NCBI RefSeq assembly: GCF_003966975.1 | Contig: NZ_AP018437.1 | Coordinates: forward strand, 434,001-498,000 | Source of the DNA: Pelolinea submarina | Lineage (GTDB): Bacteria; Chloroflexota; Anaerolineae; Anaerolineales; Anaerolineaceae | Length of the DNA: 64,000 nt | Direction: 5' to 3' | Part shown: piece by piece, positions 1 to 64,000 of the stretch | Numbering within the stretch: position 1 is the stretch's first letter | How the letters are laid out: each line of letters starts with the position of its first letter | Notes under the pieces: generated by a model | Told to the model about the DNA's origin: nothing | The model's database searches: none | Seen by the model: the letters and a program-made list of their open reading frames with translations, nothing else | Translations under genes and position numbers: made by a program

Positions 1-176
1 TGAAAGTATGCGCCCTGCTGGATAAACCCGAACGCCATAAAGTGGACATCACCATCGATTATCTGGGTTTTTCCATTCCGGATTATTTTGTGGTTGGGTA
101 TGGGCTGGACTATGATGAAAAAGGCCGCAACCTGCCGTATATCGCAGCTATCGATATCTCAAAAGAAGAGGAGTAA
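1..176 (+). CDS. hpt: Hypoxanthine phosphoribosyltransferase, C-terminal end (partial)
   Basis: This is the 3' end of a gene cut by the window edge; the reading frame is open from base 3 to TAA at 174-176. The visible residues include [12 protein letters not shown] and [12 protein letters not shown], the conserved C-terminal part of the Hpt family, where the FVVGYGLDY segment contacts the purine base. Known family role: it salvages hypoxanthine and guanine to IMP and GMP in the cytoplasm. The stop lies 3 bases before purA, so the two are almost certainly co-transcribed, which links IMP salvage to AMP synthesis. Recognition is confident although only about 57 residues are present. Confidence 0.88.
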
Positions 177-179
177 GGC

Positions 180-1478
180 ATGCCTTTGGATTTGGTGATC
201 GGCGCCCAATGGGGCGATGAGGGCAAGGGCCGTGTGGTCGACCTGCTGGCTGAGAAATCCGATATCGTTGCGCGTTACAATGGCGGCGATAACGCCGGGC
301 ACACCGTTACGGTCGGCGAAAAAATCTACAAATTGCATGTTATTCCTACCGGCCTTATTCACCCGGGTGTCACCGGCGTGATCGGCAGCGGTATGGTGCT
401 CAATCCGCATACGTTGGTGGAAGAAATGACCCAACTGCGCGAGGCCGGCATCCAAATCACCCCGGAGCGGCTGTGGATCTCGGACGCTGTCCAATTGATA
501 ACCCCCGCGCATCGATTACTGGACCGTGCCAAAGACGCCGCCCTGGGCCGGGATAAGATTGGCACCACCGGGCGCGGCATCGGCCCGGCTTATACCGACA
601 AGGCCGCCCGCTCTGGGCTGCGCGCCGGTGAAATGCTTGACCCGACCTACTTCGCCGAACGCGTGGGCGAACACCTGGAAGAAGCCAACCGCCTGCTGGT
701 CGAATGGTATCACCAGGAGGGTATGGATATCCAGGCGGTTTTGAAAGAATACCTGGCCGCGGTGGAACAGCTGCGGCCTTACGTGCGCCGTGTAGGCCCG
801 CTGGTGCAGCAGGCTTTGAACGAAGGCAAGAATGTCCTGGCCGAAGGCGCGCAGGGCACACTGCTTGACCTGGAGCAGGGCACCTACCCGTATGTCACCA
901 GTTCCTGCACCACTGCCGCCGGCATCTTCAGCGGCCTGGGCATCGGCGTGCAACCGGTGCGTTCCATCGTGGGCGTGACCAAAGCCTTCCAAACACGCGT
1001 GGGTGCCGGGCCCTTCCCGACTGAGTTGGAAGGCGAGCTGGCGCAGTTCCTGCGCGGTACGGGAGAGAACCCCTGGGATGAATTCGGCACCACCACCGGC
1101 CGCCCGCGTCGGGTGGGCTGCCTCGACCTGGTGCTGCTCAACTACGCGCGCGAAATCAACGGCTTCACCGAATTGTTCCTGACCAAGCTGGATATCCTTT
1201 CGGGCTTGTCGGAAATTCCGGTGTGCGTGGCTTACCGCTGCGGTGATAAAACCCTGACGGCGCTGGATTTCTCCGGCGACGCGCGCCTGCTGGCGGAATG
1301 CAGCCCCATGTACGAAGTCCTGCCGGGTTGGGAAGAGGACCTGCGCGACGTAACGCGCTGGGAGGACCTGCCCGCCAATGCGCAGGCTTACGTGCAGTTC
1401 ATCGAAAAGCGTACCGGCCTGCCGGTGCGCAGTGTCTCGGTTGGGCCGGAGCGTTCGGCTCTGTTATACAAGGATTAA
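180..1478 (+). CDS. purA: Adenylosuccinate synthetase
   Basis: It makes adenylosuccinate from IMP, aspartate and GTP, the first committed step from IMP to AMP. The product has 432 residues, the normal family length. The N-terminal P-loop GAQWGDEGKG spans about residues 8-17 with Asp13 as catalytic base, and His41 lies in NGGDNAGHTV, as in the E. coli enzyme. The segment TTTGRPRR near residue 300 is the IMP/aspartate-binding loop. The ATG at 180 follows the Shine-Dalgarno-like AGAGGAG that overlaps the end of hpt. It sits between hpt and purB, giving an IMP to AMP module. Confidence 0.97.
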   Translation: MPLDLVIGAQWGDEGKGRVVDLLAEKSDIVARYNGGDNAGHTVTVGEKIYKLHVIPTGLIHPGVTGVIGSGMVLNPHTLVEEMTQLREAGIQITPERLWISDAVQLITPAHRLLDRAKDAALGRDKIGTTGRGIGPAYTDKAARSGLRAGEMLDPTYFAERVGEHLEEANRLLVEWYHQEGMDIQAVLKEYLAAVEQLRPYVRRVGPLVQQALNEGKNVLAEGAQGTLLDLEQGTYPYVTSSCTTAAGIFSGLGIGVQPVRSIVGVTKAFQTRVGAGPFPTELEGELAQFLRGTGENPWDEFGTTTGRPRRVGCLDLVLLNYAREINGFTELFLTKLDILSGLSEIPVCVAYRCGDKTLTALDFSGDARLLAECSPMYEVLPGWEEDLRDVTRWEDLPANAQAYVQFIEKRTGLPVRSVSVGPERSALLYKD

Positions 1479-1481
1479 GCT

Positions 1482-2870
1482 ATGGATGCCTTCGCGCGTT
1501 ACCAAAGTCCGTTCAGTTGGCGCTATGGCTCGCCGGAAATGCGCGCCGTGTGGAGCGAGGAGAACAAACGCCGGCTTTGGCGCGCGCTATGGGTAGCCCT
1601 GGCCGAAGCTCAGGTCGAATTTGACCTGGTGACCCCCGCGCAGTTGGATGAACTGAAAGCGCACGCGGATGATGTGGACGTGGCGCGCGCGCTGGAGATC
1701 GAAGCTGTCAACCAGCACGACCTGATGGCCGAGCTGCAGGTCTACGCCGCGCAGTGCCCGACGGCCGGCGGCGTGCTGCACCTGGGCGCCACCTCCATGG
1801 ACATCAAGGACAACGCCGAAGTGCTGCAAATGCGCCAGTCGCTCGACCTACTAATCCCCAAGCTGACTGCGGTGCTGAACGCTTTGGCTGATAAGGTGGA
1901 AACCTACGCTGACCAGCCCGTCATGGCCTTCACCCATTTACAGCCGGCCGAACCCACGACTTTAGGCTACCGCCTGGCTGCCACCGCCCAGGACTTGCTG
2001 GCGGATTACGAAGCCCTGACGACCCTGCGCGCTGACCTGAAAGGCAAGGGTTTCAAGGGTGCCGTTGGCACAGCCGCTTCCTACGTGATGCTGTATGGAT
2101 TGGAAGGACAGCAGCAATTGGAAGCGCTGGTCAGCCAATCGCTCAGCCTGCCCTTCTACGAAGTTACCTCCCAGACCTACACCCGCAAGCAGGACTACAA
2201 CCTGCTGTGCGCGTTGTCCGGCCTGGCGGCCACCGCCTACAAATTTGCCTTTGACCTGCGCCTGCTGCAGTCGGAAGTCATCGGCGAATTGGGTGAACCC
2301 TTCGGTGAGAAGCAGGTGGGTTCCTCCGCCATGCCCTTCAAACGCAATCCCATCCAGTCCGAGAAGGTCGACTCATTGGCGCGCGCGCTCAGCGCTGCCC
2401 CGCTGACCGCCTGGAACAACTACGCCAACTCGCTGCTCGAGCGCACCCTGGACGACAGCGCCAACCGCCGCACGCTCTTCCCGGAAGCCTTCCTGGCTCT
2501 GGACGAGATCCTGGCCACGTTGGAGAAAGTCATCGCCGGACTGCGCGTCAACCCGGCCGCTATGCAGGCCAACCTGGACAAGTTCGGCCCCTTCGCGGCG
2601 GTTGAACGCGTACTCATGGCCGCGGTCAAAGCCGGTGCCGACCGCCAGGAGTTGCACGAGGTCCTGCGCCAGCTCAGCATGCAGGCTTGGGCCGCCGTCC
2701 AGCAGGGTGATGCCAACCCACTGGCCGACCTGGCCGCGGGCGACACGCGCGTTACGCGCTGGCTCGCGCCCGATGCCATCCCGCCGCTCTTCGATGTGTC
2801 CGGCTACACCGGCCTGGCCGAGCAGCGCGCCTTGCAGATGGCTGTGCGTGTGCGCGAAGTTTGTAAGTAG
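1482..2870 (+). CDS. purB: Adenylosuccinate lyase
   Basis: This fumarase/aspartase-superfamily enzyme cleaves adenylosuccinate to AMP and fumarate, and SAICAR to AICAR in de novo purine synthesis. The product has 462 residues. The family signature SSAMPFKRNP lies at about residues 280-289 and carries the mobile catalytic-serine loop; THLQPAEPTTLGYR near residue 150 is the conserved second region with the catalytic histidine. The start is 3 bases after the purA stop, so translation is probably coupled. A C-rich repeat begins about 35 bases downstream of the stop. Confidence 0.96.
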   Translation: MDAFARYQSPFSWRYGSPEMRAVWSEENKRRLWRALWVALAEAQVEFDLVTPAQLDELKAHADDVDVARALEIEAVNQHDLMAELQVYAAQCPTAGGVLHLGATSMDIKDNAEVLQMRQSLDLLIPKLTAVLNALADKVETYADQPVMAFTHLQPAEPTTLGYRLAATAQDLLADYEALTTLRADLKGKGFKGAVGTAASYVMLYGLEGQQQLEALVSQSLSLPFYEVTSQTYTRKQDYNLLCALSGLAATAYKFAFDLRLLQSEVIGELGEPFGEKQVGSSAMPFKRNPIQSEKVDSLARALSAAPLTAWNNYANSLLERTLDDSANRRTLFPEAFLALDEILATLEKVIAGLRVNPAAMQANLDKFGPFAAVERVLMAAVKAGADRQELHEVLRQLSMQAWAAVQQGDANPLADLAAGDTRVTRWLAPDAIPPLFDVSGYTGLAEQRALQMAVRVREVCK

Positions 2871-2905
2871 GTATTTCAGCCTCCTCCGACCCCCATTAGA
2901 TTATG

Positions 2906-3012
2906 GCCCCCTCCCAGCCTCCCCCAAAGTCTGGCGACTTTATGGGAGGAGTAAAAGGTTTTAATTCCTCCCATATTTTTGGAACAAAAATGGGGGAGGT
3001 TAGGAGGGGGCT
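2906..3012. repeat. C-rich/G-rich hairpin repeat, copy 1
   Basis: A near-palindromic element runs from a GCCCCCTCCCAGCCTCCC arm to a GGGGGAGGTTAGGAGGGGGC arm, with a smaller inner hairpin (CTGGCGACTTTATGGGAGG). Related copies lie at 10972-11077, 11540-11583 and 12831-12903, with a partial copy near 8710. The outer arms are conserved while the centre varies, as expected for a mobile or structure-selected intergenic repeat. It sits just after purB. The rest of 2871-3142 shows no credible gene. Confidence 0.75.
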
Positions 3013-3142
3013 AGTCGCTGGATGGAAGCTTTGTCGACGGGACTATTGCCATAGCAGCGCGCAAAAAAATTGCCGTTCAAATTCACACACGCGTTGGTTA
3101 AAGCAATTATTAAAACATACAGGACTTATTTACGTGGATTAG

Positions 3143-3177
3143 AAAGAGCAGGGCAGTGATAACTGCCCTGCTCTTTT
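3143..3177 (-). terminator. Bidirectional rho-independent terminator
   Basis: A perfect 15-bp stem (AAAGAGCAGGGCAGT with ACTGCCCTGCTCTTT) and a 4-base loop end in a short T run on either strand. It lies 6 bases beyond the stop of the minus-strand beta-helix gene and also downstream of purB, so it can stop both transcripts. Confidence 0.85.
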
Positions 3178-3182
3178 ATGAT

Positions 3183-6100
3183 TTACGGGACCAGCGCGAC
3201 GATGTTATCTCTGTCGAGGCTGGAGTAGAAATTCCTTCCATTGCATCTGAAATAATTATTGATGTTCTTGAACAGTATTTCCGGCGAGTTTACATAAACT
3301 AAACCGTATATCCCGTTGAGGAAGATAGAACTATTTGACATTGAAAGGTCATAGCCGTTGGTGTCGATATAAGCACCGGAGTCCTGGTTGGACCATGTGT
3401 TCAAATTACTTGCGCTAACGGCCCCGTTGCTTTCGATTTTCAACCCGTTTTCATTATTATATGAAAGGTACAGGTTGGACAGGCTTACAGCAGTGCCCTG
3501 GCCGTTGGCTATAATATTCAAACCGGATAGCAAGTTGTTGTAGGCTGTAAAACTCTGCACTTTAACGCTTCCATTGGTATTGATATTCAGCCCGTCCCAT
3601 CCGTTCCCAACAGCCTGGTTGGTTCCGGTAATGGTCACGCTGCCTGTGCCGCCCAGGTTATTAATGGAGATACCTTCGCGTCCGTTGCCGTTCACACCAA
3701 AATTGGAGAGCGTCACGTTTCCGCTGCTCGTTCCAGCCAACCCGGATTGTTCATTGCCGCTGAAGTGGTTTGTCCCGCCGATTACTACGTTTCCGCCCAC
3801 CTCATAGGTCATGCCATTCACGAAGTAGCGAGTGTATTCGGAGGCATCGTGGTTGATGGACAAGCGGTAATAGCCGCTGTTGCTGGTGCTGTTTACTTCA
3901 ACCCAGTACCCGCCGCCCGCATCCGTTCCGGGGGTCCACTCAATCTCGTAAGAACTGTCAGTCACGTGGTTAATAGTGAAGCCTTCCGTGATTTCGATCA
4001 GGTTATCTTCTTCGTCCATGACATACAGCTTTAGGATGGGATCGAAACTAAAAAGGTTCAGGAAATTCATTTCAGTATCGGTTCCGTCCGCTAGAAGCGT
4101 GATGGTATAGGTCGTTTCGGCTTCCGCGTCAAAGCCCCAAAAGTCAGAGCCCTGGCTTGGGTTGAGGTAATTCTGTACTGTTTCCCCGCTGCTCATTTTG
4201 TTCCAATTCATGTTGTTGCCGTTTGCGTCGACTTTTGTGATCAGTAGGGAACCGTTGGTAGTGGCCTGAATGCCGGTCATTGTATTATTGCTGGCAATTA
4301 CACCGGTCAAAATCAGGTTGGCGGCTGTGCCCTCAAATTTGTTGGAGACAGTGATGCCGGTTTGCCGGTTTTCGTTGCCTTCCACGGTTTTCAGGGTGAT
4401 AATGCCTTTTGAGTACAATTCCATACCCACGCCGTTGTTTCCTTTGGCATACACATTGGTCAACGTAATCGTACCCTTTCCGCTGCATACCCCCGCATTT
4501 TCCAGGCAGTTATCCAGGTACAACCCACTTCCGCTTTGGTTATTGGAAATTTCCACATTTTTCAGGATGATATTGCCTGTTGCGCGCATCTGCGCCCCGT
4601 AGCCGTTATTCCGCACGTTCAGGTTATTGATGGTGATGATCTTGGCGGGATGATCCTCACTTAATCGGATCCCTGCGCTGTTGGTTGCCCGGCCGTTGTC
4701 AACAACGTCCAAATTACTGATTAAGAGACTTCCGCTGGAGTTGATTACCAATCCATCCCAGCCATTTGAATTGGTAAAGTTTTCACCCGTGAAGCTGATC
4801 GTTCCGGTTCCCCATCCGGAATTATCCATATCCAGCGGATCCTGCCCGCCGGTCAAGGTAATGCCTTCGGTGCCATTATCGGAAACATGGATACCGGAAA
4901 GCGTGATGCTGCTGTTTCCGGTGGTCGTTACGGCCAACCCGGTAGTTGAATTCGTGTGCCCTTCAATACCGTTGATTTTCACATTGCCGCCGGCTGTAAT
5001 CATTGTGCCGCAGGCGTAATAGAATCTCTCGTAAGTGTCCGGGTCGTCGTCGTTCCACGATAGGCGGTAGAATCCGTCGTTGCTGGAACTGCCGGCCAGC
5101 ATGTAATAATTCTGTGTTTCTGTGTAGCCGAAATCGCTGGGCAGGAATGTGAAGGAACATTCGCCGGGTGTCGATTCGCAGTCGATAGTCACGGGAATCG
5201 ACTCATCCGTCTTGGCGTCGTACAGCTCGATCACCGGTTGGAAATCAGCACGGTTCAACGGCCAGGTGGCATCCGCCCTCATCAGGATCACTTGTGCGCT
5301 ATCAGAAGCGGCTGCAAAATTCCAGCGATCCAATCCATGGGACTGATTGTAAAAATCAATCAGTGTAAATCCGCTGTCACTCTCTTTACCCAACCAGCCA
5401 TTTCTCATGGCATTGTTGTTGACGTTGATATTGGTGACTAGAACCTGGCCGTCGGTATCGATATATAGACCTGATCCATTGTTGTTTTCGGAATTGACAT
5501 TTACCAATGTCATGCCTGCTCTTGAACCGCCGCCGGTGTTGGATATATTGATCCCGGTATCGTTGTTCTCGTTAGCGTTGACATCTTTCAATGTGATTAA
5601 ACCTTTGCTGACAGCTTGCAGGCCGAAGGACTGGTTATGGCTGAATTCGCAATTGGTCAGTGAAATCGGCATGGCTTTGGCCGTGTCCCGGTTGCTCAAA
5701 TCAGCCCCGCCCTGGGAGTTGTTATTTGATGACGTATTCTTGATCAGAATTGACCCGTTCGAGCGGGCCAGGATTCCAATGCCATTGTTGTTATTGATGT
5801 AGGCATCCGTTAAACTGATATTGCCTTTCCCGTCGCCGCTATTTTCCAGTTTGGCGCCAAAACAGTTATTCCCTTCAAGCGTCAATCCGTTAATGGTGAT
5901 GGTTCCCTTGCTGGAAACGACCAGCGCGGCTCCCCAATCCTGTTGAGTTTCATAAACTTCCAGGTCGGTGATGGTTACGCTCATGCTGCCGGAAGCGGAA
6001 TTGTTCATGAGTACGATACTGTCGCTGTCTTGCGTATTGCTGGCACTCACTGCTTTGACGATGATCTTACCCAGCGTATCGATTTCAACACCTCTACTAT

Positions 6101-8399
6101 TATTATTGTTGCTGGAAAGATCGGAGAGCGTTACCGTACCGGCGGCATACACGCGCACCCCGATACTGTTGTTGCTGGCATCATTGCGGTTATCAGCCAG
6201 TGAGGATTTGATGGTAACAACTCCCGCACGCTGCAGTTCATAGGAGCTGGATTCCTGGTTATAGATCTCAGGACCGCAGATATATACCCCATACCTGTTG
6301 TTTTCAGAAGTTACGAAATCGGAGATGCTGACTGGTTTTTGTGAAACAACATGGATACCGCTGACTCCGATTCCCCAATTGTTGATAGTACCATTTTGGT
6401 TGAACTCGTTAATGGATTGAGAATCCTTGGTGAGGTTGATCGTCACCGACGCCGGACTGGTCATGGAAACGTTTTGCCAGCCGCCATTCAGGTAAGCTTT
6501 GGTGTGGATGCCTTCAATTTGCAGACCATCGCCTGCGTTGGAATCCGCTACGCAGTTGGTCACCGTTACTTTGCCGCGTGTGGCGATATAGATGCCGTCA
6601 TCGTTTTTGTTGTTGAAGGCGGTGCTGTCAAGCAGATTGACCGATCCCAGCGTACTCACGTGAATGCCGCCCTGTTGGTTATCGGCTGCGTTGACCTTTT
6701 TGAACGTTGTATTGACCACGGCGGAAGGGGCGCTTTCCAGCGTGTCAAGATAGATTCCCCAGGCGCCGTTCGTGTCCGCCGCAATGTTCTCGAGCAGTGC
6801 GCTGCCTCCACTCAGGTTCAAGCGAATGCCGTTGGCTCTGTTGTCGTTTGCGGAGATATTGCGCAGTGTTGCTCCGCGTGCGTTGATCAGGATCCCGTCA
6901 TCTGAATTTTCGATGATAACGGCTCCGTCGATTGTTACCATGCCTTTAAGCGAAGTAAGGCTGATGCCTGTCAACCCCGATTGCTTCACAGTAACATCGG
7001 ATAGACTGATATTTCCGCTGGCGTTGATTTCAATGCCGTTTCTATAATTTGAATATGCGGAAAGGTTCTTCAGCGTAACTGTTCCCGCATTGATGATGCA
7101 CAAGCCGCTGCAGGATTCAGTTGACTCACGCCCATTTGACCCAAAATTGAGATTGTCCAGGACAACGGATTTTCCTGCGGCCTGGATCCAAATTCCATAT
7201 TGGTCGTTCTCCTGCGTACTGCAATCGCTGATATTGAGCGAGCCAAAACCGTCAATCATAATACCATTAGCATTACTCTGGCTTATTACGCCGTCCAATG
7301 TCACGCGGCCTTTCGAACTGACCTTGACCCCATCACCAGTATTGAAACGAATCTCGCTGTCGGTGATGGTGAGATTCCCGGAAATTTGATTTTCCACCCA
7401 AATTCCATGGCCGTTGTTAGTGATGTGGTTGCTGTTGATACCGGTCAGGTTGATATCGCCTTTGTGGTCCTTGATGTGAATCCCGTCCGTATCGGTCATG
7501 TAGGAAGTCACATTGGTCATTTCCAGCGTGCCGGTTACCGAGTTGACTTCAAAAGGTCCGCTGCTGTTTGTGACGCTTACACCGCCGGTTACAATGAACC
7601 CCGACAAAGTGAACCCGCCCGGCAGGTTGGTTAACGTCAGTGTATTGGCGATGGTCGGATAAACACCGCTGGTGGGAATTCCTGTCAAACCTCGTAACGT
7701 GTTCAGGTTTGTCAGCGATCCGTCAATCAGGACCGCTTCCTTATATAAACCTTTTTCAACGTAAATATTCCCGTCGTCCGGTGCGGTGCCGTTGATCTGG
7801 ATATAGTCGATGGCAGATTGGATGGGATTAGCCAGCCCATCAACGCAGTTGGCTGCTCCGTTGCACGCGCCCGCGGTTTGGTAGAAGCTGTATGTCACGC
7901 CGCCGGAGGTGAAATACGGATCGGGAACTTCCTCAATCCCCTGCTGGCCGGATTGCGTACCGGCGTCAACCGTTTCTTCTTCAGTGGCTTCATTTTCGGG
8001 AGACTCCATTTCCGCGGGGAGTTCGTCTTCCTCGTCCGTCCCGCCTTCATCCGGGCTGATCATTTGCGGATCTTCAGGTTCGCTTGCGGGCGATTCCGGT
8101 TCCGATTCCGGCTGTGTCTCGGAAGGTTCCGTCCCGGTGTCGATTACCTCTTGCGGATGCTCCGGAGAGGTCTCGTCGTCCCCTTCGTCCGGCAGCGCTT
8201 CCTCTGGTGTTCCTTCCTGTGTGTCCGGCGTCAGGGCTGCCTGTTCATCCGGGTCCGTTGTATCAGCCGGGGTGCTTTCCACCGCTGCCGCTTCTTCCGG
8301 CGCGGCCGGCGGTTCAGCCCCATCGGCATAGATCCTGCCGTTTATCATGAGCACGGTTATCAGTATCATAATGGGTAAGAATAAGAAATTTTTCTTCAT
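3183..8399 (-). CDS. Giant secreted right-handed parallel beta-helix protein
   Basis: A 1738-residue exported protein of unknown function. Residues 1-25 form a signal peptide ending in YA. Residues 26 to about 160 are a highly acidic Pro/Glu/Asp/Thr-rich linker. From about residue 180 to the end there are dozens of PbH1-type coils of the pattern NNxxxGIxIxxxGxVxLxNV, the fold of pectate-lyase-like surface proteins. The helix is interrupted twice, at about residues 1000-1128 and 1398-1530, by homologous beta-sandwich insertions resembling bacterial pre-peptidase C-terminal domains (each ends in an SGYYRLS/DGFYRLS-type motif). No sorting motif or membrane anchor is visible at the C-terminus. 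AGGAGG lies just upstream of the ATG. It could be a carbohydrate-binding, adhesive or S-layer-associated protein; no catalytic residues were assigned. Confidence 0.88.
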   Translation of the reverse strand: MKKNFLFLPIMILITVLMINGRIYADGAEPPAAPEEAAAVESTPADTTDPDEQAALTPDTQEGTPEEALPDEGDDETSPEHPQEVIDTGTEPSETQPESEPESPASEPEDPQMISPDEGGTDEEDELPAEMESPENEATEEETVDAGTQSGQQGIEEVPDPYFTSGGVTYSFYQTAGACNGAANCVDGLANPIQSAIDYIQINGTAPDDGNIYVEKGLYKEAVLIDGSLTNLNTLRGLTGIPTSGVYPTIANTLTLTNLPGGFTLSGFIVTGGVSVTNSSGPFEVNSVTGTLEMTNVTSYMTDTDGIHIKDHKGDINLTGINSNHITNNGHGIWVENQISGNLTITDSEIRFNTGDGVKVSSKGRVTLDGVISQSNANGIMIDGFGSLNISDCSTQENDQYGIWIQAAGKSVVLDNLNFGSNGRESTESCSGLCIINAGTVTLKNLSAYSNYRNGIEINASGNISLSDVTVKQSGLTGISLTSLKGMVTIDGAVIIENSDDGILINARGATLRNISANDNRANGIRLNLSGGSALLENIAADTNGAWGIYLDTLESAPSAVVNTTFKKVNAADNQQGGIHVSTLGSVNLLDSTAFNNKNDDGIYIATRGKVTVTNCVADSNAGDGLQIEGIHTKAYLNGGWQNVSMTSPASVTINLTKDSQSINEFNQNGTINNWGIGVSGIHVVSQKPVSISDFVTSENNRYGVYICGPEIYNQESSSYELQRAGVVTIKSSLADNRNDASNNSIGVRVYAAGTVTLSDLSSNNNNSRGVEIDTLGKIIVKAVSASNTQDSDSIVLMNNSASGSMSVTITDLEVYETQQDWGAALVVSSKGTITINGLTLEGNNCFGAKLENSGDGKGNISLTDAYINNNNGIGILARSNGSILIKNTSSNNNSQGGADLSNRDTAKAMPISLTNCEFSHNQSFGLQAVSKGLITLKDVNANENNDTGINISNTGGGSRAGMTLVNVNSENNNGSGLYIDTDGQVLVTNINVNNNAMRNGWLGKESDSGFTLIDFYNQSHGLDRWNFAAASDSAQVILMRADATWPLNRADFQPVIELYDAKTDESIPVTIDCESTPGECSFTFLPSDFGYTETQNYYMLAGSSSNDGFYRLSWNDDDPDTYERFYYACGTMITAGGNVKINGIEGHTNSTTGLAVTTTGNSSITLSGIHVSDNGTEGITLTGGQDPLDMDNSGWGTGTISFTGENFTNSNGWDGLVINSSGSLLISNLDVVDNGRATNSAGIRLSEDHPAKIITINNLNVRNNGYGAQMRATGNIILKNVEISNNQSGSGLYLDNCLENAGVCSGKGTITLTNVYAKGNNGVGMELYSKGIITLKTVEGNENRQTGITVSNKFEGTAANLILTGVIASNNTMTGIQATTNGSLLITKVDANGNNMNWNKMSSGETVQNYLNPSQGSDFWGFDAEAETTYTITLLADGTDTEMNFLNLFSFDPILKLYVMDEEDNLIEITEGFTINHVTDSSYEIEWTPGTDAGGGYWVEVNSTSNSGYYRLSINHDASEYTRYFVNGMTYEVGGNVVIGGTNHFSGNEQSGLAGTSSGNVTLSNFGVNGNGREGISINNLGGTGSVTITGTNQAVGNGWDGLNINTNGSVKVQSFTAYNNLLSGLNIIANGQGTAVSLSNLYLSYNNENGLKIESNGAVSASNLNTWSNQDSGAYIDTNGYDLSMSNSSIFLNGIYGLVYVNSPEILFKNINNYFRCNGRNFYSSLDRDNIVALVP

Positions 8400-8709
8400 T
8401 GAGTGAGCCTCCTGCTTGATCGATTTTTGCCAAGTTCGCTGATTTTTCTTAATATCCCGCCTGGCTTGGCTGCACGACTTACGTGTGTTTAGGGGATTAT
8501 GGTTAATATTTGAGTCACGTGAAAAATGTCACCCTCGCGTGATTCCTCCAAGACATCCCCGTGGGGTTAGGGGAAATTATATTTACGGTAGTTCCAAAAT
8601 AGGTGTGCAGACAGCACACAATCTGTTTTTCCTGGACCCTTCAGCCCCTGCTCAACCCCTCTCGGTTCCCTCTCAGCCTTTCTTCACGTTCCTGGCGTTC
8701 CTTTTGTCT

Positions 8710-8740
8710 GCCCCCTCCTAACCTCCCCCATATTGGATGG
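8710..8740. repeat. Partial copy of the C-rich/G-rich repeat
   Basis: GCCCCCTCCTAACCTCCCCC matches the reverse complement of the right arm of the element seen at 2906-3012. A G-rich counterpart (AGGGGAGGA) lies about 85 bases further on, after two unrelated hairpins, so this may be an expanded or disrupted copy. Confidence 0.5.
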
Positions 8741-8945
8741 AGTACTCATTCCGGGGACAGCTCGAGGCTGTTCCGGAATGTGCATCTCCGCTCTTTGCTC
8801 TTGCAAAGAGCTTCGAAAAATAGGGGAGGAACGAAGGGACGGGAGATTTACAGTCCGAGAAGAAAAAAAAGATCGTTAAATTGTTAAATACAGGGAGTTT
8901 AATTCCCTGTATTATGTATTAATGTAGGGAGCATAGATCCTTGTT

Positions 8946-8974
8946 TTTACTTTTAATCAAATTTCTCGTATAAT
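8946..8974 (+). promoter_or_regulatory. Sigma70-type promoter of a leaderless gene
   Basis: TTTACT and a perfect TATAAT (8969-8974) are separated by 17 bases. The ATG of the ATPase gene follows 6 bases after the -10 box, so the transcript is predicted to start at or within a base or two of the start codon. No Shine-Dalgarno sequence is present, which agrees with leaderless translation. Confidence 0.6.
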
Positions 8975-8980
8975 GGAAAC

Positions 8981-10120
8981 ATGTATAAACGATTTTATGA
9001 ACCACTTGATAATCGACTTGCACCTAACAAAGTGCTAGTGATATATGGCCCACGCAGGGTTGGAAAAACCACCTTGTTGAGGAATTACTTAGATCACACC
9101 TCCTTGAAATACAAACTGGATTCAGGTGATAACATTCAAACTCAACAGGTCTTGGGTTCTCAAGATTTCAGTCAGATATTGCCGTATGCGGAAGGCTACC
9201 AATTAATCGCCATTGATGAGGCCCAAAATATTCCTAACATCGGCATGGGATTGAAAATCATTGTCGATCAGATTCCGGATATCAGAGTAATTGTCACAGG
9301 ATCCTCATCCTTTGAATTGGCAGGGCAGATTGGTGAACCCCTTACCGGCAGGAAAACTACGCTGAACCTCTACCCTTTAGCGCAGACTGAATTAGCGGAT
9401 CAATATAATCACTTCGAACTTAAACAGAAACTTCCGGACTTTTTAATTTTTGGCTCTTACCCGGAGGTTTTAACAGCGGATACAAAACAGTCCCGTATAA
9501 AAGTACTAACAGAAATTGCGAATTCTTATTTATTGAAAGATATTCTGACGTTCGATCGAATAAAAAGCTCACGGATTTTATGGGATTTATTAAAGTTGTT
9601 ATCTTTCCAAGTGGGCAGCGAAGTCTCAATTTCTGAACTTGCCACGCAATTGGGTGTGGATGTGAAGACTATCAAACGTTATTTGGACTTGCTGGAGAAA
9701 GCATTTGTTATCTGTCGACTGAATGGGTTCAGTCGCAATTTGCGCCAGGAAGTGACCAATAAATCCAAATATTATTTTTGGGATAACGGTATTCGGAACG
9801 CCGTGATTGCCCAATTTAACAATCTTGACCAACGGAATGATTGCGGTGCTTTGTGGGAAAATTTCTTCATGATGGAGCGCGAAAAATTCCGGGCGTACCA
9901 TTCAATCGTTTCTAACGTATATTTCTGGCGCACGTATCAACAACAGGAAATTGACCTTGTCGAAGAACGCGAGGGGAAACTGTTTGCCTACGAATGTAAA
10001 TGGTCCCCCAAAAAGAAAGTTTTAGCCCCCTCAGTCTGGAAAGAAAATTACCCAACCTCTGAATTTCAGGTTGTTAATCCTGATAACTATCAGGATTTTA
10101 TTATGACTTTAGTCAGTTGA
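8981..10120 (+). CDS. AAA ATPase with DUF4143 domain
   Basis: A 379-residue member of the AAA_14/DUF4143 group. Walker A is GPRRVGKT at residues 23-30, Walker B is LIAIDEAQ with Asp79-Glu80, and TGSSSFEL near residue 110 is a sensor-type segment. A winged-helix-like middle region (SISELATQLGVDVKTIKRY) is followed by a C-terminal DUF4143 domain with the nuclease-like strand pattern EIDLVEEREGKLFAYECKW. Known family: widespread, often on accessory DNA, biochemical role unsettled. Its GC content is visibly lower than that of the neighbours, and an IS200 element begins about 25 bases after the stop, both consistent with horizontal acquisition. Confidence 0.88.
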   Translation: MYKRFYEPLDNRLAPNKVLVIYGPRRVGKTTLLRNYLDHTSLKYKLDSGDNIQTQQVLGSQDFSQILPYAEGYQLIAIDEAQNIPNIGMGLKIIVDQIPDIRVIVTGSSSFELAGQIGEPLTGRKTTLNLYPLAQTELADQYNHFELKQKLPDFLIFGSYPEVLTADTKQSRIKVLTEIANSYLLKDILTFDRIKSSRILWDLLKLLSFQVGSEVSISELATQLGVDVKTIKRYLDLLEKAFVICRLNGFSRNLRQEVTNKSKYYFWDNGIRNAVIAQFNNLDQRNDCGALWENFFMMEREKFRAYHSIVSNVYFWRTYQQQEIDLVEEREGKLFAYECKWSPKKKVLAPSVWKENYPTSEFQVVNPDNYQDFIMTLVS

Positions 10121-10146
10121 ACGAGCGAAGCGAGAGAAACAGAAAA

Positions 10147-10165
10147 CCACCCGCTATGCGGGTGG
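10147..10165 (+). repeat. Left-end subterminal hairpin of the IS200 element
   Basis: An 8-bp perfect stem with a TAT loop. It has the same core (CCACCCG/CGGGTGG) as the right-end hairpin, the arrangement recognised by TnpA in this family. Confidence 0.75.
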
Positions 10166-10250
10166 AAAATAAGAGGTTAAACCACAAATCACCTAAATAG
10201 CTAGAATAGTGGATGTTCAGGCCACAAACATAGCAGAAGAAGGTGATTTG

Positions 10251-10706
10251 ATGGTAAATACAACAAATAGTTTATCGCATACAAAGTGGATGTGTAAATA
10301 TCATATCGTATTTACACCGAAGTACAGGCGAAAAATAATCTATAACGAGTACAAGGAAAGCATAGGGGAAATACTGAGGCAACTATGCGGATACAAGGGG
10401 GTAGAGGTGATCGAAGGGCATTTGATGGTCGATCATGTACATATGTTGGTAAGTATTCCGCCGAAGATAAGTGTGTCGAGTTTCATGGGATACCTGAAGG
10501 GGAAAAGTGCATTGATGATCTTCGACAAACACGCGAATTTGAAGTACAAATTTGGGAATCGGCATTTCTGGGCAGAAGGGTACTATGTGAGCACAGTAGG
10601 ATTGAATGAAGCAACGATCAAGAAATATATCGAAGAGCAAGAGAAGCACGATATAGCGCTGGATAAATTGAGTGTGAGAGAATATGAAAACCCCTTCAAG
10701 GGGTAG
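10251..10706 (+). CDS. tnpA: IS200-family Y1 transposase TnpA
   Basis: A 151-residue single-strand DNA transposase. The HUH motif is DHVHMLV (His62 and His64) and the catalytic tyrosine is most likely Tyr126 in IKKYIEEQ, on the C-terminal helix; the preceding FWAEGYYVSTVGLNE is strongly conserved in the family. The ATG at 10251 is preferred over an upstream ATG at 10209 because GAAGGTGA lies just before it and the protein then begins as the family does. The stop codon lies within an ACCCCTTCAAGGGGT hairpin. It appears functional. Confidence 0.95.
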   Translation: MVNTTNSLSHTKWMCKYHIVFTPKYRRKIIYNEYKESIGEILRQLCGYKGVEVIEGHLMVDHVHMLVSIPPKISVSSFMGYLKGKSALMIFDKHANLKYKFGNRHFWAEGYYVSTVGLNEATIKKYIEEQEKHDIALDKLSVREYENPFKG

Positions 10707-10822
10707 CAGGTAATACGGAAGTCCCTTTAGGGACAAGCGAAAGAGGTAAAGGCAAAGTGGCTTGAACGAAAGTGAAAGCCAGCGTCTTGAGACGCTGGCC
10801 AGTATTAGAGGCTTATAGCCTC
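10690..10822 (+). ncRNA. Candidate structured RNA in the 3' part of the IS200 element
   Basis: Between the transposase stop and the right end there is a string of perfect hairpins: 10690-10704 (overlapping the stop codon), 10721-10734 (GTCCCT/AGGGAC), 10779-10798 (CCAGCGTC/GACGCTGG with a TTGA loop) and 10808-10822 (GAGGCT/AGCCTC). The linker 10735-10778 is purine-rich and could pair GGCTT with AAGCC in competition with the third hairpin. This is more structure than transposition ends need, and it suggests a transposon-encoded RNA or a strong 3' structure that limits read-through. The function is unknown. Confidence 0.45.
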
Positions 10823-10830
10823 AGAACAAA

Positions 10831-10849
10831 CCACCCGTTTGACGGGTGG
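10831..10849 (+). repeat. Right-end subterminal hairpin of the IS200 element
   Basis: An 8-bp stem with a TTG loop, followed by TTTTGATT. It pairs functionally with the left-end hairpin and could also act as a terminator because of the T run that follows. Confidence 0.75.
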
Positions 10850-10971
10850 TTTTGATTAGTTCTATCGAAATCCAGATCTGATTTATCGGAATATCCTAAT
10901 GCAACCTGTGTATCGGAACCAATCAGGGTTAGGATGACTTGGACATCTTGGAGATCGTAATTGGGCTTCCT

Positions 10972-11077
10972 GCCCCCCTCCCAGCCTCCCCTAAAGTCGC
11001 CAGACTTTAGGGGAGGAGTAAAGGTGCTGATTTCTCCCCTATTTTGGAACAAAAATGGGGAAGGTCAGGAGGGGGCT
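10972..11077. repeat. C-rich/G-rich hairpin repeat, copy 2
   Basis: It has nearly the same layout as the copy at 2906-3012: CCCCCCTCCCAGCCTCCCC arm, inner hairpin AAAGTCGCCAGACTTT, then AGGAGTAAA, a second hairpin and the AGGTCAGGAGGGGGCT arm. It ends 50 bases before the DUF559 gene. The stretch 10855-10971 before it, between the insertion sequence and the repeat, holds no gene that can be supported. Confidence 0.75.
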
Positions 11078-11127
11078 AAAGGCGTACAATATTTCACAAA
11101 CCAATCATCACAGCACACGAGGGGAAT

Positions 11128-11511
11128 ATGTCCGATCACACTTATCCACACACCGCCCGTTTCGCGCACGACCTGCGTGCCAACCCCACCCTTGCCGAAA
11201 TTCGTCTGTGGTCCGTGCTGCGCAAACGCCAGCGTGCCGGAATCCGCTTCCGCCGCCAGCATGCCATTGGCCCCTTCGTGGTCGACTTCTGCGCCCCGCG
11301 CCTCAAGCTCGTCATCGAAGTGGACGGCGGACAGCACGTAGACCTGCACGAATATGACCAGCGGCGTACTGCCTACCTGGCCGCTCACGGCTACCGCGTC
11401 CTACGCTTTTGGAATAATCAGATAATGGATGACCTGAATGCCGTTGTCATCACGATCGAGAATGCCGTCGACAAATTGATAGAAGAGAAAAATAACCACA
11501 CCAAAGAATAA
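11128..11511 (+). CDS. DUF559 (Vsr-like) endonuclease-domain protein
   Basis: A 127-residue single-domain protein. It has the PD-(D/E)XK-like core of DUF559: Glu24 in PTLAEIRLW, then FVVDFCAPRLKLVIEVDG with Asp53, Glu64 and Asp66, and a C-terminal strand YRVLRFWNNQI. Known family: related to very-short-patch-repair nucleases, function mostly undefined. It is bracketed by two copies of the same hairpin repeat, 50 bases upstream and 28 bases downstream. No Shine-Dalgarno stronger than GAGGGGAAT is visible before the ATG. It may act in DNA mismatch or element-related cleavage; that is inference only. Confidence 0.85.
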   Translation: MSDHTYPHTARFAHDLRANPTLAEIRLWSVLRKRQRAGIRFRRQHAIGPFVVDFCAPRLKLVIEVDGGQHVDLHEYDQRRTAYLAAHGYRVLRFWNNQIMDDLNAVVITIENAVDKLIEEKNNHTKE

Positions 11512-11539
11512 AAAATTACCACGAATAATAATTACCAAG

Positions 11540-11583
11540 CTCCTCCCCTATTTCGTAGAAATGGGGGAGGCTGGGAAGGGGCT
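11540..11583. repeat. C-rich/G-rich hairpin repeat, half copy 3
   Basis: CTCCTCCCC, a short hairpin TATTTCGTAGAAATG, then GGGGGAGGCTGGGAAGGGG: only the right half of the element is present. It lies immediately downstream of the DUF559 gene. Confidence 0.65.
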
Positions 11584-11700
11584 GGGAGGTTGGGTAGGGG
11601 TGGGAGAGTAGTCTTTCAATAACCTGTCTTGAAAATAACATCATTTATTTCATAAATATCGTGTAAAATAACAGCCTACTTCTATTCACAGAAAGCAGGC

Positions 11701-12372
11701 GTGTCTATGACCGATTCCACCCGCAAATACTGGCAGTATGCCCTTTGGCTGGCCATCATCACCATCTTCTACAACATCCTTGAAGGACTGGTGTCCATCT
11801 ACTTCGGCGCCTCGGACGAGACCCTGACCCTGTTCGGCTTCGGGGTGGACTCGTTCATCGAAGTGCTGTCCGGCGCGGGCATCCTGGCCATGGTGCTGCG
11901 CATCCGCCAGAACCCCGATACCTCCCGCTCGCAATTCGAGCAGACCGCCCTGCGCATCACCGGCGCGGCCTTCTACATCCTGGCCGTCGGGCTGGGCGTC
12001 AGCGCAATCTATAACCTGTTCACTGTGCACCAGCCCGAAACGACCCTGCCGGGATTGATCATCTCCTTGATTTCCATTGCCACCATGTGGGCGTTGGTGA
12101 GTGCCAAGCGCAAGGTCGGCCGCGCGCTGGATTCCGCTCCCATCCTGGCGGACGCCAACTGCACCATGGTGTGCATCTACATGTCGCTGGTGCTGCTGGC
12201 TTCCAGCCTGATCTACCAGCTGACCGGCTTCGGCCTGGTGGACAGCCTGGGCGCTTTCGGCCTGATCTACTTCTCGGTCAACGAAGGCCGCGAAGCCTTT
12301 GAGAAAGCGGCCGGCATGGAATGCGGCTGCGGGTGTGAAGGCGAATGTGAGGACTGCACCGAAACGCATTAA
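11701..12372 (+). CDS. CDF-like cation transporter with cysteine-rich tail
   Basis: A 223-residue inner-membrane protein with about six hydrophobic segments, resembling the cation diffusion facilitator fold. The usual HxxxD pairs are altered: the second helix carries GVDSFIEVLSG and the fifth carries ADANCTMVCIYMS, a Cys-xxx-Cys arrangement. The cytoplasmic C-terminus ends in MECGCGCEGECEDC with six cysteines, which suggests binding of a thiophilic metal. The GTG at 11701 or the ATG at 11707 could start it; neither has a strong ribosome site. The exported metal cannot be told from sequence. Confidence 0.8.
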   Translation: MSMTDSTRKYWQYALWLAIITIFYNILEGLVSIYFGASDETLTLFGFGVDSFIEVLSGAGILAMVLRIRQNPDTSRSQFEQTALRITGAAFYILAVGLGVSAIYNLFTVHQPETTLPGLIISLISIATMWALVSAKRKVGRALDSAPILADANCTMVCIYMSLVLLASSLIYQLTGFGLVDSLGAFGLIYFSVNEGREAFEKAAGMECGCGCEGECEDCTETH

Positions 12373-12440
12373 TAGATGTTTAATAGAATATCTTCCTGCT
12401 TTATGTAAAATTAAATAAATTCTGCAATGCAGGAGCTTGA

Positions 12441-12824
12441 ATGGATAGCAGCAAAAAATCCCCGCAAACCATCGATGAGTACATGACAGGTTTCCCCGCG
12501 CAAGCGCAGGCCATCATGCAGCGTATGCGCGACCTGATCCATGAGATCGCGCCCGAAGCAACCGAAAAGATCAGCTACGGCATCCCTACATTCGTGCTGG
12601 GCCAGAACCTGGTGCACTTCGCGGCTTACCAAAACCACATCGGTTTTTACCCCTCTTCCAGCGGTATTGCCCACTTCGAGGAAGAACTGAGGGATTACGA
12701 GACTTCCAAAGGTACGGTGCGTTTCCCCCTGGATAAGCCCATCCCCTACGATCTGGTGCGTCGTATCACTGAATTCCGCGTGGCCGAGAATCGCGTACGC
12801 GCCAAGGCCAAAAAATCCAAGTGA
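12441..12824 (+). CDS. DUF1801 (YdhG-like) protein
   Basis: A 127-residue cytoplasmic protein. The conserved DUF1801 pattern is visible: TIDEYMTGFP at the N-terminus, PEATEKISYGIPTF in the middle, then NHIGFYPSSSGI and GTVRFPLDKPIPYDLV. Known family: small alpha/beta proteins, some described as iron chaperone-like; no activity is certain. CAGGAG lies upstream of the ATG. It is followed directly by a repeat copy that separates it from the convergent LysE gene. Confidence 0.85.
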   Translation: MDSSKKSPQTIDEYMTGFPAQAQAIMQRMRDLIHEIAPEATEKISYGIPTFVLGQNLVHFAAYQNHIGFYPSSSGIAHFEEELRDYETSKGTVRFPLDKPIPYDLVRRITEFRVAENRVRAKAKKSK

Positions 12825-12830
12825 ATCTAT

Positions 12831-12903
12831 CTCCTCCCCTAAAATCGAAGATTTTGGGGGAGGCCGGGAGGGGGCACAAAAATGGGGGAGGTCAGGAGGG
12901 GCT
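12831..12903. repeat. C-rich/G-rich hairpin repeat, copy 4
   Basis: It carries two G-rich right arms in succession (GGGGGAGGCCGGGAGGGGGC and GGGGGAGGTCAGGAGGGGCT) after a CTCCTCCCC arm and the inner palindrome AAAATCGAAGATTTT. It fills almost the whole gap between two convergent genes and touches the stop codon of the LysE gene. Confidence 0.7.
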
Positions 12904-13489
12904 ATTTGATCAACCCGGCGATAGCGGTGTAGATCAGCAGACCACCCATAATGCCGTTGAAGACCTTGTAGTGCTTTTGCGCCAGGCTGCGGAAGAGCGT
13001 ACCGCCCAAAGCCCACAGGCTGGTTCCCATGAAGGTGACGAACACCAAAAACAGCGCGAACAGCACCACCATGAAGAAGTCCTTGGAAAAATCGCTGACG
13101 AACAGCGAAAAGACCGAGATGGCAAACAGGATGGCTTTGACGTTCATAAACTGCATGGTAAAGCCGAACCAGAAGCGGTTGGTGGAGCTGCCTTCCTTGC
13201 CGTCATTCATCGGCCCGGAACGCAGGATGCGGAAAGCCAGGTAGAACATGTACACGGCTGCCAGGATCTTGAGCCACTTGCCTGAAGCCGGAATGAGGTT
13301 GGCCATGAACAGATTGAGCATGCCCGCGCTCAGCGCGATGATGGCGAACCCGCACAGGATGCCGCCGATAAAACGCAGGATGCTGCGGTAACCGTAGCGC
13401 ATGCCGTTGGTCATGGACATGATATTGTTGGGACCGGGGGTGAACGAGACCACAAAGATATAAGTCAGCAGCGGGATAATACCGTTCAT
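12902..13489 (-). CDS. LysE/RhtB-family exporter
   Basis: A 195-residue inner-membrane protein with about six transmembrane segments. The N-terminal FVVSFTPGPNNIMSMTNG is the family hallmark near residues 13-30. Known role of the family: export of amino acids or similar small metabolites; the substrate is not predictable. AGGAGAATTTC precedes the ATG. The gene is divergent from the TPR gene with only 68 bases between, so the promoters overlap or abut. Its stop lies at the edge of a repeat. Confidence 0.9.
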   Translation of the reverse strand: MNGIIPLLTYIFVVSFTPGPNNIMSMTNGMRYGYRSILRFIGGILCGFAIIALSAGMLNLFMANLIPASGKWLKILAAVYMFYLAFRILRSGPMNDGKEGSSTNRFWFGFTMQFMNVKAILFAISVFSLFVSDFSKDFFMVVLFALFLVFVTFMGTSLWALGGTLFRSLAQKHYKVFNGIMGGLLIYTAIAGLIK

Positions 13490-13544
13490 GAAATTCTCCT
13501 GAATCGTTAATGCGAATCTAAACTTGCCTGGATAAAATCACCTT

Positions 13545-13550
13545 TATACT
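13545..13550 (+). promoter_or_regulatory. Likely -10 box of a leaderless transcript
   Basis: TATACT ends 7 bases before the ATG at 13558, and there is no ribosome-binding sequence between. A TTGCCT lies 15 bases upstream, so the -35 match is imperfect. The geometry equals that seen at 8969-8981. Confidence 0.4.
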
Positions 13551-13557
13551 ACTAAAA

Positions 13558-13962
13558 ATGGATAAAAAGAAAATGTCTTTCCCGGAACCTGTCAACGAAG
13601 TGATGCGTCTTTGTGTACTGGGCACTCAAGCCGAGTACGCCGGCCGCCCCGATGAGGCGGCCGAGTTCTACCGACAGGCCTGGCGCGCGGCGTGCGACGA
13701 TTATGAAGCCTGCCTGGCGGCCCACTATGTGGCGCGCATCCAGGACAGCCCCGAACTGGCCCTGCACTGGAACGAGATCGCGCTAGCGCGTGCGGAATCC
13801 TCGCAGGACGAGCGCGTCCTCCCCTTCTATCCATCGCTGTACGTCAACCTGGGCCGTTCATACGAACTACTGGGCCATATGCAGCAGGCGGAAGAGTTCT
13901 ACCGGCGCGCGTCGGAATTGGGGTTGGACCACGATAACTTAAATTTAGGGACAATCCGTTGA
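13558..13962 (+). CDS. Small TPR-repeat protein
   Basis: A 134-residue soluble helical protein with at least two tetratricopeptide-like repeats: AEYAGRPDEAAEFYRQAWRA at the N-terminus and SLYVNLGRSYELLGHMQQAEEFYRRAS near the C-terminus. Such repeats bind partner proteins; no partner is obvious in the neighbourhood. It is divergent from the LysE gene and 39 bases upstream of the isochorismatase-like gene. Confidence 0.75.
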   Translation: MDKKKMSFPEPVNEVMRLCVLGTQAEYAGRPDEAAEFYRQAWRAACDDYEACLAAHYVARIQDSPELALHWNEIALARAESSQDERVLPFYPSLYVNLGRSYELLGHMQQAEEFYRRASELGLDHDNLNLGTIR

Positions 13963-14001
13963 ATGATGGTATAAAATCATAAGGAAAAGGATACGCTCTG
14001 T

Positions 14002-14562
14002 ATGGAAAAACTACCCGGCAACACAGTTTTACTGCTCATCGATGTTCAGAAGGGCTTTGACGAACCGATCTGGGGTCAACGCAACAACCCCGGCGCGGAA
14101 GAAAACATGGCCCGCTTATTGAAAGCCTGGCGTACCACTAACCGCCACGTTATATTTGTAAAACATCTCTCGGTTTATCCTGATTCTCCTCTAAATAAAG
14201 ATAACCCGGGTTGTGCCATCAAGGAAATTGTAAAACCGCTGGCGGGTGAATTAATTATTTGGAAACACGTCAACAGCGCTTTCATTGGCACCGATCTGGA
14301 GGAAGAATTGCGGCGCAAGGGATACGAAACGCTGGTTATCGTTGGCTTGACCACCCAGTACTGCGTTTCTACCACCGCGCGCATGGCCGGGAATCTGGGT
14401 TTCCACACTTACGTAGTCTCGGACGCCACCGCGGCGTTTGGCCTGACCGGTCCGGATGGACTAGATTACTCCGCCGAGACCGTGCATGCGCTTTCATTGG
14501 CGACCATTCACAATGAGTTCGCCCAGGTGGTGGACACCGGGACGGTTATGAAGGCTTTGTAA
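14002..14562 (+). CDS. Isochorismatase-like cysteine hydrolase
   Basis: A 186-residue protein with the complete catalytic triad of the family: Asp14 in LLLIDVQKGF, Lys in IIWKHVNSAF near residue 92, and Cys in GLTTQYCVSTTARM near residue 120. Known family: hydrolases of amide or vinyl-ether bonds in isochorismate, nicotinamide, carbamoylsarcosine and others; the substrate here is open. AAGGAAAAGGA lies upstream of the ATG. A cupin gene follows 76 bases downstream. Confidence 0.9.
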   Translation: MEKLPGNTVLLLIDVQKGFDEPIWGQRNNPGAEENMARLLKAWRTTNRHVIFVKHLSVYPDSPLNKDNPGCAIKEIVKPLAGELIIWKHVNSAFIGTDLEEELRRKGYETLVIVGLTTQYCVSTTARMAGNLGFHTYVVSDATAAFGLTGPDGLDYSAETVHALSLATIHNEFAQVVDTGTVMKAL

Positions 14563-14638
14563 GTTAATATTGGTCCGGGGAATTTAATTACAGTTACTGG
14601 AAAAATTCATTAAACCCAAATAGACCGAGGAGGCAAAA

Positions 14639-15019
14639 ATGGGTGAACCAAAATCATATCCCTACGTGACCAAGCTGGATGTTAAATATCCGCCTCTGAC
14701 GGTAGTGGACGTTCCCGCTATGGTGGCAGCCTGCACCGATAGCTGGTTCAACCAGACCTTATGCAAGGTGAACGATTCGGTTGCCCGCCTGGGTATTTTC
14801 CAGGGCGAATATCACTGGCACAAGCACGATCGTGACGATGAGTTCTTTTTTGTGCTGGATGGGCATTTGTTGATCGATTTGGAGGAAGAGACCATCGATT
14901 TAGGCGCCTGGCAGGGTTATGTTGTCCCCAAGGGCATTACCCACCGCACACGCGCGCCCGAAAAGGTTATTGTTCTCATGGTAGAAACGGCGGATATCGT
15001 GCCGACGGGTGACGATTGA
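14639..15019 (+). CDS. Cupin-domain protein
   Basis: A 126-residue single cupin. The first cupin motif is GEYHWHKHDRDDEFFFVLDG, giving the HxH...E metal ligands at about residues 60-70, and the second is WQGYVVPKGITHRTRA with a third histidine. It is probably a small metal-binding enzyme or sensor domain. GAGGAGG lies 7 bases upstream of the ATG. The function is unknown; similar stand-alone cupins often act as detoxification or sugar-binding proteins. Confidence 0.88.
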   Translation: MGEPKSYPYVTKLDVKYPPLTVVDVPAMVAACTDSWFNQTLCKVNDSVARLGIFQGEYHWHKHDRDDEFFFVLDGHLLIDLEEETIDLGAWQGYVVPKGITHRTRAPEKVIVLMVETADIVPTGDD

Positions 15020-15084
15020 CCGTTGCATCCCATCCGCTTTTTGCCTGATTACTCAAATGTTTGGATGTTGACGAGGAAAAGGAA

Positions 15085-15657
15085 ATGCGTAAGTTGAAAT
15101 TGCAGGTGCAAATCTCTGTGGACGGTTATGTGGCCGGCCCCGATGGCAGCATGGATTGGATGGTCTGGAATTGGGGCGACGACCTGAATGGGTATGTAGA
15201 CGAGCTGACCGATAGCATCGATACCATCCTGTTGGGCCGCAAGATGGCCGCCGGTTTCATCGATCACTGGTCGCATGTGGCCGGAGATCCATCCGACCCG
15301 GAATATACCGGCGGGCAGAAGATGATGACGGCCCGCAAAATCGTCTATTCTCAAACGGTCAAACAACCCATCTGGAAAGACATGGAAGTAGTTTCCACAG
15401 ACCTGGTGGAGGATGTTGCCCAGCGCAAGGATCAGGACGGCAAAGATATGATTGTCTATGGGGGCGCCTCGCTGGTTTCCGCGCTGATCGGGCACGGCCT
15501 GATCGACGACTTCTACCTGTTCGTCAACCCGGCTTTGGTGGGCGGCGGACTGTCCATTTTCAGCCAGGTGCCGGGTGTTCAAAAGTTGGCTTTGGTTGAG
15601 TCGCGCGCCTTCGAATGCGGCATCGTGCTGCTGCATTACGAATTGGCCTGCAATTGA
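15085..15657 (+). CDS. RibD C-terminal/dihydrofolate reductase-like protein
   Basis: A 190-residue member of the RibD_C superfamily (YyaP/YwjB type). LQVQISVDGYVAGPDGSMDW at the N-terminus, DTILLGRKMAAGF in the middle and GKDMIVYGGASLVSALIGHG are the usual NADPH-fold segments. It is not expected to be the house-keeping DHFR. The ATG at 15085 is chosen over 15061 because GAGGAAAAGGA precedes it and the homologous N-terminus starts there. Confidence 0.85.
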   Translation: MRKLKLQVQISVDGYVAGPDGSMDWMVWNWGDDLNGYVDELTDSIDTILLGRKMAAGFIDHWSHVAGDPSDPEYTGGQKMMTARKIVYSQTVKQPIWKDMEVVSTDLVEDVAQRKDQDGKDMIVYGGASLVSALIGHGLIDDFYLFVNPALVGGGLSIFSQVPGVQKLALVESRAFECGIVLLHYELACN

Positions 15658-15803
15658 TTGCAGGCAGAACATTTCATACCGGCAAAATACATTCCAAATC
15701 TTAAGCTGCAGAAAATCTTCGGTCGGTTTGTTCTGGCCATGCGTGTCTGATCAATTCATAATAAGGGTTATGATTACAGATGTAATCAATTGAGAATAGA
15801 GAA

Positions 15804-17207
15804 ATGAGAAAGATACATTCAATGATTGGAAAAAAGCAGGGACGATTTGTTGTATTGTTGGTTTTATTGGCCTGCGTCGGTTGCGTATCCGGAAGCTTGC
15901 AGACAGACCAAGGCTCATCTGGTGAGATTACGGATAACACCGGGTTCGCGCAGATGCTGGCGGGTAAACGCAATCCCTTTGTGGGCGATGCGTCGGCAGA
16001 TGGGGCGCTCCTGGAGGCTCTGAATATTTCTGAGGATCTTGGCGCCTATACATTTGAATTGCAGACTGATGAAGAACCTTACACGCTACGCATACTGTTT
16101 ACCGATAACGTAACTGATCCGGCTGCATTGGGTCAGGAAATGCGGAAAAATGCTGTGCTGCTGTTGGCTTTGATCGATAATGTTTCCGAGGTTCAATGGC
16201 AATACACGGCTGGTGTTTCATCTGATATTGAGGAAAATCAGATAAAGGAAAGCTTGACCCTTGATCAGATCAATGCTTTATTGGGGGGCGATGTAAAAAC
16301 GTACGGGCAGACAGCTGAGAAAGTGCAGTCTTTGCTGGATTGGCTGGATAAAAATAGCGCAGTCCTGGAAAATGAATCGACTGGGACCGGTGTGGAAGCC
16401 GACGGGGAGCCGGCAGACGCTTTGGATACGCAGGTCGGCGAAGCCATTTTGGAAGCCAACGCCGGCCAATACCCCCCAAGCGATTTTGCCACACAAGCGC
16501 ACGTGACCCTCAAGACAGTGGAAAGCGGAAATACTGTCACGGTTTACGCGATGGCACTCTACCTGGAATTTGTTTACGCGGATGATGATCTGACCGTATC
16601 GGGCGGCAGCCATATGCCGGTAGCCATTACCTTTGAGAAGAATGACCGGGGCAGTTATGACCTGAAAGAATACTGGGAGCCGCGTGATGGAACTTATTAC
16701 GCGCCTTCCATCGAGGAAAAATTCCCGGCTGATATCGCCGCGGATGCGCTGGATACACAGCCATATGTGCTGGCGGAAACGCAGGAATGCTATGCCAAGG
16801 CAGTTGCGCACGGCAATGTGGACACGGACGCAATCCTCGGAAATCTCATCGAGACCATTGCTTCCTCTCCGGCTGAGGCGTCGAACCCGGGTGCGTATAT
16901 CGAGGCGCATGCCTTTGAATACCGCGAACTTTCATATTATGGCGATGCCACCCTGCGTTATGCGTACGCACGTTTTCTCATGGGCGGGCAGACGGACCTG
17001 CAAAGCCAGATCCTGTTATCCGTCATGCGGGAGCTGCTCGGCGATGAGGATCCGGACATAACCGCAGCCGGGTCGGCGCAGGCCTGGTTCGACCTGTGGA
17101 AAGACCAAGCCGTGAGCATGCTCAACGCAAACTCAATGACTTATATGGAAGAACGTTATCCCAAAACAGCGCTCATGCTGCAAATATTGGAAGGGACTGA
17201 ATCCTGA
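15804..17207 (+). CDS. Lipoprotein of unknown function (467 aa)
   Basis: A signal peptide with hydrophobic core RFVVLLVLLACVGC and a lipobox ending at Cys24 (or Cys27) marks it as a probable lipoprotein. The remainder is soluble, acidic, and contains a DUF4825-like early segment (YTLRILFTDNV...VLLLALIDNVSEVQW) resembling small domains found in Firmicutes lipoproteins; this resemblance is weak. An ATG at 15822 is an alternative start. The second lipoprotein gene follows 44 bases later and is probably co-transcribed. No function can be assigned. Confidence 0.7.
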   Translation: MRKIHSMIGKKQGRFVVLLVLLACVGCVSGSLQTDQGSSGEITDNTGFAQMLAGKRNPFVGDASADGALLEALNISEDLGAYTFELQTDEEPYTLRILFTDNVTDPAALGQEMRKNAVLLLALIDNVSEVQWQYTAGVSSDIEENQIKESLTLDQINALLGGDVKTYGQTAEKVQSLLDWLDKNSAVLENESTGTGVEADGEPADALDTQVGEAILEANAGQYPPSDFATQAHVTLKTVESGNTVTVYAMALYLEFVYADDDLTVSGGSHMPVAITFEKNDRGSYDLKEYWEPRDGTYYAPSIEEKFPADIAADALDTQPYVLAETQECYAKAVAHGNVDTDAILGNLIETIASSPAEASNPGAYIEAHAFEYRELSYYGDATLRYAYARFLMGGQTDLQSQILLSVMRELLGDEDPDITAAGSAQAWFDLWKDQAVSMLNANSMTYMEERYPKTALMLQILEGTES

Positions 17208-17251
17208 TCGCAGTTGATTGTCCCTAAAAATATAAAAAGAGGATTTGCACA

Positions 17252-17821
17252 ATGAAAAAGTTAATCAAAACCTTTGGATGGAACCTGAGGGTGATTTCTT
17301 TTGCCTGCCTGTTCCTTTTTACTGCTTCCTGCGCTGCTGATAATACTGCTTCGGATTCGGCATTAGCAGCAATCGATGAAGTTCGCTCGGTATTGGCCTT
17401 GCCGTTAAGCCCCCTTGAGTTTGTGGAAGATGGAAGCATGGTCAATTCCCCGAATGGTGGAATGAAGATAGCGGTTTATCAGGACACCGAGGGAAGACTT
17501 TATTCATTCGCCCCCGAAACAGGAGCTGTGCTGGAAATTGACGCCAGGGTGATGTTGCCGGCGAGGTCCGCTGGAACGGATTCCAAACCTGCTTTGGATT
17601 TGGAAAAGACAGTCTTTACGTATGCACAGTCTCTTGTGCCTGATTTTGAGGCGCGTCAATCCACACTGTCTTACGAGGCCAGCGCGAAGGGCGATAATTA
17701 TTTCTTCACCTGGTACGGAGAAATGCAGCCGGGGGATACGAACCGTCCGTTCCTGCAATTTGGGATCAACAAGGACGGGATCCTCTTTGCCTACTATAAC
17801 ACCCTCGATCTGGAGGATTAA
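17252..17821 (+). CDS. Small lipoprotein of unknown function (189 aa)
   Basis: The N-terminus has a hydrophobic segment ISFACLFLFTASC, a plausible lipobox with Cys27. The mature part carries a motif reminiscent of PepSY/YcdB-like domains (YQDTEGRLYSFAPETGAVLEID and DNYFFTWYGEMQPGDTNRPFLQFGIN). The ATG follows AAAGAGGA. It lies downstream of another lipoprotein gene and converges on the TetR gene, with only 7 bases between the stops. A role in envelope peptide or metal handling is possible but unproven. Confidence 0.7.
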   Translation: MKKLIKTFGWNLRVISFACLFLFTASCAADNTASDSALAAIDEVRSVLALPLSPLEFVEDGSMVNSPNGGMKIAVYQDTEGRLYSFAPETGAVLEIDARVMLPARSAGTDSKPALDLEKTVFTYAQSLVPDFEARQSTLSYEASAKGDNYFFTWYGEMQPGDTNRPFLQFGINKDGILFAYYNTLDLED

Positions 17822-17828
17822 TTCGGGT

Positions 17829-18428
17829 TTAAGCTTGCGGTGTTTCCTGCTGTAGGTGCAGGTTGTCGCGCACCAGCGGCAGCACCTGTTTGGCGAACGT
17901 CTCCGAACTGGGTTTGTTCGAGCGTTTATCCTGGTTATGCTGCAGTGCTAATCCGTAAATGGTCCAGCTGCTGGCAGTGGCGGCGGTTTGCGTTTCGATA
18001 TCGGCCCCCACCTTGCTGATCCACAACTCCAATATCTCCTGGATTTGCTTCCTGACCTGGCGTTCCACCATTAATTCGAACTGGCTGTCGAGCGACTTGC
18101 AATGGGTGTTGGCCTGCCCGATGAATTCGATGACGGTCACGATCAACGCTTGCAGGTTGTCTTCGCTGTAATGGCAGGCATGCAGGGTGCGCTTTTCCAG
18201 CTCTGCCCGGAACACTTGTTGAATGTGATTTTCCAGCAGGGCGAATTTGTCCGGAAAATGCGCGTAAAACGTGGCCCGGTTGATCTCGGCGCGTTGGGTG
18301 ATGTCCTGCACGGTGATGGATTGAAAGCCTTTTTCAGCCAGTAAATCTCCAAAGGCTTGCTGGATTAACGCCTGCGTGCGTTTGACGCGCGGGTCGATTT
18401 TGATTTCTGTTTCCTGGTTTAACAACAT
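17829..18428 (-). CDS. TetR-family transcriptional regulator
   Basis: A 199-residue DNA-binding repressor type. The N-terminal helix-turn-helix is clear: ALIQQAFGDLLAEKGFQSIT, VQDITQRAEINRATFYAHFP, DKFALLENHIQ (residues about 18-72). The C-terminal region is the variable ligand-binding and dimerisation domain. It is transcribed divergently from the LUD-domain gene, the usual layout for a regulator and its target, and palindromes lie in the gap. Confidence 0.9.
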   Translation of the reverse strand: MLLNQETEIKIDPRVKRTQALIQQAFGDLLAEKGFQSITVQDITQRAEINRATFYAHFPDKFALLENHIQQVFRAELEKRTLHACHYSEDNLQALIVTVIEFIGQANTHCKSLDSQFELMVERQVRKQIQEILELWISKVGADIETQTAATASSWTIYGLALQHNQDKRSNKPSSETFAKQVLPLVRDNLHLQQETPQA

Positions 18429-18438
18429 TGTTGCTCCT

Positions 18439-18456
18439 GTGTTGCTTTAACAACAC
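18439..18456. promoter_or_regulatory. Palindrome, candidate TetR operator
   Basis: A perfect inverted repeat GTGTTG-CTTTAA-CAACAC lies 10 bases upstream of the tetR start. Related half-sites occur nearby: CAACATTGTTG overlapping the tetR start codon at 18423-18433, and AAACAACAGATGTTT at about 18486-18500. Several CAACA/TGTTG half-sites between divergent genes suggest autoregulation and control of the LUD gene. Confidence 0.5.
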
Positions 18457-18608
18457 TTATCGGTTATTGATGGTTGACCTATATAAACAACAGATGTTTA
18501 ATAAGCAACATCAGTAGGATAACATAAAACAACAGGAAATTCAAGTGGTTTTCCTGCGGTAACTGAAAAAATAAAAATCAAAAAGAAAAGCAATCAAGGA
18601 GAAAGATC

Positions 18609-19238
18609 ATGACACACTCAACATTAGTTCCGAATGAAGCATATGCCGGTTTAGCAACCGATGAACAGGTCGCGCGGGCCGCGAAAGCCCTGGAAGCCAA
18701 CAATATCCACACAGTCGTAGTGGAAAATGGCGAACAGGCCAAAGCGGAATTATGGAAGCTTATCCCCGCAGGATCCGAGGTTTTCACCAATACCTCGCGC
18801 ACGCTGGATGCCCTGGGCGTTCCGCAGGAAGTGGACCAGCGCTACGATTCCGTACGCGTCAAATTGGCCAAGATGAATCGTGAAACCCAGAACCGCGAGA
18901 TGATCAAAATGGGCGCGGTGCCGCAGTACATCATCGGCAGCGTGCACGCGGTCACCGAGGATGGCGTGGTAGTGGTGGCTTCCAACACCGGCAGCCAGTT
19001 GGCGCCCTACGCCGCCAGCGCCGAACACGTCATCTGGGTGGTGGGAACGCAGAAAATTGTTCCCAATCTGGAGGAAGGTTTGAAGCGCGTGCGTGAATAT
19101 ACTTACCCGTTGGAGGATGAACGCGCCCTGCAAACTTACGGCATGAACAGCTTCATCAGCAAGTGGTTGATCGTAAATCGCGAGGTCATGCCCGGCCGCA
19201 CCACCATGATCCTGGTAAAAGAAAAACTGGGATTCTAA
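18609..19238 (+). CDS. LUD-domain protein (LutC/YkgG-like)
   Basis: A 209-residue protein of the LUD (DUF162) family. Visible conserved parts are LIPAGSEVFTNTSRTLDALG near residues 50-70, VGSVHAVTEDG-like IGSVHAVTEDGVVVVASNTG near residues 115-135, and HVIWVVGTQKIVPNLEEGLKR. Relatives participate in lactate oxidation as LutC, but lutA and lutB are not next to it, so that role is uncertain. The gene is preceded by AAGGAGAAAG and controlled probably by the adjacent TetR. Confidence 0.88.
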   Translation: MTHSTLVPNEAYAGLATDEQVARAAKALEANNIHTVVVENGEQAKAELWKLIPAGSEVFTNTSRTLDALGVPQEVDQRYDSVRVKLAKMNRETQNREMIKMGAVPQYIIGSVHAVTEDGVVVVASNTGSQLAPYAASAEHVIWVVGTQKIVPNLEEGLKRVREYTYPLEDERALQTYGMNSFISKWLIVNREVMPGRTTMILVKEKLGF

Positions 19239-19263
19239 ATCGGAGTATCACCGGCGCATAAAA

Positions 19264-19298
19264 AGAGCGACCCTGAATAAGAAACAGGATCGCTTTTT
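19264..19298 (+). terminator. Rho-independent terminator
   Basis: AAAGAGCGACCCTG and CAGGATCGCTTTTT form a stem with one mismatch, followed by a T run. It ends the LUD transcript and also faces the convergent signalling operon. Confidence 0.75.
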
Positions 19299-19340
19299 TA
19301 AATTAATTGGCGATGGCGCCTGGCTTTTGAGATTGGTATT

Positions 19341-20936
19341 TTACTGCCGGACAACCTGGTTGCGGCCCTGATGTTTGGCAATGTACAGGGCTTTGTCTGC
19401 CGCTTCGCTCAATGAGGCGGCACTGTCAAATTGCGGAAATCCGGATATTCCGCAGCTGAAAGTGACCTGGAATTCTGCTTTCTGGGCGAGGTGCACGATT
19501 TGACTAAAGGAATTGCGTAAATCGTCCAGCAGTCCAACCGCTTCCCTGACTTCGGTGTTGGGCAGGATGATGACGAATTCTTCACCGCCGTAACGGCCGA
19601 TAATGTCCGCCCGCCGCAGCCGCAGCGTCAACATCTGCGCCAGGGAACGCAGTACTTTATCCCCGGTAGCGTGGCCGTAGCGATCATTGACATCCTTGAA
19701 CTCATCGATATCCAGCATGGCTAATGAAAAAGGCTGAGCGTTGCGCGCAGCCCGATTGATCTCTTGCACAAGGTGTTCACGCATGGTGGTGTGATTGAAT
19801 AGTCCGGTCAATCCATCGCGCAGCATTAAGGTCTGCAATTGGCGGTAGCGCTCAATGCGCGCTGTGACAGCCTCGATCAATGTATCCGGCTTGATCGGTT
19901 TGGTGAGAAAATCATCCCCGCCCTGGCCCACGGCGGAAAGTTGTTTCTCCCGGTCAGACTCGGCGGAAAGGTACACGATTGGTAAACCTACATAAGCTTT
20001 GATTTGCCGGATCATTTGCGCGATTTCCAATCCGGTGTAATCCGGCATATACAAATCCAGCAAGACAATGTCCGGCCTGAAATCTTCCAACATATCCAAT
20101 ACTTCGGCGGATCGGAAAACGATACAGGTTTCCATACCGGCTTTTTTCAGGTGCATGGCACTGGTTTTGGCTTGTACCTCGGAATCGTCCACGATCATCA
20201 CGCGGTAAGGCTGTGGATCTTCCTGCACATCCAACTTATTAATCTCATCCATCAGTGCGTCGATATCCACCGGTTTGGTGAAGTACCCAATACCCCCGGC
20301 GCGGATAGCCTGAATGCGTGCGGCGGTATCGTCGCGTACGGAAATAAAGAATACCGGTATTTGGTTGTTAAATTCCGCCTGTAAACTGCGGATTTCCTCG
20401 GCTCCGGCCAGCTCTCCCTCAGGAAAAACAATGTCCATTAAAACAGCCTTGGGAATTCCGTTGCGCAGCTGGTCGTGCAAATCTGCCAACTGGTTAAATA
20501 CCTGCACCTGGTAGCCAAAGCGGCTTACCTGAGCGGCTAACAATTGGGCCTGCGTCAGGTCATCGTCGATCAGGTAAATCCTTGTGTTGGAAGATGATGT
20601 CTGATTTATGGATGCCGATTGAGTATTTTCCAGCATCTGCTTGTGGTAGAGTTCGTCTAATTTTTGGTCGATACAGGCTTTAGCCAGGGTATCCAATGAG
20701 TTTTTCCAAAGTGATAAATCAGGAGGGGTGGTGGCAGAACGCAATGCGGTTTCGAGGTTGCGGGCTGCATTGCCAATGTCTGTGTATCCAATACTTAAAG
20801 CAGCACCGGCTAATCGGTGAGAAGCCTGTGCAAGTTCGCTGACAGCCTGATTCTCCGCGCCGGATGCCAGGACCGCGTCCCAGGCACTTTGAATTCTTGC
20901 ATAATCCATTCCCAACAAAATCAGGTCTTCGTCCAT
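19341..20936 (-). CDS. HPt-REC-REC-GGDEF response regulator (diguanylate cyclase)
   Basis: A 531-residue signalling protein. An N-terminal HPt-like domain has His40 in ASHRLAGAALSIGY. Two receiver domains follow, about residues 121-235 (VLMDIVFPEGE) and 246-365 (IVLLDLYMPDYTG, with LTKPIKP). The C-terminal GGDEF domain (about 370-531) has an intact GGEEF active-site motif and an RRAD inhibitory site exactly five residues upstream, so it should make cyclic di-GMP with product inhibition. It lies 16 bases downstream of the hybrid kinase gene in the same operon, implying a phosphorelay from kinase to cyclase. Confidence 0.93.
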   Translation of the reverse strand: MDEDLILLGMDYARIQSAWDAVLASGAENQAVSELAQASHRLAGAALSIGYTDIGNAARNLETALRSATTPPDLSLWKNSLDTLAKACIDQKLDELYHKQMLENTQSASINQTSSSNTRIYLIDDDLTQAQLLAAQVSRFGYQVQVFNQLADLHDQLRNGIPKAVLMDIVFPEGELAGAEEIRSLQAEFNNQIPVFFISVRDDTAARIQAIRAGGIGYFTKPVDIDALMDEINKLDVQEDPQPYRVMIVDDSEVQAKTSAMHLKKAGMETCIVFRSAEVLDMLEDFRPDIVLLDLYMPDYTGLEIAQMIRQIKAYVGLPIVYLSAESDREKQLSAVGQGGDDFLTKPIKPDTLIEAVTARIERYRQLQTLMLRDGLTGLFNHTTMREHLVQEINRAARNAQPFSLAMLDIDEFKDVNDRYGHATGDKVLRSLAQMLTLRLRRADIIGRYGGEEFVIILPNTEVREAVGLLDDLRNSFSQIVHLAQKAEFQVTFSCGISGFPQFDSAASLSEAADKALYIAKHQGRNQVVRQ

Positions 20937-20952
20937 TTATTCCCTTATATAT

Positions 20953-23370
<2,418 letters not shown>

Positions 23371-23671
23371 AAAAACCTTTGATTATTAAAACCTTATCTT
23401 CCGTTTTTAATGTCAATCTCTATTATCGCCAATATAAATAGTTTTTGATGAGTTTAATTTAATTCTATCATTATTCTTAAATTGTCTGACAATAATGGTG
23501 ATTTGTAAAATAAAAAAGATAACGAAATCGTAAAAAATGGGAAAGATTGTCTACCGTGCTTTCAGAATAATATAAATCAAATCCTAAATCGTAAATGAAA
23601 TTAACAATGCTTTTATATCTTTTGCATTCATGGGGTTGTAGTATTGCTTAGATGTAAAAGCGAGGTAAAGC
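23371..23671. other. AT-rich divergent intergenic region
   Basis: No gene is seen. The 301 bases between the divergent hybrid kinase and VOC genes are strongly AT-rich and must hold both promoters, but no box combination stands out clearly. GCGAGGT lies before the VOC start and AAAGGT before the kinase start. Confidence 0.4.
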
Positions 23672-24127
23672 ATGCCGAAAATCACCCCATTTCTATGGTT
23701 CGATCATCAAGCGGAAGAAGCCGCGAACTTTTATGTTTCAGTTTTTAAACAGGCGAAAATTCTTTCCGTTTCCCGCAGCGAGGAAGGTTCCGCTTTTACG
23801 GTATCTTTCGAGTTGGACGGCCAGGAATTCATCGCGCTGAACGGCGGACCGGTTTTCACGTTCACCCCGGCGATTTCATTCTTTGTGCACTGCAAAACAC
23901 AGGCGGAGGTGGACCATTATTGGGATAGCCTATCGGAAGGCGGTGAAGTGGAGCAATGCGGTTGGTTGAAGGACCGTTACGGCATCTCCTGGCAGATCGT
24001 CCCCGACATCCTAGGTGAATTGCTCGCTGACCCCGATCCCGTCAAGGCGCAGCGCGTGAACCAGGCCATGCTGGGCATGATCAAACTGGATATCTCCCAA
24101 CTGCAGGCTGCCTACGACGGAAAATAG
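23672..24127 (+). CDS. VOC-family (PhnB-like) protein
   Basis: A 151-residue protein of the 3-dmu-9_3-mt/PhnB branch of the vicinal oxygen chelate superfamily. ITPFLWFDHQAEEAANFYVS at the start and CGWLKDRYGISWQIVPDIL in the second half are the family hallmarks. The family name comes from an old annotation; most members have no proven enzymatic role. It is a single gene with GAGGT upstream of the start. Confidence 0.88.
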   Translation: MPKITPFLWFDHQAEEAANFYVSVFKQAKILSVSRSEEGSAFTVSFELDGQEFIALNGGPVFTFTPAISFFVHCKTQAEVDHYWDSLSEGGEVEQCGWLKDRYGISWQIVPDILGELLADPDPVKAQRVNQAMLGMIKLDISQLQAAYDGK

Positions 24128-24184
24128 ATTTGAGCTAAAATAACACCCCTGAAAATTTTGAGAGGCATGATTAATTAACTGAGA

Positions 24185-24553
24185 TTGGATTTTTTCGTTG
24201 CGATTGTTGCCATCAGTCTGGCGCTGGTGTTTTATACATTGGGTGTTTGGAGCGAAAAATTCGCCGGACGCCTGCGCGGCAGGCACCTGGTCTTGTTCTG
24301 GGTTGGGCTGGTGTTCGACACCACCGGCACGACCATGATGGGGGAGATCGCGGGCGGGCTGGATTTTAATTTGCACGGCGTGACCGGCGTATTGGCCATT
24401 ATCCTGATGCTCGGCCACGCGCTGTGGGCCACGCTGGTATTCCTCCGCAAGAATGAGCAGAAATTGCGTGACTTCCATAAGTTCAGTTTGTTCGTCTGGT
24501 TAATGTGGCTGGTGCCTTATTTCACCGGCATGATCGCGGCCATGGCCCGCTGA
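24185..24553 (+). CDS. HsmA-family small membrane protein
   Basis: A 122-residue inner-membrane protein with about four hydrophobic helices. The segments TLGVWSEKFAGRLRGRHLVL, GLVFDTTGTTMMG and HGVTGVLAIILMLGHALWA match the HsmA (TIGR03987) family as I know it; function is poorly known. The TTG at 24185 is the likely start; no ATG lies nearby in frame and the ribosome site is weak. It lies 57 bases after the VOC gene. Confidence 0.75.
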   Translation: MDFFVAIVAISLALVFYTLGVWSEKFAGRLRGRHLVLFWVGLVFDTTGTTMMGEIAGGLDFNLHGVTGVLAIILMLGHALWATLVFLRKNEQKLRDFHKFSLFVWLMWLVPYFTGMIAAMAR

Positions 24554-24579
24554 CACTAAGAAATAAGAGGACGATAAAG

Positions 24580-24607
24580 TTGCAGACCGCAGCCTGGATG
24601 CTATAAT
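24580..24607 (+). promoter_or_regulatory. Sigma70-type promoter of the ferritin-like gene
   Basis: TTGCAG, 16 bases, then an exact TATAAT at 24602-24607. A start near 24614 would give a leader of about 107 bases. Confidence 0.55.
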
Positions 24608-24720
24608 GAATCCTTGTTTGCAGATACTGTTGAAAATTGACTAAACATTCCATCCATCGCACAAGGCCATCGCATGAGGGAGCGCGAGGGAAGCGGAATG
24701 TAAAACTGGAGGAGAATGTA

Positions 24721-25026
24721 ATGCCCGATTTTGGAAACCCCTTTTCCGGCTTAGCGAATAGCCGAAAACTTACTCAGGAGGAACTTATCCGTGAAATCCG
24801 CTTTATGGTGGCAGCTGAATATGAAGCTATCCAGCTGTATATGCAGTTGGCGGAATCGACCGACAACCAGTTAGCCATCCAGGTGCTGACGGAGATCGCC
24901 GACGAGGAACGCGTGCATGCCGGTGAATTCCTGCGGCTGCTGTATGAACTGGCTCCCGACGAGAAGGATTTTTATGCCGAAGGTACCAAAGAGGTAGAAG
25001 AGAAGATCGAAGAGAACAAAAAATAG
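24721..25026 (+). CDS. Ferritin-like protein of encapsulin-cargo type
   Basis: A 101-residue two-helix ferritin-like protein. The di-iron ligands are Glu in VAAEYEAIQLYMQLA and the ExxH of IADEERVHAGEFLRLL. Its layout (KLTQEELIREIRFMVAAEYE... then an acidic tail TKEVEEKIEENKK) closely resembles encapsulated ferritins, including the ferritin-like half fused to the Pyrococcus furiosus encapsulin. Such proteins oxidise and mineralise iron inside a protein shell. No encapsulin gene is adjacent here, which is unusual. The ATG at 24721 follows GGAGGAGAA; an upstream in-frame start at 24637 (not ATG) is unlikely. Confidence 0.85.
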   Translation: MPDFGNPFSGLANSRKLTQEELIREIRFMVAAEYEAIQLYMQLAESTDNQLAIQVLTEIADEERVHAGEFLRLLYELAPDEKDFYAEGTKEVEEKIEENKK

Positions 25027-25053
25027 CAGTGTGCCTATTTTTTTACGATTGTG

Positions 25054-25081
25054 GATTACCCCGGCTTCAGCTGGGGTAATC
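25054..25081 (+). terminator. Stem-loop after the ferritin-like gene
   Basis: GATTACCCC and GGGGTAATC form a perfect 9-bp stem 28 bases after the stop. The T run behind it is poor (TGTATTT), so it may be a weak terminator or a 3' stabiliser. Confidence 0.5.
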
Positions 25082-25197
25082 TGTATTTAAGATGAAATTC
25101 AATGATTCAAAGCTTTAAATCATACAGGCATGCAGTAAAATATTATTTGTCCATCCGAGTGTTTATTGGATGATTTTGGGGATCGTAGATGGATTGG

Positions 25198-25226
25198 AAA
25201 AGCTCTCCAGATATGAGCTTTTTTTG
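25198..25226 (+). terminator. Rho-independent terminator
   Basis: AAAAGCTC and GAGCTTTT pair around a 9-base loop, followed by more T residues. It could end read-through from the ferritin-like gene, or act as a leader terminator before the lipoprotein gene 70 bases away. Confidence 0.55.
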
Positions 25227-25295
25227 TTTTCCCCGCCGAATAATGGTTCGCTTGCCGATCTGTAAGCGCCGCTAAATACAATCAAGGATCTAACA

Positions 25296-27263
25296 ATGAA
25301 AAAACAATATTTCTTTTTCCGAACTGTCGGCAGTCTATTGTTGGCAGCACTGGTTCTGGCTGCCTGCAGTGCGCCTGCTGCTGAAAGCGCACCGCCTGCA
25401 GCGCTGAATTCTGAACCGGCAATTTTTTCCGCAATAAATGAATTGGAAAATCTGTATGGATTCGGTATGCTGGAATCCATCGATCTGTCCGGGAATGATT
25501 CATTTCTTGCGGCCGAAAATGGGTTCATCTGGCAAAGTGCTGCCGGGGCCGCAGATTGGCTGTCGGAGTTCGAATTAAAGCAGGGCGACGGATTGGCTAT
25601 TGAATTCTCGTTTACGCAGCTGCCCGACACGGCGGATGCGGGTTGGGCTTTCAGCCTTGCACCGCTCAACGGCGAGTCGAGTGCGCTGCGTTTCAACACA
25701 GATGGTTTAAGCGCACGGATGGACGGACAACAGGAAAGCAGCGTTGCGTTTGAACCGGCCCCCGATTGGCAGCCCGATGTCCACTACACCGCCTTTCTGC
25801 ACCTCAACACTGCCGGTGGGTTGGACCTGCGCTTATGGGCAGTGGACCAACCCGACCCAATTCATACGGCTTCGCTGCCGGAGGCTGCCGCCGGCCCGTT
25901 TAATCTGGCTATTGAATCAGGCTCATCCCAAACCTTGATCGTCTATCGTATTTGGAAATTGGAGAACACGGTCAGCGCAAAAGCCCAGACACAGGCTTCG
26001 CAGGAAACCTTTGCCAGCATGCTGGCGGATTACACCATCCGCGATACCGAAACGGTGGAGCAGCTCAATTGCGCGGACAAGCTCGTCGGGGAAGATGGCA
26101 CCTTCACCTGGGAGGCCAGGGCTAACCAGCATTGCGATCTATTCCTGCAGCCCGGACAAGCGTTGGCCTTCGATTTTGTGCTGGCGCAGCCGGCCCGGGA
26201 TTGGCCCGGCGTGGTTTATTTGATGCTGGATGCGAATTTGGAAAATTCAAATATGCCGGTCAAGAGCCTGGGCGTAACCCTGGCAAACGCCGAGGTCGTT
26301 GCGAAACTGGATCATCAGGAAGTTGCCAGCGTGCCTTACCAGAACAGCTTTGAATTCCAACCCGGCCAGTCCTATTCCGCCCTGATCCTGATGGGGATGG
26401 ATGGCGAGATTGATATCCAAATCTGGCCCTCCGGGCAGCCGGACCAGCGCATGACGGCTCGCCTGAATGGCGAAAACGTCCCTTCCACCTGGATACCGCT
26501 GGAGAACGAAGACTGGCAAATGGGTGTTTGGGTGTCCGAAAACCAACAGATTACGCTCTCGAACCTCTCGCGTTTCAGCCTGGCAGCCGCTGCGAAGGAT
26601 TCTTTGAAAAACGATGGGGAAACCGGCGCTGCCACCTCTGAAGAAAATGAGACCGATTTGGAGAGCTGGCCGGCGACCGGTGTGATCCCCAACCTGGGAG
26701 AGTTTTTCGTTTCGGATCTGAGCGCCTATGACAGCCTGTCATGCAATGATATGGTGTTTGCGTCAAACGCTATTGACCTGCCGGCTCAGAGTGATCAGAT
26801 CAGCAGCGAGTGCCAGATCAATCTCTCCAATGATGGACAGAGTTGGATCACTGAATTTACTTTCCAGGGCGGAGATTCTTCAGAAGACGTCCCGCACCTG
26901 CTGGATTTCGCGCTGATCAATCGTGATGACGGCCGTCAGCGGTTGCTGCGCTATACACCGCATTTCAACGATGTCAGCATCAAGGTGGATGACCAATACT
27001 TGGACGCAATCACGCTGGATGGAGAATTGGATTGGGTTGCGGGGAAAAGCTACACCCTGGTGATCATCTCCCAATACGATAAATACTTTTTCGTCTGGCC
27101 CTCGGATGACCCGTCTAACAAAGCTGCGCTGGTCATCAGCGGCGATCTCTTGAGGGAATATTTCGGAGAATTCCAACCCGACGCCCTATGGCAGCTGCGC
27201 ATCTGGCAGGGAGCCGGAGTGGATGTGCGGCTGGACAACATGTACCGTTTCAGCGCGAATTGA
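25296..27263 (+). CDS. Lipoprotein with three tandem beta-sandwich modules
   Basis: A 655-residue predicted lipoprotein: signal segment SLLLAALVLAACSAP with lipobox Cys24. The mature part has three diverged repeats of one module (about residues 45-210, 235-435 and 455-655). Each contains a GQSxAxxFxF-like strand, a line such as VHYTAFLHLNTAGGLDLRLW, SYSALILMGMDGEIDIQIW or SYTLVIISQYDKYFFVW, and a closing DNMYRFS/NLSRFSL-type segment. This resembles LamG/concanavalin-like sugar-binding domains. It is probably a surface glycan-binding or adhesion protein; no catalytic motif is seen. Confidence 0.75.
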   Translation: MKKQYFFFRTVGSLLLAALVLAACSAPAAESAPPAALNSEPAIFSAINELENLYGFGMLESIDLSGNDSFLAAENGFIWQSAAGAADWLSEFELKQGDGLAIEFSFTQLPDTADAGWAFSLAPLNGESSALRFNTDGLSARMDGQQESSVAFEPAPDWQPDVHYTAFLHLNTAGGLDLRLWAVDQPDPIHTASLPEAAAGPFNLAIESGSSQTLIVYRIWKLENTVSAKAQTQASQETFASMLADYTIRDTETVEQLNCADKLVGEDGTFTWEARANQHCDLFLQPGQALAFDFVLAQPARDWPGVVYLMLDANLENSNMPVKSLGVTLANAEVVAKLDHQEVASVPYQNSFEFQPGQSYSALILMGMDGEIDIQIWPSGQPDQRMTARLNGENVPSTWIPLENEDWQMGVWVSENQQITLSNLSRFSLAAAAKDSLKNDGETGAATSEENETDLESWPATGVIPNLGEFFVSDLSAYDSLSCNDMVFASNAIDLPAQSDQISSECQINLSNDGQSWITEFTFQGGDSSEDVPHLLDFALINRDDGRQRLLRYTPHFNDVSIKVDDQYLDAITLDGELDWVAGKSYTLVIISQYDKYFFVWPSDDPSNKAALVISGDLLREYFGEFQPDALWQLRIWQGAGVDVRLDNMYRFSAN

Positions 27264-27281
27264 CCGAACACAGCTTAGTAT

Positions 27282-27320
27282 AAAGAAGCTCCTGGCCAAA
27301 GGCAGGAGCTTCTTTTTTTT
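27282..27320 (+). terminator. Rho-independent terminator
   Basis: AAAGAAGCTCCTG and CAGGAGCTTCTTT form a long stem followed by eight T. It directly follows the lipoprotein gene. Confidence 0.85.
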
Positions 27321-27369
27321 CAAGATGACGGCAAATGGTTTGGTGGCGATATCCAAAAGTACTGAGTAA

Positions 27370-27800
27370 AGGATGAAAGTCGCCGTACAAGAAACTTAAT
27401 TCCATCTGTGTGTATCAACCATGAAAAGGTTTCTCTGTGTTTATCTGTGTCCATCTGTGGTCAATTAAATGCCAGCCGAGATCCTGACGGTCGCTGCCCT
27501 CGCAATGCTCGGGCAAAACGCTCCCTCAGGATGACACCAGAAGGGAGCTGTGTTTTTATCTGTGTGCATCAACCATGAAGGCGTTTTTGTGTTTATCTGT
27601 GTCCATCTGTGGTTAATTGAATTGTTGGTCTCGCGACACTCGTGCATAATGCTCCCTCAGAATGACACCCAGATTGTAGCCCACGCATTCTTGCGTGGGA
27701 AAAATCTGAAAGTCGCCGTACAAGATGCTGGGTCTCATCTGTGTGCATCAACCAAGAAAGCGTTTCTGTGTTTATCTGTGTTCATCTGTGGTTAAATAAC
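27370..27800. repeat. Cluster of ATCTGTG-type and BRE-like repeats
   Basis: Three copies of a ~60-base unit with ATCTGTGTNCATCAACCA...ATCTGTGTCCATCTGTGGT lie at about 27403-27467, 27557-27618 and 27735-27796. Between them is a second unit, GCCGAGATCCTGACGGTCGC...CTCCCTCAGGATGACA (27475-27537, with a shorter form at about 27626-27668). A third short motif, GAAAGTCGCCGTACAAGA, occurs twice (27376, 27711). The same two main units recur at 54880-55610. None encodes a credible protein. Confidence 0.75.
27680..27699. repeat. ATTCTT-loop hairpin, copy A
   Basis: CCCACGC-ATTCTT-GCGTGGG, a 7-bp perfect stem preceded by GTAG. Hairpins with the same six-base loop but different stems lie at 40761-40780 and 49820-49847. 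Confidence 0.5.
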
Positions 27801-27891
27801 AGCAACCGAAATTCTCCATTCAAACGCGCAACCAAAATGAAAACTGGTTGTTAAAATTGTTAACAAATCTCTAATGCTTTTATTTTGTATC

Positions 27892-27920
27892 TTGACGGAT
27901 ATGCAATAGGTTGGTATAAC
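27892..27920 (+). promoter_or_regulatory. Promoter of the branched-chain amino acid operon
   Basis: TTGACG, a 17-base spacer, then TATAAC. Transcription would begin near 27927, giving a leader of about 295 bases before ilvD that contains the leader peptide and attenuator. Confidence 0.7.
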
Positions 27921-28016
27921 AGAGCCAATATTTTTTGGCAGGAAGAATGTCATACGAATTTCAGCCAAAAAGCAATTTGGAATAACAAAAGGTATAAGTA
28001 AAGAAATAGAATTGAA

Positions 28017-28115
28017 ATGACAGCCATACTCGCTCTATCCCTTATCGTTATTATTATTCTGGTCCTCGTACTTGTCGAGAACCAGATTTCGGTTGGGATG
28101 GAGGCAGCTAGGTGA
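28017..28115 (+). CDS. Ile/Leu/Val-rich leader peptide of the ilv-leu operon
   Basis: A 32-residue reading frame starting at ATG 28017. Residues 4-20 are almost only Ile, Leu and Val (19 residues in all are branched-chain), for example the run LIVIIILVLVLV. Such peptides act as the sensor of transcription attenuation: ribosomes stall on these codons when charged branched-chain tRNAs are scarce. It begins MTA like the enterobacterial ilvL peptide but is otherwise independent. The ribosome site upstream is weak (AAAGAAATAGAA). It is followed by a terminator and the ilvD gene. Confidence 0.8.
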   Translation: MTAILALSLIVIIILVLVLVENQISVGMEAAR

Positions 28116-28190
28116 AGAACGGTAACACTTAAAGCAGCGACTGGCAAACGTAAGCAAAGACCACCCAACAAAATTGGGCGGTCTTTTTTT
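28059..28190 (+). promoter_or_regulatory. Transcription attenuator of the ilv-leu operon
   Basis: Three alternative structures can be drawn. A pause hairpin overlaps the leader codons (28059-28085, CTGGT.CTCG with CGAG.ACCAG). GTTGGGATGG at 28092-28101 is complementary, with one bulged A, to CCACCCAAC at 28161-28169. That second segment is also the 5' arm of the terminator at 28156-28186. A ribosome stalled in the Ile/Leu/Val run would leave 28092-28101 free to trap the terminator arm and allow read-through; normal translation to the stop at 28113 would mask it and allow termination. Confidence 0.7.
28156..28190 (+). terminator. Attenuator terminator before ilvD
   Basis: AAAGACCACCCAA pairs with TTGGGCGGTCTTT (one A-C mismatch) and is followed by an uninterrupted T run. 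It lies 41 bases after the leader-peptide stop and 30 bases before ilvD. Confidence 0.85.
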
Positions 28191-28220
28191 TACTCAAAAC
28201 TACTTGGAGGAAGAACAACA

Positions 28221-29888
28221 ATGCGCTCAGATAAAGTCAAACTTGGAATCGAACGATCACCTCATCGGGCTCTGCTCAAGGCCACCGGCGTTAAAGACGC
28301 CGATATGAACAAACCCTTCATCGCGATCGTCAACTCATATACGGACATTGTGCCCGGCCATGTTCACTTGCAGGATTTCGGCAAGCGTATCAAGGACGCT
28401 GTGCGCGCCGCAGGCGGTGTGCCGTTTGAATTCAACACCATCGCGGTTGACGACGGCATCGCTATGGGACACCAAGGGATGAAGTACTCGCTGCCTTCTC
28501 GCGAATTGATCGCCGATTCTGTCGAAACTATGATGGAAGCTCACCAATTCGACGGGATGGTCTGTATCCCCAATTGCGACAAAATCGTGCCGGGAATGTT
28601 GATGGCTGCTGTAAGGCTCAACATCCCGGCGATTTTTATATCCGGCGGGCCGATGGCAGCCGGACACACCCCCGAAGGCCAGGCCATCGACCTGATTTCG
28701 GTCTTCGAAGGGCTGGGTGCCTACCAGAGCGGCAAGATTGACGCGGCTCGCTTGAAGATGCTGGAAGATAATGCCTGCCCGACTTGCGGTTCCTGCTCCG
28801 GTCTGTTCACCGCCAACAGCATGAACTGCTTGCTGGAAGTGCTCGGCATGGGCCTGCCCTTCAACGGGACAGCCCTGGCGCTCAGCGACGAACGCAATAA
28901 ACTGGCTGAGCGCGCTGCCAAAAAGATCTTCGATCTGATCGAGCGGGACATCACCCCGCGCCAGATCATCACCGCCGATGCCATTGACGACGCTTTCGCG
29001 CTGGATATGGCCATGGGCGGTTCCACCAACACCGTACTGCACACCCTGGCGGTTGCCAATGAAGCCGGCATCGAATATTCGCTCGAACGCATCAACGCCG
29101 TGGCCGACCGCATCCCGCACCTCAGCAAGGTCAGCCCCTCCGGCCCCTGGCACATCGAAGACGTGCATCGCGCCGGCGGCGTACCGGCCATCCTGGCTGA
29201 GATCGAATCGCACGGCGGCGGGCTGCATCTGGACCGCATCACGGTTACCGGCGACACCCTGCGCGCGTCCATCAGAGACGCAAAAATCCTGGACCCCGAA
29301 GTCATCCATCCTTACGAGAATGCCCATTCCGCTCACGGCGGCCTGGCTATCCTGTTTGGCAACCTGGCGCCCTGCGGCGCGGTCATCAAAGCCGCCGGCG
29401 TCAGCGACGTCATGCGTAAATTCGCCGGTCCGGCACGCATCTTTGAATCACAGGAAGACGCCCAGCGCGGCATCATGGCCGACGAAGTACAGGCCGGTGA
29501 AGTGGTGGTCATCCGCTACGAAGGCCCGCAGGGCGGTCCCGGCATGCAGGAAATGCTCACTCCAACCAGCGCCATCATGGGCATGGGTTTGGGCGATAAA
29601 GTTGCCCTCATCACCGACGGACGTTTCTCCGGCGGCACGCGCGGCGCTTGCATCGGCCACGTATCCCCCGAGGCGGCGGCCCGCGGCCCCATCGCTGCGC
29701 TGCAGAATGGCGACATGATTGAACTTGATGTTGACGCCCGCAGCTTGAATGTACGGCTGAGTGAAGAAGAGATCCAGAAACGTTTGGAAGCATTGCCGCC
29801 CTTTGAACCGCGTGTTCAAAGCCGCTGGCTGCGCCGTTATTCCAGCATGGTTACCAGTGCCGATACAGGCGCTGTGCTGAAAGTTTAG
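28221..29888 (+). CDS. ilvD: Dihydroxy-acid dehydratase
   Basis: It dehydrates 2,3-dihydroxy-isovalerate and -methylvalerate to the 2-oxo acids of valine and isoleucine. The product has 555 residues, the usual length. The iron-sulfur cluster cysteines lie in [13 protein letters not shown] and [37 protein letters not shown] near the C-terminus is the second family signature. GGAGGAAGAA precedes the ATG. It is the first structural gene of the ten-gene operon and stands directly behind the attenuator. Confidence 0.97.
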
Positions 29889-29939
29889 GAAAGACCAGCA
29901 ATACCCCGAATCTGTTTAATAAGGAGAAGAAGAGGAGCT

Positions 29940-31643
29940 ATGAAAGTTACTGGTGCAGAAATATTTTGGAGATGTTTAGAATACGAGAAGGTCAAGGTCG
30001 TTTTCGGCTACCCCGGCGGCACAACGCTGCCGATCTATGACGCCCTGGTCGAAAGCCCCGTCCATCACGTATTGACCCGTCACGAGCAGGGCGCAGCCCA
30101 CATGGCGGACGGTTATGCGCGCGCTTCGGGTGAAGTGGGTGTGGCTATGGCCACCTCCGGCCCGGGCGCCACCAACCTGATTACCGGTATTGCCAACGCT
30201 CTGATGGATTCCGTTCCGATCGTGTGTATTACCGGACAGGTAGCCAGCCCGTTCATCGGTTACGATGCCTTTCAGGAGACGGACGTGACCGGCATTACCT
30301 TGCCGATCACCAAGCATAATTATCTGGTGACTGATCCTTATCAGATTGCGCCGACCATTAAGGAAGCCTTTTTCATCGCGCGTTCCGGCCGGCCGGGCCC
30401 GGTATTGATCGATATCACCAAAGACGCCCAGCAGGCTGAAATTGATTGGGAATACGACAGCAGCCCGGTACAGCTTACCGGATACCGCCCCGACCTCAGT
30501 CCCATGCCGGCCGATCTGAAAGCTGCGGTGGATTTGATTCAGAATGCCCAGCGTCCGGTCATCCTGGCCGGCCATGGTATTTTGATCAGCGGTGCCATGG
30601 AAGAGGTGCTCGAATTTGCCGAACGCACGCAAACCCCGGTTGCCAGCACGCTGTTAGGCTTGAGCGCTTTCCCCGGCACGCACCCGTTGTCCCTGGGCAT
30701 GATGGGCATGCACGGCGAAGCCTGGGTCAACCAAACTATCCAGGAAGCCGATCTGCTGTTGGCTTTTGGTATGCGTTTCGACGACCGTGTCACCGGCAAG
30801 CTTTCCCATTTTGCGCCCAAGGCGCACAAGATCCACATCGAGATTGATCCCTCCGAGATCAACAAGAACATTCCGGTGGATATTGCCCTGGTTGGCGACC
30901 TCAAGGAAACTCTCCAGAAGATTCTGCCTTCAGTGAAACCTGTCACGCATGACGACTGGCTGAATACCATCCAGGAATGGAAGGGCGACAGCTCTGTGCG
31001 CGATATCCAAAACCTGCCGGATAGCGGCCACTTGTACGCGGCTCACGTGGTCAATGACCTGTGGCGTGCGACTAATGGCGAGGCTTTGATTGTTTCAGAC
31101 GTAGGCCAAAACCAGATGTGGACAGCCCAATACTATCGCCATGACAAACCCTACACCGTCATTACGTCCGGCGGCTTGGGTACCATGGGTTTCGGTTTGC
31201 CCGCGGCCATCGGCGCTAAGTTCGCTCGGCCGGACATGGAAGTCTGGGCGATTGCCGGAGACGGTGGTTTCCAGATGACCCAGGCCGAGTTGTCCACGTT
31301 GGCCCAGGAAGGCATCAAAATCAATGTTGCCATCCTCAATAACGGCTACCTGGGCATGGTGCGCCAGTGGCAGGAATTTTTCTATGACAAACGCTATTCC
31401 GCCACGCCCATGAAAAGCCCCGATTTTGTCAAAATCGCTGAAGCGCACGGCCTGACCGGCTTGCGCGTCACCCGCCGCGATGAGGTCATGGATGCCATCC
31501 ACACCGCGCAAAATACCCCCGGCACCGTAGTGATCGATTTCCGTGTGGAAAAGGAGGACAGCGTTTACCCCATGGTGCCCAGCGGTGCAGCTATCGACAA
31601 GATGATCCGCCGCCCGGTACCGCAGTCCGTGGGAAATAAATAG
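29940..31643 (+). CDS. ilvB: Acetolactate synthase large subunit
   Basis: A thiamine-diphosphate enzyme of 567 residues that condenses pyruvate with pyruvate or 2-oxobutyrate, the shared first step of valine/leucine and isoleucine synthesis. Glu49 in RHEQGAAHMADGYAR activates the cofactor; GDGGFQMTQAELSTL with the following NN is the Mg-ThDP motif near residues 440-470. AAGGAGAAGAAGAGGAG lies upstream. Its small subunit follows immediately. Confidence 0.96.
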   Translation: MKVTGAEIFWRCLEYEKVKVVFGYPGGTTLPIYDALVESPVHHVLTRHEQGAAHMADGYARASGEVGVAMATSGPGATNLITGIANALMDSVPIVCITGQVASPFIGYDAFQETDVTGITLPITKHNYLVTDPYQIAPTIKEAFFIARSGRPGPVLIDITKDAQQAEIDWEYDSSPVQLTGYRPDLSPMPADLKAAVDLIQNAQRPVILAGHGILISGAMEEVLEFAERTQTPVASTLLGLSAFPGTHPLSLGMMGMHGEAWVNQTIQEADLLLAFGMRFDDRVTGKLSHFAPKAHKIHIEIDPSEINKNIPVDIALVGDLKETLQKILPSVKPVTHDDWLNTIQEWKGDSSVRDIQNLPDSGHLYAAHVVNDLWRATNGEALIVSDVGQNQMWTAQYYRHDKPYTVITSGGLGTMGFGLPAAIGAKFARPDMEVWAIAGDGGFQMTQAELSTLAQEGIKINVAILNNGYLGMVRQWQEFFYDKRYSATPMKSPDFVKIAEAHGLTGLRVTRRDEVMDAIHTAQNTPGTVVIDFRVEKEDSVYPMVPSGAAIDKMIRRPVPQSVGNK

Positions 31644-31676
31644 AAGAGAGAATTGCCAAAGGAACGAGGTAATCAT

Positions 31677-32222
31677 ATGCGTCATACTTTTGTAGCTTTA
31701 GTAGAAGATATTCCGGGTGTGCTGAACCGGGTGGTGTCGGTTTTCCGCCGCCGCATGTTCAACATTGAATCGCTAACCGTCAGCAATACCCACCAGCCGG
31801 GCATTTCGCGCATCACCATCGTGGTGGACAGCGACAAAACCGATGTAGATCGCATCATGCCCTATATGCATAAACTAATCAATGTTATTCAGGTGGAAGA
31901 CCTGACTTATGAGCCATGCGTCAGCCGTGATCTGGCCATGGTCAAGGTCTCCGCTCCGCCGGAGAAACGCTCGGCCATCATGCAGCTTGCGGAGGTTTTC
32001 CGCGCGCGCATTGTGGATGTGGCCAGCGACACGCTCATTATTGAGATCACCGGTGATAAGGAAAAGATCGACAGCTTTGTGGAAGTGCTGCAGCCGTACG
32101 GCATCGTTGAATTGGTGCGTACCGGTATCATCGCCATGGAACGCGGCGTCCCTAAACTGTTGAACAAAACGAACGGCAATCATAAAACTAAAATGCCGGC
32201 AGAATACGAAGTTGTTTCATAA
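31677..32222 (+). CDS. ilvN: Acetolactate synthase small (regulatory) subunit
   Basis: A 181-residue subunit with an N-terminal ACT domain (MRHTFVALVEDIPGVLNRV, RRMFNIESLTV) and the C-terminal ALS_ss_C domain (DKEKIDSFVEVLQPYGIVEL). It stimulates the large subunit and confers valine feedback inhibition. The ATG at 31677 is chosen because GAACGAGGT precedes it and the ACT domain begins at once; an earlier TTG frame at 31653 is not needed. IlvH is an equivalent name. Confidence 0.95.
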   Translation: MRHTFVALVEDIPGVLNRVVSVFRRRMFNIESLTVSNTHQPGISRITIVVDSDKTDVDRIMPYMHKLINVIQVEDLTYEPCVSRDLAMVKVSAPPEKRSAIMQLAEVFRARIVDVASDTLIIEITGDKEKIDSFVEVLQPYGIVELVRTGIIAMERGVPKLLNKTNGNHKTKMPAEYEVVS

Positions 32223-32260
32223 AAATCTAACAATACAGCAATATTTAAGGAGAAAACATA

Positions 32261-33325
32261 ATGGCAAAAATTAATTTTGGTGGTGTAGAAGAAGATGTCG
32301 TGACGCGTGAGGAGTTCCCGCTTTCCAAGGCTCAGGAAGTTCTTAAAGACGAAGTTGTCGCGGTACTTGGTTATGGTGTACAGGGCCCTGCGCAGGCTTT
32401 GAATATGCGCGATAATGGCATTAACGTGATCGTTGGCCAGCGGGAAAATTCTCACTCGTGGGACAAAGCCGTCAAGGATGGTTGGGTTCCCGGGAAAACG
32501 CTCTTCTCATTGGAAGAAGCCGCCAAACGCGGTACCGTCCTTCAATTCCTGGTCTCAGACGCCGGTCAGAAAATGACCTGGCCCACGATTAAAGCCTGCC
32601 TCAAACCCGGCGACGCGCTCTACTTCTCGCACGGTTTTGGGATCGTTTACGCCGACCAGACCGGCATTGTTGCTCCCGCGGATGTAGACGTCATCATGGT
32701 AGCCCCTAAGGGTTCCGGCACTTCCGTGCGCGCCAATTTCCTGGACGGCTCCGGCATCAACAGCAGCTACGCGGTCTATCAGGACGCCACCGGGCGTGCC
32801 ACCGAACGCACCCTGGCGCTCGGCATCGCCGTTGGCTCCGGCTACCTGTTCCCCACCACTTTCCAGAACGAAGTCTTCAGCGACCTGACCGGTGAACGCG
32901 GCGTGCTCATGGGCGCGCTGGCCGGCATCATGGAAGCCCAATACAACACCCTGCGCTCGCACGGCCACAGCCCCAGTGAAGCCTTCAACGAGACCGTGGA
33001 AGAGCTTACCCAGAGCCTTATCCGTCTGGTCAGCCAGAACGGTATGGACTGGATGTACGCCAACTGCTCCACCACCGCCCAGCGCGGCGCGTTGGACTGG
33101 CGCCACGAGTTCCGCAAAGCGACCGCGCCTGTCTTCGAAAAACTCTACCAGAGTGTCGTCGACGGTGAGGAAACGCGTATTGTGATTGAAGCCAACAGCG
33201 CACCGGATTACAAGGCGAAATTGAACACCGAGTTATCCGAAATGCGCGAGTCGGAAATGTGGGCAGCCGGCGCTGTAGTACGCTCGCTGCGCCCGGAAAA
33301 CTGGGGTAAGGAAGATGGAAAGTAA
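32261..33325 (+). CDS. ilvC: Ketol-acid reductoisomerase, eukaryote/Bacteroidetes-like form
   Basis: It converts acetolactate and acetohydroxybutyrate to dihydroxy acids with NADPH and Mg. The product has 354 residues, longer than the ~330-residue class I bacterial enzyme. The dinucleotide loop is [34 protein letters not shown] and [19 protein letters not shown] are strikingly like the yeast Ilv5 and Bacteroidetes type rather than the E. coli or B. subtilis types. It overlaps leuA by 11 bases, indicating coupled translation. Confidence 0.95.
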
Positions 33326-34940
33326 TATCGTACGTATTTTTGACACCACCCTGCGCGACGGGGAGCAATCCCCCGGCGCCACCATGACCGCCGCTGAAAA
33401 GATGGAAGTGGCGCGTGCGTTGGCGCGCATGGGCGTGGATGTCATTGAGGCCGGTTTCCCTGCGGCTTCGCCGGATGACCTGGAGGCCGTGCGGCGTATC
33501 GCATTGGAGATCGGCAATTCCGAGGATGGTTCGACCGTCCCGGTCATTTGCGGCCTGGCCCGCACCATTGAAGGTGACATCGACAAAGCCTGGGAAGCTG
33601 TGAAGGGAGCTGCGCATCCGCGCATCCACACCTTTATTGCTACCTCGGACATCCATATGAAGTACAAGCTCAAGATGGACCGCGAACAGGTGCTGGACCA
33701 GATCGCCCGCATGGTTGCGCACGCGCGCGAATTGTGCGAGGACGTGGAATTCAGTCCGGAAGACGCCGGACGCAGCGACCCCGAATTCCTCTACCAGGCC
33801 TTGGAGGTTGCCATTGAAGCCGGTGCCACCACGCTCAACATCCCCGATACGGTCGGCTATACCATGCCGGACGAGTTCGGCGCGTTGATCGCGGGCATCA
33901 TCAAGAACACCAAGGGCATTGAGAAGTGCGTTGTATCGGTGCACTGCCACAACGACCTGGGGCTGGCCACCGCCAACACCCTGGCCGGCATCCGCGCCGG
34001 AGCGCGCCAGGCGGAAGTGACCATCAACGGCATCGGCGAACGCGCCGGCAATACCGCTTTGGAAGAAGTGGTTATGGCCCTGCATGCCCGCCGCCAGGTG
34101 ATGGATCTGGGTACGAATATCGACACTACCCAGCTCACCCGCCTGAGCAAGCTGGTCAGCAACTACACCGGCATGAGTGTGCAGCCCAACAAAGCCATCG
34201 TGGGCGCCAACGCGTTTGCCCACGAGGCCGGCATCCATCAGGATGGCGTGCTCAAGAACACCCTGACCTATGAGATCATGAAGCCGGAAACCGTCGGCCT
34301 TTCCGCCAGCAAGCTGGTATTGGGCAAGCATTCCGGACGGCATGCCCTCAAGGAACGCCTGATTTCGCTCGGTTATACCCTGGACGAAGAATCTTTGAAC
34401 AAGCTCTTCGACCGCTTCAAAACCCTGGCCGATAAAAAGAAGACCATCACCGACGCGGACATCGAAGCGCTCATCTCGGATGAGATCTACCAGAATGAGG
34501 TCATCTTCACTCTGGAAGGCTTGCAGGTGGCCTGCGGCACCATGGGCCTGCCCACAGCCACGGTGCGCCTGGTCGGGCCGGACGGCGAAACGCATATTCA
34601 TGCGGCCATCGGCACCGGTCCGGTAGACGCTACTTTCAAGGCCATCGATGCCATTGTGCAGATGGACAGCACCCTGGTTGATTTTGTCATTCACGCCATT
34701 ACCGAAGGCATTGACGCGCTGGGCGAAGTGACCGTGCGCATTGCCACCAAGGACCTGCCGGCGGTGATGACAGCCCAGAAAGAAATCGAGCGCCCGTGCA
34801 CATTTGGCGGTTATGGCGCGGACACCGACATTATCGTGGCCAGCGCCAAAGCTTACCTATCGGCCATCAATAAAATGCTGGCTTCCACCGGTAAGTACGG
34901 CCCGGTTGAAACACCGGCTGTGCAGGCAGTGGCGGGTTGA
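33315..34940 (+). CDS. leuA: 2-isopropylmalate synthase
   Basis: The first committed step of leucine synthesis: acetyl-CoA plus 2-oxoisovalerate. It has 541 residues with the DRE-TIM barrel start [13 protein letters not shown], the metal-binding [20 protein letters not shown], and a C-terminal LeuA dimer domain from about residue 390 ([21 protein letters not shown]), the leucine-sensing regulatory domain. Its start lies inside the end of ilvC. The partner paralogue CimA is four genes downstream in the same operon. Confidence 0.95.
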
Positions 34941-34966
34941 GCAGCCAATCGAGGAGATATTTTAAG

Positions 34967-35005
34967 ATGCGAACAACACACCCCATGGAAGGCGGAAAGT
35001 TTTGA
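34967..35005 (+). CDS. Putative 12-residue upstream ORF coupled to leuC
   Basis: A short frame ([12 protein letters not shown]) begins 7 bases after a good ribosome site, GAGGAG, and its TGA overlaps the leuC ATG by one base (TGATG). leuC itself has only a weak site (GGCGGAAAG), so ribosomes may reach leuC by termination-reinitiation. No role for the peptide is evident. Confidence 0.4.
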
Positions 35006-36423
35006 TGGAAAAACCGCAAACCCTTTTTGAAAAGATTTGGAATGAGCATCTGGTCGCGCAGCAGCCGGATTCACCGGCCGTGCTGTACATTGACCTGCAG
35101 CTTGTTCATGAAGTCACCTCGCCGCAGGCCTTTACCGGCCTGCGCGAGCGCGGCCTAAAAGTGCGCCGCCCGGACCGCACGGTAGCCACTGTGGACCATT
35201 CCCTGCCGACCCTGTCGGCGGATGGCACTGTGGAAGGCCGTCTGGCCCTGGCGGACGACCTGGCCCGCAAACAGATTGCACAGTTGGAAGAGAACGCGCG
35301 CGAATTTGGCATTGAAAGCTTCGGCGCCGCCAGCGATCGCAATGGCATCGTGCACGTGATTGGCCCGGAACTGGGCCTGACCCAGCCCGGCATGACCATT
35401 GTGTGCGGCGACAGCCACACCTCCACCCACGGCGCATTCGGCGCGCTGGCATTCGGCATTGGCACCAGCGAAGTGGAACACGTGCTGGCTACCCAGTGCC
35501 TGCTGCAGCGCCAACCCATGACCTGCGAAGTGCGCGTGGAAGGCAGCCTGAAGAAAGGCGTGACCGCCAAGGATATCATCCTGGCCCTCATCGCCAAGAT
35601 CGGCGTGGCCGGCGGTGTGGGCTACGTGCTCGAATATACCGGCCCGGTTATCCGTGCCCTCAGCATGGAAGAGCGCATGACCGTCTGCAACATGTCGATT
35701 GAAGCGGGCGCGCGCGCCGGCTTGATCGCGCCGGACGAAACCACTTTTGAATACCTGGCTGGACGTAAGTATGCCCCCAAGGGTGCGGATTGGGACGCCG
35801 CCGTGGCGCGCTGGCGTAAATTGCCCAGCGACGAAGGCGCCAAATACGACCGCACTGTCACATTGGACGTTTCCGATCTGGAACCCATGATCACCTACGG
35901 TACCAACCCCGGTATGGGCATGCCCATCACTGCTTCCCTTCCCACGCTGGAATCAGCGTCGGATGGCGGCTTGAAGAAAGCCCTGGCTTACATGGACCTG
36001 CCCGCGGGCCAACCCCTGCTGGGTCATAAGGTTGACGTGGTCTTTATCGGCAGCTGCACCAACTCCCGCCTTTCCGACCTGCGTGAAGCCGCGCGTGTCA
36101 TGCGCGGCCGCAAGGTGGCCGAGGGTGTGCGCGTGTTGGTGGTACCCGGATCGCAGCAGATCAAACGCGACGCCGAAGCCGAAGGTCTCGACAAGGTCTT
36201 CACGGATGCGGGCGCGGAATGGCGTGAAGCTGGCTGCAGCATGTGCATTGCCATGAACGGCGACATGATCCAGCCCGGCCAATATGCCGTCAGCACCAGC
36301 AACCGCAACTTCGAAGGCCGTCAGGGCAAGGGCGGGCGTACCATGTTGGCCAGCCCGCTGACCGCCGCGGCCGCGGCCGTGACCGGCGTGGTTACCGACG
36401 TACGCACCCTGTTGGATGATTAA
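35005..36423 (+). CDS. leuC: 3-isopropylmalate dehydratase large subunit
   Basis: A 472-residue aconitase-superfamily subunit. It isomerises 2- to 3-isopropylmalate together with LeuD, and in this context probably also citramalate to methylmalate. The 4Fe-4S cysteines are visible in [13 protein letters not shown] and [33 protein letters not shown] is the substrate-binding region. ATG 35005 is preferred over TTG 35002 one codon earlier. Confidence 0.96.
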
Positions 36424-36435
36424 GGAGAGAATGAT

Positions 36436-37038
36436 ATGCAAGCATTTACCCAATTGAACTCCCGTGTCGTGGCGCTGCCGCTGGATGACATCGACACCGA
36501 CCAGATCATCCCGGCGCGTTTCCTTAAGATCACGGATAAAGCCGACCTGGCTAATCACTTGTTCAACGATTGGCGCTATAACCCGGACGGCAGCCCGCGC
36601 GCGGATTTTATTATTAACCAGCCCGAAGCGAACGATGCCCAAATCCTGTTTGCGGGCGATAATTTTGGCTGCGGTTCTTCACGCGAACATGCCCCCTGGG
36701 CGCTGGTTGGTTTCGGTTTTCGCGTGGTGATTGCCACTTCGTTTGGCGATATCTTCCGCAATAATTCTCTTAAGAACGGCCTGCTGCCCATCAAGGTCAG
36801 CCCGCAGGTGCACCAGCAGATGCGTGAAATTCTGGAAGAGAGCCCAAGAGCCGAGTGGAGCGTGGACCTGAACGAACAAAGCCTTACTATTCCCAGCGGG
36901 CTGAAAGTCAATTTTGATATTGATCCCTTCTCCAAAACCTGTTTGCTGCAAGGCAAAGATGAGTTGGGATATCTATTGTCCGTTATGGATCAGATTGTTG
37001 CTTACGAAAAAGCGCATCTAAAACAGGTGCCTGCATGA
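36436..37038 (+). CDS. leuD: 3-isopropylmalate dehydratase small subunit
   Basis: The 200-residue swivelling domain partner of LeuC. The motifs DDIDTDQIIPARFLK at residues 19-33 and NFGCGSSREHAPWAL near 75-90 are diagnostic. It starts 12 bases after leuC, preceded by AAGGAGAGA, and overlaps the cimA start by 4 bases (ATGA). Confidence 0.96.
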   Translation: MQAFTQLNSRVVALPLDDIDTDQIIPARFLKITDKADLANHLFNDWRYNPDGSPRADFIINQPEANDAQILFAGDNFGCGSSREHAPWALVGFGFRVVIATSFGDIFRNNSLKNGLLPIKVSPQVHQQMREILEESPRAEWSVDLNEQSLTIPSGLKVNFDIDPFSKTCLLQGKDELGYLLSVMDQIVAYEKAHLKQVPA

Positions 37039-38618
37039 TCCAAATTTACGACACTACCCTGCGCGATGGTACCCAACGTAAGGACATCTCGCTTTCCTGC
37101 AGCGATAAACTGCGCATTGCGCAGCGTCTGGACGAGATGGGCGTGGATTTCATCGAGGGTGGCTGGCCGGGTTCGAACCCAAAAGACGTCGAATTCTTTC
37201 AGGAAGCTGCCAAGATCCACTGGAAGCATGCGTTGATTACAGCCTTCGGTTCCACCTGCCGGGTCAACGGCGGCCCGCAGGACGACGCCAACATCCAGGC
37301 TTTGCTGGATTCCGGTACACCAGTCTGCACGGTCTTTGGCAAGTCCTGGACCTTGCACGTTGTAGATGTACTGCGCACCACCTTACCGGAAAACCTGCGC
37401 ATCATCGAACAGAGCGTGGCTTATCTGCGTGAGCAGGGCCGGCGCGTGATCTACGATGCCGAACACTTCTTCGATGGATATAAGGAAAACCCGGAATACA
37501 CGCTCGATACGCTGCGCGCGGCTGTGCGCGGCGGGGCGGAGCGTGTGGTCCTATGTGATACCAACGGCGGGGCGCTGCCGCATGAAGTCAGCGCCATCGT
37601 CAGCCAGGTGCATCAGGAACTGGATATTCCGCTGGGTATTCATGCTCATAATGACAGTGAGTGCGCGGTAGCCAACTCGTTGGCGGCCGTGCAAGCCGGC
37701 TGCACCCAGGTGCAGGGCACCATCAACGGTTATGGCGAACGCTGCGGCAATGCCAACTTATGCTCTATCATCCCCGACTTGCAGTTAAAGCTGGGTTATG
37801 AATGCCTGCCGTCGGTAAAATTGGTTGAGCTGTACGACCTGTCGCACTTTGTGGCGGAGATCGCCAACTTGGCGCCGGATGAATACCAGGCCTATGTCGG
37901 CCAGGCGGCCTTCGCCCACAAGGGCGGCGTGCACGTGTCCGCCATGCGCCGTAGCCCGTTATCCTACCAGCACATTGAACCGGAACTGGTGGGCAACGAA
38001 ATGTCGGTGGTGGTTTCCGAACTATCCGGCAAGGGCAACATCCTCAGCAAGGCTGAGGAATATGGACTGGCTGTCAACGGCAGCGAAGAGGTTGTGGAAG
38101 CGCTCAATCAAATCAAGGAATTGGAATCACAGGGCTTCTCATTTGAAGCCGCTGAAGCTTCTGCCATGCTGCTGCTCAAACGACACCAGCCCGATTATCG
38201 CGCGCCTTTTGAACTGATCGATTACTCCGTCAGCGTGGAGCATCGCCAGCAGCGCGGTATCATCACCGAGGCCATGGTCAAGGTGCGCATCGGTGAGAAG
38301 GTTATCCACACCGCGGGTGAGGGCTGCGGCCCTGTGCATGCCCTGGACGTGGCCATGCGCAAAGCGCTGGTTGACGATTTTCCCCAGATCGCGCAATTCC
38401 ACCTGACCGATTTCAAAGTGCGTATCCTCAACGGCGCGTTGGCTACCGAAGCCATCACGCGTGTGTTGATCGACACGCAAAACGGTTATCATTCCTGGAG
38501 CACGGTGGGCGCCAGCCCTAATATCATTGATGCCAGCTGGCAGGCATTGGCCGACTCAATCGAGTACGGTTTAATGACCACCACGGAAGAAGACCCGGCC
38601 GAACAAGTGGCCGCATAG
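37035..38618 (+). CDS. cimA: (R)-citramalate synthase
   Basis: It condenses acetyl-CoA and pyruvate to citramalate, opening the threonine-independent route to isoleucine. It has 527 residues. The start QIYDTTLRDGTQRKDISLS and the segment FIEGGWPGSNPKD distinguish this branch (TIGR00977 type) from LeuA; HAHNDSECAVANSLAAVQAG is the metal site and the C-terminal dimer domain starts near residue 400. It sits between leuD and leuB, whose enzymes process citramalate to 2-oxobutyrate. Confidence 0.93.
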   Translation: MIQIYDTTLRDGTQRKDISLSCSDKLRIAQRLDEMGVDFIEGGWPGSNPKDVEFFQEAAKIHWKHALITAFGSTCRVNGGPQDDANIQALLDSGTPVCTVFGKSWTLHVVDVLRTTLPENLRIIEQSVAYLREQGRRVIYDAEHFFDGYKENPEYTLDTLRAAVRGGAERVVLCDTNGGALPHEVSAIVSQVHQELDIPLGIHAHNDSECAVANSLAAVQAGCTQVQGTINGYGERCGNANLCSIIPDLQLKLGYECLPSVKLVELYDLSHFVAEIANLAPDEYQAYVGQAAFAHKGGVHVSAMRRSPLSYQHIEPELVGNEMSVVVSELSGKGNILSKAEEYGLAVNGSEEVVEALNQIKELESQGFSFEAAEASAMLLLKRHQPDYRAPFELIDYSVSVEHRQQRGIITEAMVKVRIGEKVIHTAGEGCGPVHALDVAMRKALVDDFPQIAQFHLTDFKVRILNGALATEAITRVLIDTQNGYHSWSTVGASPNIIDASWQALADSIEYGLMTTTEEDPAEQVAA

Positions 38619-38638
38619 TAGAAAGGGAAAGGGAATTT

Positions 38639-39703
38639 ATGGATTTCAATATTGTATTATTGCCCGGAGACGGGATTGGCCCGGAAGTGGTCGGCCAGGC
38701 GGTCAGGGTTTTGACCGCGGCCGCGCAGGCGGAGGGTGCCAATTTAAATTTCAATGAGCAGCTCATTGGCGGCTGTTCCATTGATAAGTTTGGCACCGCT
38801 CTGACGGACGAGACCCTGGCGGCCTGCCAGGCGGCGGATGCCGTTTTGCTGGGCGCGGTGGGCGGCCCCAAGTGGGACGACCCGCAGGCCAAAGTACGCC
38901 CTGAACAGGGACTGCTGGGGCTGCGCAAAGGCATGGCGGTGTTCGCCAACTTGCGTCCGGTGCGCGTGCACCCCGACCTGATCTCGGCCTCGCCGCTCAA
39001 ACCGGAAAGGCTTGCGGGCGTGGACATGATCGTGGTGCGTGAGCTTACCGGCGGCCTTTATTTTGGCCAGCCCAAGGGCCGTGAGGTGGTGGACGGCATT
39101 GAACGCGCGGTGGATACCCTGGTTTACAACGAAGAGGAGATCCGCCGCGTGGTGCGTATGGCCTTCAAATTGGCCGAGCAGCGCCGCAAGAAGGTCACCT
39201 CGGTCGACAAGGCCAATGTGCTGGAATCTTCGCGCCTGTGGCGCAAGGTCACCGCGGAAGTGGCCGCCGAGTTCCCTGAGATCGAATTGGAGAACATGCT
39301 GGTGGACACGGCTGCCATGCGTTTGGTGGCTTCGCCCGCCAATCTGGACGTGCTGGTGACCGAGAACATGTTCGGCGACATCCTCACCGATGAAGCCTCC
39401 GTGCTGACCGGCTCGATGGGCATGCTGCCCTCGGCTTCGCTGGGCGCGGACGGCGCGGGTTTGTTCGAACCGATCCACGGCTCGGCGCCGGATATTGCCG
39501 GCAAAGGCATCGCCAACCCGCTCGGTACCATTTTGAGCACAGCTTTGCTGCTGCGTTATTCACTCAAGCTGCCCAAAGCGGCGGCGCGCATCGAGCAGGC
39601 AGTGGACCAGGCCATCAGCGACGGGCTGCGGACCGTCGACCTGGGAGGGAAGCTCACCAGCCAGCAGATGACCGATGAGGTTATCGCGCGTCTGGGTTCT
39701 TAA
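38639..39703 (+). CDS. leuB: 3-isopropylmalate dehydrogenase
   Basis: A 354-residue NAD-dependent decarboxylating dehydrogenase that makes 2-oxoisocaproate; in the citramalate route the same reaction on methylmalate gives 2-oxobutyrate. Motifs: LPGDGIGPEVV at the start, RVHP and RELTGGLYFGQP for substrate binding, NMFGDILTDEASVLTGSMGMLPSASLG (split here for description) near residues 240-270. AAAGGGAAAGGGAA lies before the ATG. Confidence 0.96.
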   Translation: MDFNIVLLPGDGIGPEVVGQAVRVLTAAAQAEGANLNFNEQLIGGCSIDKFGTALTDETLAACQAADAVLLGAVGGPKWDDPQAKVRPEQGLLGLRKGMAVFANLRPVRVHPDLISASPLKPERLAGVDMIVVRELTGGLYFGQPKGREVVDGIERAVDTLVYNEEEIRRVVRMAFKLAEQRRKKVTSVDKANVLESSRLWRKVTAEVAAEFPEIELENMLVDTAAMRLVASPANLDVLVTENMFGDILTDEASVLTGSMGMLPSASLGADGAGLFEPIHGSAPDIAGKGIANPLGTILSTALLLRYSLKLPKAAARIEQAVDQAISDGLRTVDLGGKLTSQQMTDEVIARLGS

Positions 39704-39762
39704 GGCTGGTTGTACTTTACGACATCATTAAATCTATAAACCATTGAATAGGAGAGAAAATA

Positions 39763-40686
39763 ATGACAATTGAGGGTAAATTCACCTGGATGGATGGGGA
39801 GCTGATCGAATCGGAGAAGGCAACCATCCCATTTTTAAGCAGCGCGCTGCATTACGGTTCGGCCGCTTTTGAGGGCATCCGCGCGTACGCCACGGACAAA
39901 GGTCCGGCGGTCTTCCGCCTGAAAGAACACATGGACCGTTTTATCAATTCCGGCCATATCCTGGGCTTCCGCGATATCCCCTACACCTGCGATGAATTGT
40001 GCCAGGCGGTAGTGGACACTGTGGCTGCCAGCAAAATGGAATCCTGCTACATCCGCCCGCTGATCTTCAGCGACGGTTCGGCTTACGGCCTCAACCTGGA
40101 CGCCTACAAACCCCGCATCGGTATTGCCGTTTGGGAAATGGGTATTTACCTGGGCGAAGAAGCTTTGAAAGCCGGCATCCGTGCCAATGTGTCCTCCTTC
40201 ACGCGCCACCATCCCAACGTGATGTTGACCAAAGCCAAATCCACCGGCAATTACACCAACAGCATTTTGGCCAAGACCGAGTCGGTGCGCCTGGGCTTTG
40301 AAGAAGCCATCATGCTTGACCCGCAGGGTTATGTCAGCGAATGCACTGGCGAGAACCTATTCGTGGTGCGCAACGGCCAGGTCATCACGCCCTTCACGGC
40401 TTCCATCTTGGAAGGCATCACGCGCGATTCCATCCTGACCCTTTGCAATGACATGGGCATCGAGACGGTTGAAAAACCCATCTCGCGCGACCAGCTCTAC
40501 ATCGCCGACGAACTCTTCGTGTGCGGCACCGCCGCCGAGATCATCGCCATCCGCGAGTTGGATTTCCGCACCATTGGCGCCGGCAAGATGGGCCCTGTGG
40601 CTGCCAAGGTACAGAAGCTCTTCCACGAAACCGCGACCGGCAAGGGCGCGCGCTCGGATGAGTGGCTGACCTACGTCAACGCGTAA
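39763..40686 (+). CDS. ilvE: Branched-chain amino acid aminotransferase
   Basis: A 307-residue fold-type IV pyridoxal-phosphate enzyme that transfers amino groups to the 2-oxo acids of Leu, Ile and Val. The PLP lysine is in MLTKAKSTGNYTNSI near residue 160 and the family signature ECTGENLFVV follows near residue 195; ALHYGSAAFEGIRAY is the N-terminal active-site part. GGAGAGAAAATA precedes the ATG. It closes the operon before a terminator. Confidence 0.96.
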   Translation: MTIEGKFTWMDGELIESEKATIPFLSSALHYGSAAFEGIRAYATDKGPAVFRLKEHMDRFINSGHILGFRDIPYTCDELCQAVVDTVAASKMESCYIRPLIFSDGSAYGLNLDAYKPRIGIAVWEMGIYLGEEALKAGIRANVSSFTRHHPNVMLTKAKSTGNYTNSILAKTESVRLGFEEAIMLDPQGYVSECTGENLFVVRNGQVITPFTASILEGITRDSILTLCNDMGIETVEKPISRDQLYIADELFVCGTAAEIIAIRELDFRTIGAGKMGPVAAKVQKLFHETATGKGARSDEWLTYVNA

Positions 40687-40713
40687 TTCGCACAATTACA
40701 TATATCAGAATAG

Positions 40714-40748
40714 AAGAGAGGGATGTCGTCAGGACATCTCTCTTTTTA
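40714..40748 (+). terminator. Terminator of the ilv-leu operon
   Basis: AGAGGGATGTC pairs with GACATCTCTCT (one G-U) around a short loop, followed by TTTTTA. It lies 30 bases after ilvE. Confidence 0.8.
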
Positions 40749-40760
40749 TTTTGTTTGTAG

Positions 40761-40780
40761 GTCGCACATTCTTGTGCGAC
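40761..40780. repeat. ATTCTT-loop hairpin, copy B
   Basis: GTCGCAC-ATTCTT-GTGCGAC, again preceded by GTAG as at 27680. The loop is identical and the stem differs by compensating changes. Confidence 0.5.
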
Positions 40781-40795
40781 AAGAAAATATTTATT

Positions 40796-41030
40796 GTCAT
40801 CCTGAGCGCAGCAACCGCGAAGCATCCTCAATGGGGGGAATAATCTCGGCTGGGGTCTCATATACTCCAGTATCCATGTTTGTATAATAGAAGCTGAGAT
40901 TGCTTCGGTTTGCTTTCGCAAACCTCGCAATGACAAAAGAGAATATTGTCATTGCGAGCCCTTCGCTGCCTGAGCCCTGTCGACCGCGTAGCGTTCCCTC
41001 GGGGAAAGGCCGGTGGGCGAAGCAATATTT
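40796..41030. repeat. Dispersed intergenic repeats (BRE-like and ATTGCGAG type)
   Basis: GTCATCCTGAGCGCAGCAACCG...GCATCCTC at 40796-40830 belongs to the same family as units near 27475, 49680 and 54888. It is followed at about 40900-41025 by GATTGCTTCG...GCAATGAC and CATTGCGAGCCCTTCGCTG...GGGCGAAGCAAT, a second family with a shorter relative at 46683-46735. No gene is seen in 40687-41134. Confidence 0.6.
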
Positions 41031-41134
41031 TTCACTTCTAAAAGTAAAAATGTCCCGCAAAGCAACTTCGTTTATAATTTTTACATAAATCCCCAACGAA
41101 GCTAAAAAAAAGATCCCTTTATCGGAGGATTGCG

Positions 41135-41995
41135 ATGAAATCATTTAATACCGTTTTAAAACTAAGCGTTCTGATCGCCCTACTGGCGGCTGTCGCGGCC
41201 GGCAGCGGCCTGCTGTGGCAGGGCAGCGGCGACTCTTATCCCTTTACCACCCTGCGCGGTGAAACCGTCATGATTCGCGGACATGGCCTGTACCGCTACG
41301 ACACGGTGGCTTCCTCCTCCCAGGAGATCGGCCAGGACATCGTCACGTTGCTGGTCGGCATCCCGCTGCTGGTTTACGCCATGCTGCGCACGCGCAAGGA
41401 TGCCATGCGCGGCAAACTGCTGCTGACCGGCGGATTGGCTTACTTCCTGTACACCTATGCCTCCATGTCCTTCCTGACGGCATTTAACGCCTTCTTTTTG
41501 GTATACGTGGCACTCTTCTCTCTGAGCCTGTTTGCTTTCATTCTGGCGCTGATGGCGCTCGACCCGGCCGAGGTGGCGGCCCACATCGGCGAGCGCTTCC
41601 CGCGGCGCGCCATCACCACTTATTTCCTGGTCGTGGCCGCCTTCCTGGCGCTGGCCTGGCTGGGGCTGGTTGTGCCGCCCATGTTGACCGGCACGGCGCC
41701 GGCCGGACTGGAATCGGCCATCACCATGGTCATTCAGGCGTTGGACCTGGGCGTGATCGTCCCCACTGCCATCCTGACCGCGCTGCTGCTGCGCAAGGGA
41801 AATGCCTGGGGCTACACCTTGTCGCTGGTGGTGCTTCTGAAGATACTGACCATGGGCGCGGCGCTCATCTCCATGATCATCGTGCAGCTGCTTTCCGGTG
41901 TGGCGGTTGACCCCGTGGTGACGGCCGGCTTCGGCGTCATCAGCTTGAGCGGCATCATCCTGGCGGCCATGACCCTGCGCACCATTAACGATTGA
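41135..41995 (+). CDS. Integral membrane protein of unknown function (286 aa)
   Basis: It is very hydrophobic with about seven or eight transmembrane segments, the first at residues 8-28, and a ~35-residue extracytoplasmic loop containing YPFTTLRGETVMIRGHGLYRY. I do not recognise the family. GGAGGATTG lies before the ATG. It stands alone between the ilv-leu operon and carAB; its role is unknown. Confidence 0.7.
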   Translation: MKSFNTVLKLSVLIALLAAVAAGSGLLWQGSGDSYPFTTLRGETVMIRGHGLYRYDTVASSSQEIGQDIVTLLVGIPLLVYAMLRTRKDAMRGKLLLTGGLAYFLYTYASMSFLTAFNAFFLVYVALFSLSLFAFILALMALDPAEVAAHIGERFPRRAITTYFLVVAAFLALAWLGLVVPPMLTGTAPAGLESAITMVIQALDLGVIVPTAILTALLLRKGNAWGYTLSLVVLLKILTMGAALISMIIVQLLSGVAVDPVVTAGFGVISLSGIILAAMTLRTIND

Positions 41996-42036
41996 GGTTG
42001 CCAACCTTAAAAAACAAATTCTGCGTTTACAACGAT

Positions 42037-42064
42037 TTGACAAATTGTCTATACATGATAAAAT
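42037..42064 (+). promoter_or_regulatory. Strong sigma70-type promoter of carAB
   Basis: An exact TTGACA, a 16-base spacer and TAAAAT. The expected start is near 42071, giving a leader of about 250 bases before carA. Confidence 0.75.
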
Positions 42065-42074
42065 AGCGTCCAAT

Positions 42075-42158
42075 ATGTTCAAGATGAACCGAATGCTGCG
42101 AACCCGATTTCAGCCCACCGCTTCTCACCGGGAAGACGGCCGCTTGGATATTGCCTGA
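42075..42158 (+). CDS. Putative Arg-containing leader peptide of carAB
   Basis: A 27-residue frame (start MFKMNRMLRTRF) begins about 4 bases after the predicted transcription start, so it would be translated leaderless. It holds five arginines; three are CGA codons within codons 6-11. carAB products feed arginine and pyrimidine synthesis, so arginine-responsive attenuation is conceivable. The evidence is positional only; it may be a chance frame. Confidence 0.35.
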   Translation: MFKMNRMLRTRFQPTASHREDGRLDIA

Positions 42159-42202
42159 ATGGCGTGATTACAGCACGATGAGCGCATATTAACAAAAAAA
42201 CC

Positions 42203-42234
42203 AACAGCCCTTCTTTTCGGAGGGCTGTTTTTTT
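42203..42234 (+). terminator. Terminator in the carAB leader
   Basis: AACAGCCCT pairs perfectly with AGGGCTGTT and is followed by seven or more T, 85 bases before carA. The leader also contains a second CAGCCC at 42111-42116 that could pair with the 3' arm GGGCTG and open the terminator, so this may be an attenuator. No PyrR-type binding loop was recognised. Confidence 0.7.
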
Positions 42235-42318
42235 GCGCCTGCGCGCGGAGCGGTTTGCCCGGCGGCTCACTGTTGAACGGTTGAAAATTAACGATTTAGA
42301 TCTGGAGCAATCATATTC

Positions 42319-43455
42319 ATGGAAAATGCAACACTCGTTTTAGAAGATGGCAGCGTACTGAGCGGAGAAGCTTTTGGCGCGCGGGCAGACGTTGTTTTTG
42401 AGCTGGTGTTCAACACCAGCATGAGCGGTTATCAGGAGATCATCACCGATCCTTCCTATCGCGGGCAGGGCGTGCTATTCACCCTGCCGCACATCGGCAA
42501 TGTGGGCATCAACTTGCAGGACGACGAGTCCGCTTGCCCGCAGGTTTCCGCGGTGCTGGTGCGCAGCCTCAGCCCGCTGGTTTCCAACTGGCGCGCGGCC
42601 CTACCGCTGCCGGAGTGGCTGGCGCAGCATGAAGTGCCGGGCATCAGCGGTTTGGACACGCGCTGGCTGACCCGCAAGCTGCGCGACGGCGGCACGCTCA
42701 AAGCTGCCCTCTCCACCCGCGGCACCCCGCCGCAGCAATTGCTGCAAATGGCGCGCGAATGGCCCGGCTTGGACGGGCGCGATATGGTGGCGGAAGTGAC
42801 CTGTGCGCATCCTTACGAGTGGCAGGCTGACGCGGGCAGCGCCTGGGTCGCAGCGCAGAATCCCGGCAATACGGATAGTCCGCTGGTCGTGGCTTACGAT
42901 TTCGGCCTGAAGCGCAACATTCTGCGCCATCTGGCTGCCGGAGGCGCGCGCGTGCAGGTGGTGCCTGCCAATACCAGCGCTGCGCAGGCATTGGCTTATC
43001 ATCCGCAGGGCATCTTTTTGTCAAACGGGCCCGGCGATCCGGCCGGGCTGCCCATGATTGTAGAAACTGTTAAAGAGTTGATGAACAGTGGTGTGCCCCT
43101 GTTTGGCATATGCCTGGGTCATCAATTGATTGGCCGCGCCTTGGGCGCGGATACCTACCGGTTGAAGTTCGGCCACCATGGCGGCAATCATCCTGTACAG
43201 TATCTTCCCAGTGGCCGCGTGCTGATTACTGCTCAAAACCACAACTACGCTGTGCAGGCCGGGGGGCTGGATCCGGCTGAGGTGGAAGTGACCTACTGCA
43301 GCCTGAACGATGGCTCGCTGGAAGGCTTGCGCCTGAAAAACCGCCCGGTCATGAGCGTGCAGTTCCACCCCGAAGCCGCTCCCGGCCCGCACGACGCGCA
43401 CGATATTTTTTCTACTTTCTTTACCCTGCTGGAAATGGAGGCGTCCCATGCCTAA
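42319..43455 (+). CDS. carA: Carbamoyl-phosphate synthase small subunit
   Basis: The glutamine amidotransferase subunit of 378 residues; it supplies ammonia to CarB. The N-terminal CPSase_sm_chain domain ([29 protein letters not shown]) is followed by a class I GATase with the nucleophile Cys in [10 protein letters not shown] and the downstream [11 protein letters not shown]. It overlaps carB by 8 bases, consistent with coupled translation of the heterodimer. Confidence 0.96.
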
Positions 43456-46400
43456 GCGCAGCGACATTCACACCATCCTGGTGCCCGGCTCGGGCGCCAT
43501 CGTCATTGGACAGGCGGCCGAATTCGATTATTCCGGCACTCAGGCGGTCAAAGCTCTGCGTAAAGAGGGATACCGCGTTGTGCTGGTCAATTCCAACCCG
43601 GCTACCATTATGACCGACCCGGAGATCGCGGACGCCACCTACATTGAGCCGCTTACCCCGCACGCGCTGGAGGCTATCATCCAACAGGAGCAGCCGGACG
43701 CCATGCTGCCCACCGTGGGCGGCCAGACTGGCCTGAACCTGGCCGAAGAACTCAGCCGCAGCGGTGTATTGGACAAGTACGGCGTCAAGCTGCTGGGCGC
43801 CAACCTGCAGGCCATCGAAGCGGCTGAGGACCGCCTGCTGTTCCGCCAGACCATGGCGCAGGCCGGCATTCCTACCCCGCACGGTGGCGCGGCTTATTTG
43901 TTGGAAGAAGCGCAGGTTTTGGCCGGCGAAATCGGTTATCCGCTGCTGGTGCGGGCTTCTTTCGCGTTGGGCGGAACCGGCGCGGCCTGGGTGGCCTCTG
44001 AGGAAGAGCTGCCGGAAGCGGTGCGGGCGGCTATCGCAGCTTCACCCAGCGGCCAGGCCTGGGTCGAGGAAAGCATCCAGGGCTGGAAGGAATTTGAATT
44101 GGAGGTCATGCGCGACTGCGCCGATAACTTCGCGGTCATCTGCACCATCGAGAATCTGGATCCCATGGGTGTGCATACCGGCGACAGCATCACGGTGGCC
44201 CCCGCCCAAACCCTGACCGACCGTGAATACCAGGTGCTGCGCGATATGGCGCACCGCGTGCTGACAGCCGTGGGTGTGGAGACCGGCGGCGCCAACGTGC
44301 AGTTTGCCGTGCACCCCGAAACCGGGCGTGTGGTGGTGATCGAGATGAACCCGCGCGTCAGCCGCTCCTCTTCGCTGGCTTCCAAGGCCACCGGCGTGCC
44401 CATCGCCAAGTTGGCCGCGTTGGTGGCGGTCGGTTATACGTTGGATGAAATTCCCAACGACATTACCGGCCAGACCACAGCCGCCTTTGAGCCTTCACTG
44501 GATTACTGTGTGGTCAAGATCCCGCGTTGGGCCTTTGAGAAGTTCCCCGGCGTGGACGCTGTGCTCGGCCCGCAGATGAAGTCGGTCGGCGAGGTCATGG
44601 CCTTGGGCCGCACCTTCCCCGAGGCGCTGCAAAAAGCGGTGCAGTCGCTGGAAATCGGCGTGGACGCGCCGGACGGCAGCGGACCCAAACATGCCTTACC
44701 GGATGAAGCGGAAACGCTGGCGGATTTGTGCGTTCCCACTGCCGACCACCTTTTCCGTGTGTATCGCGCGGTTCAACAGGGTTTGCCGTTGGAAGCCATC
44801 CAGGCCGCTTGCGGTTACGACCTATGGTTCCTGGCACAACTGCAAAGCATCAGTGCGATGCAAACGCAAATAGCGGGGTCGTCTCCTGACACTGACGGCT
44901 TTCCGGCGCTGCTGCGCGCCGCCAAGCGCATGGGCTTTGCCGACAGCCAATTGGCACGCCTGCTGGGCATGGACGAGGACGCGCTGCGCAAACTGCGCCT
45001 GGAATTGGACATCCTGCCTACCTTCCAGCGCGTGGATACCTGCGCGGCCGAGTTTGAAGCCCAGACGCCTTACCTGTACAGTGCCTATGAGATGGAAGAC
45101 GAAGCCCGCCCAACCGGCAAGCAGAAGGTCCTCATCCTGGGCGGCGGCCCCAACCGCATCGGCCAGGGCATCGAATTCGATTATTGCTGCTGCCAGGCGG
45201 CTTTCGCGCTGGAAAAACTGGGCTACGAGACCATCATGCTGAATTGCAACCCGGAAACGGTCTCAACCGATTACGACACCGCCGATCGCCTGTATTTCGA
45301 GCCGCTCACCTTCGAACACGTCATGAACGTGGTGGATCGCGAGCAACCCATGGGCGTGATCGTCCAGTTCGGCGGGCAGACGCCCCTCAACCTGGCGGCC
45401 CGCCTGGAAGCGGCCGGCGTACGCATATTGGGCACTACCCCGCAGGCCATCGATCTGTCCGAAGACCGCGAGGCTTTTGCCGGGCTGCTGCGCCAACTGG
45501 ATATTCCCCAACCCGACAACGGCATTGCCCGTTCGCTGGAAGAAGCCCGCACGGTGGCGGCCGGGTTGGGCTACCCGGTGCTGGTGCGGCCGTCCTTTGT
45601 ACTGGGTGGGCGCGCCATGGCCATGGTGGAAAGCGAAGCGCGCCTGGCGGAGTTCATCCAGGCCGCGCTGGAAGCTTCCCCCGGACAGCCGGTGTTAATT
45701 GATAAGTTTATGGAGGACGCCTTCGAGATCGACGTGGACGCGCTGGCGGACGGCCAACGGGTGGTGATCGGCGCGGTCATGCAGCACATCGAGGAAGCCG
45801 GCGTGCACTCCGGCGACGCGGCCTGCGTGCTGCCGCCTTACAAGGTCAGCGCCTACCACCAGGGTATCATGCGCGAATTCACCGAGCAGCTCGGCCTGGC
45901 GCTGGGTGTGCGCGGGCTGATGAATGTGCAGTTTGCTCTCAAAGATGAGATGGTGTATGTCTTGGAAGTCAACCCGCGCGCCTCGCGCACCGTGCCCTAC
46001 GCCAGCAAAGCCACCGGGCTGAACCTGGCCTATGTGGCCGCGCAGGTTATGGCCGGCTGCACGTTGGAGGAATTGGGCGTGCTCGAAGAGCCGCGCGTGG
46101 ACGGTTTCTTCGTCAAGGAAGCCGTGCTGCCCTTCAAGAAGCTGCCGGGTTCCAGCGTGCTGCTGGGCCCCGAAATGCACTCCACCGGTGAGGTCATGGG
46201 GCATGCCGCCCACTTCGGGCTGGCTTTCGCCAAGTCGCAGATCGCCGCGGGGGAGAGCCTGCCGCTGAGCGGGACGGCTCTGATCAGTGTGAATGATTAT
46301 GACAAGAGCGCCGGGCTGAAGATCGCCCGCGACCTGCACCGCATGGGCTTTGCGCTGCTGGCCACGCCCGGCACGGCCGATTTCTTCAGCAAGGTGGGCC

Positions 46401-46669
46401 TGCCGGTCACGGTTGTCAACAAACTTTCCGGCGAATCCCCGCACATCGTGGACCTGATCCGCGCCGGGCAGGTGGACATGATCGTCAACACGCCGCTGGG
46501 CCCCAATGCTCACCAGGACGGCGCCGAGATCCGCGCCGCGGCCCTGGCCATGAGCGTGCCCCTGCTGACCACACTCTCGGCTGCCGCCGCGGCCGTCTCC
46601 GCCATCCGCGTGCTGCGCGATAAGGAGCTGCAATACCGCAGCTTGCAGGATCATTTTAGTAAAAGGTAA
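43448..46669 (+). CDS. carB: Carbamoyl-phosphate synthase large subunit
   Basis: A 1073-residue enzyme, the usual length. It makes carbamoyl phosphate from bicarbonate, ammonia and two ATP for arginine and pyrimidine synthesis. Two homologous ATP-grasp halves are clear: [19 protein letters not shown] at the start and [17 protein letters not shown] near residue 560, each followed by [11 protein letters not shown] or [11 protein letters not shown]. The C-terminal MGS-like domain (from about residue 935, [18 protein letters not shown]) is the allosteric region. No terminator with a T run follows it. Confidence 0.97.
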
Positions 46670-46693
46670 CTTTCGCCGGAAGTGTCTTTGCGA

Positions 46694-46724
46694 ACCCTTC
46701 ATTAGTTGAAGACGAATGAAGGGT
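46694..46724. repeat. Hairpin in an ATTGCGAG-type repeat
   Basis: ACCCTTCATT and AATGAAGGGT form a perfect 10-bp stem just after carB, inside TCTTTGCGAACC...GGTGAAGCAATCTC, a relative of the repeat at 40950-41025. There is no T run, so it is not a standard terminator. Confidence 0.5.
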
Positions 46725-46814
46725 GAAGCAATCTCAGCTCCTGACACGGATAAGCGCCAGATCGATTACATCTTGCTAAGGTTGAATAAAAAAAACTCCT
46801 GAAATCCAGAGTAT

Positions 46815-46955
46815 TTAACGTATTTCTAAAAGATATAAAGGCCAGCTTCCGAAGGTCACATCCACCGGTATGCCCGGTTTGAGCTTGTTGGTGGATTTCT
46901 CATAATAGAATAAGTAGAAATAGTGTCCCGTATTCCCATTGCAGATGAGAGGGGA
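46815..46955 (-). pseudogene. C-terminal remnant of an unidentified gene
   Basis: On the minus strand an open frame ends at TAA (46815-46817) and reads CNGNTGHYFYLFYYEKSTNK, then PGIPVDVTFGSWPLYLLEIR at the C-terminus. It is interrupted by a TGA at 46956-46958 and has no start codon, so only the last ~46 codons of a lost gene remain. The family is not recognised. Confidence 0.4.
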
Positions 46956-47012
46956 TCAGATGGAGAAATTTCCAACAACATGTAAGATTGAGATAATAAG
47001 GGAAGGTATGGG

Positions 47013-47144
47013 ATGGAGAAAAATAATAAGAGCAGGGCCCCGCGTTTTCTTTATCGTACCGGCGCAATAGTTGCTTTCATCGCCGCGGGTTTCTTCAGTC
47101 GCAACCTGGGCGGTGGTAATACAATCCATCAATTGATTAATTAA
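47013..47144 (+). CDS. Putative 43-residue membrane peptide
   Basis: An ATG 7 bases after GGGAAGG opens a frame with a basic N-terminus (MEKNNKSRAPRFLYRTG), a single hydrophobic stretch AIVAFIAAGFF and a short tail. This charge layout fits a one-helix membrane peptide. There is no homology evidence and it may be a remnant. Confidence 0.35.
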   Translation: MEKNNKSRAPRFLYRTGAIVAFIAAGFFSRNLGGGNTIHQLIN

Positions 47145-47243
47145 AAATTGGGCGATTTTCTAAAGAACCTGACCATATAAAAAATGTAAAATCTATAAAG
47201 CAGTGCTTATAAACTAAGGTTATTTACAAAAGGAAAATGAAAC

Positions 47244-47630
47244 ATGACTGAATTCATTTCACTCTCTTGCCCATCATGTGGGAAGAAATTACAGATCCGA
47301 ACTGATCTTGGCAGATTTGTGTGTAGACATTGTCATAAGGAGCTTGAAATAAAAAACGAAGGTGATGCAATTTACTTAAAGCCAGTAAGAACAAGTACGT
47401 TCAATGACGAAAAAAAGTGTCACAGGTGTGGAGCAGTTTCTAAAATACGAAAAGCTGACATTCTTACAGGAAAAATTATTAGCGATCAGGATAATTCAAC
47501 ATCTGTAATCGAAATAGAGACCCCTGAAATACACAGATGTCGAAAATGCTGGAAATGGACTTGCTATGATTGCGCGTCAGCTTCCGATGGTGCGGGTTGG
47601 GAGTGCAAGAGCTGTACGCCCGATTATTAA
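47244..47630 (+). CDS. Small zinc-ribbon protein (128 aa)
   Basis: Cysteine pairs CPSCGKK and CRHCHKE form one ribbon at the N-terminus, KCHRCGA starts a second, and RCRKCWKWTCYDCAS with CKSCTPDY closes the protein, giving up to three or four zinc knuckles. It is soluble, AT-rich and not recognisable as a known family. It lies in the decayed region with no obvious operon partner. AAAGGAAAATG lies upstream of the ATG. Confidence 0.65.
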   Translation: MTEFISLSCPSCGKKLQIRTDLGRFVCRHCHKELEIKNEGDAIYLKPVRTSTFNDEKKCHRCGAVSKIRKADILTGKIISDQDNSTSVIEIETPEIHRCRKCWKWTCYDCASASDGAGWECKSCTPDY

Positions 47631-47753
47631 TATATTGAAATTTGGAAACTAATGTGCCAAAAAAAGGAAAGATAATAAGGCAAGAACCAAATGGGGCTAG
47701 CAAAACGGAAAATTGAGAGTACCAGCGCCTAGATCGGTCTGCTGGCGGCTGGG

Positions 47754-47882
47754 ATGCAATTGTTGTACTTCCCGCTGCTGCTTTTGACGCCCATCTGGGT
47801 GACGCTGCCCTTCGTACTCTCCGAGCCCTTTCGGGTGGCCTGGTACGTAAAGGGTGCGTTACGATTGTTGAAATTCAAATAA
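47754..47882 (+). pseudogene. Membrane-protein gene remnant
   Basis: A GC-rich patch inside AT-rich DNA reads MQLLYFPLLLLTPIWVTLPF, then VLSEPFRVAWYVKGALRLLK, ending in TAA. The frame continues upstream (GLLAAG) but is closed by a TAG about 25 bases before. It looks like the C-terminus of a decayed membrane protein rather than a complete gene. Confidence 0.35.
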
Positions 47883-48003
47883 TGGTTTTTTTAAAGTATT
47901 GCAAAGACAATGTAAAAGTTCGTTTATGTGCTGTAATTAAGAAATGTAAACGATATTACTTATTATTTTGTTAAACGTAACAATGAGATCTTTATAAGTA
48001 ATT

Positions 48004-48045
48004 AGGGTACACCTCTGTTTTTCTTTAAAAACAGAGGTGTACCCT
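48004..48045. promoter_or_regulatory. 19-bp perfect inverted repeat (operator or terminator)
   Basis: AGGGTACACCTCTGTTTTT and its exact complement flank a CTTT loop. The right arm ends on the first base of the TTGACA box that follows, so a protein bound here, or the hairpin itself, would touch the promoter. It has T residues inside the stem and could also stop incoming transcripts. Confidence 0.65.
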
Positions 48046-48073
48046 TGACAAAATATAAATAATATGGTATAAT
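48045..48073 (+). promoter_or_regulatory. Exact-consensus sigma70 promoter of the SIR2-like locus
   Basis: TTGACA, exactly 17 bases, TATAAT: a perfect match in both boxes, the only one in the window. Transcription would begin near 48080, about 240 bases before the SIR2-like gene. CACCTCCT at 48107-48114 in the leader is complementary to the AGGAGG site of the gene (48310-48315), so the leader might also restrain translation. Confidence 0.75.
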
Positions 48074-48279
48074 AAATCCTATTTAAACAATATTGATTTG
48101 TCTACAGCACCTCCTAAGTATATTATATAAGATAATTTGATTGTTGTCAAGGTGATTTCGTAGAGATATCTGTATTGATTTTTCAACTAGAAAGGAGATA
48201 GGCAGATGACTAATTAGCGGTTTTTCTTTCAGGCAATAAATATTCAAAAATAGAAATTAAAAAATTGGGAGGGCAATAA

Positions 48280-48324
48280 ATGAAAATGAAAAGGGTATTA
48301 ATAAAATTTAGGAGGAGTATATGA
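48280..48324 (+). CDS. Putative 14-residue upstream ORF before the SIR2-like gene
   Basis: ATG 48280 follows GGGAGGG and encodes a short basic peptide (MKMKRVLIKFRRSI) whose TGA overlaps the next ATG (ATGA). The AGGAGG for the main gene lies inside this frame. It may couple translation of the SIR2-like gene to a leader peptide, or be chance. A three-codon frame with a strong site (AAAGGAGATAG, ATG at 48206) lies further upstream. Confidence 0.35.
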   Translation: MKMKRVLIKFRRSI

Positions 48325-49283
48325 AATCAACAATAATATTTGGAAATGGTTTAGGAATGGCATTGAATCCTGACTTTTTCCGATTAGAATGTGCTTTGAG
48401 AAATGTTTGGGAAAATTCAGATTGTTTAAATCAAGAATCCAAATCTCTTATTCAAAGTTGTTTGCGTGCACAAGGGGCGGGAGATTTTCCTAATGGGGAG
48501 AATGACCTTGCAATATTGCATTTGGCTGTAAATGCTTGCGAATTTCTAAACAGTATCGCAAGCGACAGAGTTGGGTGGTTAAAAGATGAGGGCATTCAAT
48601 TTCCAACAGTTTCGAGACAATACATCACAAACGTAGCTTGGTATTTTCATCACCATGATTTTAGATTGCCAGAGTCATTTACACGTAACCTATGTGATTA
48701 TATACGAAAGACAAAATCTCATGTGGCTACATTAAATTATGACAATCTCATCTATAAAGAATTTATCGAATCGAAAATTGTGGGTGGATATAATAAAGAA
48801 TTAATTGACGGTTTTTATGATAAAGGATTCAACATTGAGAACTTAGAGCGTAAATATGGGAATGATTTTGGTTATTATTTACACTTACATGGTTCTCCAT
48901 TATATATTGAACAAGGTGGAGTATTTATTAAGCAATCCCAAGCCAGTGCAAAAATGATTCCAACAAAACATCTTGTTCTTTCTCATATTAATCAAAAACC
49001 AACAATTATAGATTCTTCATATGTGTTGACCGCTTATTGGAGATACCTCAATTTGGCATTGCAGGAAAGTGAAAAAATTATTATTTTTGGTTATTCAGGG
49101 ATGGATACTCACTTGAACAATCTAATCGAAAGCCATTTAGCAGATAAGGTACTGCAAATCATTGAGTGGAATGGTAATGTTGATGAACATATCAGGAAAA
49201 ATTTTTGGAAGACCCAATTCCACTGTGAAAAGTTAGACCTAATCCAAAAAGAAAATATTCTTGAATTTCATGATTGGGAATAG
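48321..49283 (+). CDS. SIR2-like protein, candidate NAD-hydrolysing defence effector
   Basis: A 320-residue stand-alone protein of the SIR2-like group. The NAD-binding start is IFGNGLGMALNP (residues 6-17). TLNYDNLIYKE (Asn139, Asp141) corresponds to the TTNYD motif, YLHLHGS (His188/His190) to the catalytic histidine region, and IIIFGYSGMD (254-262) to the last nucleotide-binding strand. Known for the family: many such proteins deplete NAD during phage infection. Whether this one does is inference. GC content is far below that of neighbouring metabolic genes, indicating recent transfer. GGAGGAG lies just before the ATG. Confidence 0.8.
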   Translation: MKSTIIFGNGLGMALNPDFFRLECALRNVWENSDCLNQESKSLIQSCLRAQGAGDFPNGENDLAILHLAVNACEFLNSIASDRVGWLKDEGIQFPTVSRQYITNVAWYFHHHDFRLPESFTRNLCDYIRKTKSHVATLNYDNLIYKEFIESKIVGGYNKELIDGFYDKGFNIENLERKYGNDFGYYLHLHGSPLYIEQGGVFIKQSQASAKMIPTKHLVLSHINQKPTIIDSSYVLTAYWRYLNLALQESEKIIIFGYSGMDTHLNNLIESHLADKVLQIIEWNGNVDEHIRKNFWKTQFHCEKLDLIQKENILEFHDWE

Positions 49284-49328
49284 GCGATTACGAAAAATAA
49301 TTTATAGGTCTTACGGTTAATATCCAAA

Positions 49329-49472
49329 ATGCATGAGGTAAGTCTTCCGCAAATTATTTCAACCACTCCAAAATGTGATGATTTCCAATTCACTAATGAT
49401 TTCTTTGTTTTCAACTTATCAAAAAATAATTCTAAATTAGAATGCATTTGTAAATTTTGTGAAAAATTTTAA
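49329..49472 (+). CDS. Putative 47-residue Cys-containing protein after the SIR2-like gene
   Basis: A short frame begins 45 bases after the SIR2-like stop. It starts MHEVSLPQIISTTPKCDDFQ and ends LECICKFCEKF with a CxCxxC motif. No good ribosome site is present. It could be the preserved N-terminus of a truncated gene or a small partner; it may also be chance in AT-rich DNA. Confidence 0.25.
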   Translation: MHEVSLPQIISTTPKCDDFQFTNDFFVFNLSKNNSKLECICKFCEKF

Positions 49473-49496
49473 TAAAATAAAGCATATACTATGCTT

Positions 49497-49622
49497 CTAA
49501 AACTCCGGCAGCGGCGGGCCTTTCGGGCCGTACTCGGCCAGGTCCGCCAGCAAATCCTTGAAGCTGTAGGTGGGCTGGTAAGCCAAGATACCCAGTGTGT
49601 TTGTAGTGTCGAAGAGGGTAGG
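49497..49622 (-). pseudogene. C-terminal fragment of an NAD-dependent epimerase/dehydratase
   Basis: On the minus strand the frame reads LFDTTNTLGILAYQPTYSFK, then DLLADLAEYGPKGPPLPEF and TAG. The (L)GYQPTYSFKDLLADL type ending is typical of extended short-chain dehydrogenase/epimerase proteins. No upstream part exists in the window, so it is a truncated remnant. GC-rich codons contrast with the AT-rich island that starts just before it, marking a likely junction at about 49496. Confidence 0.6.
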
Positions 49623-49669
49623 GCATAAAGCTCTCAGCCGCCGTGTATTAAGCACAAATCAACTTGGTT

Positions 49670-49800
49670 CACTTCCCGTGTCATCCTGACGAGCGCCTGT
49701 TTTCAGACGCGAGGAATGGATCCCGGACTGATCAAAATTAAGCCCTGTTTCATTTTTGACTGAGATCCTTCGGTCACGCGTTCCCTCAGGATGACCATAT
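49670..49800. repeat. BRE-like dispersed repeat
   Basis: GTCATCCTGACGAGCGCCTG...GAATGGATCCCGG and GAGATCCTTCGGTCACGCGTTCCCTCAGGATGACC (two inverted halves) match units near 27475, 40796 and 54888. No gene is seen in 49623-49862. Confidence 0.6.
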
Positions 49801-49811
49801 GAAGTCAATCC

Positions 49812-49847
49812 AAAAAAAAGTATCCCAAACATTCTTGTTTGGGATAC
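49812..49847 (-). terminator. Terminator of the alcohol dehydrogenase gene (ATTCTT-loop hairpin, copy C)
   Basis: GTATCCCAAAC-ATTCTT-GTTTGGGATAC is a perfect 11-bp stem. Read on the minus strand it is followed by eight T, right behind the dehydrogenase stop. It shares its loop with the hairpins at 27680 and 40761. Confidence 0.75.
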
Positions 49848-49862
49848 GGAATCAGTTTTTTC

Positions 49863-50906
49863 CTAGCTGAACCTATCGATCACCGCGATACCTGTTCCTT
49901 TGAACTGGTCCATCGTGACCAGCTCCTGAATGCCTTCTTCCAGCGTCACGCGCCGTCCGATCAATTTATCCGGCGCCAGCTTGCCCGACAGGATCATCTC
50001 GAACACGGTGCCATAGCGGTGCGCCTGGATGCCATGGCTGCCGTAAATTTCCAGCTCGTTGGCAATCACTTTGTCCATCGGGATGGCCGGATGGTGCTGG
50101 TCGCCCAGCATCAGGCCCACCTGGATGTGCCGCCCGCGTTTGCGCAAGCAGGCAATCGAATTGAAGCAAGTGGTCGGGTTGCCCAGTGCGTCCATCGAAA
50201 CGTGCGCACCGCCGCCGGTGACGTCCTTGACAGCCGCCACCACGTCCGCGACTTTCTTTGAGTTGATGGTAACCGCTGCGCCGAGGCTGCGGGCGAAATC
50301 CAGCTTGGTATCGTCGATATCCACGGCTACCACCTGCGCACCGGCCGCGCTGGCGATCATGATGGCCGAGAGGCCCACCCCGCCGCAGCCGTGTACCGCC
50401 ACCCACTGCCCGGCCGAGACGCGCCCCTGGTCCACGATGCTGCGGAAGGAGGTCACGAAGCGGCAGCCCAGGCTGGCGGCCGTAACGAAGTCGATCTCTT
50501 CCGGCAGGCACACCAGGTTGGTGTCGGCGTAATTGACCGCCACGTATTCGGCGAAGGAGCCCCAATGGGTGAAGCCGGGTTGGAATTGGTGGTCGCATAC
50601 CTGTTGGTTGCCCGAAACGCACTGCGGGCAGGTGCCGCAGCCGCACACGAAGGGCATGGTAACGCGATCGCCTACCTTCCAGCGCTGCACGTCCTTGCCC
50701 ACGGCCGTGATCACACCGGCCAGCTCGTGTCCGGGCACGTGCGGCAGCTGGATATCCGTGTCATGGCCCATCCAGCCGTGCCAGTCGCTGCGGCAGATGC
50801 CGTTAGCCTTCACTTCGATCACTGCGCCGTCCTCACGGGGTGTGGGGTCGGGCAGGTTTTGGATGGTTAAGGGTTTTCCGAATTCTTCAAAAATAGCAGC
50901 TCGCAT
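49863..50906 (-). CDS. Zinc-dependent alcohol dehydrogenase
   Basis: A 347-residue medium-chain dehydrogenase. Catalytic zinc ligands: Cys38 in [10 protein letters not shown] and His60-Glu61 in VPGHELAGV. Structural zinc: four cysteines in [17 protein letters not shown]. Rossmann motif [12 protein letters not shown] near residue 170. The TETC-like specificity cannot be read, but it is divergent from the rhamnose operon, whose aldolase releases lactaldehyde, so an aldehyde/alcohol role in that pathway is possible. The ATG is preceded by AGGAGCG. Confidence 0.9.
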
Positions 50907-51029
50907 GGCAGTTACGCTCCTGAAAGGTTTTTTGTTTACACCGGCTGGATCAGCCGTACGCTTTTCAGCGATTATATCCTGCCTGCCAAGGAATCTTGTA
51001 AGGAAAATCCGCTAATTTTAAAATCTCTC

Positions 51030-51058
51030 CTGACTGTCTGCTCCTTCATGGGTATAAT
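51030..51058 (+). promoter_or_regulatory. Probable promoter of the rha operon
   Basis: CTGACT, 17 bases, then exact TATAAT. A start near 51065 gives a leader of about 83 bases that includes a short upstream frame. No regulator gene is adjacent. Confidence 0.5.
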
Positions 51059-51091
51059 TCAGTGACAAATTCCAATGACAAAGGGTAATAC

Positions 51092-51151
51092 ATGCCTGAG
51101 AATTTATTTACTGTTAGGTTCTGTGATCCTCAATTTCCGGAGGTCCGATGA
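51092..51151 (+). CDS. Putative 19-residue upstream ORF overlapping rhaB
   Basis: ATG 51092, after AAAGGGTAATAC, opens a frame (MPENLFTVRFCDPQFPEVR) whose TGA overlaps the rhaB ATG (ATGA). The rhaB site GGAGG lies inside this frame. It may couple translation or be chance. Confidence 0.3.
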   Translation: MPENLFTVRFCDPQFPEVR

Positions 51152-52623
51152 CGTCTTCACACCACTACCTGGCAATTGATCTGGGCGCCGAAAGCGGGCG
51201 CGCCATGCACGCCACCCTGGCGGATGGCCGTCTGAGCATTGAGGAAATCCACCGCTTCATCAACCTGCCGGTGCGTGTACCGGACGGCTTTCATTGGGAC
51301 GCGCTGCACCAGTGGAGCGAGATCAAAGCCGGCATGGCTGTGGCCGCCCGCAGCGGGCTGAAGTATTCCAGCATTGGCCTGGATACCTGGGGCGTGGATT
51401 TTGGACTGTTGGATCGCAATGGCGCGCTGCTGGGCAATCCCTTTTATTACCGCGACGCGCGCACCGACGGCATGATCGAAGAATCGCTCAAGCGCCTGAC
51501 GCGCGAACAGATTTTCACCAAGACCGGTGCACAGTTTTCCAGCTTCAATACCCTCAACCAGCTGCTTTCCATGGCGTTGGATAAATCCCCCTTCTTTGAA
51601 ATCGCCGAGGTGTTGCTCACCATGCCCGACCTGTTCAATTATTGGATGAGCGGTGTGGTTGCCAATGAGTTCACCAACGCCACCACTACCCAGTGCCTCA
51701 ATCCGCTCACGCACGATTGGGATCGCGACGTGCTGGCCGCGATGGATATTCCCGCGCGTTTATTCCGGCCGGTCATCAATCCCGGCACGGTGCTGGGACA
51801 GTTGCTTCCCAATGTGGCTGCGGATACGGGTCTAAAAGATGTGTCGGTGGTCGCGCCGGCCTGCCACGACACCGGTTCGGCTGTGGTGGCGGTGCCCATG
51901 CAGAACAGCGACTGCGCCTGGATCAGCTCCGGAACCTGGTCGATTATAGGCGCGGAAGTGCCCGAACCCAACCTGAGCGAAAAAGCCCTGGCTTACAACT
52001 TCGCCAATGAGGGCAGCGTTTTTGGCGCCTGGCGTCTGCTGAAGAACGTGGTCGGGTTGTGGATCGTGCAGGAATGCCGCCGTTATTGGAAGAAGCACGG
52101 CGAGGACCTCAACTACACCGAATTAACCCAAATGGCCGAAGAAGCCAAACCCTTCCTGGCAGTCATTGACCCGGACAACGACTTGTTTATTTATCCGGGC
52201 AGGATGCCGGAGAAAATCCAGGAGTATTGCGCTGAAACCGGCCAGGCTGTGCCCCAAACCAAAGGCGAGATCCTGCGCGTGGTGCTGGAAAGCCTGGCGC
52301 TCAAATATCGCTTCGTGTTCGGCCGCCTGGAGGAACTGGTTGGCAAGCATCTCAATCCCATCCACATCATCGGCGGTGGCAGCCAAAACCGCCTGCTGAA
52401 CCAGTTTACAGCCGACAGCACCGGCCGCACGGTGGTGACCGGACCGGTGGAAGCTACCGCGGTGGGCAATGTACTTATGCAAGCCATTGCGCTGGGCCAT
52501 CTGGGATCGCTGGCCGAGGCGCGCGCCCTGGTGCGTGCTTCCTGCGACGTGGAAACCTATCAGCCTGGCAATCCCGCGCAGTGGGATCAGGCCTACAGTA
52601 CTTTATTAGATCTTATTAAATAG
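51148..52623 (+). CDS. rhaB: Rhamnulokinase
   Basis: A 491-residue FGGY-family sugar kinase that phosphorylates L-rhamnulose. AIDLGAESGRAM at residues 9-20 is the phosphate-binding loop; SIGLDTWGVDFGLLD, YRDARTDG and FTNATTTQCLNP match RhaB rather than FucK; the ATP-site segment IGGGSQNRLLNQFTAD lies near residue 405. GGAGGTCCG precedes the ATG. It leads the rhaB-rhaD-rhaA operon. Confidence 0.93.
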   Translation: MTSSHHYLAIDLGAESGRAMHATLADGRLSIEEIHRFINLPVRVPDGFHWDALHQWSEIKAGMAVAARSGLKYSSIGLDTWGVDFGLLDRNGALLGNPFYYRDARTDGMIEESLKRLTREQIFTKTGAQFSSFNTLNQLLSMALDKSPFFEIAEVLLTMPDLFNYWMSGVVANEFTNATTTQCLNPLTHDWDRDVLAAMDIPARLFRPVINPGTVLGQLLPNVAADTGLKDVSVVAPACHDTGSAVVAVPMQNSDCAWISSGTWSIIGAEVPEPNLSEKALAYNFANEGSVFGAWRLLKNVVGLWIVQECRRYWKKHGEDLNYTELTQMAEEAKPFLAVIDPDNDLFIYPGRMPEKIQEYCAETGQAVPQTKGEILRVVLESLALKYRFVFGRLEELVGKHLNPIHIIGGGSQNRLLNQFTADSTGRTVVTGPVEATAVGNVLMQAIALGHLGSLAEARALVRASCDVETYQPGNPAQWDQAYSTLLDLIK

Positions 52624-52646
52624 AAAAGAAACGAGAGAATAGAAAA

Positions 52647-53468
52647 ATGATTGAAGCTCCTTACCCTGAATTAGAAGAAATCATGCGCAAGATGGGTGAT
52701 GCCGGAAAACGCATGGCGGAAATTGACGCAACGGAAGGCGCGGCCGGCAATATTTCGGTCTGCATGCGCTGGCCGGTTGACCTGAGCAAGCACTTCCCGT
52801 TGGTCAAAGATATTGAGCTGCCCCTGGCCGTTCCTGGTTTGGCCGGCGCGACTGTGCTGGTAACCGGCTCCGGCTGCCGCTTGCGCGATGTCCTGGCCGA
52901 ACCCACTGCTAACCTGGCGGCAGTCACCGTGGACGAAGGCGGCAAGACCGGCAAGATTTATACTTCCCCGCTGTGCAGTTTCGAACGCCCCACCAGCGAA
53001 TTCAACTCGCACCTGGCTGTGCATGAAGACCAGATGCGCATCAGCGGTTCCAATTTCCTGGCTGTGCTGCACGCTCAACCGATCCACATTACTTTCCTCA
53101 GCCAGATTCCTCGCTACCAGAACACCCAATTTTTCAGCCAGCACCTGCTGCGCTGGGAGCCGGAAACCATCTTCAATTTCCCCACGGGAATCGGTTTCAT
53201 GCCCTTCTGCGTGCCCGGTACACCCGAACTGATGGAAGGCAATGTCGAATTGCTGCGCAAGCATAACATGGTGGTATGGGCCAAGCACGGCGTGATGACC
53301 TTCTCGGATCAATCGGTCGTTCGCGCTGCTGACCGCATCGAATATGCCGAGACCGGCGCGAAATACGAGTGTCTCAACCTGCAATTCGGTGAGATTGGTG
53401 AGGGTCTGAGCGCTGAGGATGTCCGGCAGATTGCCAAATTCCACAACTTGGAACAAAGCGTTTTCTAA
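52647..53468 (+). CDS. rhaD: Rhamnulose-1-phosphate aldolase (class II)
   Basis: A 273-residue zinc aldolase that splits rhamnulose-1-phosphate to dihydroxyacetone phosphate and lactaldehyde. Conserved segments: EGAAGNISVCMRWP near residue 30, FERPTSEFNSHLAVH with the catalytic glutamate near residue 115, VLHAQPIHIT with zinc-binding histidines, and WAKHGVMTFS near the C-terminus. It starts 23 bases after rhaB. Confidence 0.92.
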   Translation: MIEAPYPELEEIMRKMGDAGKRMAEIDATEGAAGNISVCMRWPVDLSKHFPLVKDIELPLAVPGLAGATVLVTGSGCRLRDVLAEPTANLAAVTVDEGGKTGKIYTSPLCSFERPTSEFNSHLAVHEDQMRISGSNFLAVLHAQPIHITFLSQIPRYQNTQFFSQHLLRWEPETIFNFPTGIGFMPFCVPGTPELMEGNVELLRKHNMVVWAKHGVMTFSDQSVVRAADRIEYAETGAKYECLNLQFGEIGEGLSAEDVRQIAKFHNLEQSVF

Positions 53469-53478
53469 CTCGATTTTC

Positions 53479-53512
53479 AACTCATCCGGTACGTGTGCCG
53501 GATGAGTTTTTA
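53479..53512 (+). terminator. Intra-operon stem-loop between rhaD and rhaA
   Basis: AACTCATCCGG and CCGGATGAGTT form a perfect 11-bp stem followed by TTTTAT. It lies 29 bases before rhaA and looks like a terminator, so it may lower rhaA expression or protect the rhaB-rhaD 3' end. Confidence 0.7.
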
Positions 53513-53541
53513 TCAACTACTTTCTATCCAGGAGGAACTGT

Positions 53542-54798
53542 ATGCCCACCGAACAAAACATTCAATCCGCTTATGAGCTGGCCAAAGCGCGCTATGCCGA
53601 TTTCGGCGTTGATACCGGGAGTGCCCTGCAGGCGCTGGAGAAGATTGCCATCTCATTACACTGTTGGCAGGGCGATGATGCCAGCGGTTACGAGAACCCG
53701 GATGGCGAGTTGACCGGCGGCATTGCCGTGACCGGTAATTACCCCGGTAAAGCCCGCACCGCCGACCAGCTGCGCGCCGACCTGGATTTGGCTTACAGCC
53801 TGATCCCCGGTACGCACCGCCTTAACCTGCATTCCATCTACTGGGAGAGCGACCAAAAGGTGCCGCGCAACGCCATCCTGCCCGAACACTTCAGCGGCTG
53901 GGTGGATTGGGCCAAGGCCAATCACCACGGTATGGATTTCAATCCGACCTGCTTTTCGCACCCCATGGCCGACGACGGTTTCACACTCTCCAGCCGCGAC
54001 GCGGGCGTGCGCCAGTTTTGGATCGAACATTGCATTGCCTGCCGCAAGATTGGCGACTACTTCGGCCGCGAGCTGGGCACCCCGGCGGTGACCAATATCT
54101 GGATCCCGGATGGCTATAAGGACACCCCGGCTGACCGAACCACCCCGCGCCGCCTGCTGATGGAAGCGCTGGACGTCATCCTGGCTGAAAAGCTGGAGCA
54201 TAACCTGGACGCGGTCGAACCCAAGCTGTTCGGCATCGGTTCGGAAAGTTACGTGACCGGCTCGATGGAGTTCTACACCGCTTACGCGCTTACCCGCAAG
54301 GTGCTGTTGACACTCGATTCCGGGCATTTCCATCCCACCGAGACCATCGCCGATAAGATCTCCTCGCTGATGTTATTCCTGGACCAGATGCTGCTGCACG
54401 TCAGCCGCGGCGTGCGTTGGGACAGCGACCACGTGGTGACATATACGGAAGACCTGCAGGCCATCGCGCGCGAGGTTGTGCGCCTGGATGCGCTGGAGCG
54501 CATGCACATCGGGCTGGATTACTTTGACGCCAGCATCAACCGTATTGCTGCCTGGACCATCGGTTCGCGCAATACCCTGCGGGCGCTGTTGAACGCGCTG
54601 CTGGAACCATGTCAAATGTTGGAAGACTACGAAGCTTCCGGCGACTTCACCAGCCGCCTGGCTTTGCAGGAAGAGATCAAGGTGCTGCCCGCCAATGCCG
54701 TATGGGATTTTTACTGTCTCAAGCAGGGCGTACCGGTGGGTATGGCCTTCATGGACAGCATCCGCGACTATGAGGAAAGGGTGCTTTCCAAACGCTAG
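53542..54798 (+). CDS. rhaA: L-rhamnose isomerase
   Basis: A 418-residue (alpha/beta)8 isomerase that turns L-rhamnose into L-rhamnulose, the first step of the pathway. It aligns by eye with E. coli RhaA (419 residues): [46 protein letters not shown]-like [27 protein letters not shown], and [17 protein letters not shown]. The metal ligands are in SGHFHPTE and WDSDHVV. CAGGAGGAACTG precedes the ATG. Confidence 0.95.
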
Positions 54799-54820
54799 AT
54801 TTTCCATTTAGAGAATAAAT

Positions 54821-54858
54821 AACCGCCGCTGATTTTACGAGAGTGGCGGTTTTTTTTC
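54821..54858 (+). terminator. Terminator of the rha operon
   Basis: AACCGCCGCT pairs with AGTGGCGGTT (one G-U) followed by a run of eight T, 23 bases after rhaA. Confidence 0.85.
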
Positions 54859-54884
54859 TAAAGGTACACTGAGCCCCATCCTCG

Positions 54885-55606
54885 TTACTGTCATCCTGAG
54901 TCGTGTAGCGATGAAGGATCTCGGCCGATCTTTGGTAGAAATCACAAATTTGCATAGATGAACACAGATTTAAAAACTCCTTTCTAGGAAAACACCTTCA
55001 CCTGACCTCTTCCCCGAGGGAATGCTTTGTGACCCCTCAAGGGGGAGGAAACGAGGCCAAGGGGTTTATCTTTGGCGCATATGGAAACGCGCCTTACAGA
55101 AGTATTTATCTTTTCTGTGTATCAACTATAAGAAGTTTTTTCTGTAGTTATCCGTGTTCATCTGTGGTTAATATAAAATAAAGGCCGAGATCCTTCAGTC
55201 GCTGCCCTCGCTTTGCTCGGGTAAACCGCTCCCTCAGGATAACAGAGGTGTTATCTGTGTGTATCAACCATAATAGAGTTTTTTTGCTGTTATCCGTGTT
55301 CATTTGTGGTTAATATAAAATAAAGGCCGAGATCCTTTAGTCGCTGCCCTCGCTTTGCTCAGGCGAACCGCTCCTTCAGGATGACAGAGGTGTTATCTGT
55401 GTGCATCAATTATAAAAATGTTTTTCTGTAGTTATCCGTGTTCATCTGTGGTTAATATAGAATATAGGCCGAGATCCTTTAGTCGCTGCCCTCGCTTTGC
55501 TCAGGCAAACCGTTCCCTCAGGATGACGGGGATTGTTATCTGTGTGCATCAATCATAATAACGCTTTTTCTTTATTATCTGCGTTCATCTGTGGTTAATA
55601 AAAATA
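54885..55606. repeat. 142-bp-period tandem array and related repeats
   Basis: The anchor GGCCGAGATCC recurs at 55183, 55325 and 55467, exactly 142 bases apart. Each unit joins an ATCTGTGTNNATCAAYYATAA...TTCATCTGTGGTTAATATA part to a GAGATCCTTTAGTCGCTGCC...CTCAGGATGACA part; a fourth incomplete unit ends at about 55606. Single relatives lie at 54888-54926 and 27370-27800. The stretch 54930-55100 also holds a CACCTGACCTCTTCCCC...CAAGGGGGAGG segment. No gene is seen in 54799-55646. Confidence 0.8.
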
Positions 55607-55646
55607 ATCAGGCGTAGAATAGTTTTAAGAAATGGAGTGCGCAACA

Positions 55647-56159
55647 ATGAAAAAGATTCTATGGATTGTTTTAATCGCGCTGATTGTCACGGGCTGTTCC
55701 ACCGCCCCCAAGACGTATGACGATCCCTTTGCTTATTGTACCGCGGTCGGCACGCTGGACATCCCCGACGCGCGTTATACCGGGCCAGCTGAGCCGGATG
55801 CTGTCATCAACGGCTACCTGCAAGCCGCCGGCTTAAGTGACAGCACGGAACCACTGGACCTGCTGCGCCAAACCACTACCTGGCGCTGCATGGACGGGAA
55901 TGTGATGGTCTGCAACTACGGCGCGAACCTGCCCTGCGACGCGCAAGCCAATACTGACAGCACGCCTACCCAAGCCATGAACGATTACTGCGCCCAGAAC
56001 TCTGGCTCGGATTTTATTCCCATGAGCGTGACCGGGCACGAGACCATTTACAACTGGTCCTGCGCCGGTGAAATCGCGCTGGCGGGCGAAGCCTTTACCC
56101 AGCCTGACGCGGCAGGGTTCCTCACCAGCATCTGGTACACATTGGGGTCGAAACCCTAG
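55647..56159 (+). CDS. Small lipoprotein with conserved Cys/Trp core
   Basis: A 170-residue predicted lipoprotein: MKKILWIVLIALIVTGC with lipobox Cys17. The mature domain contains FAYCTAVGTLDIPDARYTGP, TWRCMDGNVMVCNYGANLPC and YNWSCAGEIAL, with six or more cysteines likely in disulfides. Similar proteins occur as I recall in other Anaerolineae; their function is unknown. The ATG at 55647 is preferred over 55632 because the signal peptide starts there and GGAG lies upstream. Confidence 0.75.
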   Translation: MKKILWIVLIALIVTGCSTAPKTYDDPFAYCTAVGTLDIPDARYTGPAEPDAVINGYLQAAGLSDSTEPLDLLRQTTTWRCMDGNVMVCNYGANLPCDAQANTDSTPTQAMNDYCAQNSGSDFIPMSVTGHETIYNWSCAGEIALAGEAFTQPDAAGFLTSIWYTLGSKP

Positions 56160-56352
56160 AAAAATACACAAGAAGCTGACACGTAAATATTATTGTGCTA
56201 CTATTAAATCAGGAATTGAATTGCTTCTCATATTACTTTGACCGGATTTGTAATTTGAGAATTTAACAATTTAACGATTGAAGAAGTACCGCATCGCACC
56301 TGTTCCTTATGTGAATCAAAAGCTGATTTGATTAAAACTAAAGGAGAAATCG

Positions 56353-56769
56353 ATGGGAGTGAAAGTCGGTCTGTGGATTGACCACCGCAAGGCGGTTTTG
56401 GTGAGGATCACCGAAAAGGGGGAGGAAATTGAGGTGCTGCATTCCGAGGTGGAAAAGCAGCTCCGCCGTATGGGAGAATCTCCACTGAAAGGTCCTTTTG
56501 ATGTCTTGCACGTGCCGGCTGACACCAGCCGGCAGCGCATTTTTTCCGGCAATTTGAAGACGTATTACGATGCGATCATAGCAAAAATTAAAACAGCGGA
56601 TGCTGTCATGATTTTCGGACCGGGCGAAGCCAGGGAAGAATTGCGTAAGCGCATGGAAAAGAATCACCTGGGGCAGGCAATTGTGTGTGCCGAAAGCGCC
56701 GGTAGAATGACAAATCGGCAGATTGCTGCAAAAATACGTCGATATTTTAAAGAAGAAGAGCGATATTAA
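56353..56769 (+). CDS. eRF1-like (baeRF-type) small protein
   Basis: A 138-residue protein. VGLWIDHRKAVLVRITEKGEEI at the start and ADAVMIFGPGEAREELRKRM in the second half recall one domain of bacterial homologues of archaeo-eukaryotic release factor 1 and ribosome-rescue relatives. It is short, so only one domain is present; the assignment is tentative. AAAGGAGAAATCG precedes the ATG. It is convergent with the membrane gene that follows. Confidence 0.55.
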   Translation: MGVKVGLWIDHRKAVLVRITEKGEEIEVLHSEVEKQLRRMGESPLKGPFDVLHVPADTSRQRIFSGNLKTYYDAIIAKIKTADAVMIFGPGEAREELRKRMEKNHLGQAIVCAESAGRMTNRQIAAKIRRYFKEEERY

Positions 56770-56779
56770 GAGTTGCCCT

Positions 56780-57250
56780 TCATGCCTGTTCCTGTAATTT
56801 CCGGCTGCCGCTCCAAAGCGACCAGGCCAGCATTAACAGCGCGATGGGCAGCAGAATCCAGTTGCCGATTGCGCCGGGCGGGGTGTGCGCGAAGGTGACC
56901 GGCTTCATGTGCCCGACCAGCATTCGCAATAATATCTCCGCAATCAATAGCATGTACATTAGCGGCACCAGCGCGCGGTAGCGCACCACCACCAGCAACT
57001 GTAAAAAGGCCAGCAGCAGCTGGGCGCTGCCCCACAACGCGAAGGCGAACACGATGCCGGATGCGCCTGTCACATCCAAGTCCATGCCGGCGACGCTGCC
57101 CGCGCCGCCGTCCGGCGCCAGCAGGTGAATGCAGCTGCGCACTGTGCTGACAACTGTGTAAGCAGCGAAAAAGTAAAGCGGAATTTGCGACCCGCGCAGG
57201 CGATTATCGACTTGCCTGGGTAACAAGATATCCAGGAAGGTTTTCATCAA
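56780..57250 (-). CDS. Four-helix membrane protein of unknown function
   Basis: A 156-residue integral membrane protein with four predicted helices (PLYFFAAYTVVSTVRS, GIVFAFALWGSAQLLLAFLQ, LVPLMYMLLIAEILLRMLVG, ILLPIALLMLAWSLW). It starts 17 bases after the MarR-GNAT gene and is probably in its operon. The family is not recognised. Confidence 0.7.
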   Translation of the reverse strand: MMKTFLDILLPRQVDNRLRGSQIPLYFFAAYTVVSTVRSCIHLLAPDGGAGSVAGMDLDVTGASGIVFAFALWGSAQLLLAFLQLLVVVRYRALVPLMYMLLIAEILLRMLVGHMKPVTFAHTPPGAIGNWILLPIALLMLAWSLWSGSRKLQEQA

Positions 57251-57267
57251 TTCCTCGTAATTTCAGG

Positions 57268-58191
57268 TTATAAATCCAGGTCCCAGGTTTCGCTGACCAG
57301 GTCCTGGCCGAAGTCATGATAGGCTTCGGATTCGGTTAATTGGAATCCGGCCTGTTGATAAATATGGCGCGCGGCCAGCAGACAGCTGTTGGTCCACAGG
57401 GTGAGTTTGCGATACCCACTCTGGCGCGCGAAACGGATACACTCCTCCACCAGGCGCTTGCCGATGCCCAACCCGCGCGCGCCGGGTTCGACCAGCAGCA
57501 TGCGCAGTTTGGCCACTTCTTCGCTCTTCCTGACCAGGAACACGCAGCCGGCATTCTCTCCGGCCACTTCCGCAATCCAGCCGCGTTCTTTCTGAGGATT
57601 GTAGTTTTGCAGGTACTCCGCTACGATTCCGGCTACCAGCCCTTCGAAGTTCATGTCCCAATGGTATTCCTGTGCGTACAAAGCCCCATGGCGCGAAACC
57701 ACCCAACCCATGTCGCCGGGTTGGGGCGGGCGGATGACCACCGCCGGCCGTTCCTGCGGGCGCGGGCCGAGCAGCGCTTCGATGGCCTGCATGGATTTCA
57801 CCAGCTGCGTTTGTTCCGGCATGCTTAAAGCATGCAGCATACCGTTTATCTCCTGCGAGGAGCGTTCGTTCAATACCGCAAAAGCTGCCTGGCCATCGGA
57901 GGTCAAACGCAGTAAGATTTGGCGTCCGTCTTTTGGCGAGGGCTCTTTCGCCACCAACCCCTTTTTTTGAAAACCGGCCAATAGGCGGCTGAGATAACCC
58001 ATATCCAGATTCAACTCGCTGCCTAATTCGGTGGCGGTGCAGGTTTCCTTTTGGGCTAGCTCGTAGATCACGCGCGCTTCGGTTAGGGAGTAGGGGCTGT
58101 CCAGCAGCCCTTGATTGAGCAGGCCAATTTGGCGGGTGTAGAAACGGTTAAAATGCCGGATGGCTTTAATTTTCGAATTACCATTTTCCAT
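57268..58191 (-). CDS. MarR-GNAT fusion regulator/acetyltransferase
   Basis: A 307-residue two-domain protein. Residues 1-150 are a MarR-type winged helix (ARVIYELAQKETCTATELGS, DMGYLSRLLAGFQKKGLVA, DGRQILLRLTSDGQ). Residues about 155-307 are a GNAT domain with the acetyl-CoA loop GARGLGIGKRLVEECIRFA and LTLWTNSCLLAARHIYQQAGF. Known type: such fusions occur widely; they may sense a ligand and acetylate a small molecule. It is divergent from the methyltransferase-like gene at 58310. Confidence 0.9.
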   Translation of the reverse strand: MENGNSKIKAIRHFNRFYTRQIGLLNQGLLDSPYSLTEARVIYELAQKETCTATELGSELNLDMGYLSRLLAGFQKKGLVAKEPSPKDGRQILLRLTSDGQAAFAVLNERSSQEINGMLHALSMPEQTQLVKSMQAIEALLGPRPQERPAVVIRPPQPGDMGWVVSRHGALYAQEYHWDMNFEGLVAGIVAEYLQNYNPQKERGWIAEVAGENAGCVFLVRKSEEVAKLRMLLVEPGARGLGIGKRLVEECIRFARQSGYRKLTLWTNSCLLAARHIYQQAGFQLTESEAYHDFGQDLVSETWDLDL

Positions 58192-58309
58192 GTAAATCTC
58201 TTTTTATCCTAATTAATGCTATTATCAATCAAATAGTTGACAAAGTCAAGTAATTATCGCGGGGATTCACGCTGAGCGGAAGCAGGCGGATTTATTGTAT
58301 GATGAAGGT

Positions 58310-58993
58310 ATGGATAGAAAAATATTCATGCGATATGCTGTTCGAGAGCTGATAGGTGTGGCAACCGTCGCGGCGGCTTTGTTCATCCCGGCCGCTACAT
58401 GGCAATGGTGGCAGGCTTGGGCGGCCGTCATCCTGACCCTGGCCTGGGTGATTGCCACGGCCTGGGCCATCCTGCGCGCACATCCGGCTTTGCTGGCTGA
58501 ACGCCTGGGCCCGCGCGGCGGCGCCCAGCGTTGGGATATGGTCATTCTGAGCGCCATGGGTTTGCTGCAGCTGCTGCGTTATATCCTGGCCGGTCTGGAT
58601 CATCGCATGGGTTGGACAACCACTTTTCCACCGACGCTTCAAATCGTCGGACTGCTGCTGGCCGCACTGGGCTCTGCCCTGGCGGTGTGGGCTACTGGCA
58701 GCAACGCTTTCTTTTCGCAGATGGTGCGCTTGCAGGCTGATCGCGGCCAGCGCGTGGTGGACAGCGGGCCCTATGCCTGGGTGAGGCATCCGGCTTACTT
58801 TGGTTTGCTGTTGGTCGATCTGAGCCTGCCCCTGCTGCTCAATTCGCTGCCGGCTTTAGGCATCGGTTTGCTGGAAGCGGTACTGCTGATTGTGCGCACC
58901 CGTCTGGAGGATGATCTGCTGCGGGCCGGCCTGGACGGATACGCGGAATATTCCCAACGCGTGCACGCCCGTCTCCTGCCTGGAATTTGGTAA
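58310..58993 (+). CDS. Isoprenylcysteine carboxyl methyltransferase-like membrane protein 1
   Basis: A 227-residue inner-membrane protein with about five helices. The C-terminal motif GPYAWVRHPAYFGLLLV with RTRLEDDLLRAGLDGYAEYSQRV is the SAM-binding ICMT/PEMT signature. Substrates are unknown in bacteria. ATG 58310 is chosen over the upstream TTG at 58295; a TATGAT box 6 bases before it hints at a short or absent leader. A paralogue follows 36 bases later. Confidence 0.85.
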   Translation: MDRKIFMRYAVRELIGVATVAAALFIPAATWQWWQAWAAVILTLAWVIATAWAILRAHPALLAERLGPRGGAQRWDMVILSAMGLLQLLRYILAGLDHRMGWTTTFPPTLQIVGLLLAALGSALAVWATGSNAFFSQMVRLQADRGQRVVDSGPYAWVRHPAYFGLLLVDLSLPLLLNSLPALGIGLLEAVLLIVRTRLEDDLLRAGLDGYAEYSQRVHARLLPGIW

Positions 58994-59029
58994 GCCGTAT
59001 TGATACGAATAGTTCGAGGAGGTTTTATC

Positions 59030-59728
59030 ATGTCCGAAAAAGAAAAATTTTTTACCTCGCGGGTTTTTCTGTCGGTATCCATTTTCGTTCTGCTGGCCCC
59101 GACGTTGCCGCTGCTGGTCTCAGGCCGTTGGAATTGGTGGGAAGCCTGGGTTTACGCGCTCATCAGTATTCTGACCTTCGTCATCAGCCGCGTCTTGGCC
59201 AACCGCCACAGTCCGGGCATCCTGGCCGAGCGCGGCAAGATGATGGCGCAGAGCGATACGCAGCCTTGGGACAGGGTCCTGGTGCCCTTGGTGGGGTTGG
59301 GCTATTTATTGTTGATGTTGGCAGTTGGTTTGGAGGCGCGATTCGGTCAGCCGCCCGCCTTCAGCCTGGCTGTAAGACTGGTCGCATTGCTGTTGTATAT
59401 TGGAGGTATGGCATGGTCTTCGCTGGCGCTAATCGAAAACAGCTTCTTTTCCGGTACGGTGCGCCTGCAATCCGAACGCGGTCATAAGGTGGTCAACAGC
59501 GGACCATATGCCGTCATGCGCCATCCCGGCTACAGTGGTGCCTTGTTGACCTACCTGGTCACACCTGTCTTGCTGGAAGCCTGGTGGGGGTTCGCCGCCG
59601 CGGTTTTTTTATTGATTGTGTTGGTGATCCGTACGTCCCTGGAGGATCGTTTCCTGCAGGACAATCTGCCCGGTTATAAGGATTACGCCGCGCGGGTGCG
59701 CTACCGCCTGCTGCCCGGGGTTTGGTAA
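59030..59728 (+). CDS. Isoprenylcysteine carboxyl methyltransferase-like membrane protein 2
   Basis: A 232-residue paralogue of the preceding gene, with the same end motif GPYAVMRHPGYSGALLTYL and TSLEDRFLQDNLPGYKDYAARVRYRLLPGVW (written in part). GAGGAGG 9 bases before the ATG gives a good start. The tandem pair points to duplication and perhaps a heteromeric or two-step methylation of a lipid or isoprenoid. Confidence 0.87.
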   Translation: MSEKEKFFTSRVFLSVSIFVLLAPTLPLLVSGRWNWWEAWVYALISILTFVISRVLANRHSPGILAERGKMMAQSDTQPWDRVLVPLVGLGYLLLMLAVGLEARFGQPPAFSLAVRLVALLLYIGGMAWSSLALIENSFFSGTVRLQSERGHKVVNSGPYAVMRHPGYSGALLTYLVTPVLLEAWWGFAAAVFLLIVLVIRTSLEDRFLQDNLPGYKDYAARVRYRLLPGVW

Positions 59729-59934
59729 GCAGCTGCGATCAATTAAGGATCCAGTTATTAATAGGGCTCTTACCCTATTTGTATATCTATAAACCAGAAA
59801 TGTTGGATGGTATCTAGATTAATTTAGCTGGTCAGAATATTCTTATAATTCCCCTGTTGAAATCAGCCGGATAGATTCTGTTAGCCGTATCTACCGGATG
59901 ACTTTTACGTCTTAAATAAGTAGGAAAAAGCATA

Positions 59935-60480
59935 ATGATTTCAGAGAAAAAACTGATTAAACAAGCCCAACGGTTCGATGAGCATGCCCTGGCTGAAATC
60001 TACGATAGTTACAGCCCCGGTGTATTTCGCTATGCCATGCGGTTGTTGGGTGATAGCCAATTAGCAGAAGATTGCGTAGCCGATACATTTTTTCGTTATC
60101 TTAAAGCATTGCAGTCCGGACGTGGTCCGGTAGAGCATTTACAAGCCTATCTTTATCGCATTGCTCACAATTGGATTACCGATACCTATCGCCGACAGCC
60201 TCCCCCGCCTTTACCGCTTCACGATGAAATTCCCGAAACAGGTAATGATCCATTACATGTTGCAGCGCTTTCCTCTGAAAAACAAACGATCCGCCTTGCC
60301 TTGATGCAATTATCCATGGAACAACGTCAGGTGATCGTGTTGAAATATTTGGAAGGTTGGGAGAATAAAGACGTGGCGGAATTTTTACATAAATCAATCG
60401 GATCCGTGAAAGCTTTGCAGCATCGTGCACTGCTTGCGTTGCGGCGGTTGCTCTTATCAGAAGAGGAAGGAGATTTATAA
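59935..60480 (+). CDS. ECF-type RNA polymerase sigma factor
   Basis: A 181-residue sigma factor with regions 2 and 4 only. Region 2: ALAEIYDSYSPGVFRYAMRL, EDCVADTFFRYLKAL, AYLYRIAHNWITDTYR. Region 4: LSMEQRQVIVLKYLEGWENK, VAEFLHKSIGSVKALQHRAL. Its stop is one base before the next gene, the usual arrangement for an ECF sigma factor and its membrane partner. Expected role: activating an envelope-stress or signal regulon. Confidence 0.93.
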   Translation: MISEKKLIKQAQRFDEHALAEIYDSYSPGVFRYAMRLLGDSQLAEDCVADTFFRYLKALQSGRGPVEHLQAYLYRIAHNWITDTYRRQPPPPLPLHDEIPETGNDPLHVAALSSEKQTIRLALMQLSMEQRQVIVLKYLEGWENKDVAEFLHKSIGSVKALQHRALLALRRLLLSEEEGDL

Positions 60481-60481
60481 A

Positions 60482-61909
60482 ATGAAGACACCTAAAGATC
60501 CTGAAATTGAAGCATTGTTGGAAAATCTCAAGGATGATCCCCAGCGAGATTCGCGTGCCAGCATGCAGGGAAAAGCACGATTTTTGGCGCAAGCACATTC
60601 GCTTGCACAAGACGTATCTCCTCAGCCGAATTGGCGTCATACGGGGTGGATCAAAAATTACTTTGAGAGGATGATACCAAAAATGAAAACACCTTTAAGA
60701 AATATTGCATGGACAAGCATCACCCTGTTGGCCGTTGTAGCCATTTTTCTGGCTGCAAAAACTACTCCGGTATCGGCACAGCAAATTCTTGAACGCGCTT
60801 CGGAAGCGCAGGCGAGCGCAGAGGCTGCCGCGGGTATTCTACACAACCGCGTTCAGATCTATCAAAATCCGGGTGTAGTGGAAGGGGAAGGAAATACAAC
60901 CATAACCGATGATTACTTTGATTACACGTCCGGTTATTACCGCAGCGAAACCAGGGATGAAAACGGAAATCTTATCAGTATTTCCGCAACCGATGGAGCC
61001 TACTCATACTATGCGCCCGTGGTAGATGAACGTGGAACTACGGTAATTGAACGTACCCCTGTTGAAAATAAACAGCCTGCTTCAACAAATACTGATGAAG
61101 CATCGGATGAGACTTCCACCCCTGCACAACGCAATAATGTAACAGCAACCACTCACGCCGCTTTCGACCAGTTTAATAACAATCCCAGAGTCGAGGTGGA
61201 GGAAGAAAAAACCTGGACGGACGGCAGCCCGGTATATGTACTGGTAAACCGCAGTTACCAAACCCAAAAAACATCAGAAGGAAGTACTGACGGCTCTTTG
61301 ACCGGAACCACCCGCATGGTATTCAACAAAGAAACCTACCAACTGCTGCAGATTGAAACAACCGTACACATTAATGACAAGGATATCCTTATTCAAAAAG
61401 TCGATTTTCTGCTCACTGAAACCCTTCCGGCCGATAGCGTCATCGTTTGGGACCTTAGTGATTTGGAAAACGTGAGCTTTGTGGATGCTCCACAATCGAC
61501 CGAACGCGAAGTGATCACGAATACATTGACCAGGCACGAATTAGCCCGGCATACGCAGGCTTACGTGCTAGACCCGATACCGGATGGTTTTTCGGAAGAA
61601 ATACTTGCCATTGACTATGAATTCAATGAAGCCTATGACAGTTATGAAATCCACTACCGTAATGCCGATGATGTTACGTTCAGCATGCAAGCCATTGGCG
61701 CATTGGAAACGAATTTTGTGGAAGAGAACTTCTATGATGGCAGCTATATGACAACTTCAGGGCTGGTGCTATATTTCAGCCCATCCTCTTCCGAGGACTA
61801 TACTTCTGCCATACTTGCCGCGCCGGATGGTAACGGGTTCCTTCTCTTCGCAGACATGTCGCGGGATGAAGTCACCAATCTGGCTGAGACGTTGGTTCTG
61901 GCTCAATGA
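60482..61909 (+). CDS. Membrane-anchored partner of the ECF sigma factor (probable anti-sigma)
   Basis: A 475-residue protein with a cytoplasmic N-terminus (~70 residues), one transmembrane helix at about residues 73-93 (IAWTSITLLAVVAIFLAA), and a large extracytoplasmic domain resembling RseB/LolA-like lipoprotein-sorting folds (SISATDGAYSYYAPVVDERG, RMVFNKETYQLLQIETTVH). No zinc-binding ZAS motif is seen in the N-terminus. Position and topology support an anti-sigma role; the sequence alone does not prove it. Confidence 0.7.
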   Translation: MKTPKDPEIEALLENLKDDPQRDSRASMQGKARFLAQAHSLAQDVSPQPNWRHTGWIKNYFERMIPKMKTPLRNIAWTSITLLAVVAIFLAAKTTPVSAQQILERASEAQASAEAAAGILHNRVQIYQNPGVVEGEGNTTITDDYFDYTSGYYRSETRDENGNLISISATDGAYSYYAPVVDERGTTVIERTPVENKQPASTNTDEASDETSTPAQRNNVTATTHAAFDQFNNNPRVEVEEEKTWTDGSPVYVLVNRSYQTQKTSEGSTDGSLTGTTRMVFNKETYQLLQIETTVHINDKDILIQKVDFLLTETLPADSVIVWDLSDLENVSFVDAPQSTEREVITNTLTRHELARHTQAYVLDPIPDGFSEEILAIDYEFNEAYDSYEIHYRNADDVTFSMQAIGALETNFVEENFYDGSYMTTSGLVLYFSPSSSEDYTSAILAAPDGNGFLLFADMSRDEVTNLAETLVLAQ

Positions 61910-62222
61910 TTTTTAAATTAGCAACACGATAAGAACCAAGTTTTTTTGAGGTAAAAAGGCAGGGTGAACTTGCGCCAAAAACGCCATCAGTGCGTTGCGC
62001 ATGTTCGCTCTGCTTCTTTTTTTATATAAAAACAATCGTCCTCCCCTGGAAGGCATACGTATAGAGATTTGACAAGATTTTCTTTTATTCAACACCTGCC
62101 CCGAATCCTGCCCGCTCCCTTTGATATCCTGCTTGCATGAATAACTTTCACGCTCAGCCGGCCGGCCTCAATTAATCTGGTAATCATTCTCCACAGGATA
62201 GAAAATCAATCCTTAGGCAAAG
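61910..62222. other. Intergenic region before the ABC importer
   Basis: No gene is seen. The stretch 61910-62222 is AT-rich at first and shows no strong hairpin or repeat apart from the regulatory array that follows. Confidence 0.4.
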
Positions 62223-62277
62223 CTTAACCATTACACAACAGCGCATTAACCTGAATTTAACCTTGCCAACTTACAAT
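62223..62277 (+). promoter_or_regulatory. Pho-box-like 11-bp direct-repeat array and -10 box
   Basis: Four consecutive 11-bp units start at 62223, 62234, 62245 and 62256, with cores TTAACC, ACAACA, TTAACC and TTAACC at the same position in each. TACAAT at 62272-62277 follows 9 bases after the last core, and there is no good -35. This is the layout of a PhoP/PhoB-type response-regulator array that replaces the -35 box. It is 44 bases upstream of the binding-protein gene. Confidence 0.55.
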
Positions 62278-62320
62278 CTGCTTGATTAACGATCAACATC
62301 TATCAAGGAGAAAAGTGAAA

Positions 62321-63472
62321 ATGATTTCCACCCGTTCTGTACGTTTGATCTCTGTGCTCTTCCTGGCAACCATGCTCCTCACCGCTTGCGGCGGTAGTTC
62401 CACGGCCGCGGCTTCAGATTGGAGCAATGCCGCCTCCGCTGAAGCCGGCGGCGGTATGGATGCTCTGGTTGCAGCCGCCCAAGCCGAAGGCGAATTGAAT
62501 GTCATCGCCCTGCCCGAAGATTGGTGCAATTACGGCGGCATGATCGCCACCTTCGAGGATAAATACGGCATCAAGGTCAATTCCATCACCCCCGAAGCTG
62601 GTTCAGCCGACGAAGTCCAGGCCATTATCGACAACAAAGAGAACAAAGGCCCGCAGGCCCCCGATGTGATCGACGTTGGCCCTGCTTACGGTCCTTCCTC
62701 CAAAGACCAGGACTTGCTGGCGCCTTACAAAGTGACCACCTGGGACAGCATGACCGGTGTCAAGGATGCCGATGGTTACTATTACACCGATTACAACGGC
62801 GTCATGGTCTTCGAGGTCAACACGGACGTCGTAACCGACGTTCCCCAGGATTACGCTGATCTCTTGGACCCCAAGTACAACGGCCAGGTCGCGTTGGCTG
62901 GTGATCCGCGTGCTTCCAACCAGGCTGCCCAAACGGTTTATGCCGCGGCGCTGGCCAACGGCGGTTCGTTGGATGACATCCAGCCCGGTCTCGAATACTT
63001 TAAAGCGTTGAATGAGAACGGCAACCTGCTACCCCTCATCGCCAACACCGGTTCCATTGCCATGGGCGAGACCCCCATCACCTTCCAATGGAACTACCTG
63101 GCGCTGGCTAACGACGATGCCTTCGCCGGCAACCCGCCGCTGGAGATCGTATACCCCACTTCCGTCAGTTGGGGCGGTTACTACCTGCAAGCTATCAGCG
63201 CCTACGCGCCGCACCCCGCGGCCGCGCGTCTGTGGCAGGAATTCCTCTACTCGGATGAGGGCCAGACCATCTGGATGACCGGTTACTGCGCCCCCGCCCG
63301 CCTGGCCGACATGCTCGAGCGCGGTGTTGTCTCCGCCGACTTGCAAACCAAGCTCCCCGATCCGTCCATCATTGCCAACGCTGTTGTGCCGGATGGCGAC
63401 CAGCTCTCCGCCGCCCGCGACCTGATCAAGGAACAGTGGGACAGTGTGGTTGGTTTGGATATCAAAGAATAA
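62321..63472 (+). CDS. ABC transporter substrate-binding lipoprotein (family 1)
   Basis: A 383-residue extracytoplasmic binding protein: signal segment LISVLFLATMLLTAC with lipobox Cys23. The core ELNVIALPEDWCNYGGMIAT, FEDKYGIKV, and PDVIDVGPAY follow the pattern of Fe(III)/spermidine/aminoethylphosphonate-type binding proteins; the ligand cannot be fixed. AAGGAG is 10 bases before the ATG (a GTG two codons earlier is possible). The permease gene follows. The upstream Pho-like array favours a phosphorus compound. Confidence 0.88.
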   Translation: MISTRSVRLISVLFLATMLLTACGGSSTAAASDWSNAASAEAGGGMDALVAAAQAEGELNVIALPEDWCNYGGMIATFEDKYGIKVNSITPEAGSADEVQAIIDNKENKGPQAPDVIDVGPAYGPSSKDQDLLAPYKVTTWDSMTGVKDADGYYYTDYNGVMVFEVNTDVVTDVPQDYADLLDPKYNGQVALAGDPRASNQAAQTVYAAALANGGSLDDIQPGLEYFKALNENGNLLPLIANTGSIAMGETPITFQWNYLALANDDAFAGNPPLEIVYPTSVSWGGYYLQAISAYAPHPAAARLWQEFLYSDEGQTIWMTGYCAPARLADMLERGVVSADLQTKLPDPSIIANAVVPDGDQLSAARDLIKEQWDSVVGLDIKE

Positions 63473-63499
63473 TTTGAGTTTCAATCGCATGACCTGCGT

Positions 63500-63527
63500 G
63501 CGTGACCTGACCCCGGTTGGGTCACGC
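63500..63527 (+). terminator. Stem-loop between binding protein and permease genes
   Basis: GCGTGACC and GGTCACGC form a perfect 8-bp stem without a T run. Such structures often protect the upstream binding-protein message and lower the downstream permease level. Confidence 0.5.
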
Positions 63528-63561
63528 ATCGTATTAATATTTTTGGACGAATGATGGTCTC

Positions 63562-64000
63562 ATGAAAAATAAACAACTCAACAGGAAAAGCGGGAAGGAC
63601 CCCTCTCGCTGGAAAAGCCTGATCGGCTTGCTGCCATTTTTCTTTTTTATCGCATTCTTTTTAGTCATGCCTTCTATTACGCTTTTTTCGGGTGCTTTTC
63701 AGGACATGGATGGGCAATTCACCCTGGCCAATTTTTCTTTTCTGCAGAACACCTTTGCCTTGAAGTCCTACCTGACCAGCATTTGGGTCAGCCTGATCAC
63801 ATCCGTGATTGGCGGCGCCTTTGGCTTTTTCGTGGCCTATGCCACCACTTCCGGGCGTGCGCCTCGCTGGATGAGCACCATTCTGACTACTTTCTCGGGC
63901 CTGGCGGCCAACTTCGGTGGCGTGCCACTGGCTTTTGCTTTCATCGCCACGCTGGGCCGCACCGGTTTCATCACCGCGCTGCTCAAGGGCATTTGCTTAA
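63562..64000 (+). CDS. ABC transporter permease, N-terminal part (partial)
   Basis: The frame opens at ATG 63562 and runs off the window without a stop (146 codons seen). It has a hydrophobic first helix (LIGLLPFFFFIAFFLVMPSI), a typical periplasmic loop (FQDMDGQFTLANFSFLQNTF) and then the start of the binding-protein-dependent transport domain (YLTSIWVSLITSVIGGAFGF). It is the membrane partner of the preceding binding protein; the ATPase is presumably beyond the edge. Confidence 0.88.
   Translation, partial: MKNKQLNRKSGKDPSRWKSLIGLLPFFFFIAFFLVMPSITLFSGAFQDMDGQFTLANFSFLQNTFALKSYLTSIWVSLITSVIGGAFGFFVAYATTSGRAPRWMSTILTTFSGLAANFGGVPLAFAFIATLGRTGFITALLKGICL

Follow-up and report, generated by a model that had tools for sequence, protein, structure and literature searches.

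Background

Attenuation of ilv operons by a leader peptide is documented mainly in Proteobacteria and Actinobacteria, and Lopatovskaya et al. reportedly surveyed such attenuators across bacteria in 2010. In Escherichia coli, the leader ilvL places its operon under multivalent control by Ile, Leu and Val, and the trp attenuator of the same organism works by three alternating pairings, 1:2, 2:3 and 3:4. In the Corynebacterium ilvBNC leader (the ilvB-II motif, reported in Corynebacterium), and likewise in the ilvB-OMG motif, an upstream open reading frame (uORF) of branched-chain codons, a terminator and an antiterminator lie upstream of ilvB (PMC10272879). In Dehalococcoides, T-boxes were described on ileS and on trp genes (PMC2494555). 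As for leader-peptide attenuation in Chloroflexi, nothing relevant was found in the literature that we searched; given the cross-bacterial survey of 2010, priority for the phylum is not established.

In the present study, we analyzed a stretch of Pelolinea submarina DNA of 64 kb (hereafter the window). Judging from sequence comparison and modelling, the leader in front of ilvDBNC-leuACD-cimA is very probably a ribosome-mediated attenuator that senses charged tRNA-Ile, tRNA-Leu and tRNA-Val and controls these genes (Table 1). It resembles the leader of E. coli ilvXGMEDA in having a 32-residue peptide rich in Ile, Leu and Val, an antiterminator arm within the leader frame, and a terminator before the structural genes, although there is no clear sequence homology between the two. 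Unlike the E. coli operon, the operon in the window starts with ilvD and includes leu genes, a conserved in-frame hairpin (P1) sits between segment 1 and segment 2 of the leader, and the preferred codons are CTT/CTC, ATT and GTC/GTT. When applied to ilvL of E. coli K-12, our helix finder selected a segment within the leader as the partner of the terminator arm; the calculation showed no protector in the no-ribosome state of ilvL, and thus the procedure is not a calibrated predictor. In 5 kb of E. coli ilv sequence, the best match of the covariance model built here (R1; 133 positions, 18 pairs) was the ilvL attenuator, as a weak match (14.9 bits, E 0.018). The locus shares with the ilvB-II and ilvB-OMG motifs the uORF rich in branched-chain codons, the terminator and the antiterminator; in ilvB-II, unlike here, the antiterminator comes from the P1 loop and the pairings are laid out differently. 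With the trp attenuator it shares the 1:2, 2:3, 3:4 alternation, and it differs in the extra conserved hairpin within the 1:2 loop. No Rfam family matched in the window or in 40 related loci, nor was there an Rfam match when the window region was tested together with 20 further attenuator loci. Assignment to the Rfam family Phe_leader was rejected (17.9 bits against a gathering threshold of 55).

Table 1. Features of the ilv-leu locus, T-boxes of the same genome and tandem attenuators of related loci
Feature	Position	Strand	Basis or remark
Putative promoter TTGACG, 17-nt spacer, TATAAC	27892-27920	+	sequence
Leader peptide ORF MTAILALSLIVIIILVLVLVENQISVGMEAAR, 32 aa, 17 Ile/Leu/Val	28017-28115	+	ATG 28017, stop TGA 28113-28115
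Segment 1, protector CTCTATCCC	28033-28041	+	pairs with 28095-28103; minimum-energy folds of full and truncated transcripts
P1, candidate RNA polymerase pause hairpin, stem 28058-28068/28076-28086	28058-28086	+	fold, covariation
Segment 2, antiterminator 5' arm GTTGGGATGG, within leader ORF	28092-28101	+	pairs with 28161-28169
Intrinsic terminator, stem 28156-28168/28174-28186, T run to 28191	28156-28191	+	fold, covarying stem
Segment 3 CCACCCAAC, common to antiterminator and terminator 5' arm	28161-28169	+	pairing, covariation
ilvD, first structural gene	28221-29888	+	NCBIfam TIGR00110, 819 bits
ilvB, ilvN, ilvC, leuA, leuC, leuD, cimA	29940-38618	+	NCBIfam equivalogs; same strand, gaps short or none
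Seven T-boxes	G000:C1 1660418, 1781815, 2935198, 2784573, 80175, 1326470, 2197630		covariance model RF00230
Tandem L024	3347-3458 and 3180-3295	-	two complete attenuators in series
Tandem L159	234-339, 478-597		two complete attenuators in series
Tandem L160	214-324, 406-536		two complete attenuators in series
Tandem L179	279-402, 712-833		two complete attenuators in series
Tandem L012	upstream of ilvD		by inspection

The leader and the operon

A previous reading of the sequence alone (hereafter the sequence-only reading) had proposed that a complete attenuator precedes the ilv-leu operon. This appears to be right in essence: a promoter, a leader, an antiterminator segment and an intrinsic terminator front ilvD-ilvB-ilvN-ilvC-leuA-leuC-leuD-cimA and together would make up a complete ribosome-mediated attenuator. 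The comparison with relatives that it had suggested, for covariation and for conservation of the leader codons, was run and upheld the proposal, as the leader frame, the competing pairings and the regulatory codons are all conserved, with covariation. The 32-residue leader frame that it described was also borne out, with the correction that 17 of the 32 residues, not 19, are Ile, Leu or Val. Two elements were absent from the sequence-only reading, namely, the promoter and the protector pairing (28033-28041/28095-28103). The promoter also escaped a scan that demanded a T at position 6; an equivalent site (TTGACT-17-TATAAA) is found at the locus L002 from the same genus.

The two strands of the window together contain 394 ORFs that start with ATG and encode 20-50 aa, and none of the others is as rich in Ile, Leu and Val as the leader. 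A clear Shine-Dalgarno sequence was not found at its start. The fold energy of the leader region was better than those of all 200 dinucleotide shuffles (z -4.2). The genes that follow, including the citramalate synthase gene cimA (assigned by an NCBIfam equivalog), probably form one co-transcribed operon. In a covariance model search of the whole genome, the attenuator was the single match (E 4e-19) and no significant second copy was found, the runner-up having an E value of 0.045.

Alternative pairings and their coevolution

Both the terminator (28156-28190) and its rival pairing, between 28092-28101 and the terminator 5' arm at 28161-28169, had been claimed in the sequence-only reading, and both were confirmed, the former as a stem followed by a T run and the latter as a duplex of 9 bp with one bulged A, the two arms of which coevolve. 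In 27 leaders of the same order, the mean energy of the segment 2/segment 3 duplex was -18.6 kcal/mol for arms of the same species versus -13.5 kcal/mol for permuted arms (sd 0.54; 0 of 20,000 permutations). Over about 76 leaders from the whole phylum, the same species-swap test, which permutes the arms among species and leaves relatedness uncorrected, gave a z of -16. In the terminator stem, double changes were observed at 8 of the 10 pairs, with 95% of the cells paired (27 sequences), and pairs at positions of the terminator arm change in a compensatory way, for instance from GC to AU or CG. Covariation in the 27-leader alignment exceeded that in all 500 shuffles on four of five measures, and that in slid versions of the alignment on all five. 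RNAalifold recovered the terminator alone from the full alignment, because the alternatives are mutually exclusive and P1 slides by codons.

In the minimum-energy fold before completion of the terminator, the early codons at 28033-28041 sequester the antiterminator arm. Over 76 leaders, segment 1 preferred the antiterminator arm of its own species (z -7.5 to -7.7, 0 of 20,000 in the species-swap test), and four control segments, taken from the 5' UTR, P1 and the spacer, showed no coevolution with segment 2 in this test (z -0.2 to 1.9). Since the control segments come from the same genomes, relatedness is an unlikely cause of the protector signal. On the evidence of these sequences, the protector would supply a 1:2 pairing of the trp type, yielding the 1:2/2:3/3:4 logic.

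The hairpin P1 showed double changes at 7 of 8 pairs (27 sequences), and its arms coevolve (-11.0 for own arms versus -7.2 for permuted arms, 0 of 20,000 in the species-swap test), though the 5' arm slides along the codons. The pause hairpin placed at 28059-28085 in the sequence-only reading is thus present, at 28058-28086, and conserved, but it does not compete with the antiterminator, which is the part of the protector. As a candidate for the competing 1:2 arm, P1 was rejected; it ends before segment 2 and shows no coevolution with it (z 0.1).

Ribosome stalling and the proposed switch

We infer the direction of the response to scarcity of Ile, Leu and Val as follows. Without a ribosome, 28033-28041 would pair with 28095-28103, the terminator arm would be left free, and the terminator would form. 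Under shortage of even one of these amino acids, a ribosome would stall on the codons from about 28026 to 28062 and remove the protector, whereupon segments 2 and 3 could pair before the terminator 3' arm exists, resulting in read-through. With all three in ample supply, the ribosome would proceed over segment 2 to the stop codon at 28113 and the terminator would form. A probable role of P1 is to hold RNA polymerase in a pause that lets the ribosome keep in step.

The effect of the ribosome was modelled by blocking a footprint of -18 to +12 around the A-site on transcripts truncated ahead of the terminator 3' arm. For 76 leaders, the modelled median probability of the antiterminator was 0.00 without a ribosome, 0.74 with a ribosome stalled on Ile/Leu/Val codons, and 0.00 with a ribosome at the stop codon; it was higher in the stalled than in the no-ribosome state in 71 of them. 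The positions of the codons follow the same geometry. At A-sites from 53 to 18 nt before segment 2, Ile, Leu and Val account for 73-84% of codons; closer in, from 17 nt, their share is about 25%, and at this distance a ribosome would start to overlap the arm; the modelled probability is down to 0.1 at A-sites 6-11 nt from the arm. In the leader of the window itself, it is 0.8-1.0 when the stall lies anywhere between Ile 28026 and Val 28062, and about 0 beyond; at the final four Ile/Leu/Val codons of the run, the protector re-forms around the ribosome in the model and antitermination does not occur. In the full transcript at equilibrium, the terminator is favoured and the antiterminator is negligible in every ribosome state; therefore, the switch must be kinetic and decided during transcription. 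Known attenuators likewise decide during transcription.

The leaders also differ from the ilv genes of the same loci in codon choice: CTT makes up 37% versus 6% of Leu codons (6-fold enrichment) and ATT 71% versus 28% of Ile codons (2.6-fold), CTC and GTC/GTT are favoured as well, and CTG, GTG and ATC are avoided. One known source of such a bias in the leaders of attenuators is that isoacceptor tRNAs are charged selectively (PMC1183508). An alternative possibility is that pyrimidine-rich codons are needed for pairing with the G-rich antiterminator arm.

Strong covariation of both structures could also be expected of a translation-independent RNA switch, in which a small molecule or an RNA-binding protein picks the structure and the ORF is incidental, and ppGpp-sensing riboswitches do control ilvB genes in some bacteria (PMC10272879). 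However, the Ile/Leu/Val-rich frame is kept in most of the 87 matched loci while the peptide sequence drifts, the placement of its codons fits the ribosome geometry, and neither a conserved unpaired ligand-binding core in the alignment nor an Rfam match was seen; we thus consider such a switch very improbable. Even less probable is that the leader peptide is itself functional, as a small hydrophobic peptide of the membrane, and that the terminator merely ends the ORF's own transcript. Small peptides of the membrane are indeed common and the sequence is highly hydrophobic, but the length and C-terminal sequence of the leader vary freely among the 87 loci, its stop codon may precede segment 2, codons of the leader itself and the terminator arm coevolve, and the recurrent Glu-Asn/Ser motif is accounted for by the arm of the P1 hairpin. 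Short hydrophobic frames arise randomly, yet a constitutive terminator preceded by chance by an Ile/Leu/Val-rich frame can practically be dismissed, as the comparative data already contradict it: more than 100 genomes conserve the arrangement, the downstream genes that were read belong mostly to branched-chain amino acid metabolism, the frame ranks top of the 394 short ORFs, and the alternative pairings coevolve.

Ribosome-mediated attenuation, the explanation that we prefer, would be a known mechanism, and all of the sequence-level features of classic attenuation that we tested are present: a short leader ORF with many codons for the amino acids that the operon makes, an intrinsic terminator between the leader and the first structural gene, a mutually exclusive antiterminator using the terminator 5' arm, a protector (1:2) pairing without translation and, with modelled footprints on 76 leaders, stall positions that free and stop positions that cover the antiterminator arm.

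Coexistence with T-boxes

The sequence-only reading had presented the attenuator as standing where T-boxes or repressors might be expected instead. This opposition did not hold, as both systems coexist: seven T-box matches were found in the same genome, before ileS, leuS, valS, thrS, pheS, serS and a trpB-like gene. Two of them score above the Rfam cut-off; because the other five, each before a fitting gene, score below it, Rfam may under-call T-boxes in this group. T-box matches were present in all of the 61 genomes searched, that is, this genome and its relatives. The model RF00230, which recognises the T-box sequence, the specifier loop and the antiterminator bulge and finds the seven T-boxes elsewhere in the genome, has no match in the window, and T-box identity was rejected for the leader by this measure. 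T-box leaders, like the attenuator, sense uncharged tRNA and switch a terminator; unlike it, they read the tRNA directly without translation, and here they are located before aminoacyl-tRNA synthetase genes and the trpB-like gene, not before the ilv operon. With T-boxes on ileS, leuS and valS and the attenuator on the ilv operon, charging of the tRNAs for Ile, Leu and Val therefore appears to be read in two ways, through T-boxes where synthetases are concerned and through stalled ribosomes where biosynthesis is. This suggests a division of labour, in which synthetase genes use one tRNA-sensing system and biosynthesis genes another, and not a mutual exclusion of the two.

Distribution and tandem copies

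We located ilvD in 33 of the 61 relatives searched. Most same-order loci with upstream DNA have an Ile/Leu/Val-rich leader of about 30-40 aa followed by a terminator, as does an Anaerolineae MAG (L031), whose IlvD (72% identity) represents the closest named IlvD locus among the matches listed. The scan of named relatives, in which the matches listed were mainly from other phyla, was used for this MAG and for outgroups. The 27 same-order leaders align with a mean column identity of 48%. Model R1 matched in 138 of 298 genomes of the class, representing 98 of 187 genera (E ≤0.01), and in 48 of 400 genomes of a phylum sample, 14 of them outside the class (E ≤0.001).

Of the 60 loci that were read, roughly 40 have ilvD or ilvB downstream. 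Other downstream genes encode class IV aminotransferases (ilvE-like, two cases), an HMGL-type synthase (leuA-like), a divergent TPP enzyme and a periplasmic ligand-binding protein (ABC binding protein); the binding-protein, ilvE-like and leuA-like cases are L156, L157, L158 and L167. These neighbours are consistent with a role in branched-chain amino acid metabolism. Some attenuators have other neighbours, such as a rubrerythrin family gene at L166. In about five lineages, two complete attenuators were found in tandem, and each unit of a pair has a separate leader, an antiterminator arm and a terminator that matches it.

The phylum-wide occurrence, the protector helix and the tandem copies appear to be undescribed in the literature that we searched, and the contribution of the present study lies in these, namely the breadth within the phylum, the protector helix and the tandem copies, together with the coexistence with T-boxes. 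We tentatively suggest, with rather less than even confidence, that the attenuators constitute an uncatalogued, phylum-wide class, that one lineage reads three charged tRNAs in two ways (by T-boxes for ileS, leuS and valS, and by stalling for the biosynthetic operon), and that in several lineages a pair of consecutive complete attenuators makes the response steeper or combines it. The Chloroflexota-type loci, with covariation in all competing arms and T-boxes in coexistence, provide abundant natural material from which the rules of such switches (stall window, codon choice and protector strength) could be worked out, and model R1 could become an Rfam family.

Some loci (L003:1356, L015:1265, L030:1145, + strand, and L005) contain a small ORF of 42-76 aa between the attenuator and ilvD; it has a recurrent C-terminus, W...A..D.YN, and no Pfam match. 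Ile/Leu/Val leader and terminator candidates were also observed upstream of ilvD at L079 (labelled Gemmatimonadetes) and L041 (unclassified bacterium). Loci of a Desulfobacterota type (L082, L086, L098, L107 and L110) have their own Ile/Leu/Val leaders upstream of ilvD, with a different terminator consensus, CCGTTATCA...TGATAACGG, which pairs with GGGG-TGATAA-like leader segments.

Follow-up and report, generated by a model that had tools for sequence, protein, structure and literature searches.

A candidate Pho box before a PF13343-type ABC importer in an Anaerolineales genome, with 2-aminoethylphosphonate as the most likely ligand

The importer locus and its upstream repeat array

The window analyzed here is a 64-kb stretch (G000:C1:434001-498000) of a 3.52-Mb genome from the order Anaerolineales. 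Between the end of a hypothetical gene (61909) and the start codon of an ABC importer gene (62321), the intergenic DNA contains a tandem array of short repeats followed by a −10 hexamer and a ribosome-binding site. The features are listed below; G249 is a genome of the same genus, and coordinates prefixed L036 belong to the locus in which the genes continue beyond the window.

62213-62218, + strand: degenerate, possible fifth Pho-box unit, TTAGGC (4/6), in the 11-bp register; first three bases kept in the G249 orthologue
62224-62229, + strand: putative Pho-box unit 1, TTAACC; TTAACC kept in G249
62235-62240, + strand: putative Pho-box unit 2, degenerate, ACAACA (3/6); weak in G249 too
62246-62251, + strand: putative Pho-box unit 3, TTAACC; TTAATC in G249
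62257-62262, + strand: putative Pho-box unit 4, TTAACC, 9 nt before the −10; units 2-4 score 18.0 with the pstS-trained motif
62272-62277, + strand: −10 hexamer TACAAT, no −35; in G249 (L125) and G113 (L124), TAAAAT follows after an equal 9 nt
62306-62311, + strand: ribosome-binding site AAGGAG, 9 nt before the ATG
62321-63472, + strand: substrate-binding lipoprotein, 383 aa, PF13343; predicted subunit of an importer for a phosphorylated or phosphonate ligand
63562-64000, + strand: first permease, PF00528, cut at the window end and continuing in L036 to 4479
L036:4476-5270: second permease
L036:5288-6349: ATPase
L036:6333-7001: HAD-IB hydrolase, TIGR01490 over cut-off
L036:7104-7889: UppS-like cis-prenyltransferase, below the uppS cut-off

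Read toward the ATG, the layout is TTAGGC-n5-TTAACC-n5-ACAACA-n5-TTAACC-n5-TTAACC-n9-TACAAT, then AAGGAG. A preliminary description of this DNA had placed four TTAACC-type repeats here; their coordinates and exact 11-bp register stand, with three units exact and one (62235) degenerate rather than four equal copies. The 9-nt distance from the last unit to TACAAT and the missing −35 box were described correctly, the sigma-70 scan returning no −35/−10 pair at the importer promoter. The site therefore has tandem direct repeats, of which a Pho box needs at least two to three, at an 11-bp period, and a −10 about 10 bp downstream with no −35, as is characteristic of Pho boxes. The leader RNA after the −10 has unremarkable predicted structure (z −0.59), and the repeat finder reported no direct-repeat family at the array, its units being short.

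Judged from their spacing, the genes for the binding protein, the two permeases, the ATPase, the HAD-IB hydrolase, and the UppS-like protein appear to form one operon. The UppS-like gene follows the importer and the HAD gene both in this genome and in G249. The binding protein, previously called a family 1 protein, belongs instead to PF13343 (SBP_bac_6), which it matches with 75.5 bits (cut-off 24.6), against 24.3 bits for PF01547, under the cut-off of 26. It stays far under the cut-offs of the PhnS equivalogs TIGR03227 (54.1 versus 395.3 bits) and NF011620 (63.4 versus 310 bits). For the ATPase, the best of 189 families is PhnT2 (TIGR03265, a putative 2-aminoethylphosphonate ATPase), with 426.5 bits just under the cut-off of 457.7. 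Of a 2-aminoethylphosphonate importer one would expect a PF13343 binding protein, a pair of permeases, and a single ATPase, and the locus encodes them all.

The very nearest fold to the binding protein, 5t1p (31%), has no stated ligand; where the ligand is known, the nearest folds are those of proteins that bind glucose-6-phosphate or another phosphorylated compound (AfuA, VcA0625). P5PA is also among the nearest folds, and from its name we take its ligand to be phosphorylated. AfuABC and its relatives, which are sugar-phosphate importers (4r73, 8x1a), are second-tier neighbors in both fold and sequence with a known phosphorylated ligand, at ∼23% identity and without a phosphonate context.

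The repeat motif at pst genes and in related genomes

Within the window, scanned on both strands at periods of 8 to 20, the importer array is the sole four-unit array with three exact TTAACC hexamers; its four units total 21/24, and the top score at any other period is 17. Genome-wide, the two-unit pattern (≤2 mismatches) shows no enrichment, with 294 matches versus 499 for the reversed control, and the three-unit pattern (≤3 mismatches) gives five matches at four places versus four control matches. Because these bare counts do not exceed their reversed controls, the significance of the array rests on unit number, register, place, and conservation. In the comparison with G249, 21/30 hexamer bases are kept and 8/25 spacer bases (hypergeometric P 0.005), and the flanks of the array have diverged between the two genomes. 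The importers of G249 and G113 both have a last unit, then 9 nt, then TAAAAT.

A search for PhoU led to a one-strand cluster in the same genome encoding a phoB-type regulator, a phoR-type kinase, pstS, pstC, pstA, pstB, and phoU. Between phoR and pstS lies TTAAGC-n5-TTAACC-n5-TTAACA, the top three-unit match genome-wide (two mismatches), so that the motif also precedes the genome's own pst operon. The preliminary description had expected the same array near pst and phoU genes; the expectation is borne out by this cluster, and the absence that would have spoken against it was not found. At pstS, 17 nt separate the last unit from TAATTT, versus 9 nt at the importer, and TTAACA may therefore double as the −35. 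The second pst operon of the genome (pstS-pstC-pstA-pstB, L105:5956-9441) has no box (matrix score 1.5). The regulator beside the pst genes scores 238.5 bits with the PhoB equivalog TIGR02154, below its cut-off of 296.2, and 272 with YycF, likewise under the cut-off; the PhoR-type kinase is also under its equivalog cut-off. The nearest solved protein to this response regulator is RegX3, and its naming as PhoB-type is based on the phoR-pstSCAB-phoU context.

Of the 301 genomes of the order, 96 encode an importer protein (E ≤ 1e-30) and 183 have pstS. When regions of 200 bp upstream were submitted to a max-score test at periods 7 to 16, period 11 on the coding strand stood out for both pstS and the importer: at least 14/18 matches were reached by 15/29 pstS upstreams (1/29 on the reverse strand) and by 7/40 importer upstreams (2/40 on the reverse strand). 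Other periods gave 0-2 upstreams, except period 7 with 4/29 for pstS. A motif learned from 24 pstS promoters only reads CNTTAA(C/T)(C/T)T, or about CTTAACCT plus a 3-bp linker, and with this matrix the importer site in the window scores 18.0 bits, which only a fraction of 1.6e-5 of the 940,512 background positions attain. When 71 importers plus an outgroup are arranged in a tree, the window protein falls into a clade with 19 members, here clade A, with support 100/100. A score of at least 11.1 is found for 10/19 clade-A importers (Fisher 3e-7) and 8/38 other importers (Fisher 0.004), versus 11/205 controls, taken from in front of other genes of these loci; both Fisher values are too optimistic since the importer rows are related to one another. 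The remaining 9/19 clade-A promoters and 30/38 other importers fall below 11.1. With the array also before pstS, a pstS-trained motif that finds the importer, and a period of 11 that stands out, the earlier view of the site as Pho-box-like, with PhoB/PhoP-type geometry, gains good support.

The E. coli PhoB unit is of the CTGTCAT type, versus TTAACC at the importer, and the Bacillus subtilis PhoP box consists of several copies of a TTAACA-type hexamer spaced by 5 bp, a layout like that of the importer array. Regulators of the OmpR/PhoB class commonly share an 11-bp spacing. In E. coli, PhoB boxes are situated ∼10 bp upstream of the −10 (PMC1906773), and the importer array resembles them in this placement and in its 11-bp period. 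The same paper describes SphR of Synechocystis as binding at least three tandem 8-bp repeats of consensus CTTAACCT with 3-bp linkers (PMC1906773), and this cyanobacterial box is matched in unit, linker, and period by the importer array and by the learned motif. Unlike the SphR box, the site in Anaerolineales (Chloroflexota) is a putative one recognized from sequence, with three good and one or two weak units.

Several further sites in the genome were considered. The three-unit match at 143608 lies within a gene, presumably that of the exonuclease VII large subunit, and the exact two-unit match at 2770521 (L002) adjoins no recognizable phosphate gene. A strong Pho-box-like array of 19.9 bits (L041:1501-1528, G000:C1:130671) precedes DUF4956 and a gene with a VTC domain (polyphosphate polymerase); it is followed by a terminator-like hairpin with a T run and is absent before the G249 orthologue, and on these two grounds we do not count it among the Pho boxes. 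Near 303198, 501908, and 732852 of G000:C1, the word TTAACCACAGAT(A/G)AACA occurs in clusters with spacing between the copies and probably represents a dispersed repeat. The genome also encodes a 37% identical PF13343-type importer paralogue (L169:6972-12579, G000:C1:3476972-3482579), whose neighbors we read as a sugar kinase, a DeoR-type regulator, and an aldolase, which suggests a different, sugar-related ligand.

Gene context of the importer in relatives

PhnW and/or PhnX are encoded in the same locus for 13 of the 19 clade-A importers, and the four such proteins that were checked (one PhnW and three PhnX) all pass their NCBIfam equivalog cut-offs. PhnX exceeds its cut-off in 5 of 31 relatives, four of which have it beside a clade-A importer; the fifth, G007, has both PhnW and PhnX and no importer within the 12 kb examined. 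G010, a clade-A member without PhnW/PhnX, carries the C-P lyase gene phnJ elsewhere in its genome. Behind the importer, L126 and L127 carry PhnX as well as the same HAD-IB hydrolase. Outside clade A, importers often stand after PiT and DUF47 genes and before a type I phosphodiesterase. Such rows of sister importers with DUF47, PiT, and often the phosphodiesterase occur in L109, L108, L110, L115, L134, L135, L136, L139, and L141, and the element TAAAAT(G/A)TTAAC-n6-TTAAC, which many of them share upstream of the gene for the binding protein, may be a further operator. Phosphate esters, the ligand preferred after the first neighbor scans had returned PiT, DUF47, and phosphodiesterase, were displaced by phosphonate once the NCBIfam scan placed PhnW/PhnX beside the closest orthologues.

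The genome under study, 94% complete by estimate, has no gene of a C-P-cleaving pathway over cut-off, either alongside the importer or elsewhere: the best PhnX score is 45 bits versus 220, the best PhnW score is 224 versus 360.8, and no PhnJ passes. The importer is itself absent from two further genomes of the genus (2/4). The earlier proposal of a phosphorus-containing ligand such as a phosphonate is thus favored by the orthologue context and left without a matching pathway in the genome itself.

A functional parallel is AepXVW of Pseudomonas putida BIRD-1, a 2-aminoethylphosphonate ABC importer with a PF13343 binding protein and PhoBR-dependent induction, as reported in PMC8316502; the likeness lies in family, in gene context among relatives, and in predicted control. 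That paper also states that AepXVW synthesis is phosphate-insensitive in marine strains and that PF13343-type AepXVW typically stands beside phnWX or phnWAY (PMC8316502). In contrast to such AepXVW loci, the genome of the window has neither PhnW nor PhnX over cut-off.

Proposed control and ligand, and alternative explanations

We propose that the array is a Pho box bound by a PhoB/PhoP-class regulator and controlling an importer most likely of 2-aminoethylphosphonate, to which we assign a probability of roughly 0.77. The array would consist of CTTAACC(T)-type units, each of 8 bp, arranged in tandem and separated by 3-bp linkers. It would be recognized by the genome's own regulator, namely the one whose gene, together with that of its kinase, adjoins pstSCAB-phoU. 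At low phosphate, the phosphorylated regulator is predicted to occupy the array, with one helical turn per unit, and, from the geometry of the site, to bring RNA polymerase to this promoter with its −10 TACAAT and no −35. Activation would yield the ABC importer, followed by the HAD-IB hydrolase and the UppS-like protein, and the importer would take up an organophosphorus nutrient, for which 2-aminoethylphosphonate is our best guess because genes of the PhnW/PhnX phosphonatase pathway adjoin those of its closest relatives. The sequence comparisons presented here give good support to the Pho box. Exhaustion of phosphate probably turns the importer on, and as its ligand we rank 2-aminoethylphosphonate or a near relative ahead of a phosphate ester.

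It is very improbable that TTAACC recurs here by chance, in intergenic DNA that is AT-rich. A chance origin would fit the three-unit counts, which fall at four genome places, one of them inside coding sequence, and do not exceed the reversed control; it fits poorly with three exact units that are unique in the window at period 11 and occur at no other period, with a register kept within the genus while the spacers diverge (G249), and with enrichment before orthologues of a motif common to pstS. The layout could also be the operator of another OmpR-family regulator that shares the 11-bp spacing, as that class commonly does, and the pst-linked regulator indeed scores higher with YycF than with PhoB, with neither score over cut-off. 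We consider this unlikely given that the same hexamer and spacing precede the pstS genes of this genome and of many relatives, that the pstS-trained motif finds the importer array, and that the importer's neighbors in relatives are phosphorus genes.

The ligand is more readily contested. It is possible, if doubtful, that the Pho-controlled importer takes up a phosphate ester (a sugar phosphate, phosphoethanolamine, or a glycerophospho compound) from which the HAD-IB phosphatase removes the phosphate. A HAD-IB hydrolase in the locus itself, a genome without PhnX, PhnW, and PhnJ, sister importers outside clade A that adjoin PiT, DUF47, and type I phosphodiesterase genes, and nearest folds that include the sugar-phosphate binders AfuA and VcA0625 as well as P5PA would all suit such a ligand. 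The window protein nests, however, in the clade in which 13 of 19 stand beside PhnW/PhnX, and the co-occurrence of PhnX with the same HAD-IB hydrolase in L126 and L127 indicates that the hydrolase is not a simple replacement. Under 2-aminoethylphosphonate uptake, the lack of PhnW, PhnX, and PhnJ would mean that the compound has another fate in this genome; otherwise, the importer would have shifted its specificity to a phosphate ester on which the HAD-IB hydrolase acts. It would be a bold and rather improbable extension of the phosphonate reading that PhnW/PhnX were lost from the genus while a Pho-controlled importer of 2-aminoethylphosphonate remained, and that the phosphonate is broken down or used by an unrecognized route involving the HAD-IB hydrolase, perhaps with the UppS-like gene, distinct from both phosphonatase and C-P lyase.

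The proposed control is of an ordinary type, newly recognized in this bacterial group, and it provides a concrete Pho-box motif for Anaerolineales (Chloroflexota); among the titles listed for Pho box, Pho regulon, or phosphonate genes together with Chloroflexi or Anaerolineae, none describes such a motif. It also draws attention to a widespread, unnamed PF13343 importer tied to phosphorus supply, through phosphonatase genes in one clade and through PiT, DUF47, and phosphodiesterase in another. Distant importer loci (n=31, 28 from Proteobacteria) were scanned for CTGTCAT boxes, and at least 12/14 matches were found in 3/31, versus 1/31 for the reversed word, which overlapped the same site; boxes of this type before distant importers are suggestive only. 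Rhizobial orthologues of ∼50% identity (L230, L249, L245; Hoeflea, Aureimonas) have CTGTCAT-type 11-bp direct repeats upstream, the proteobacterial form of the PhoB box.
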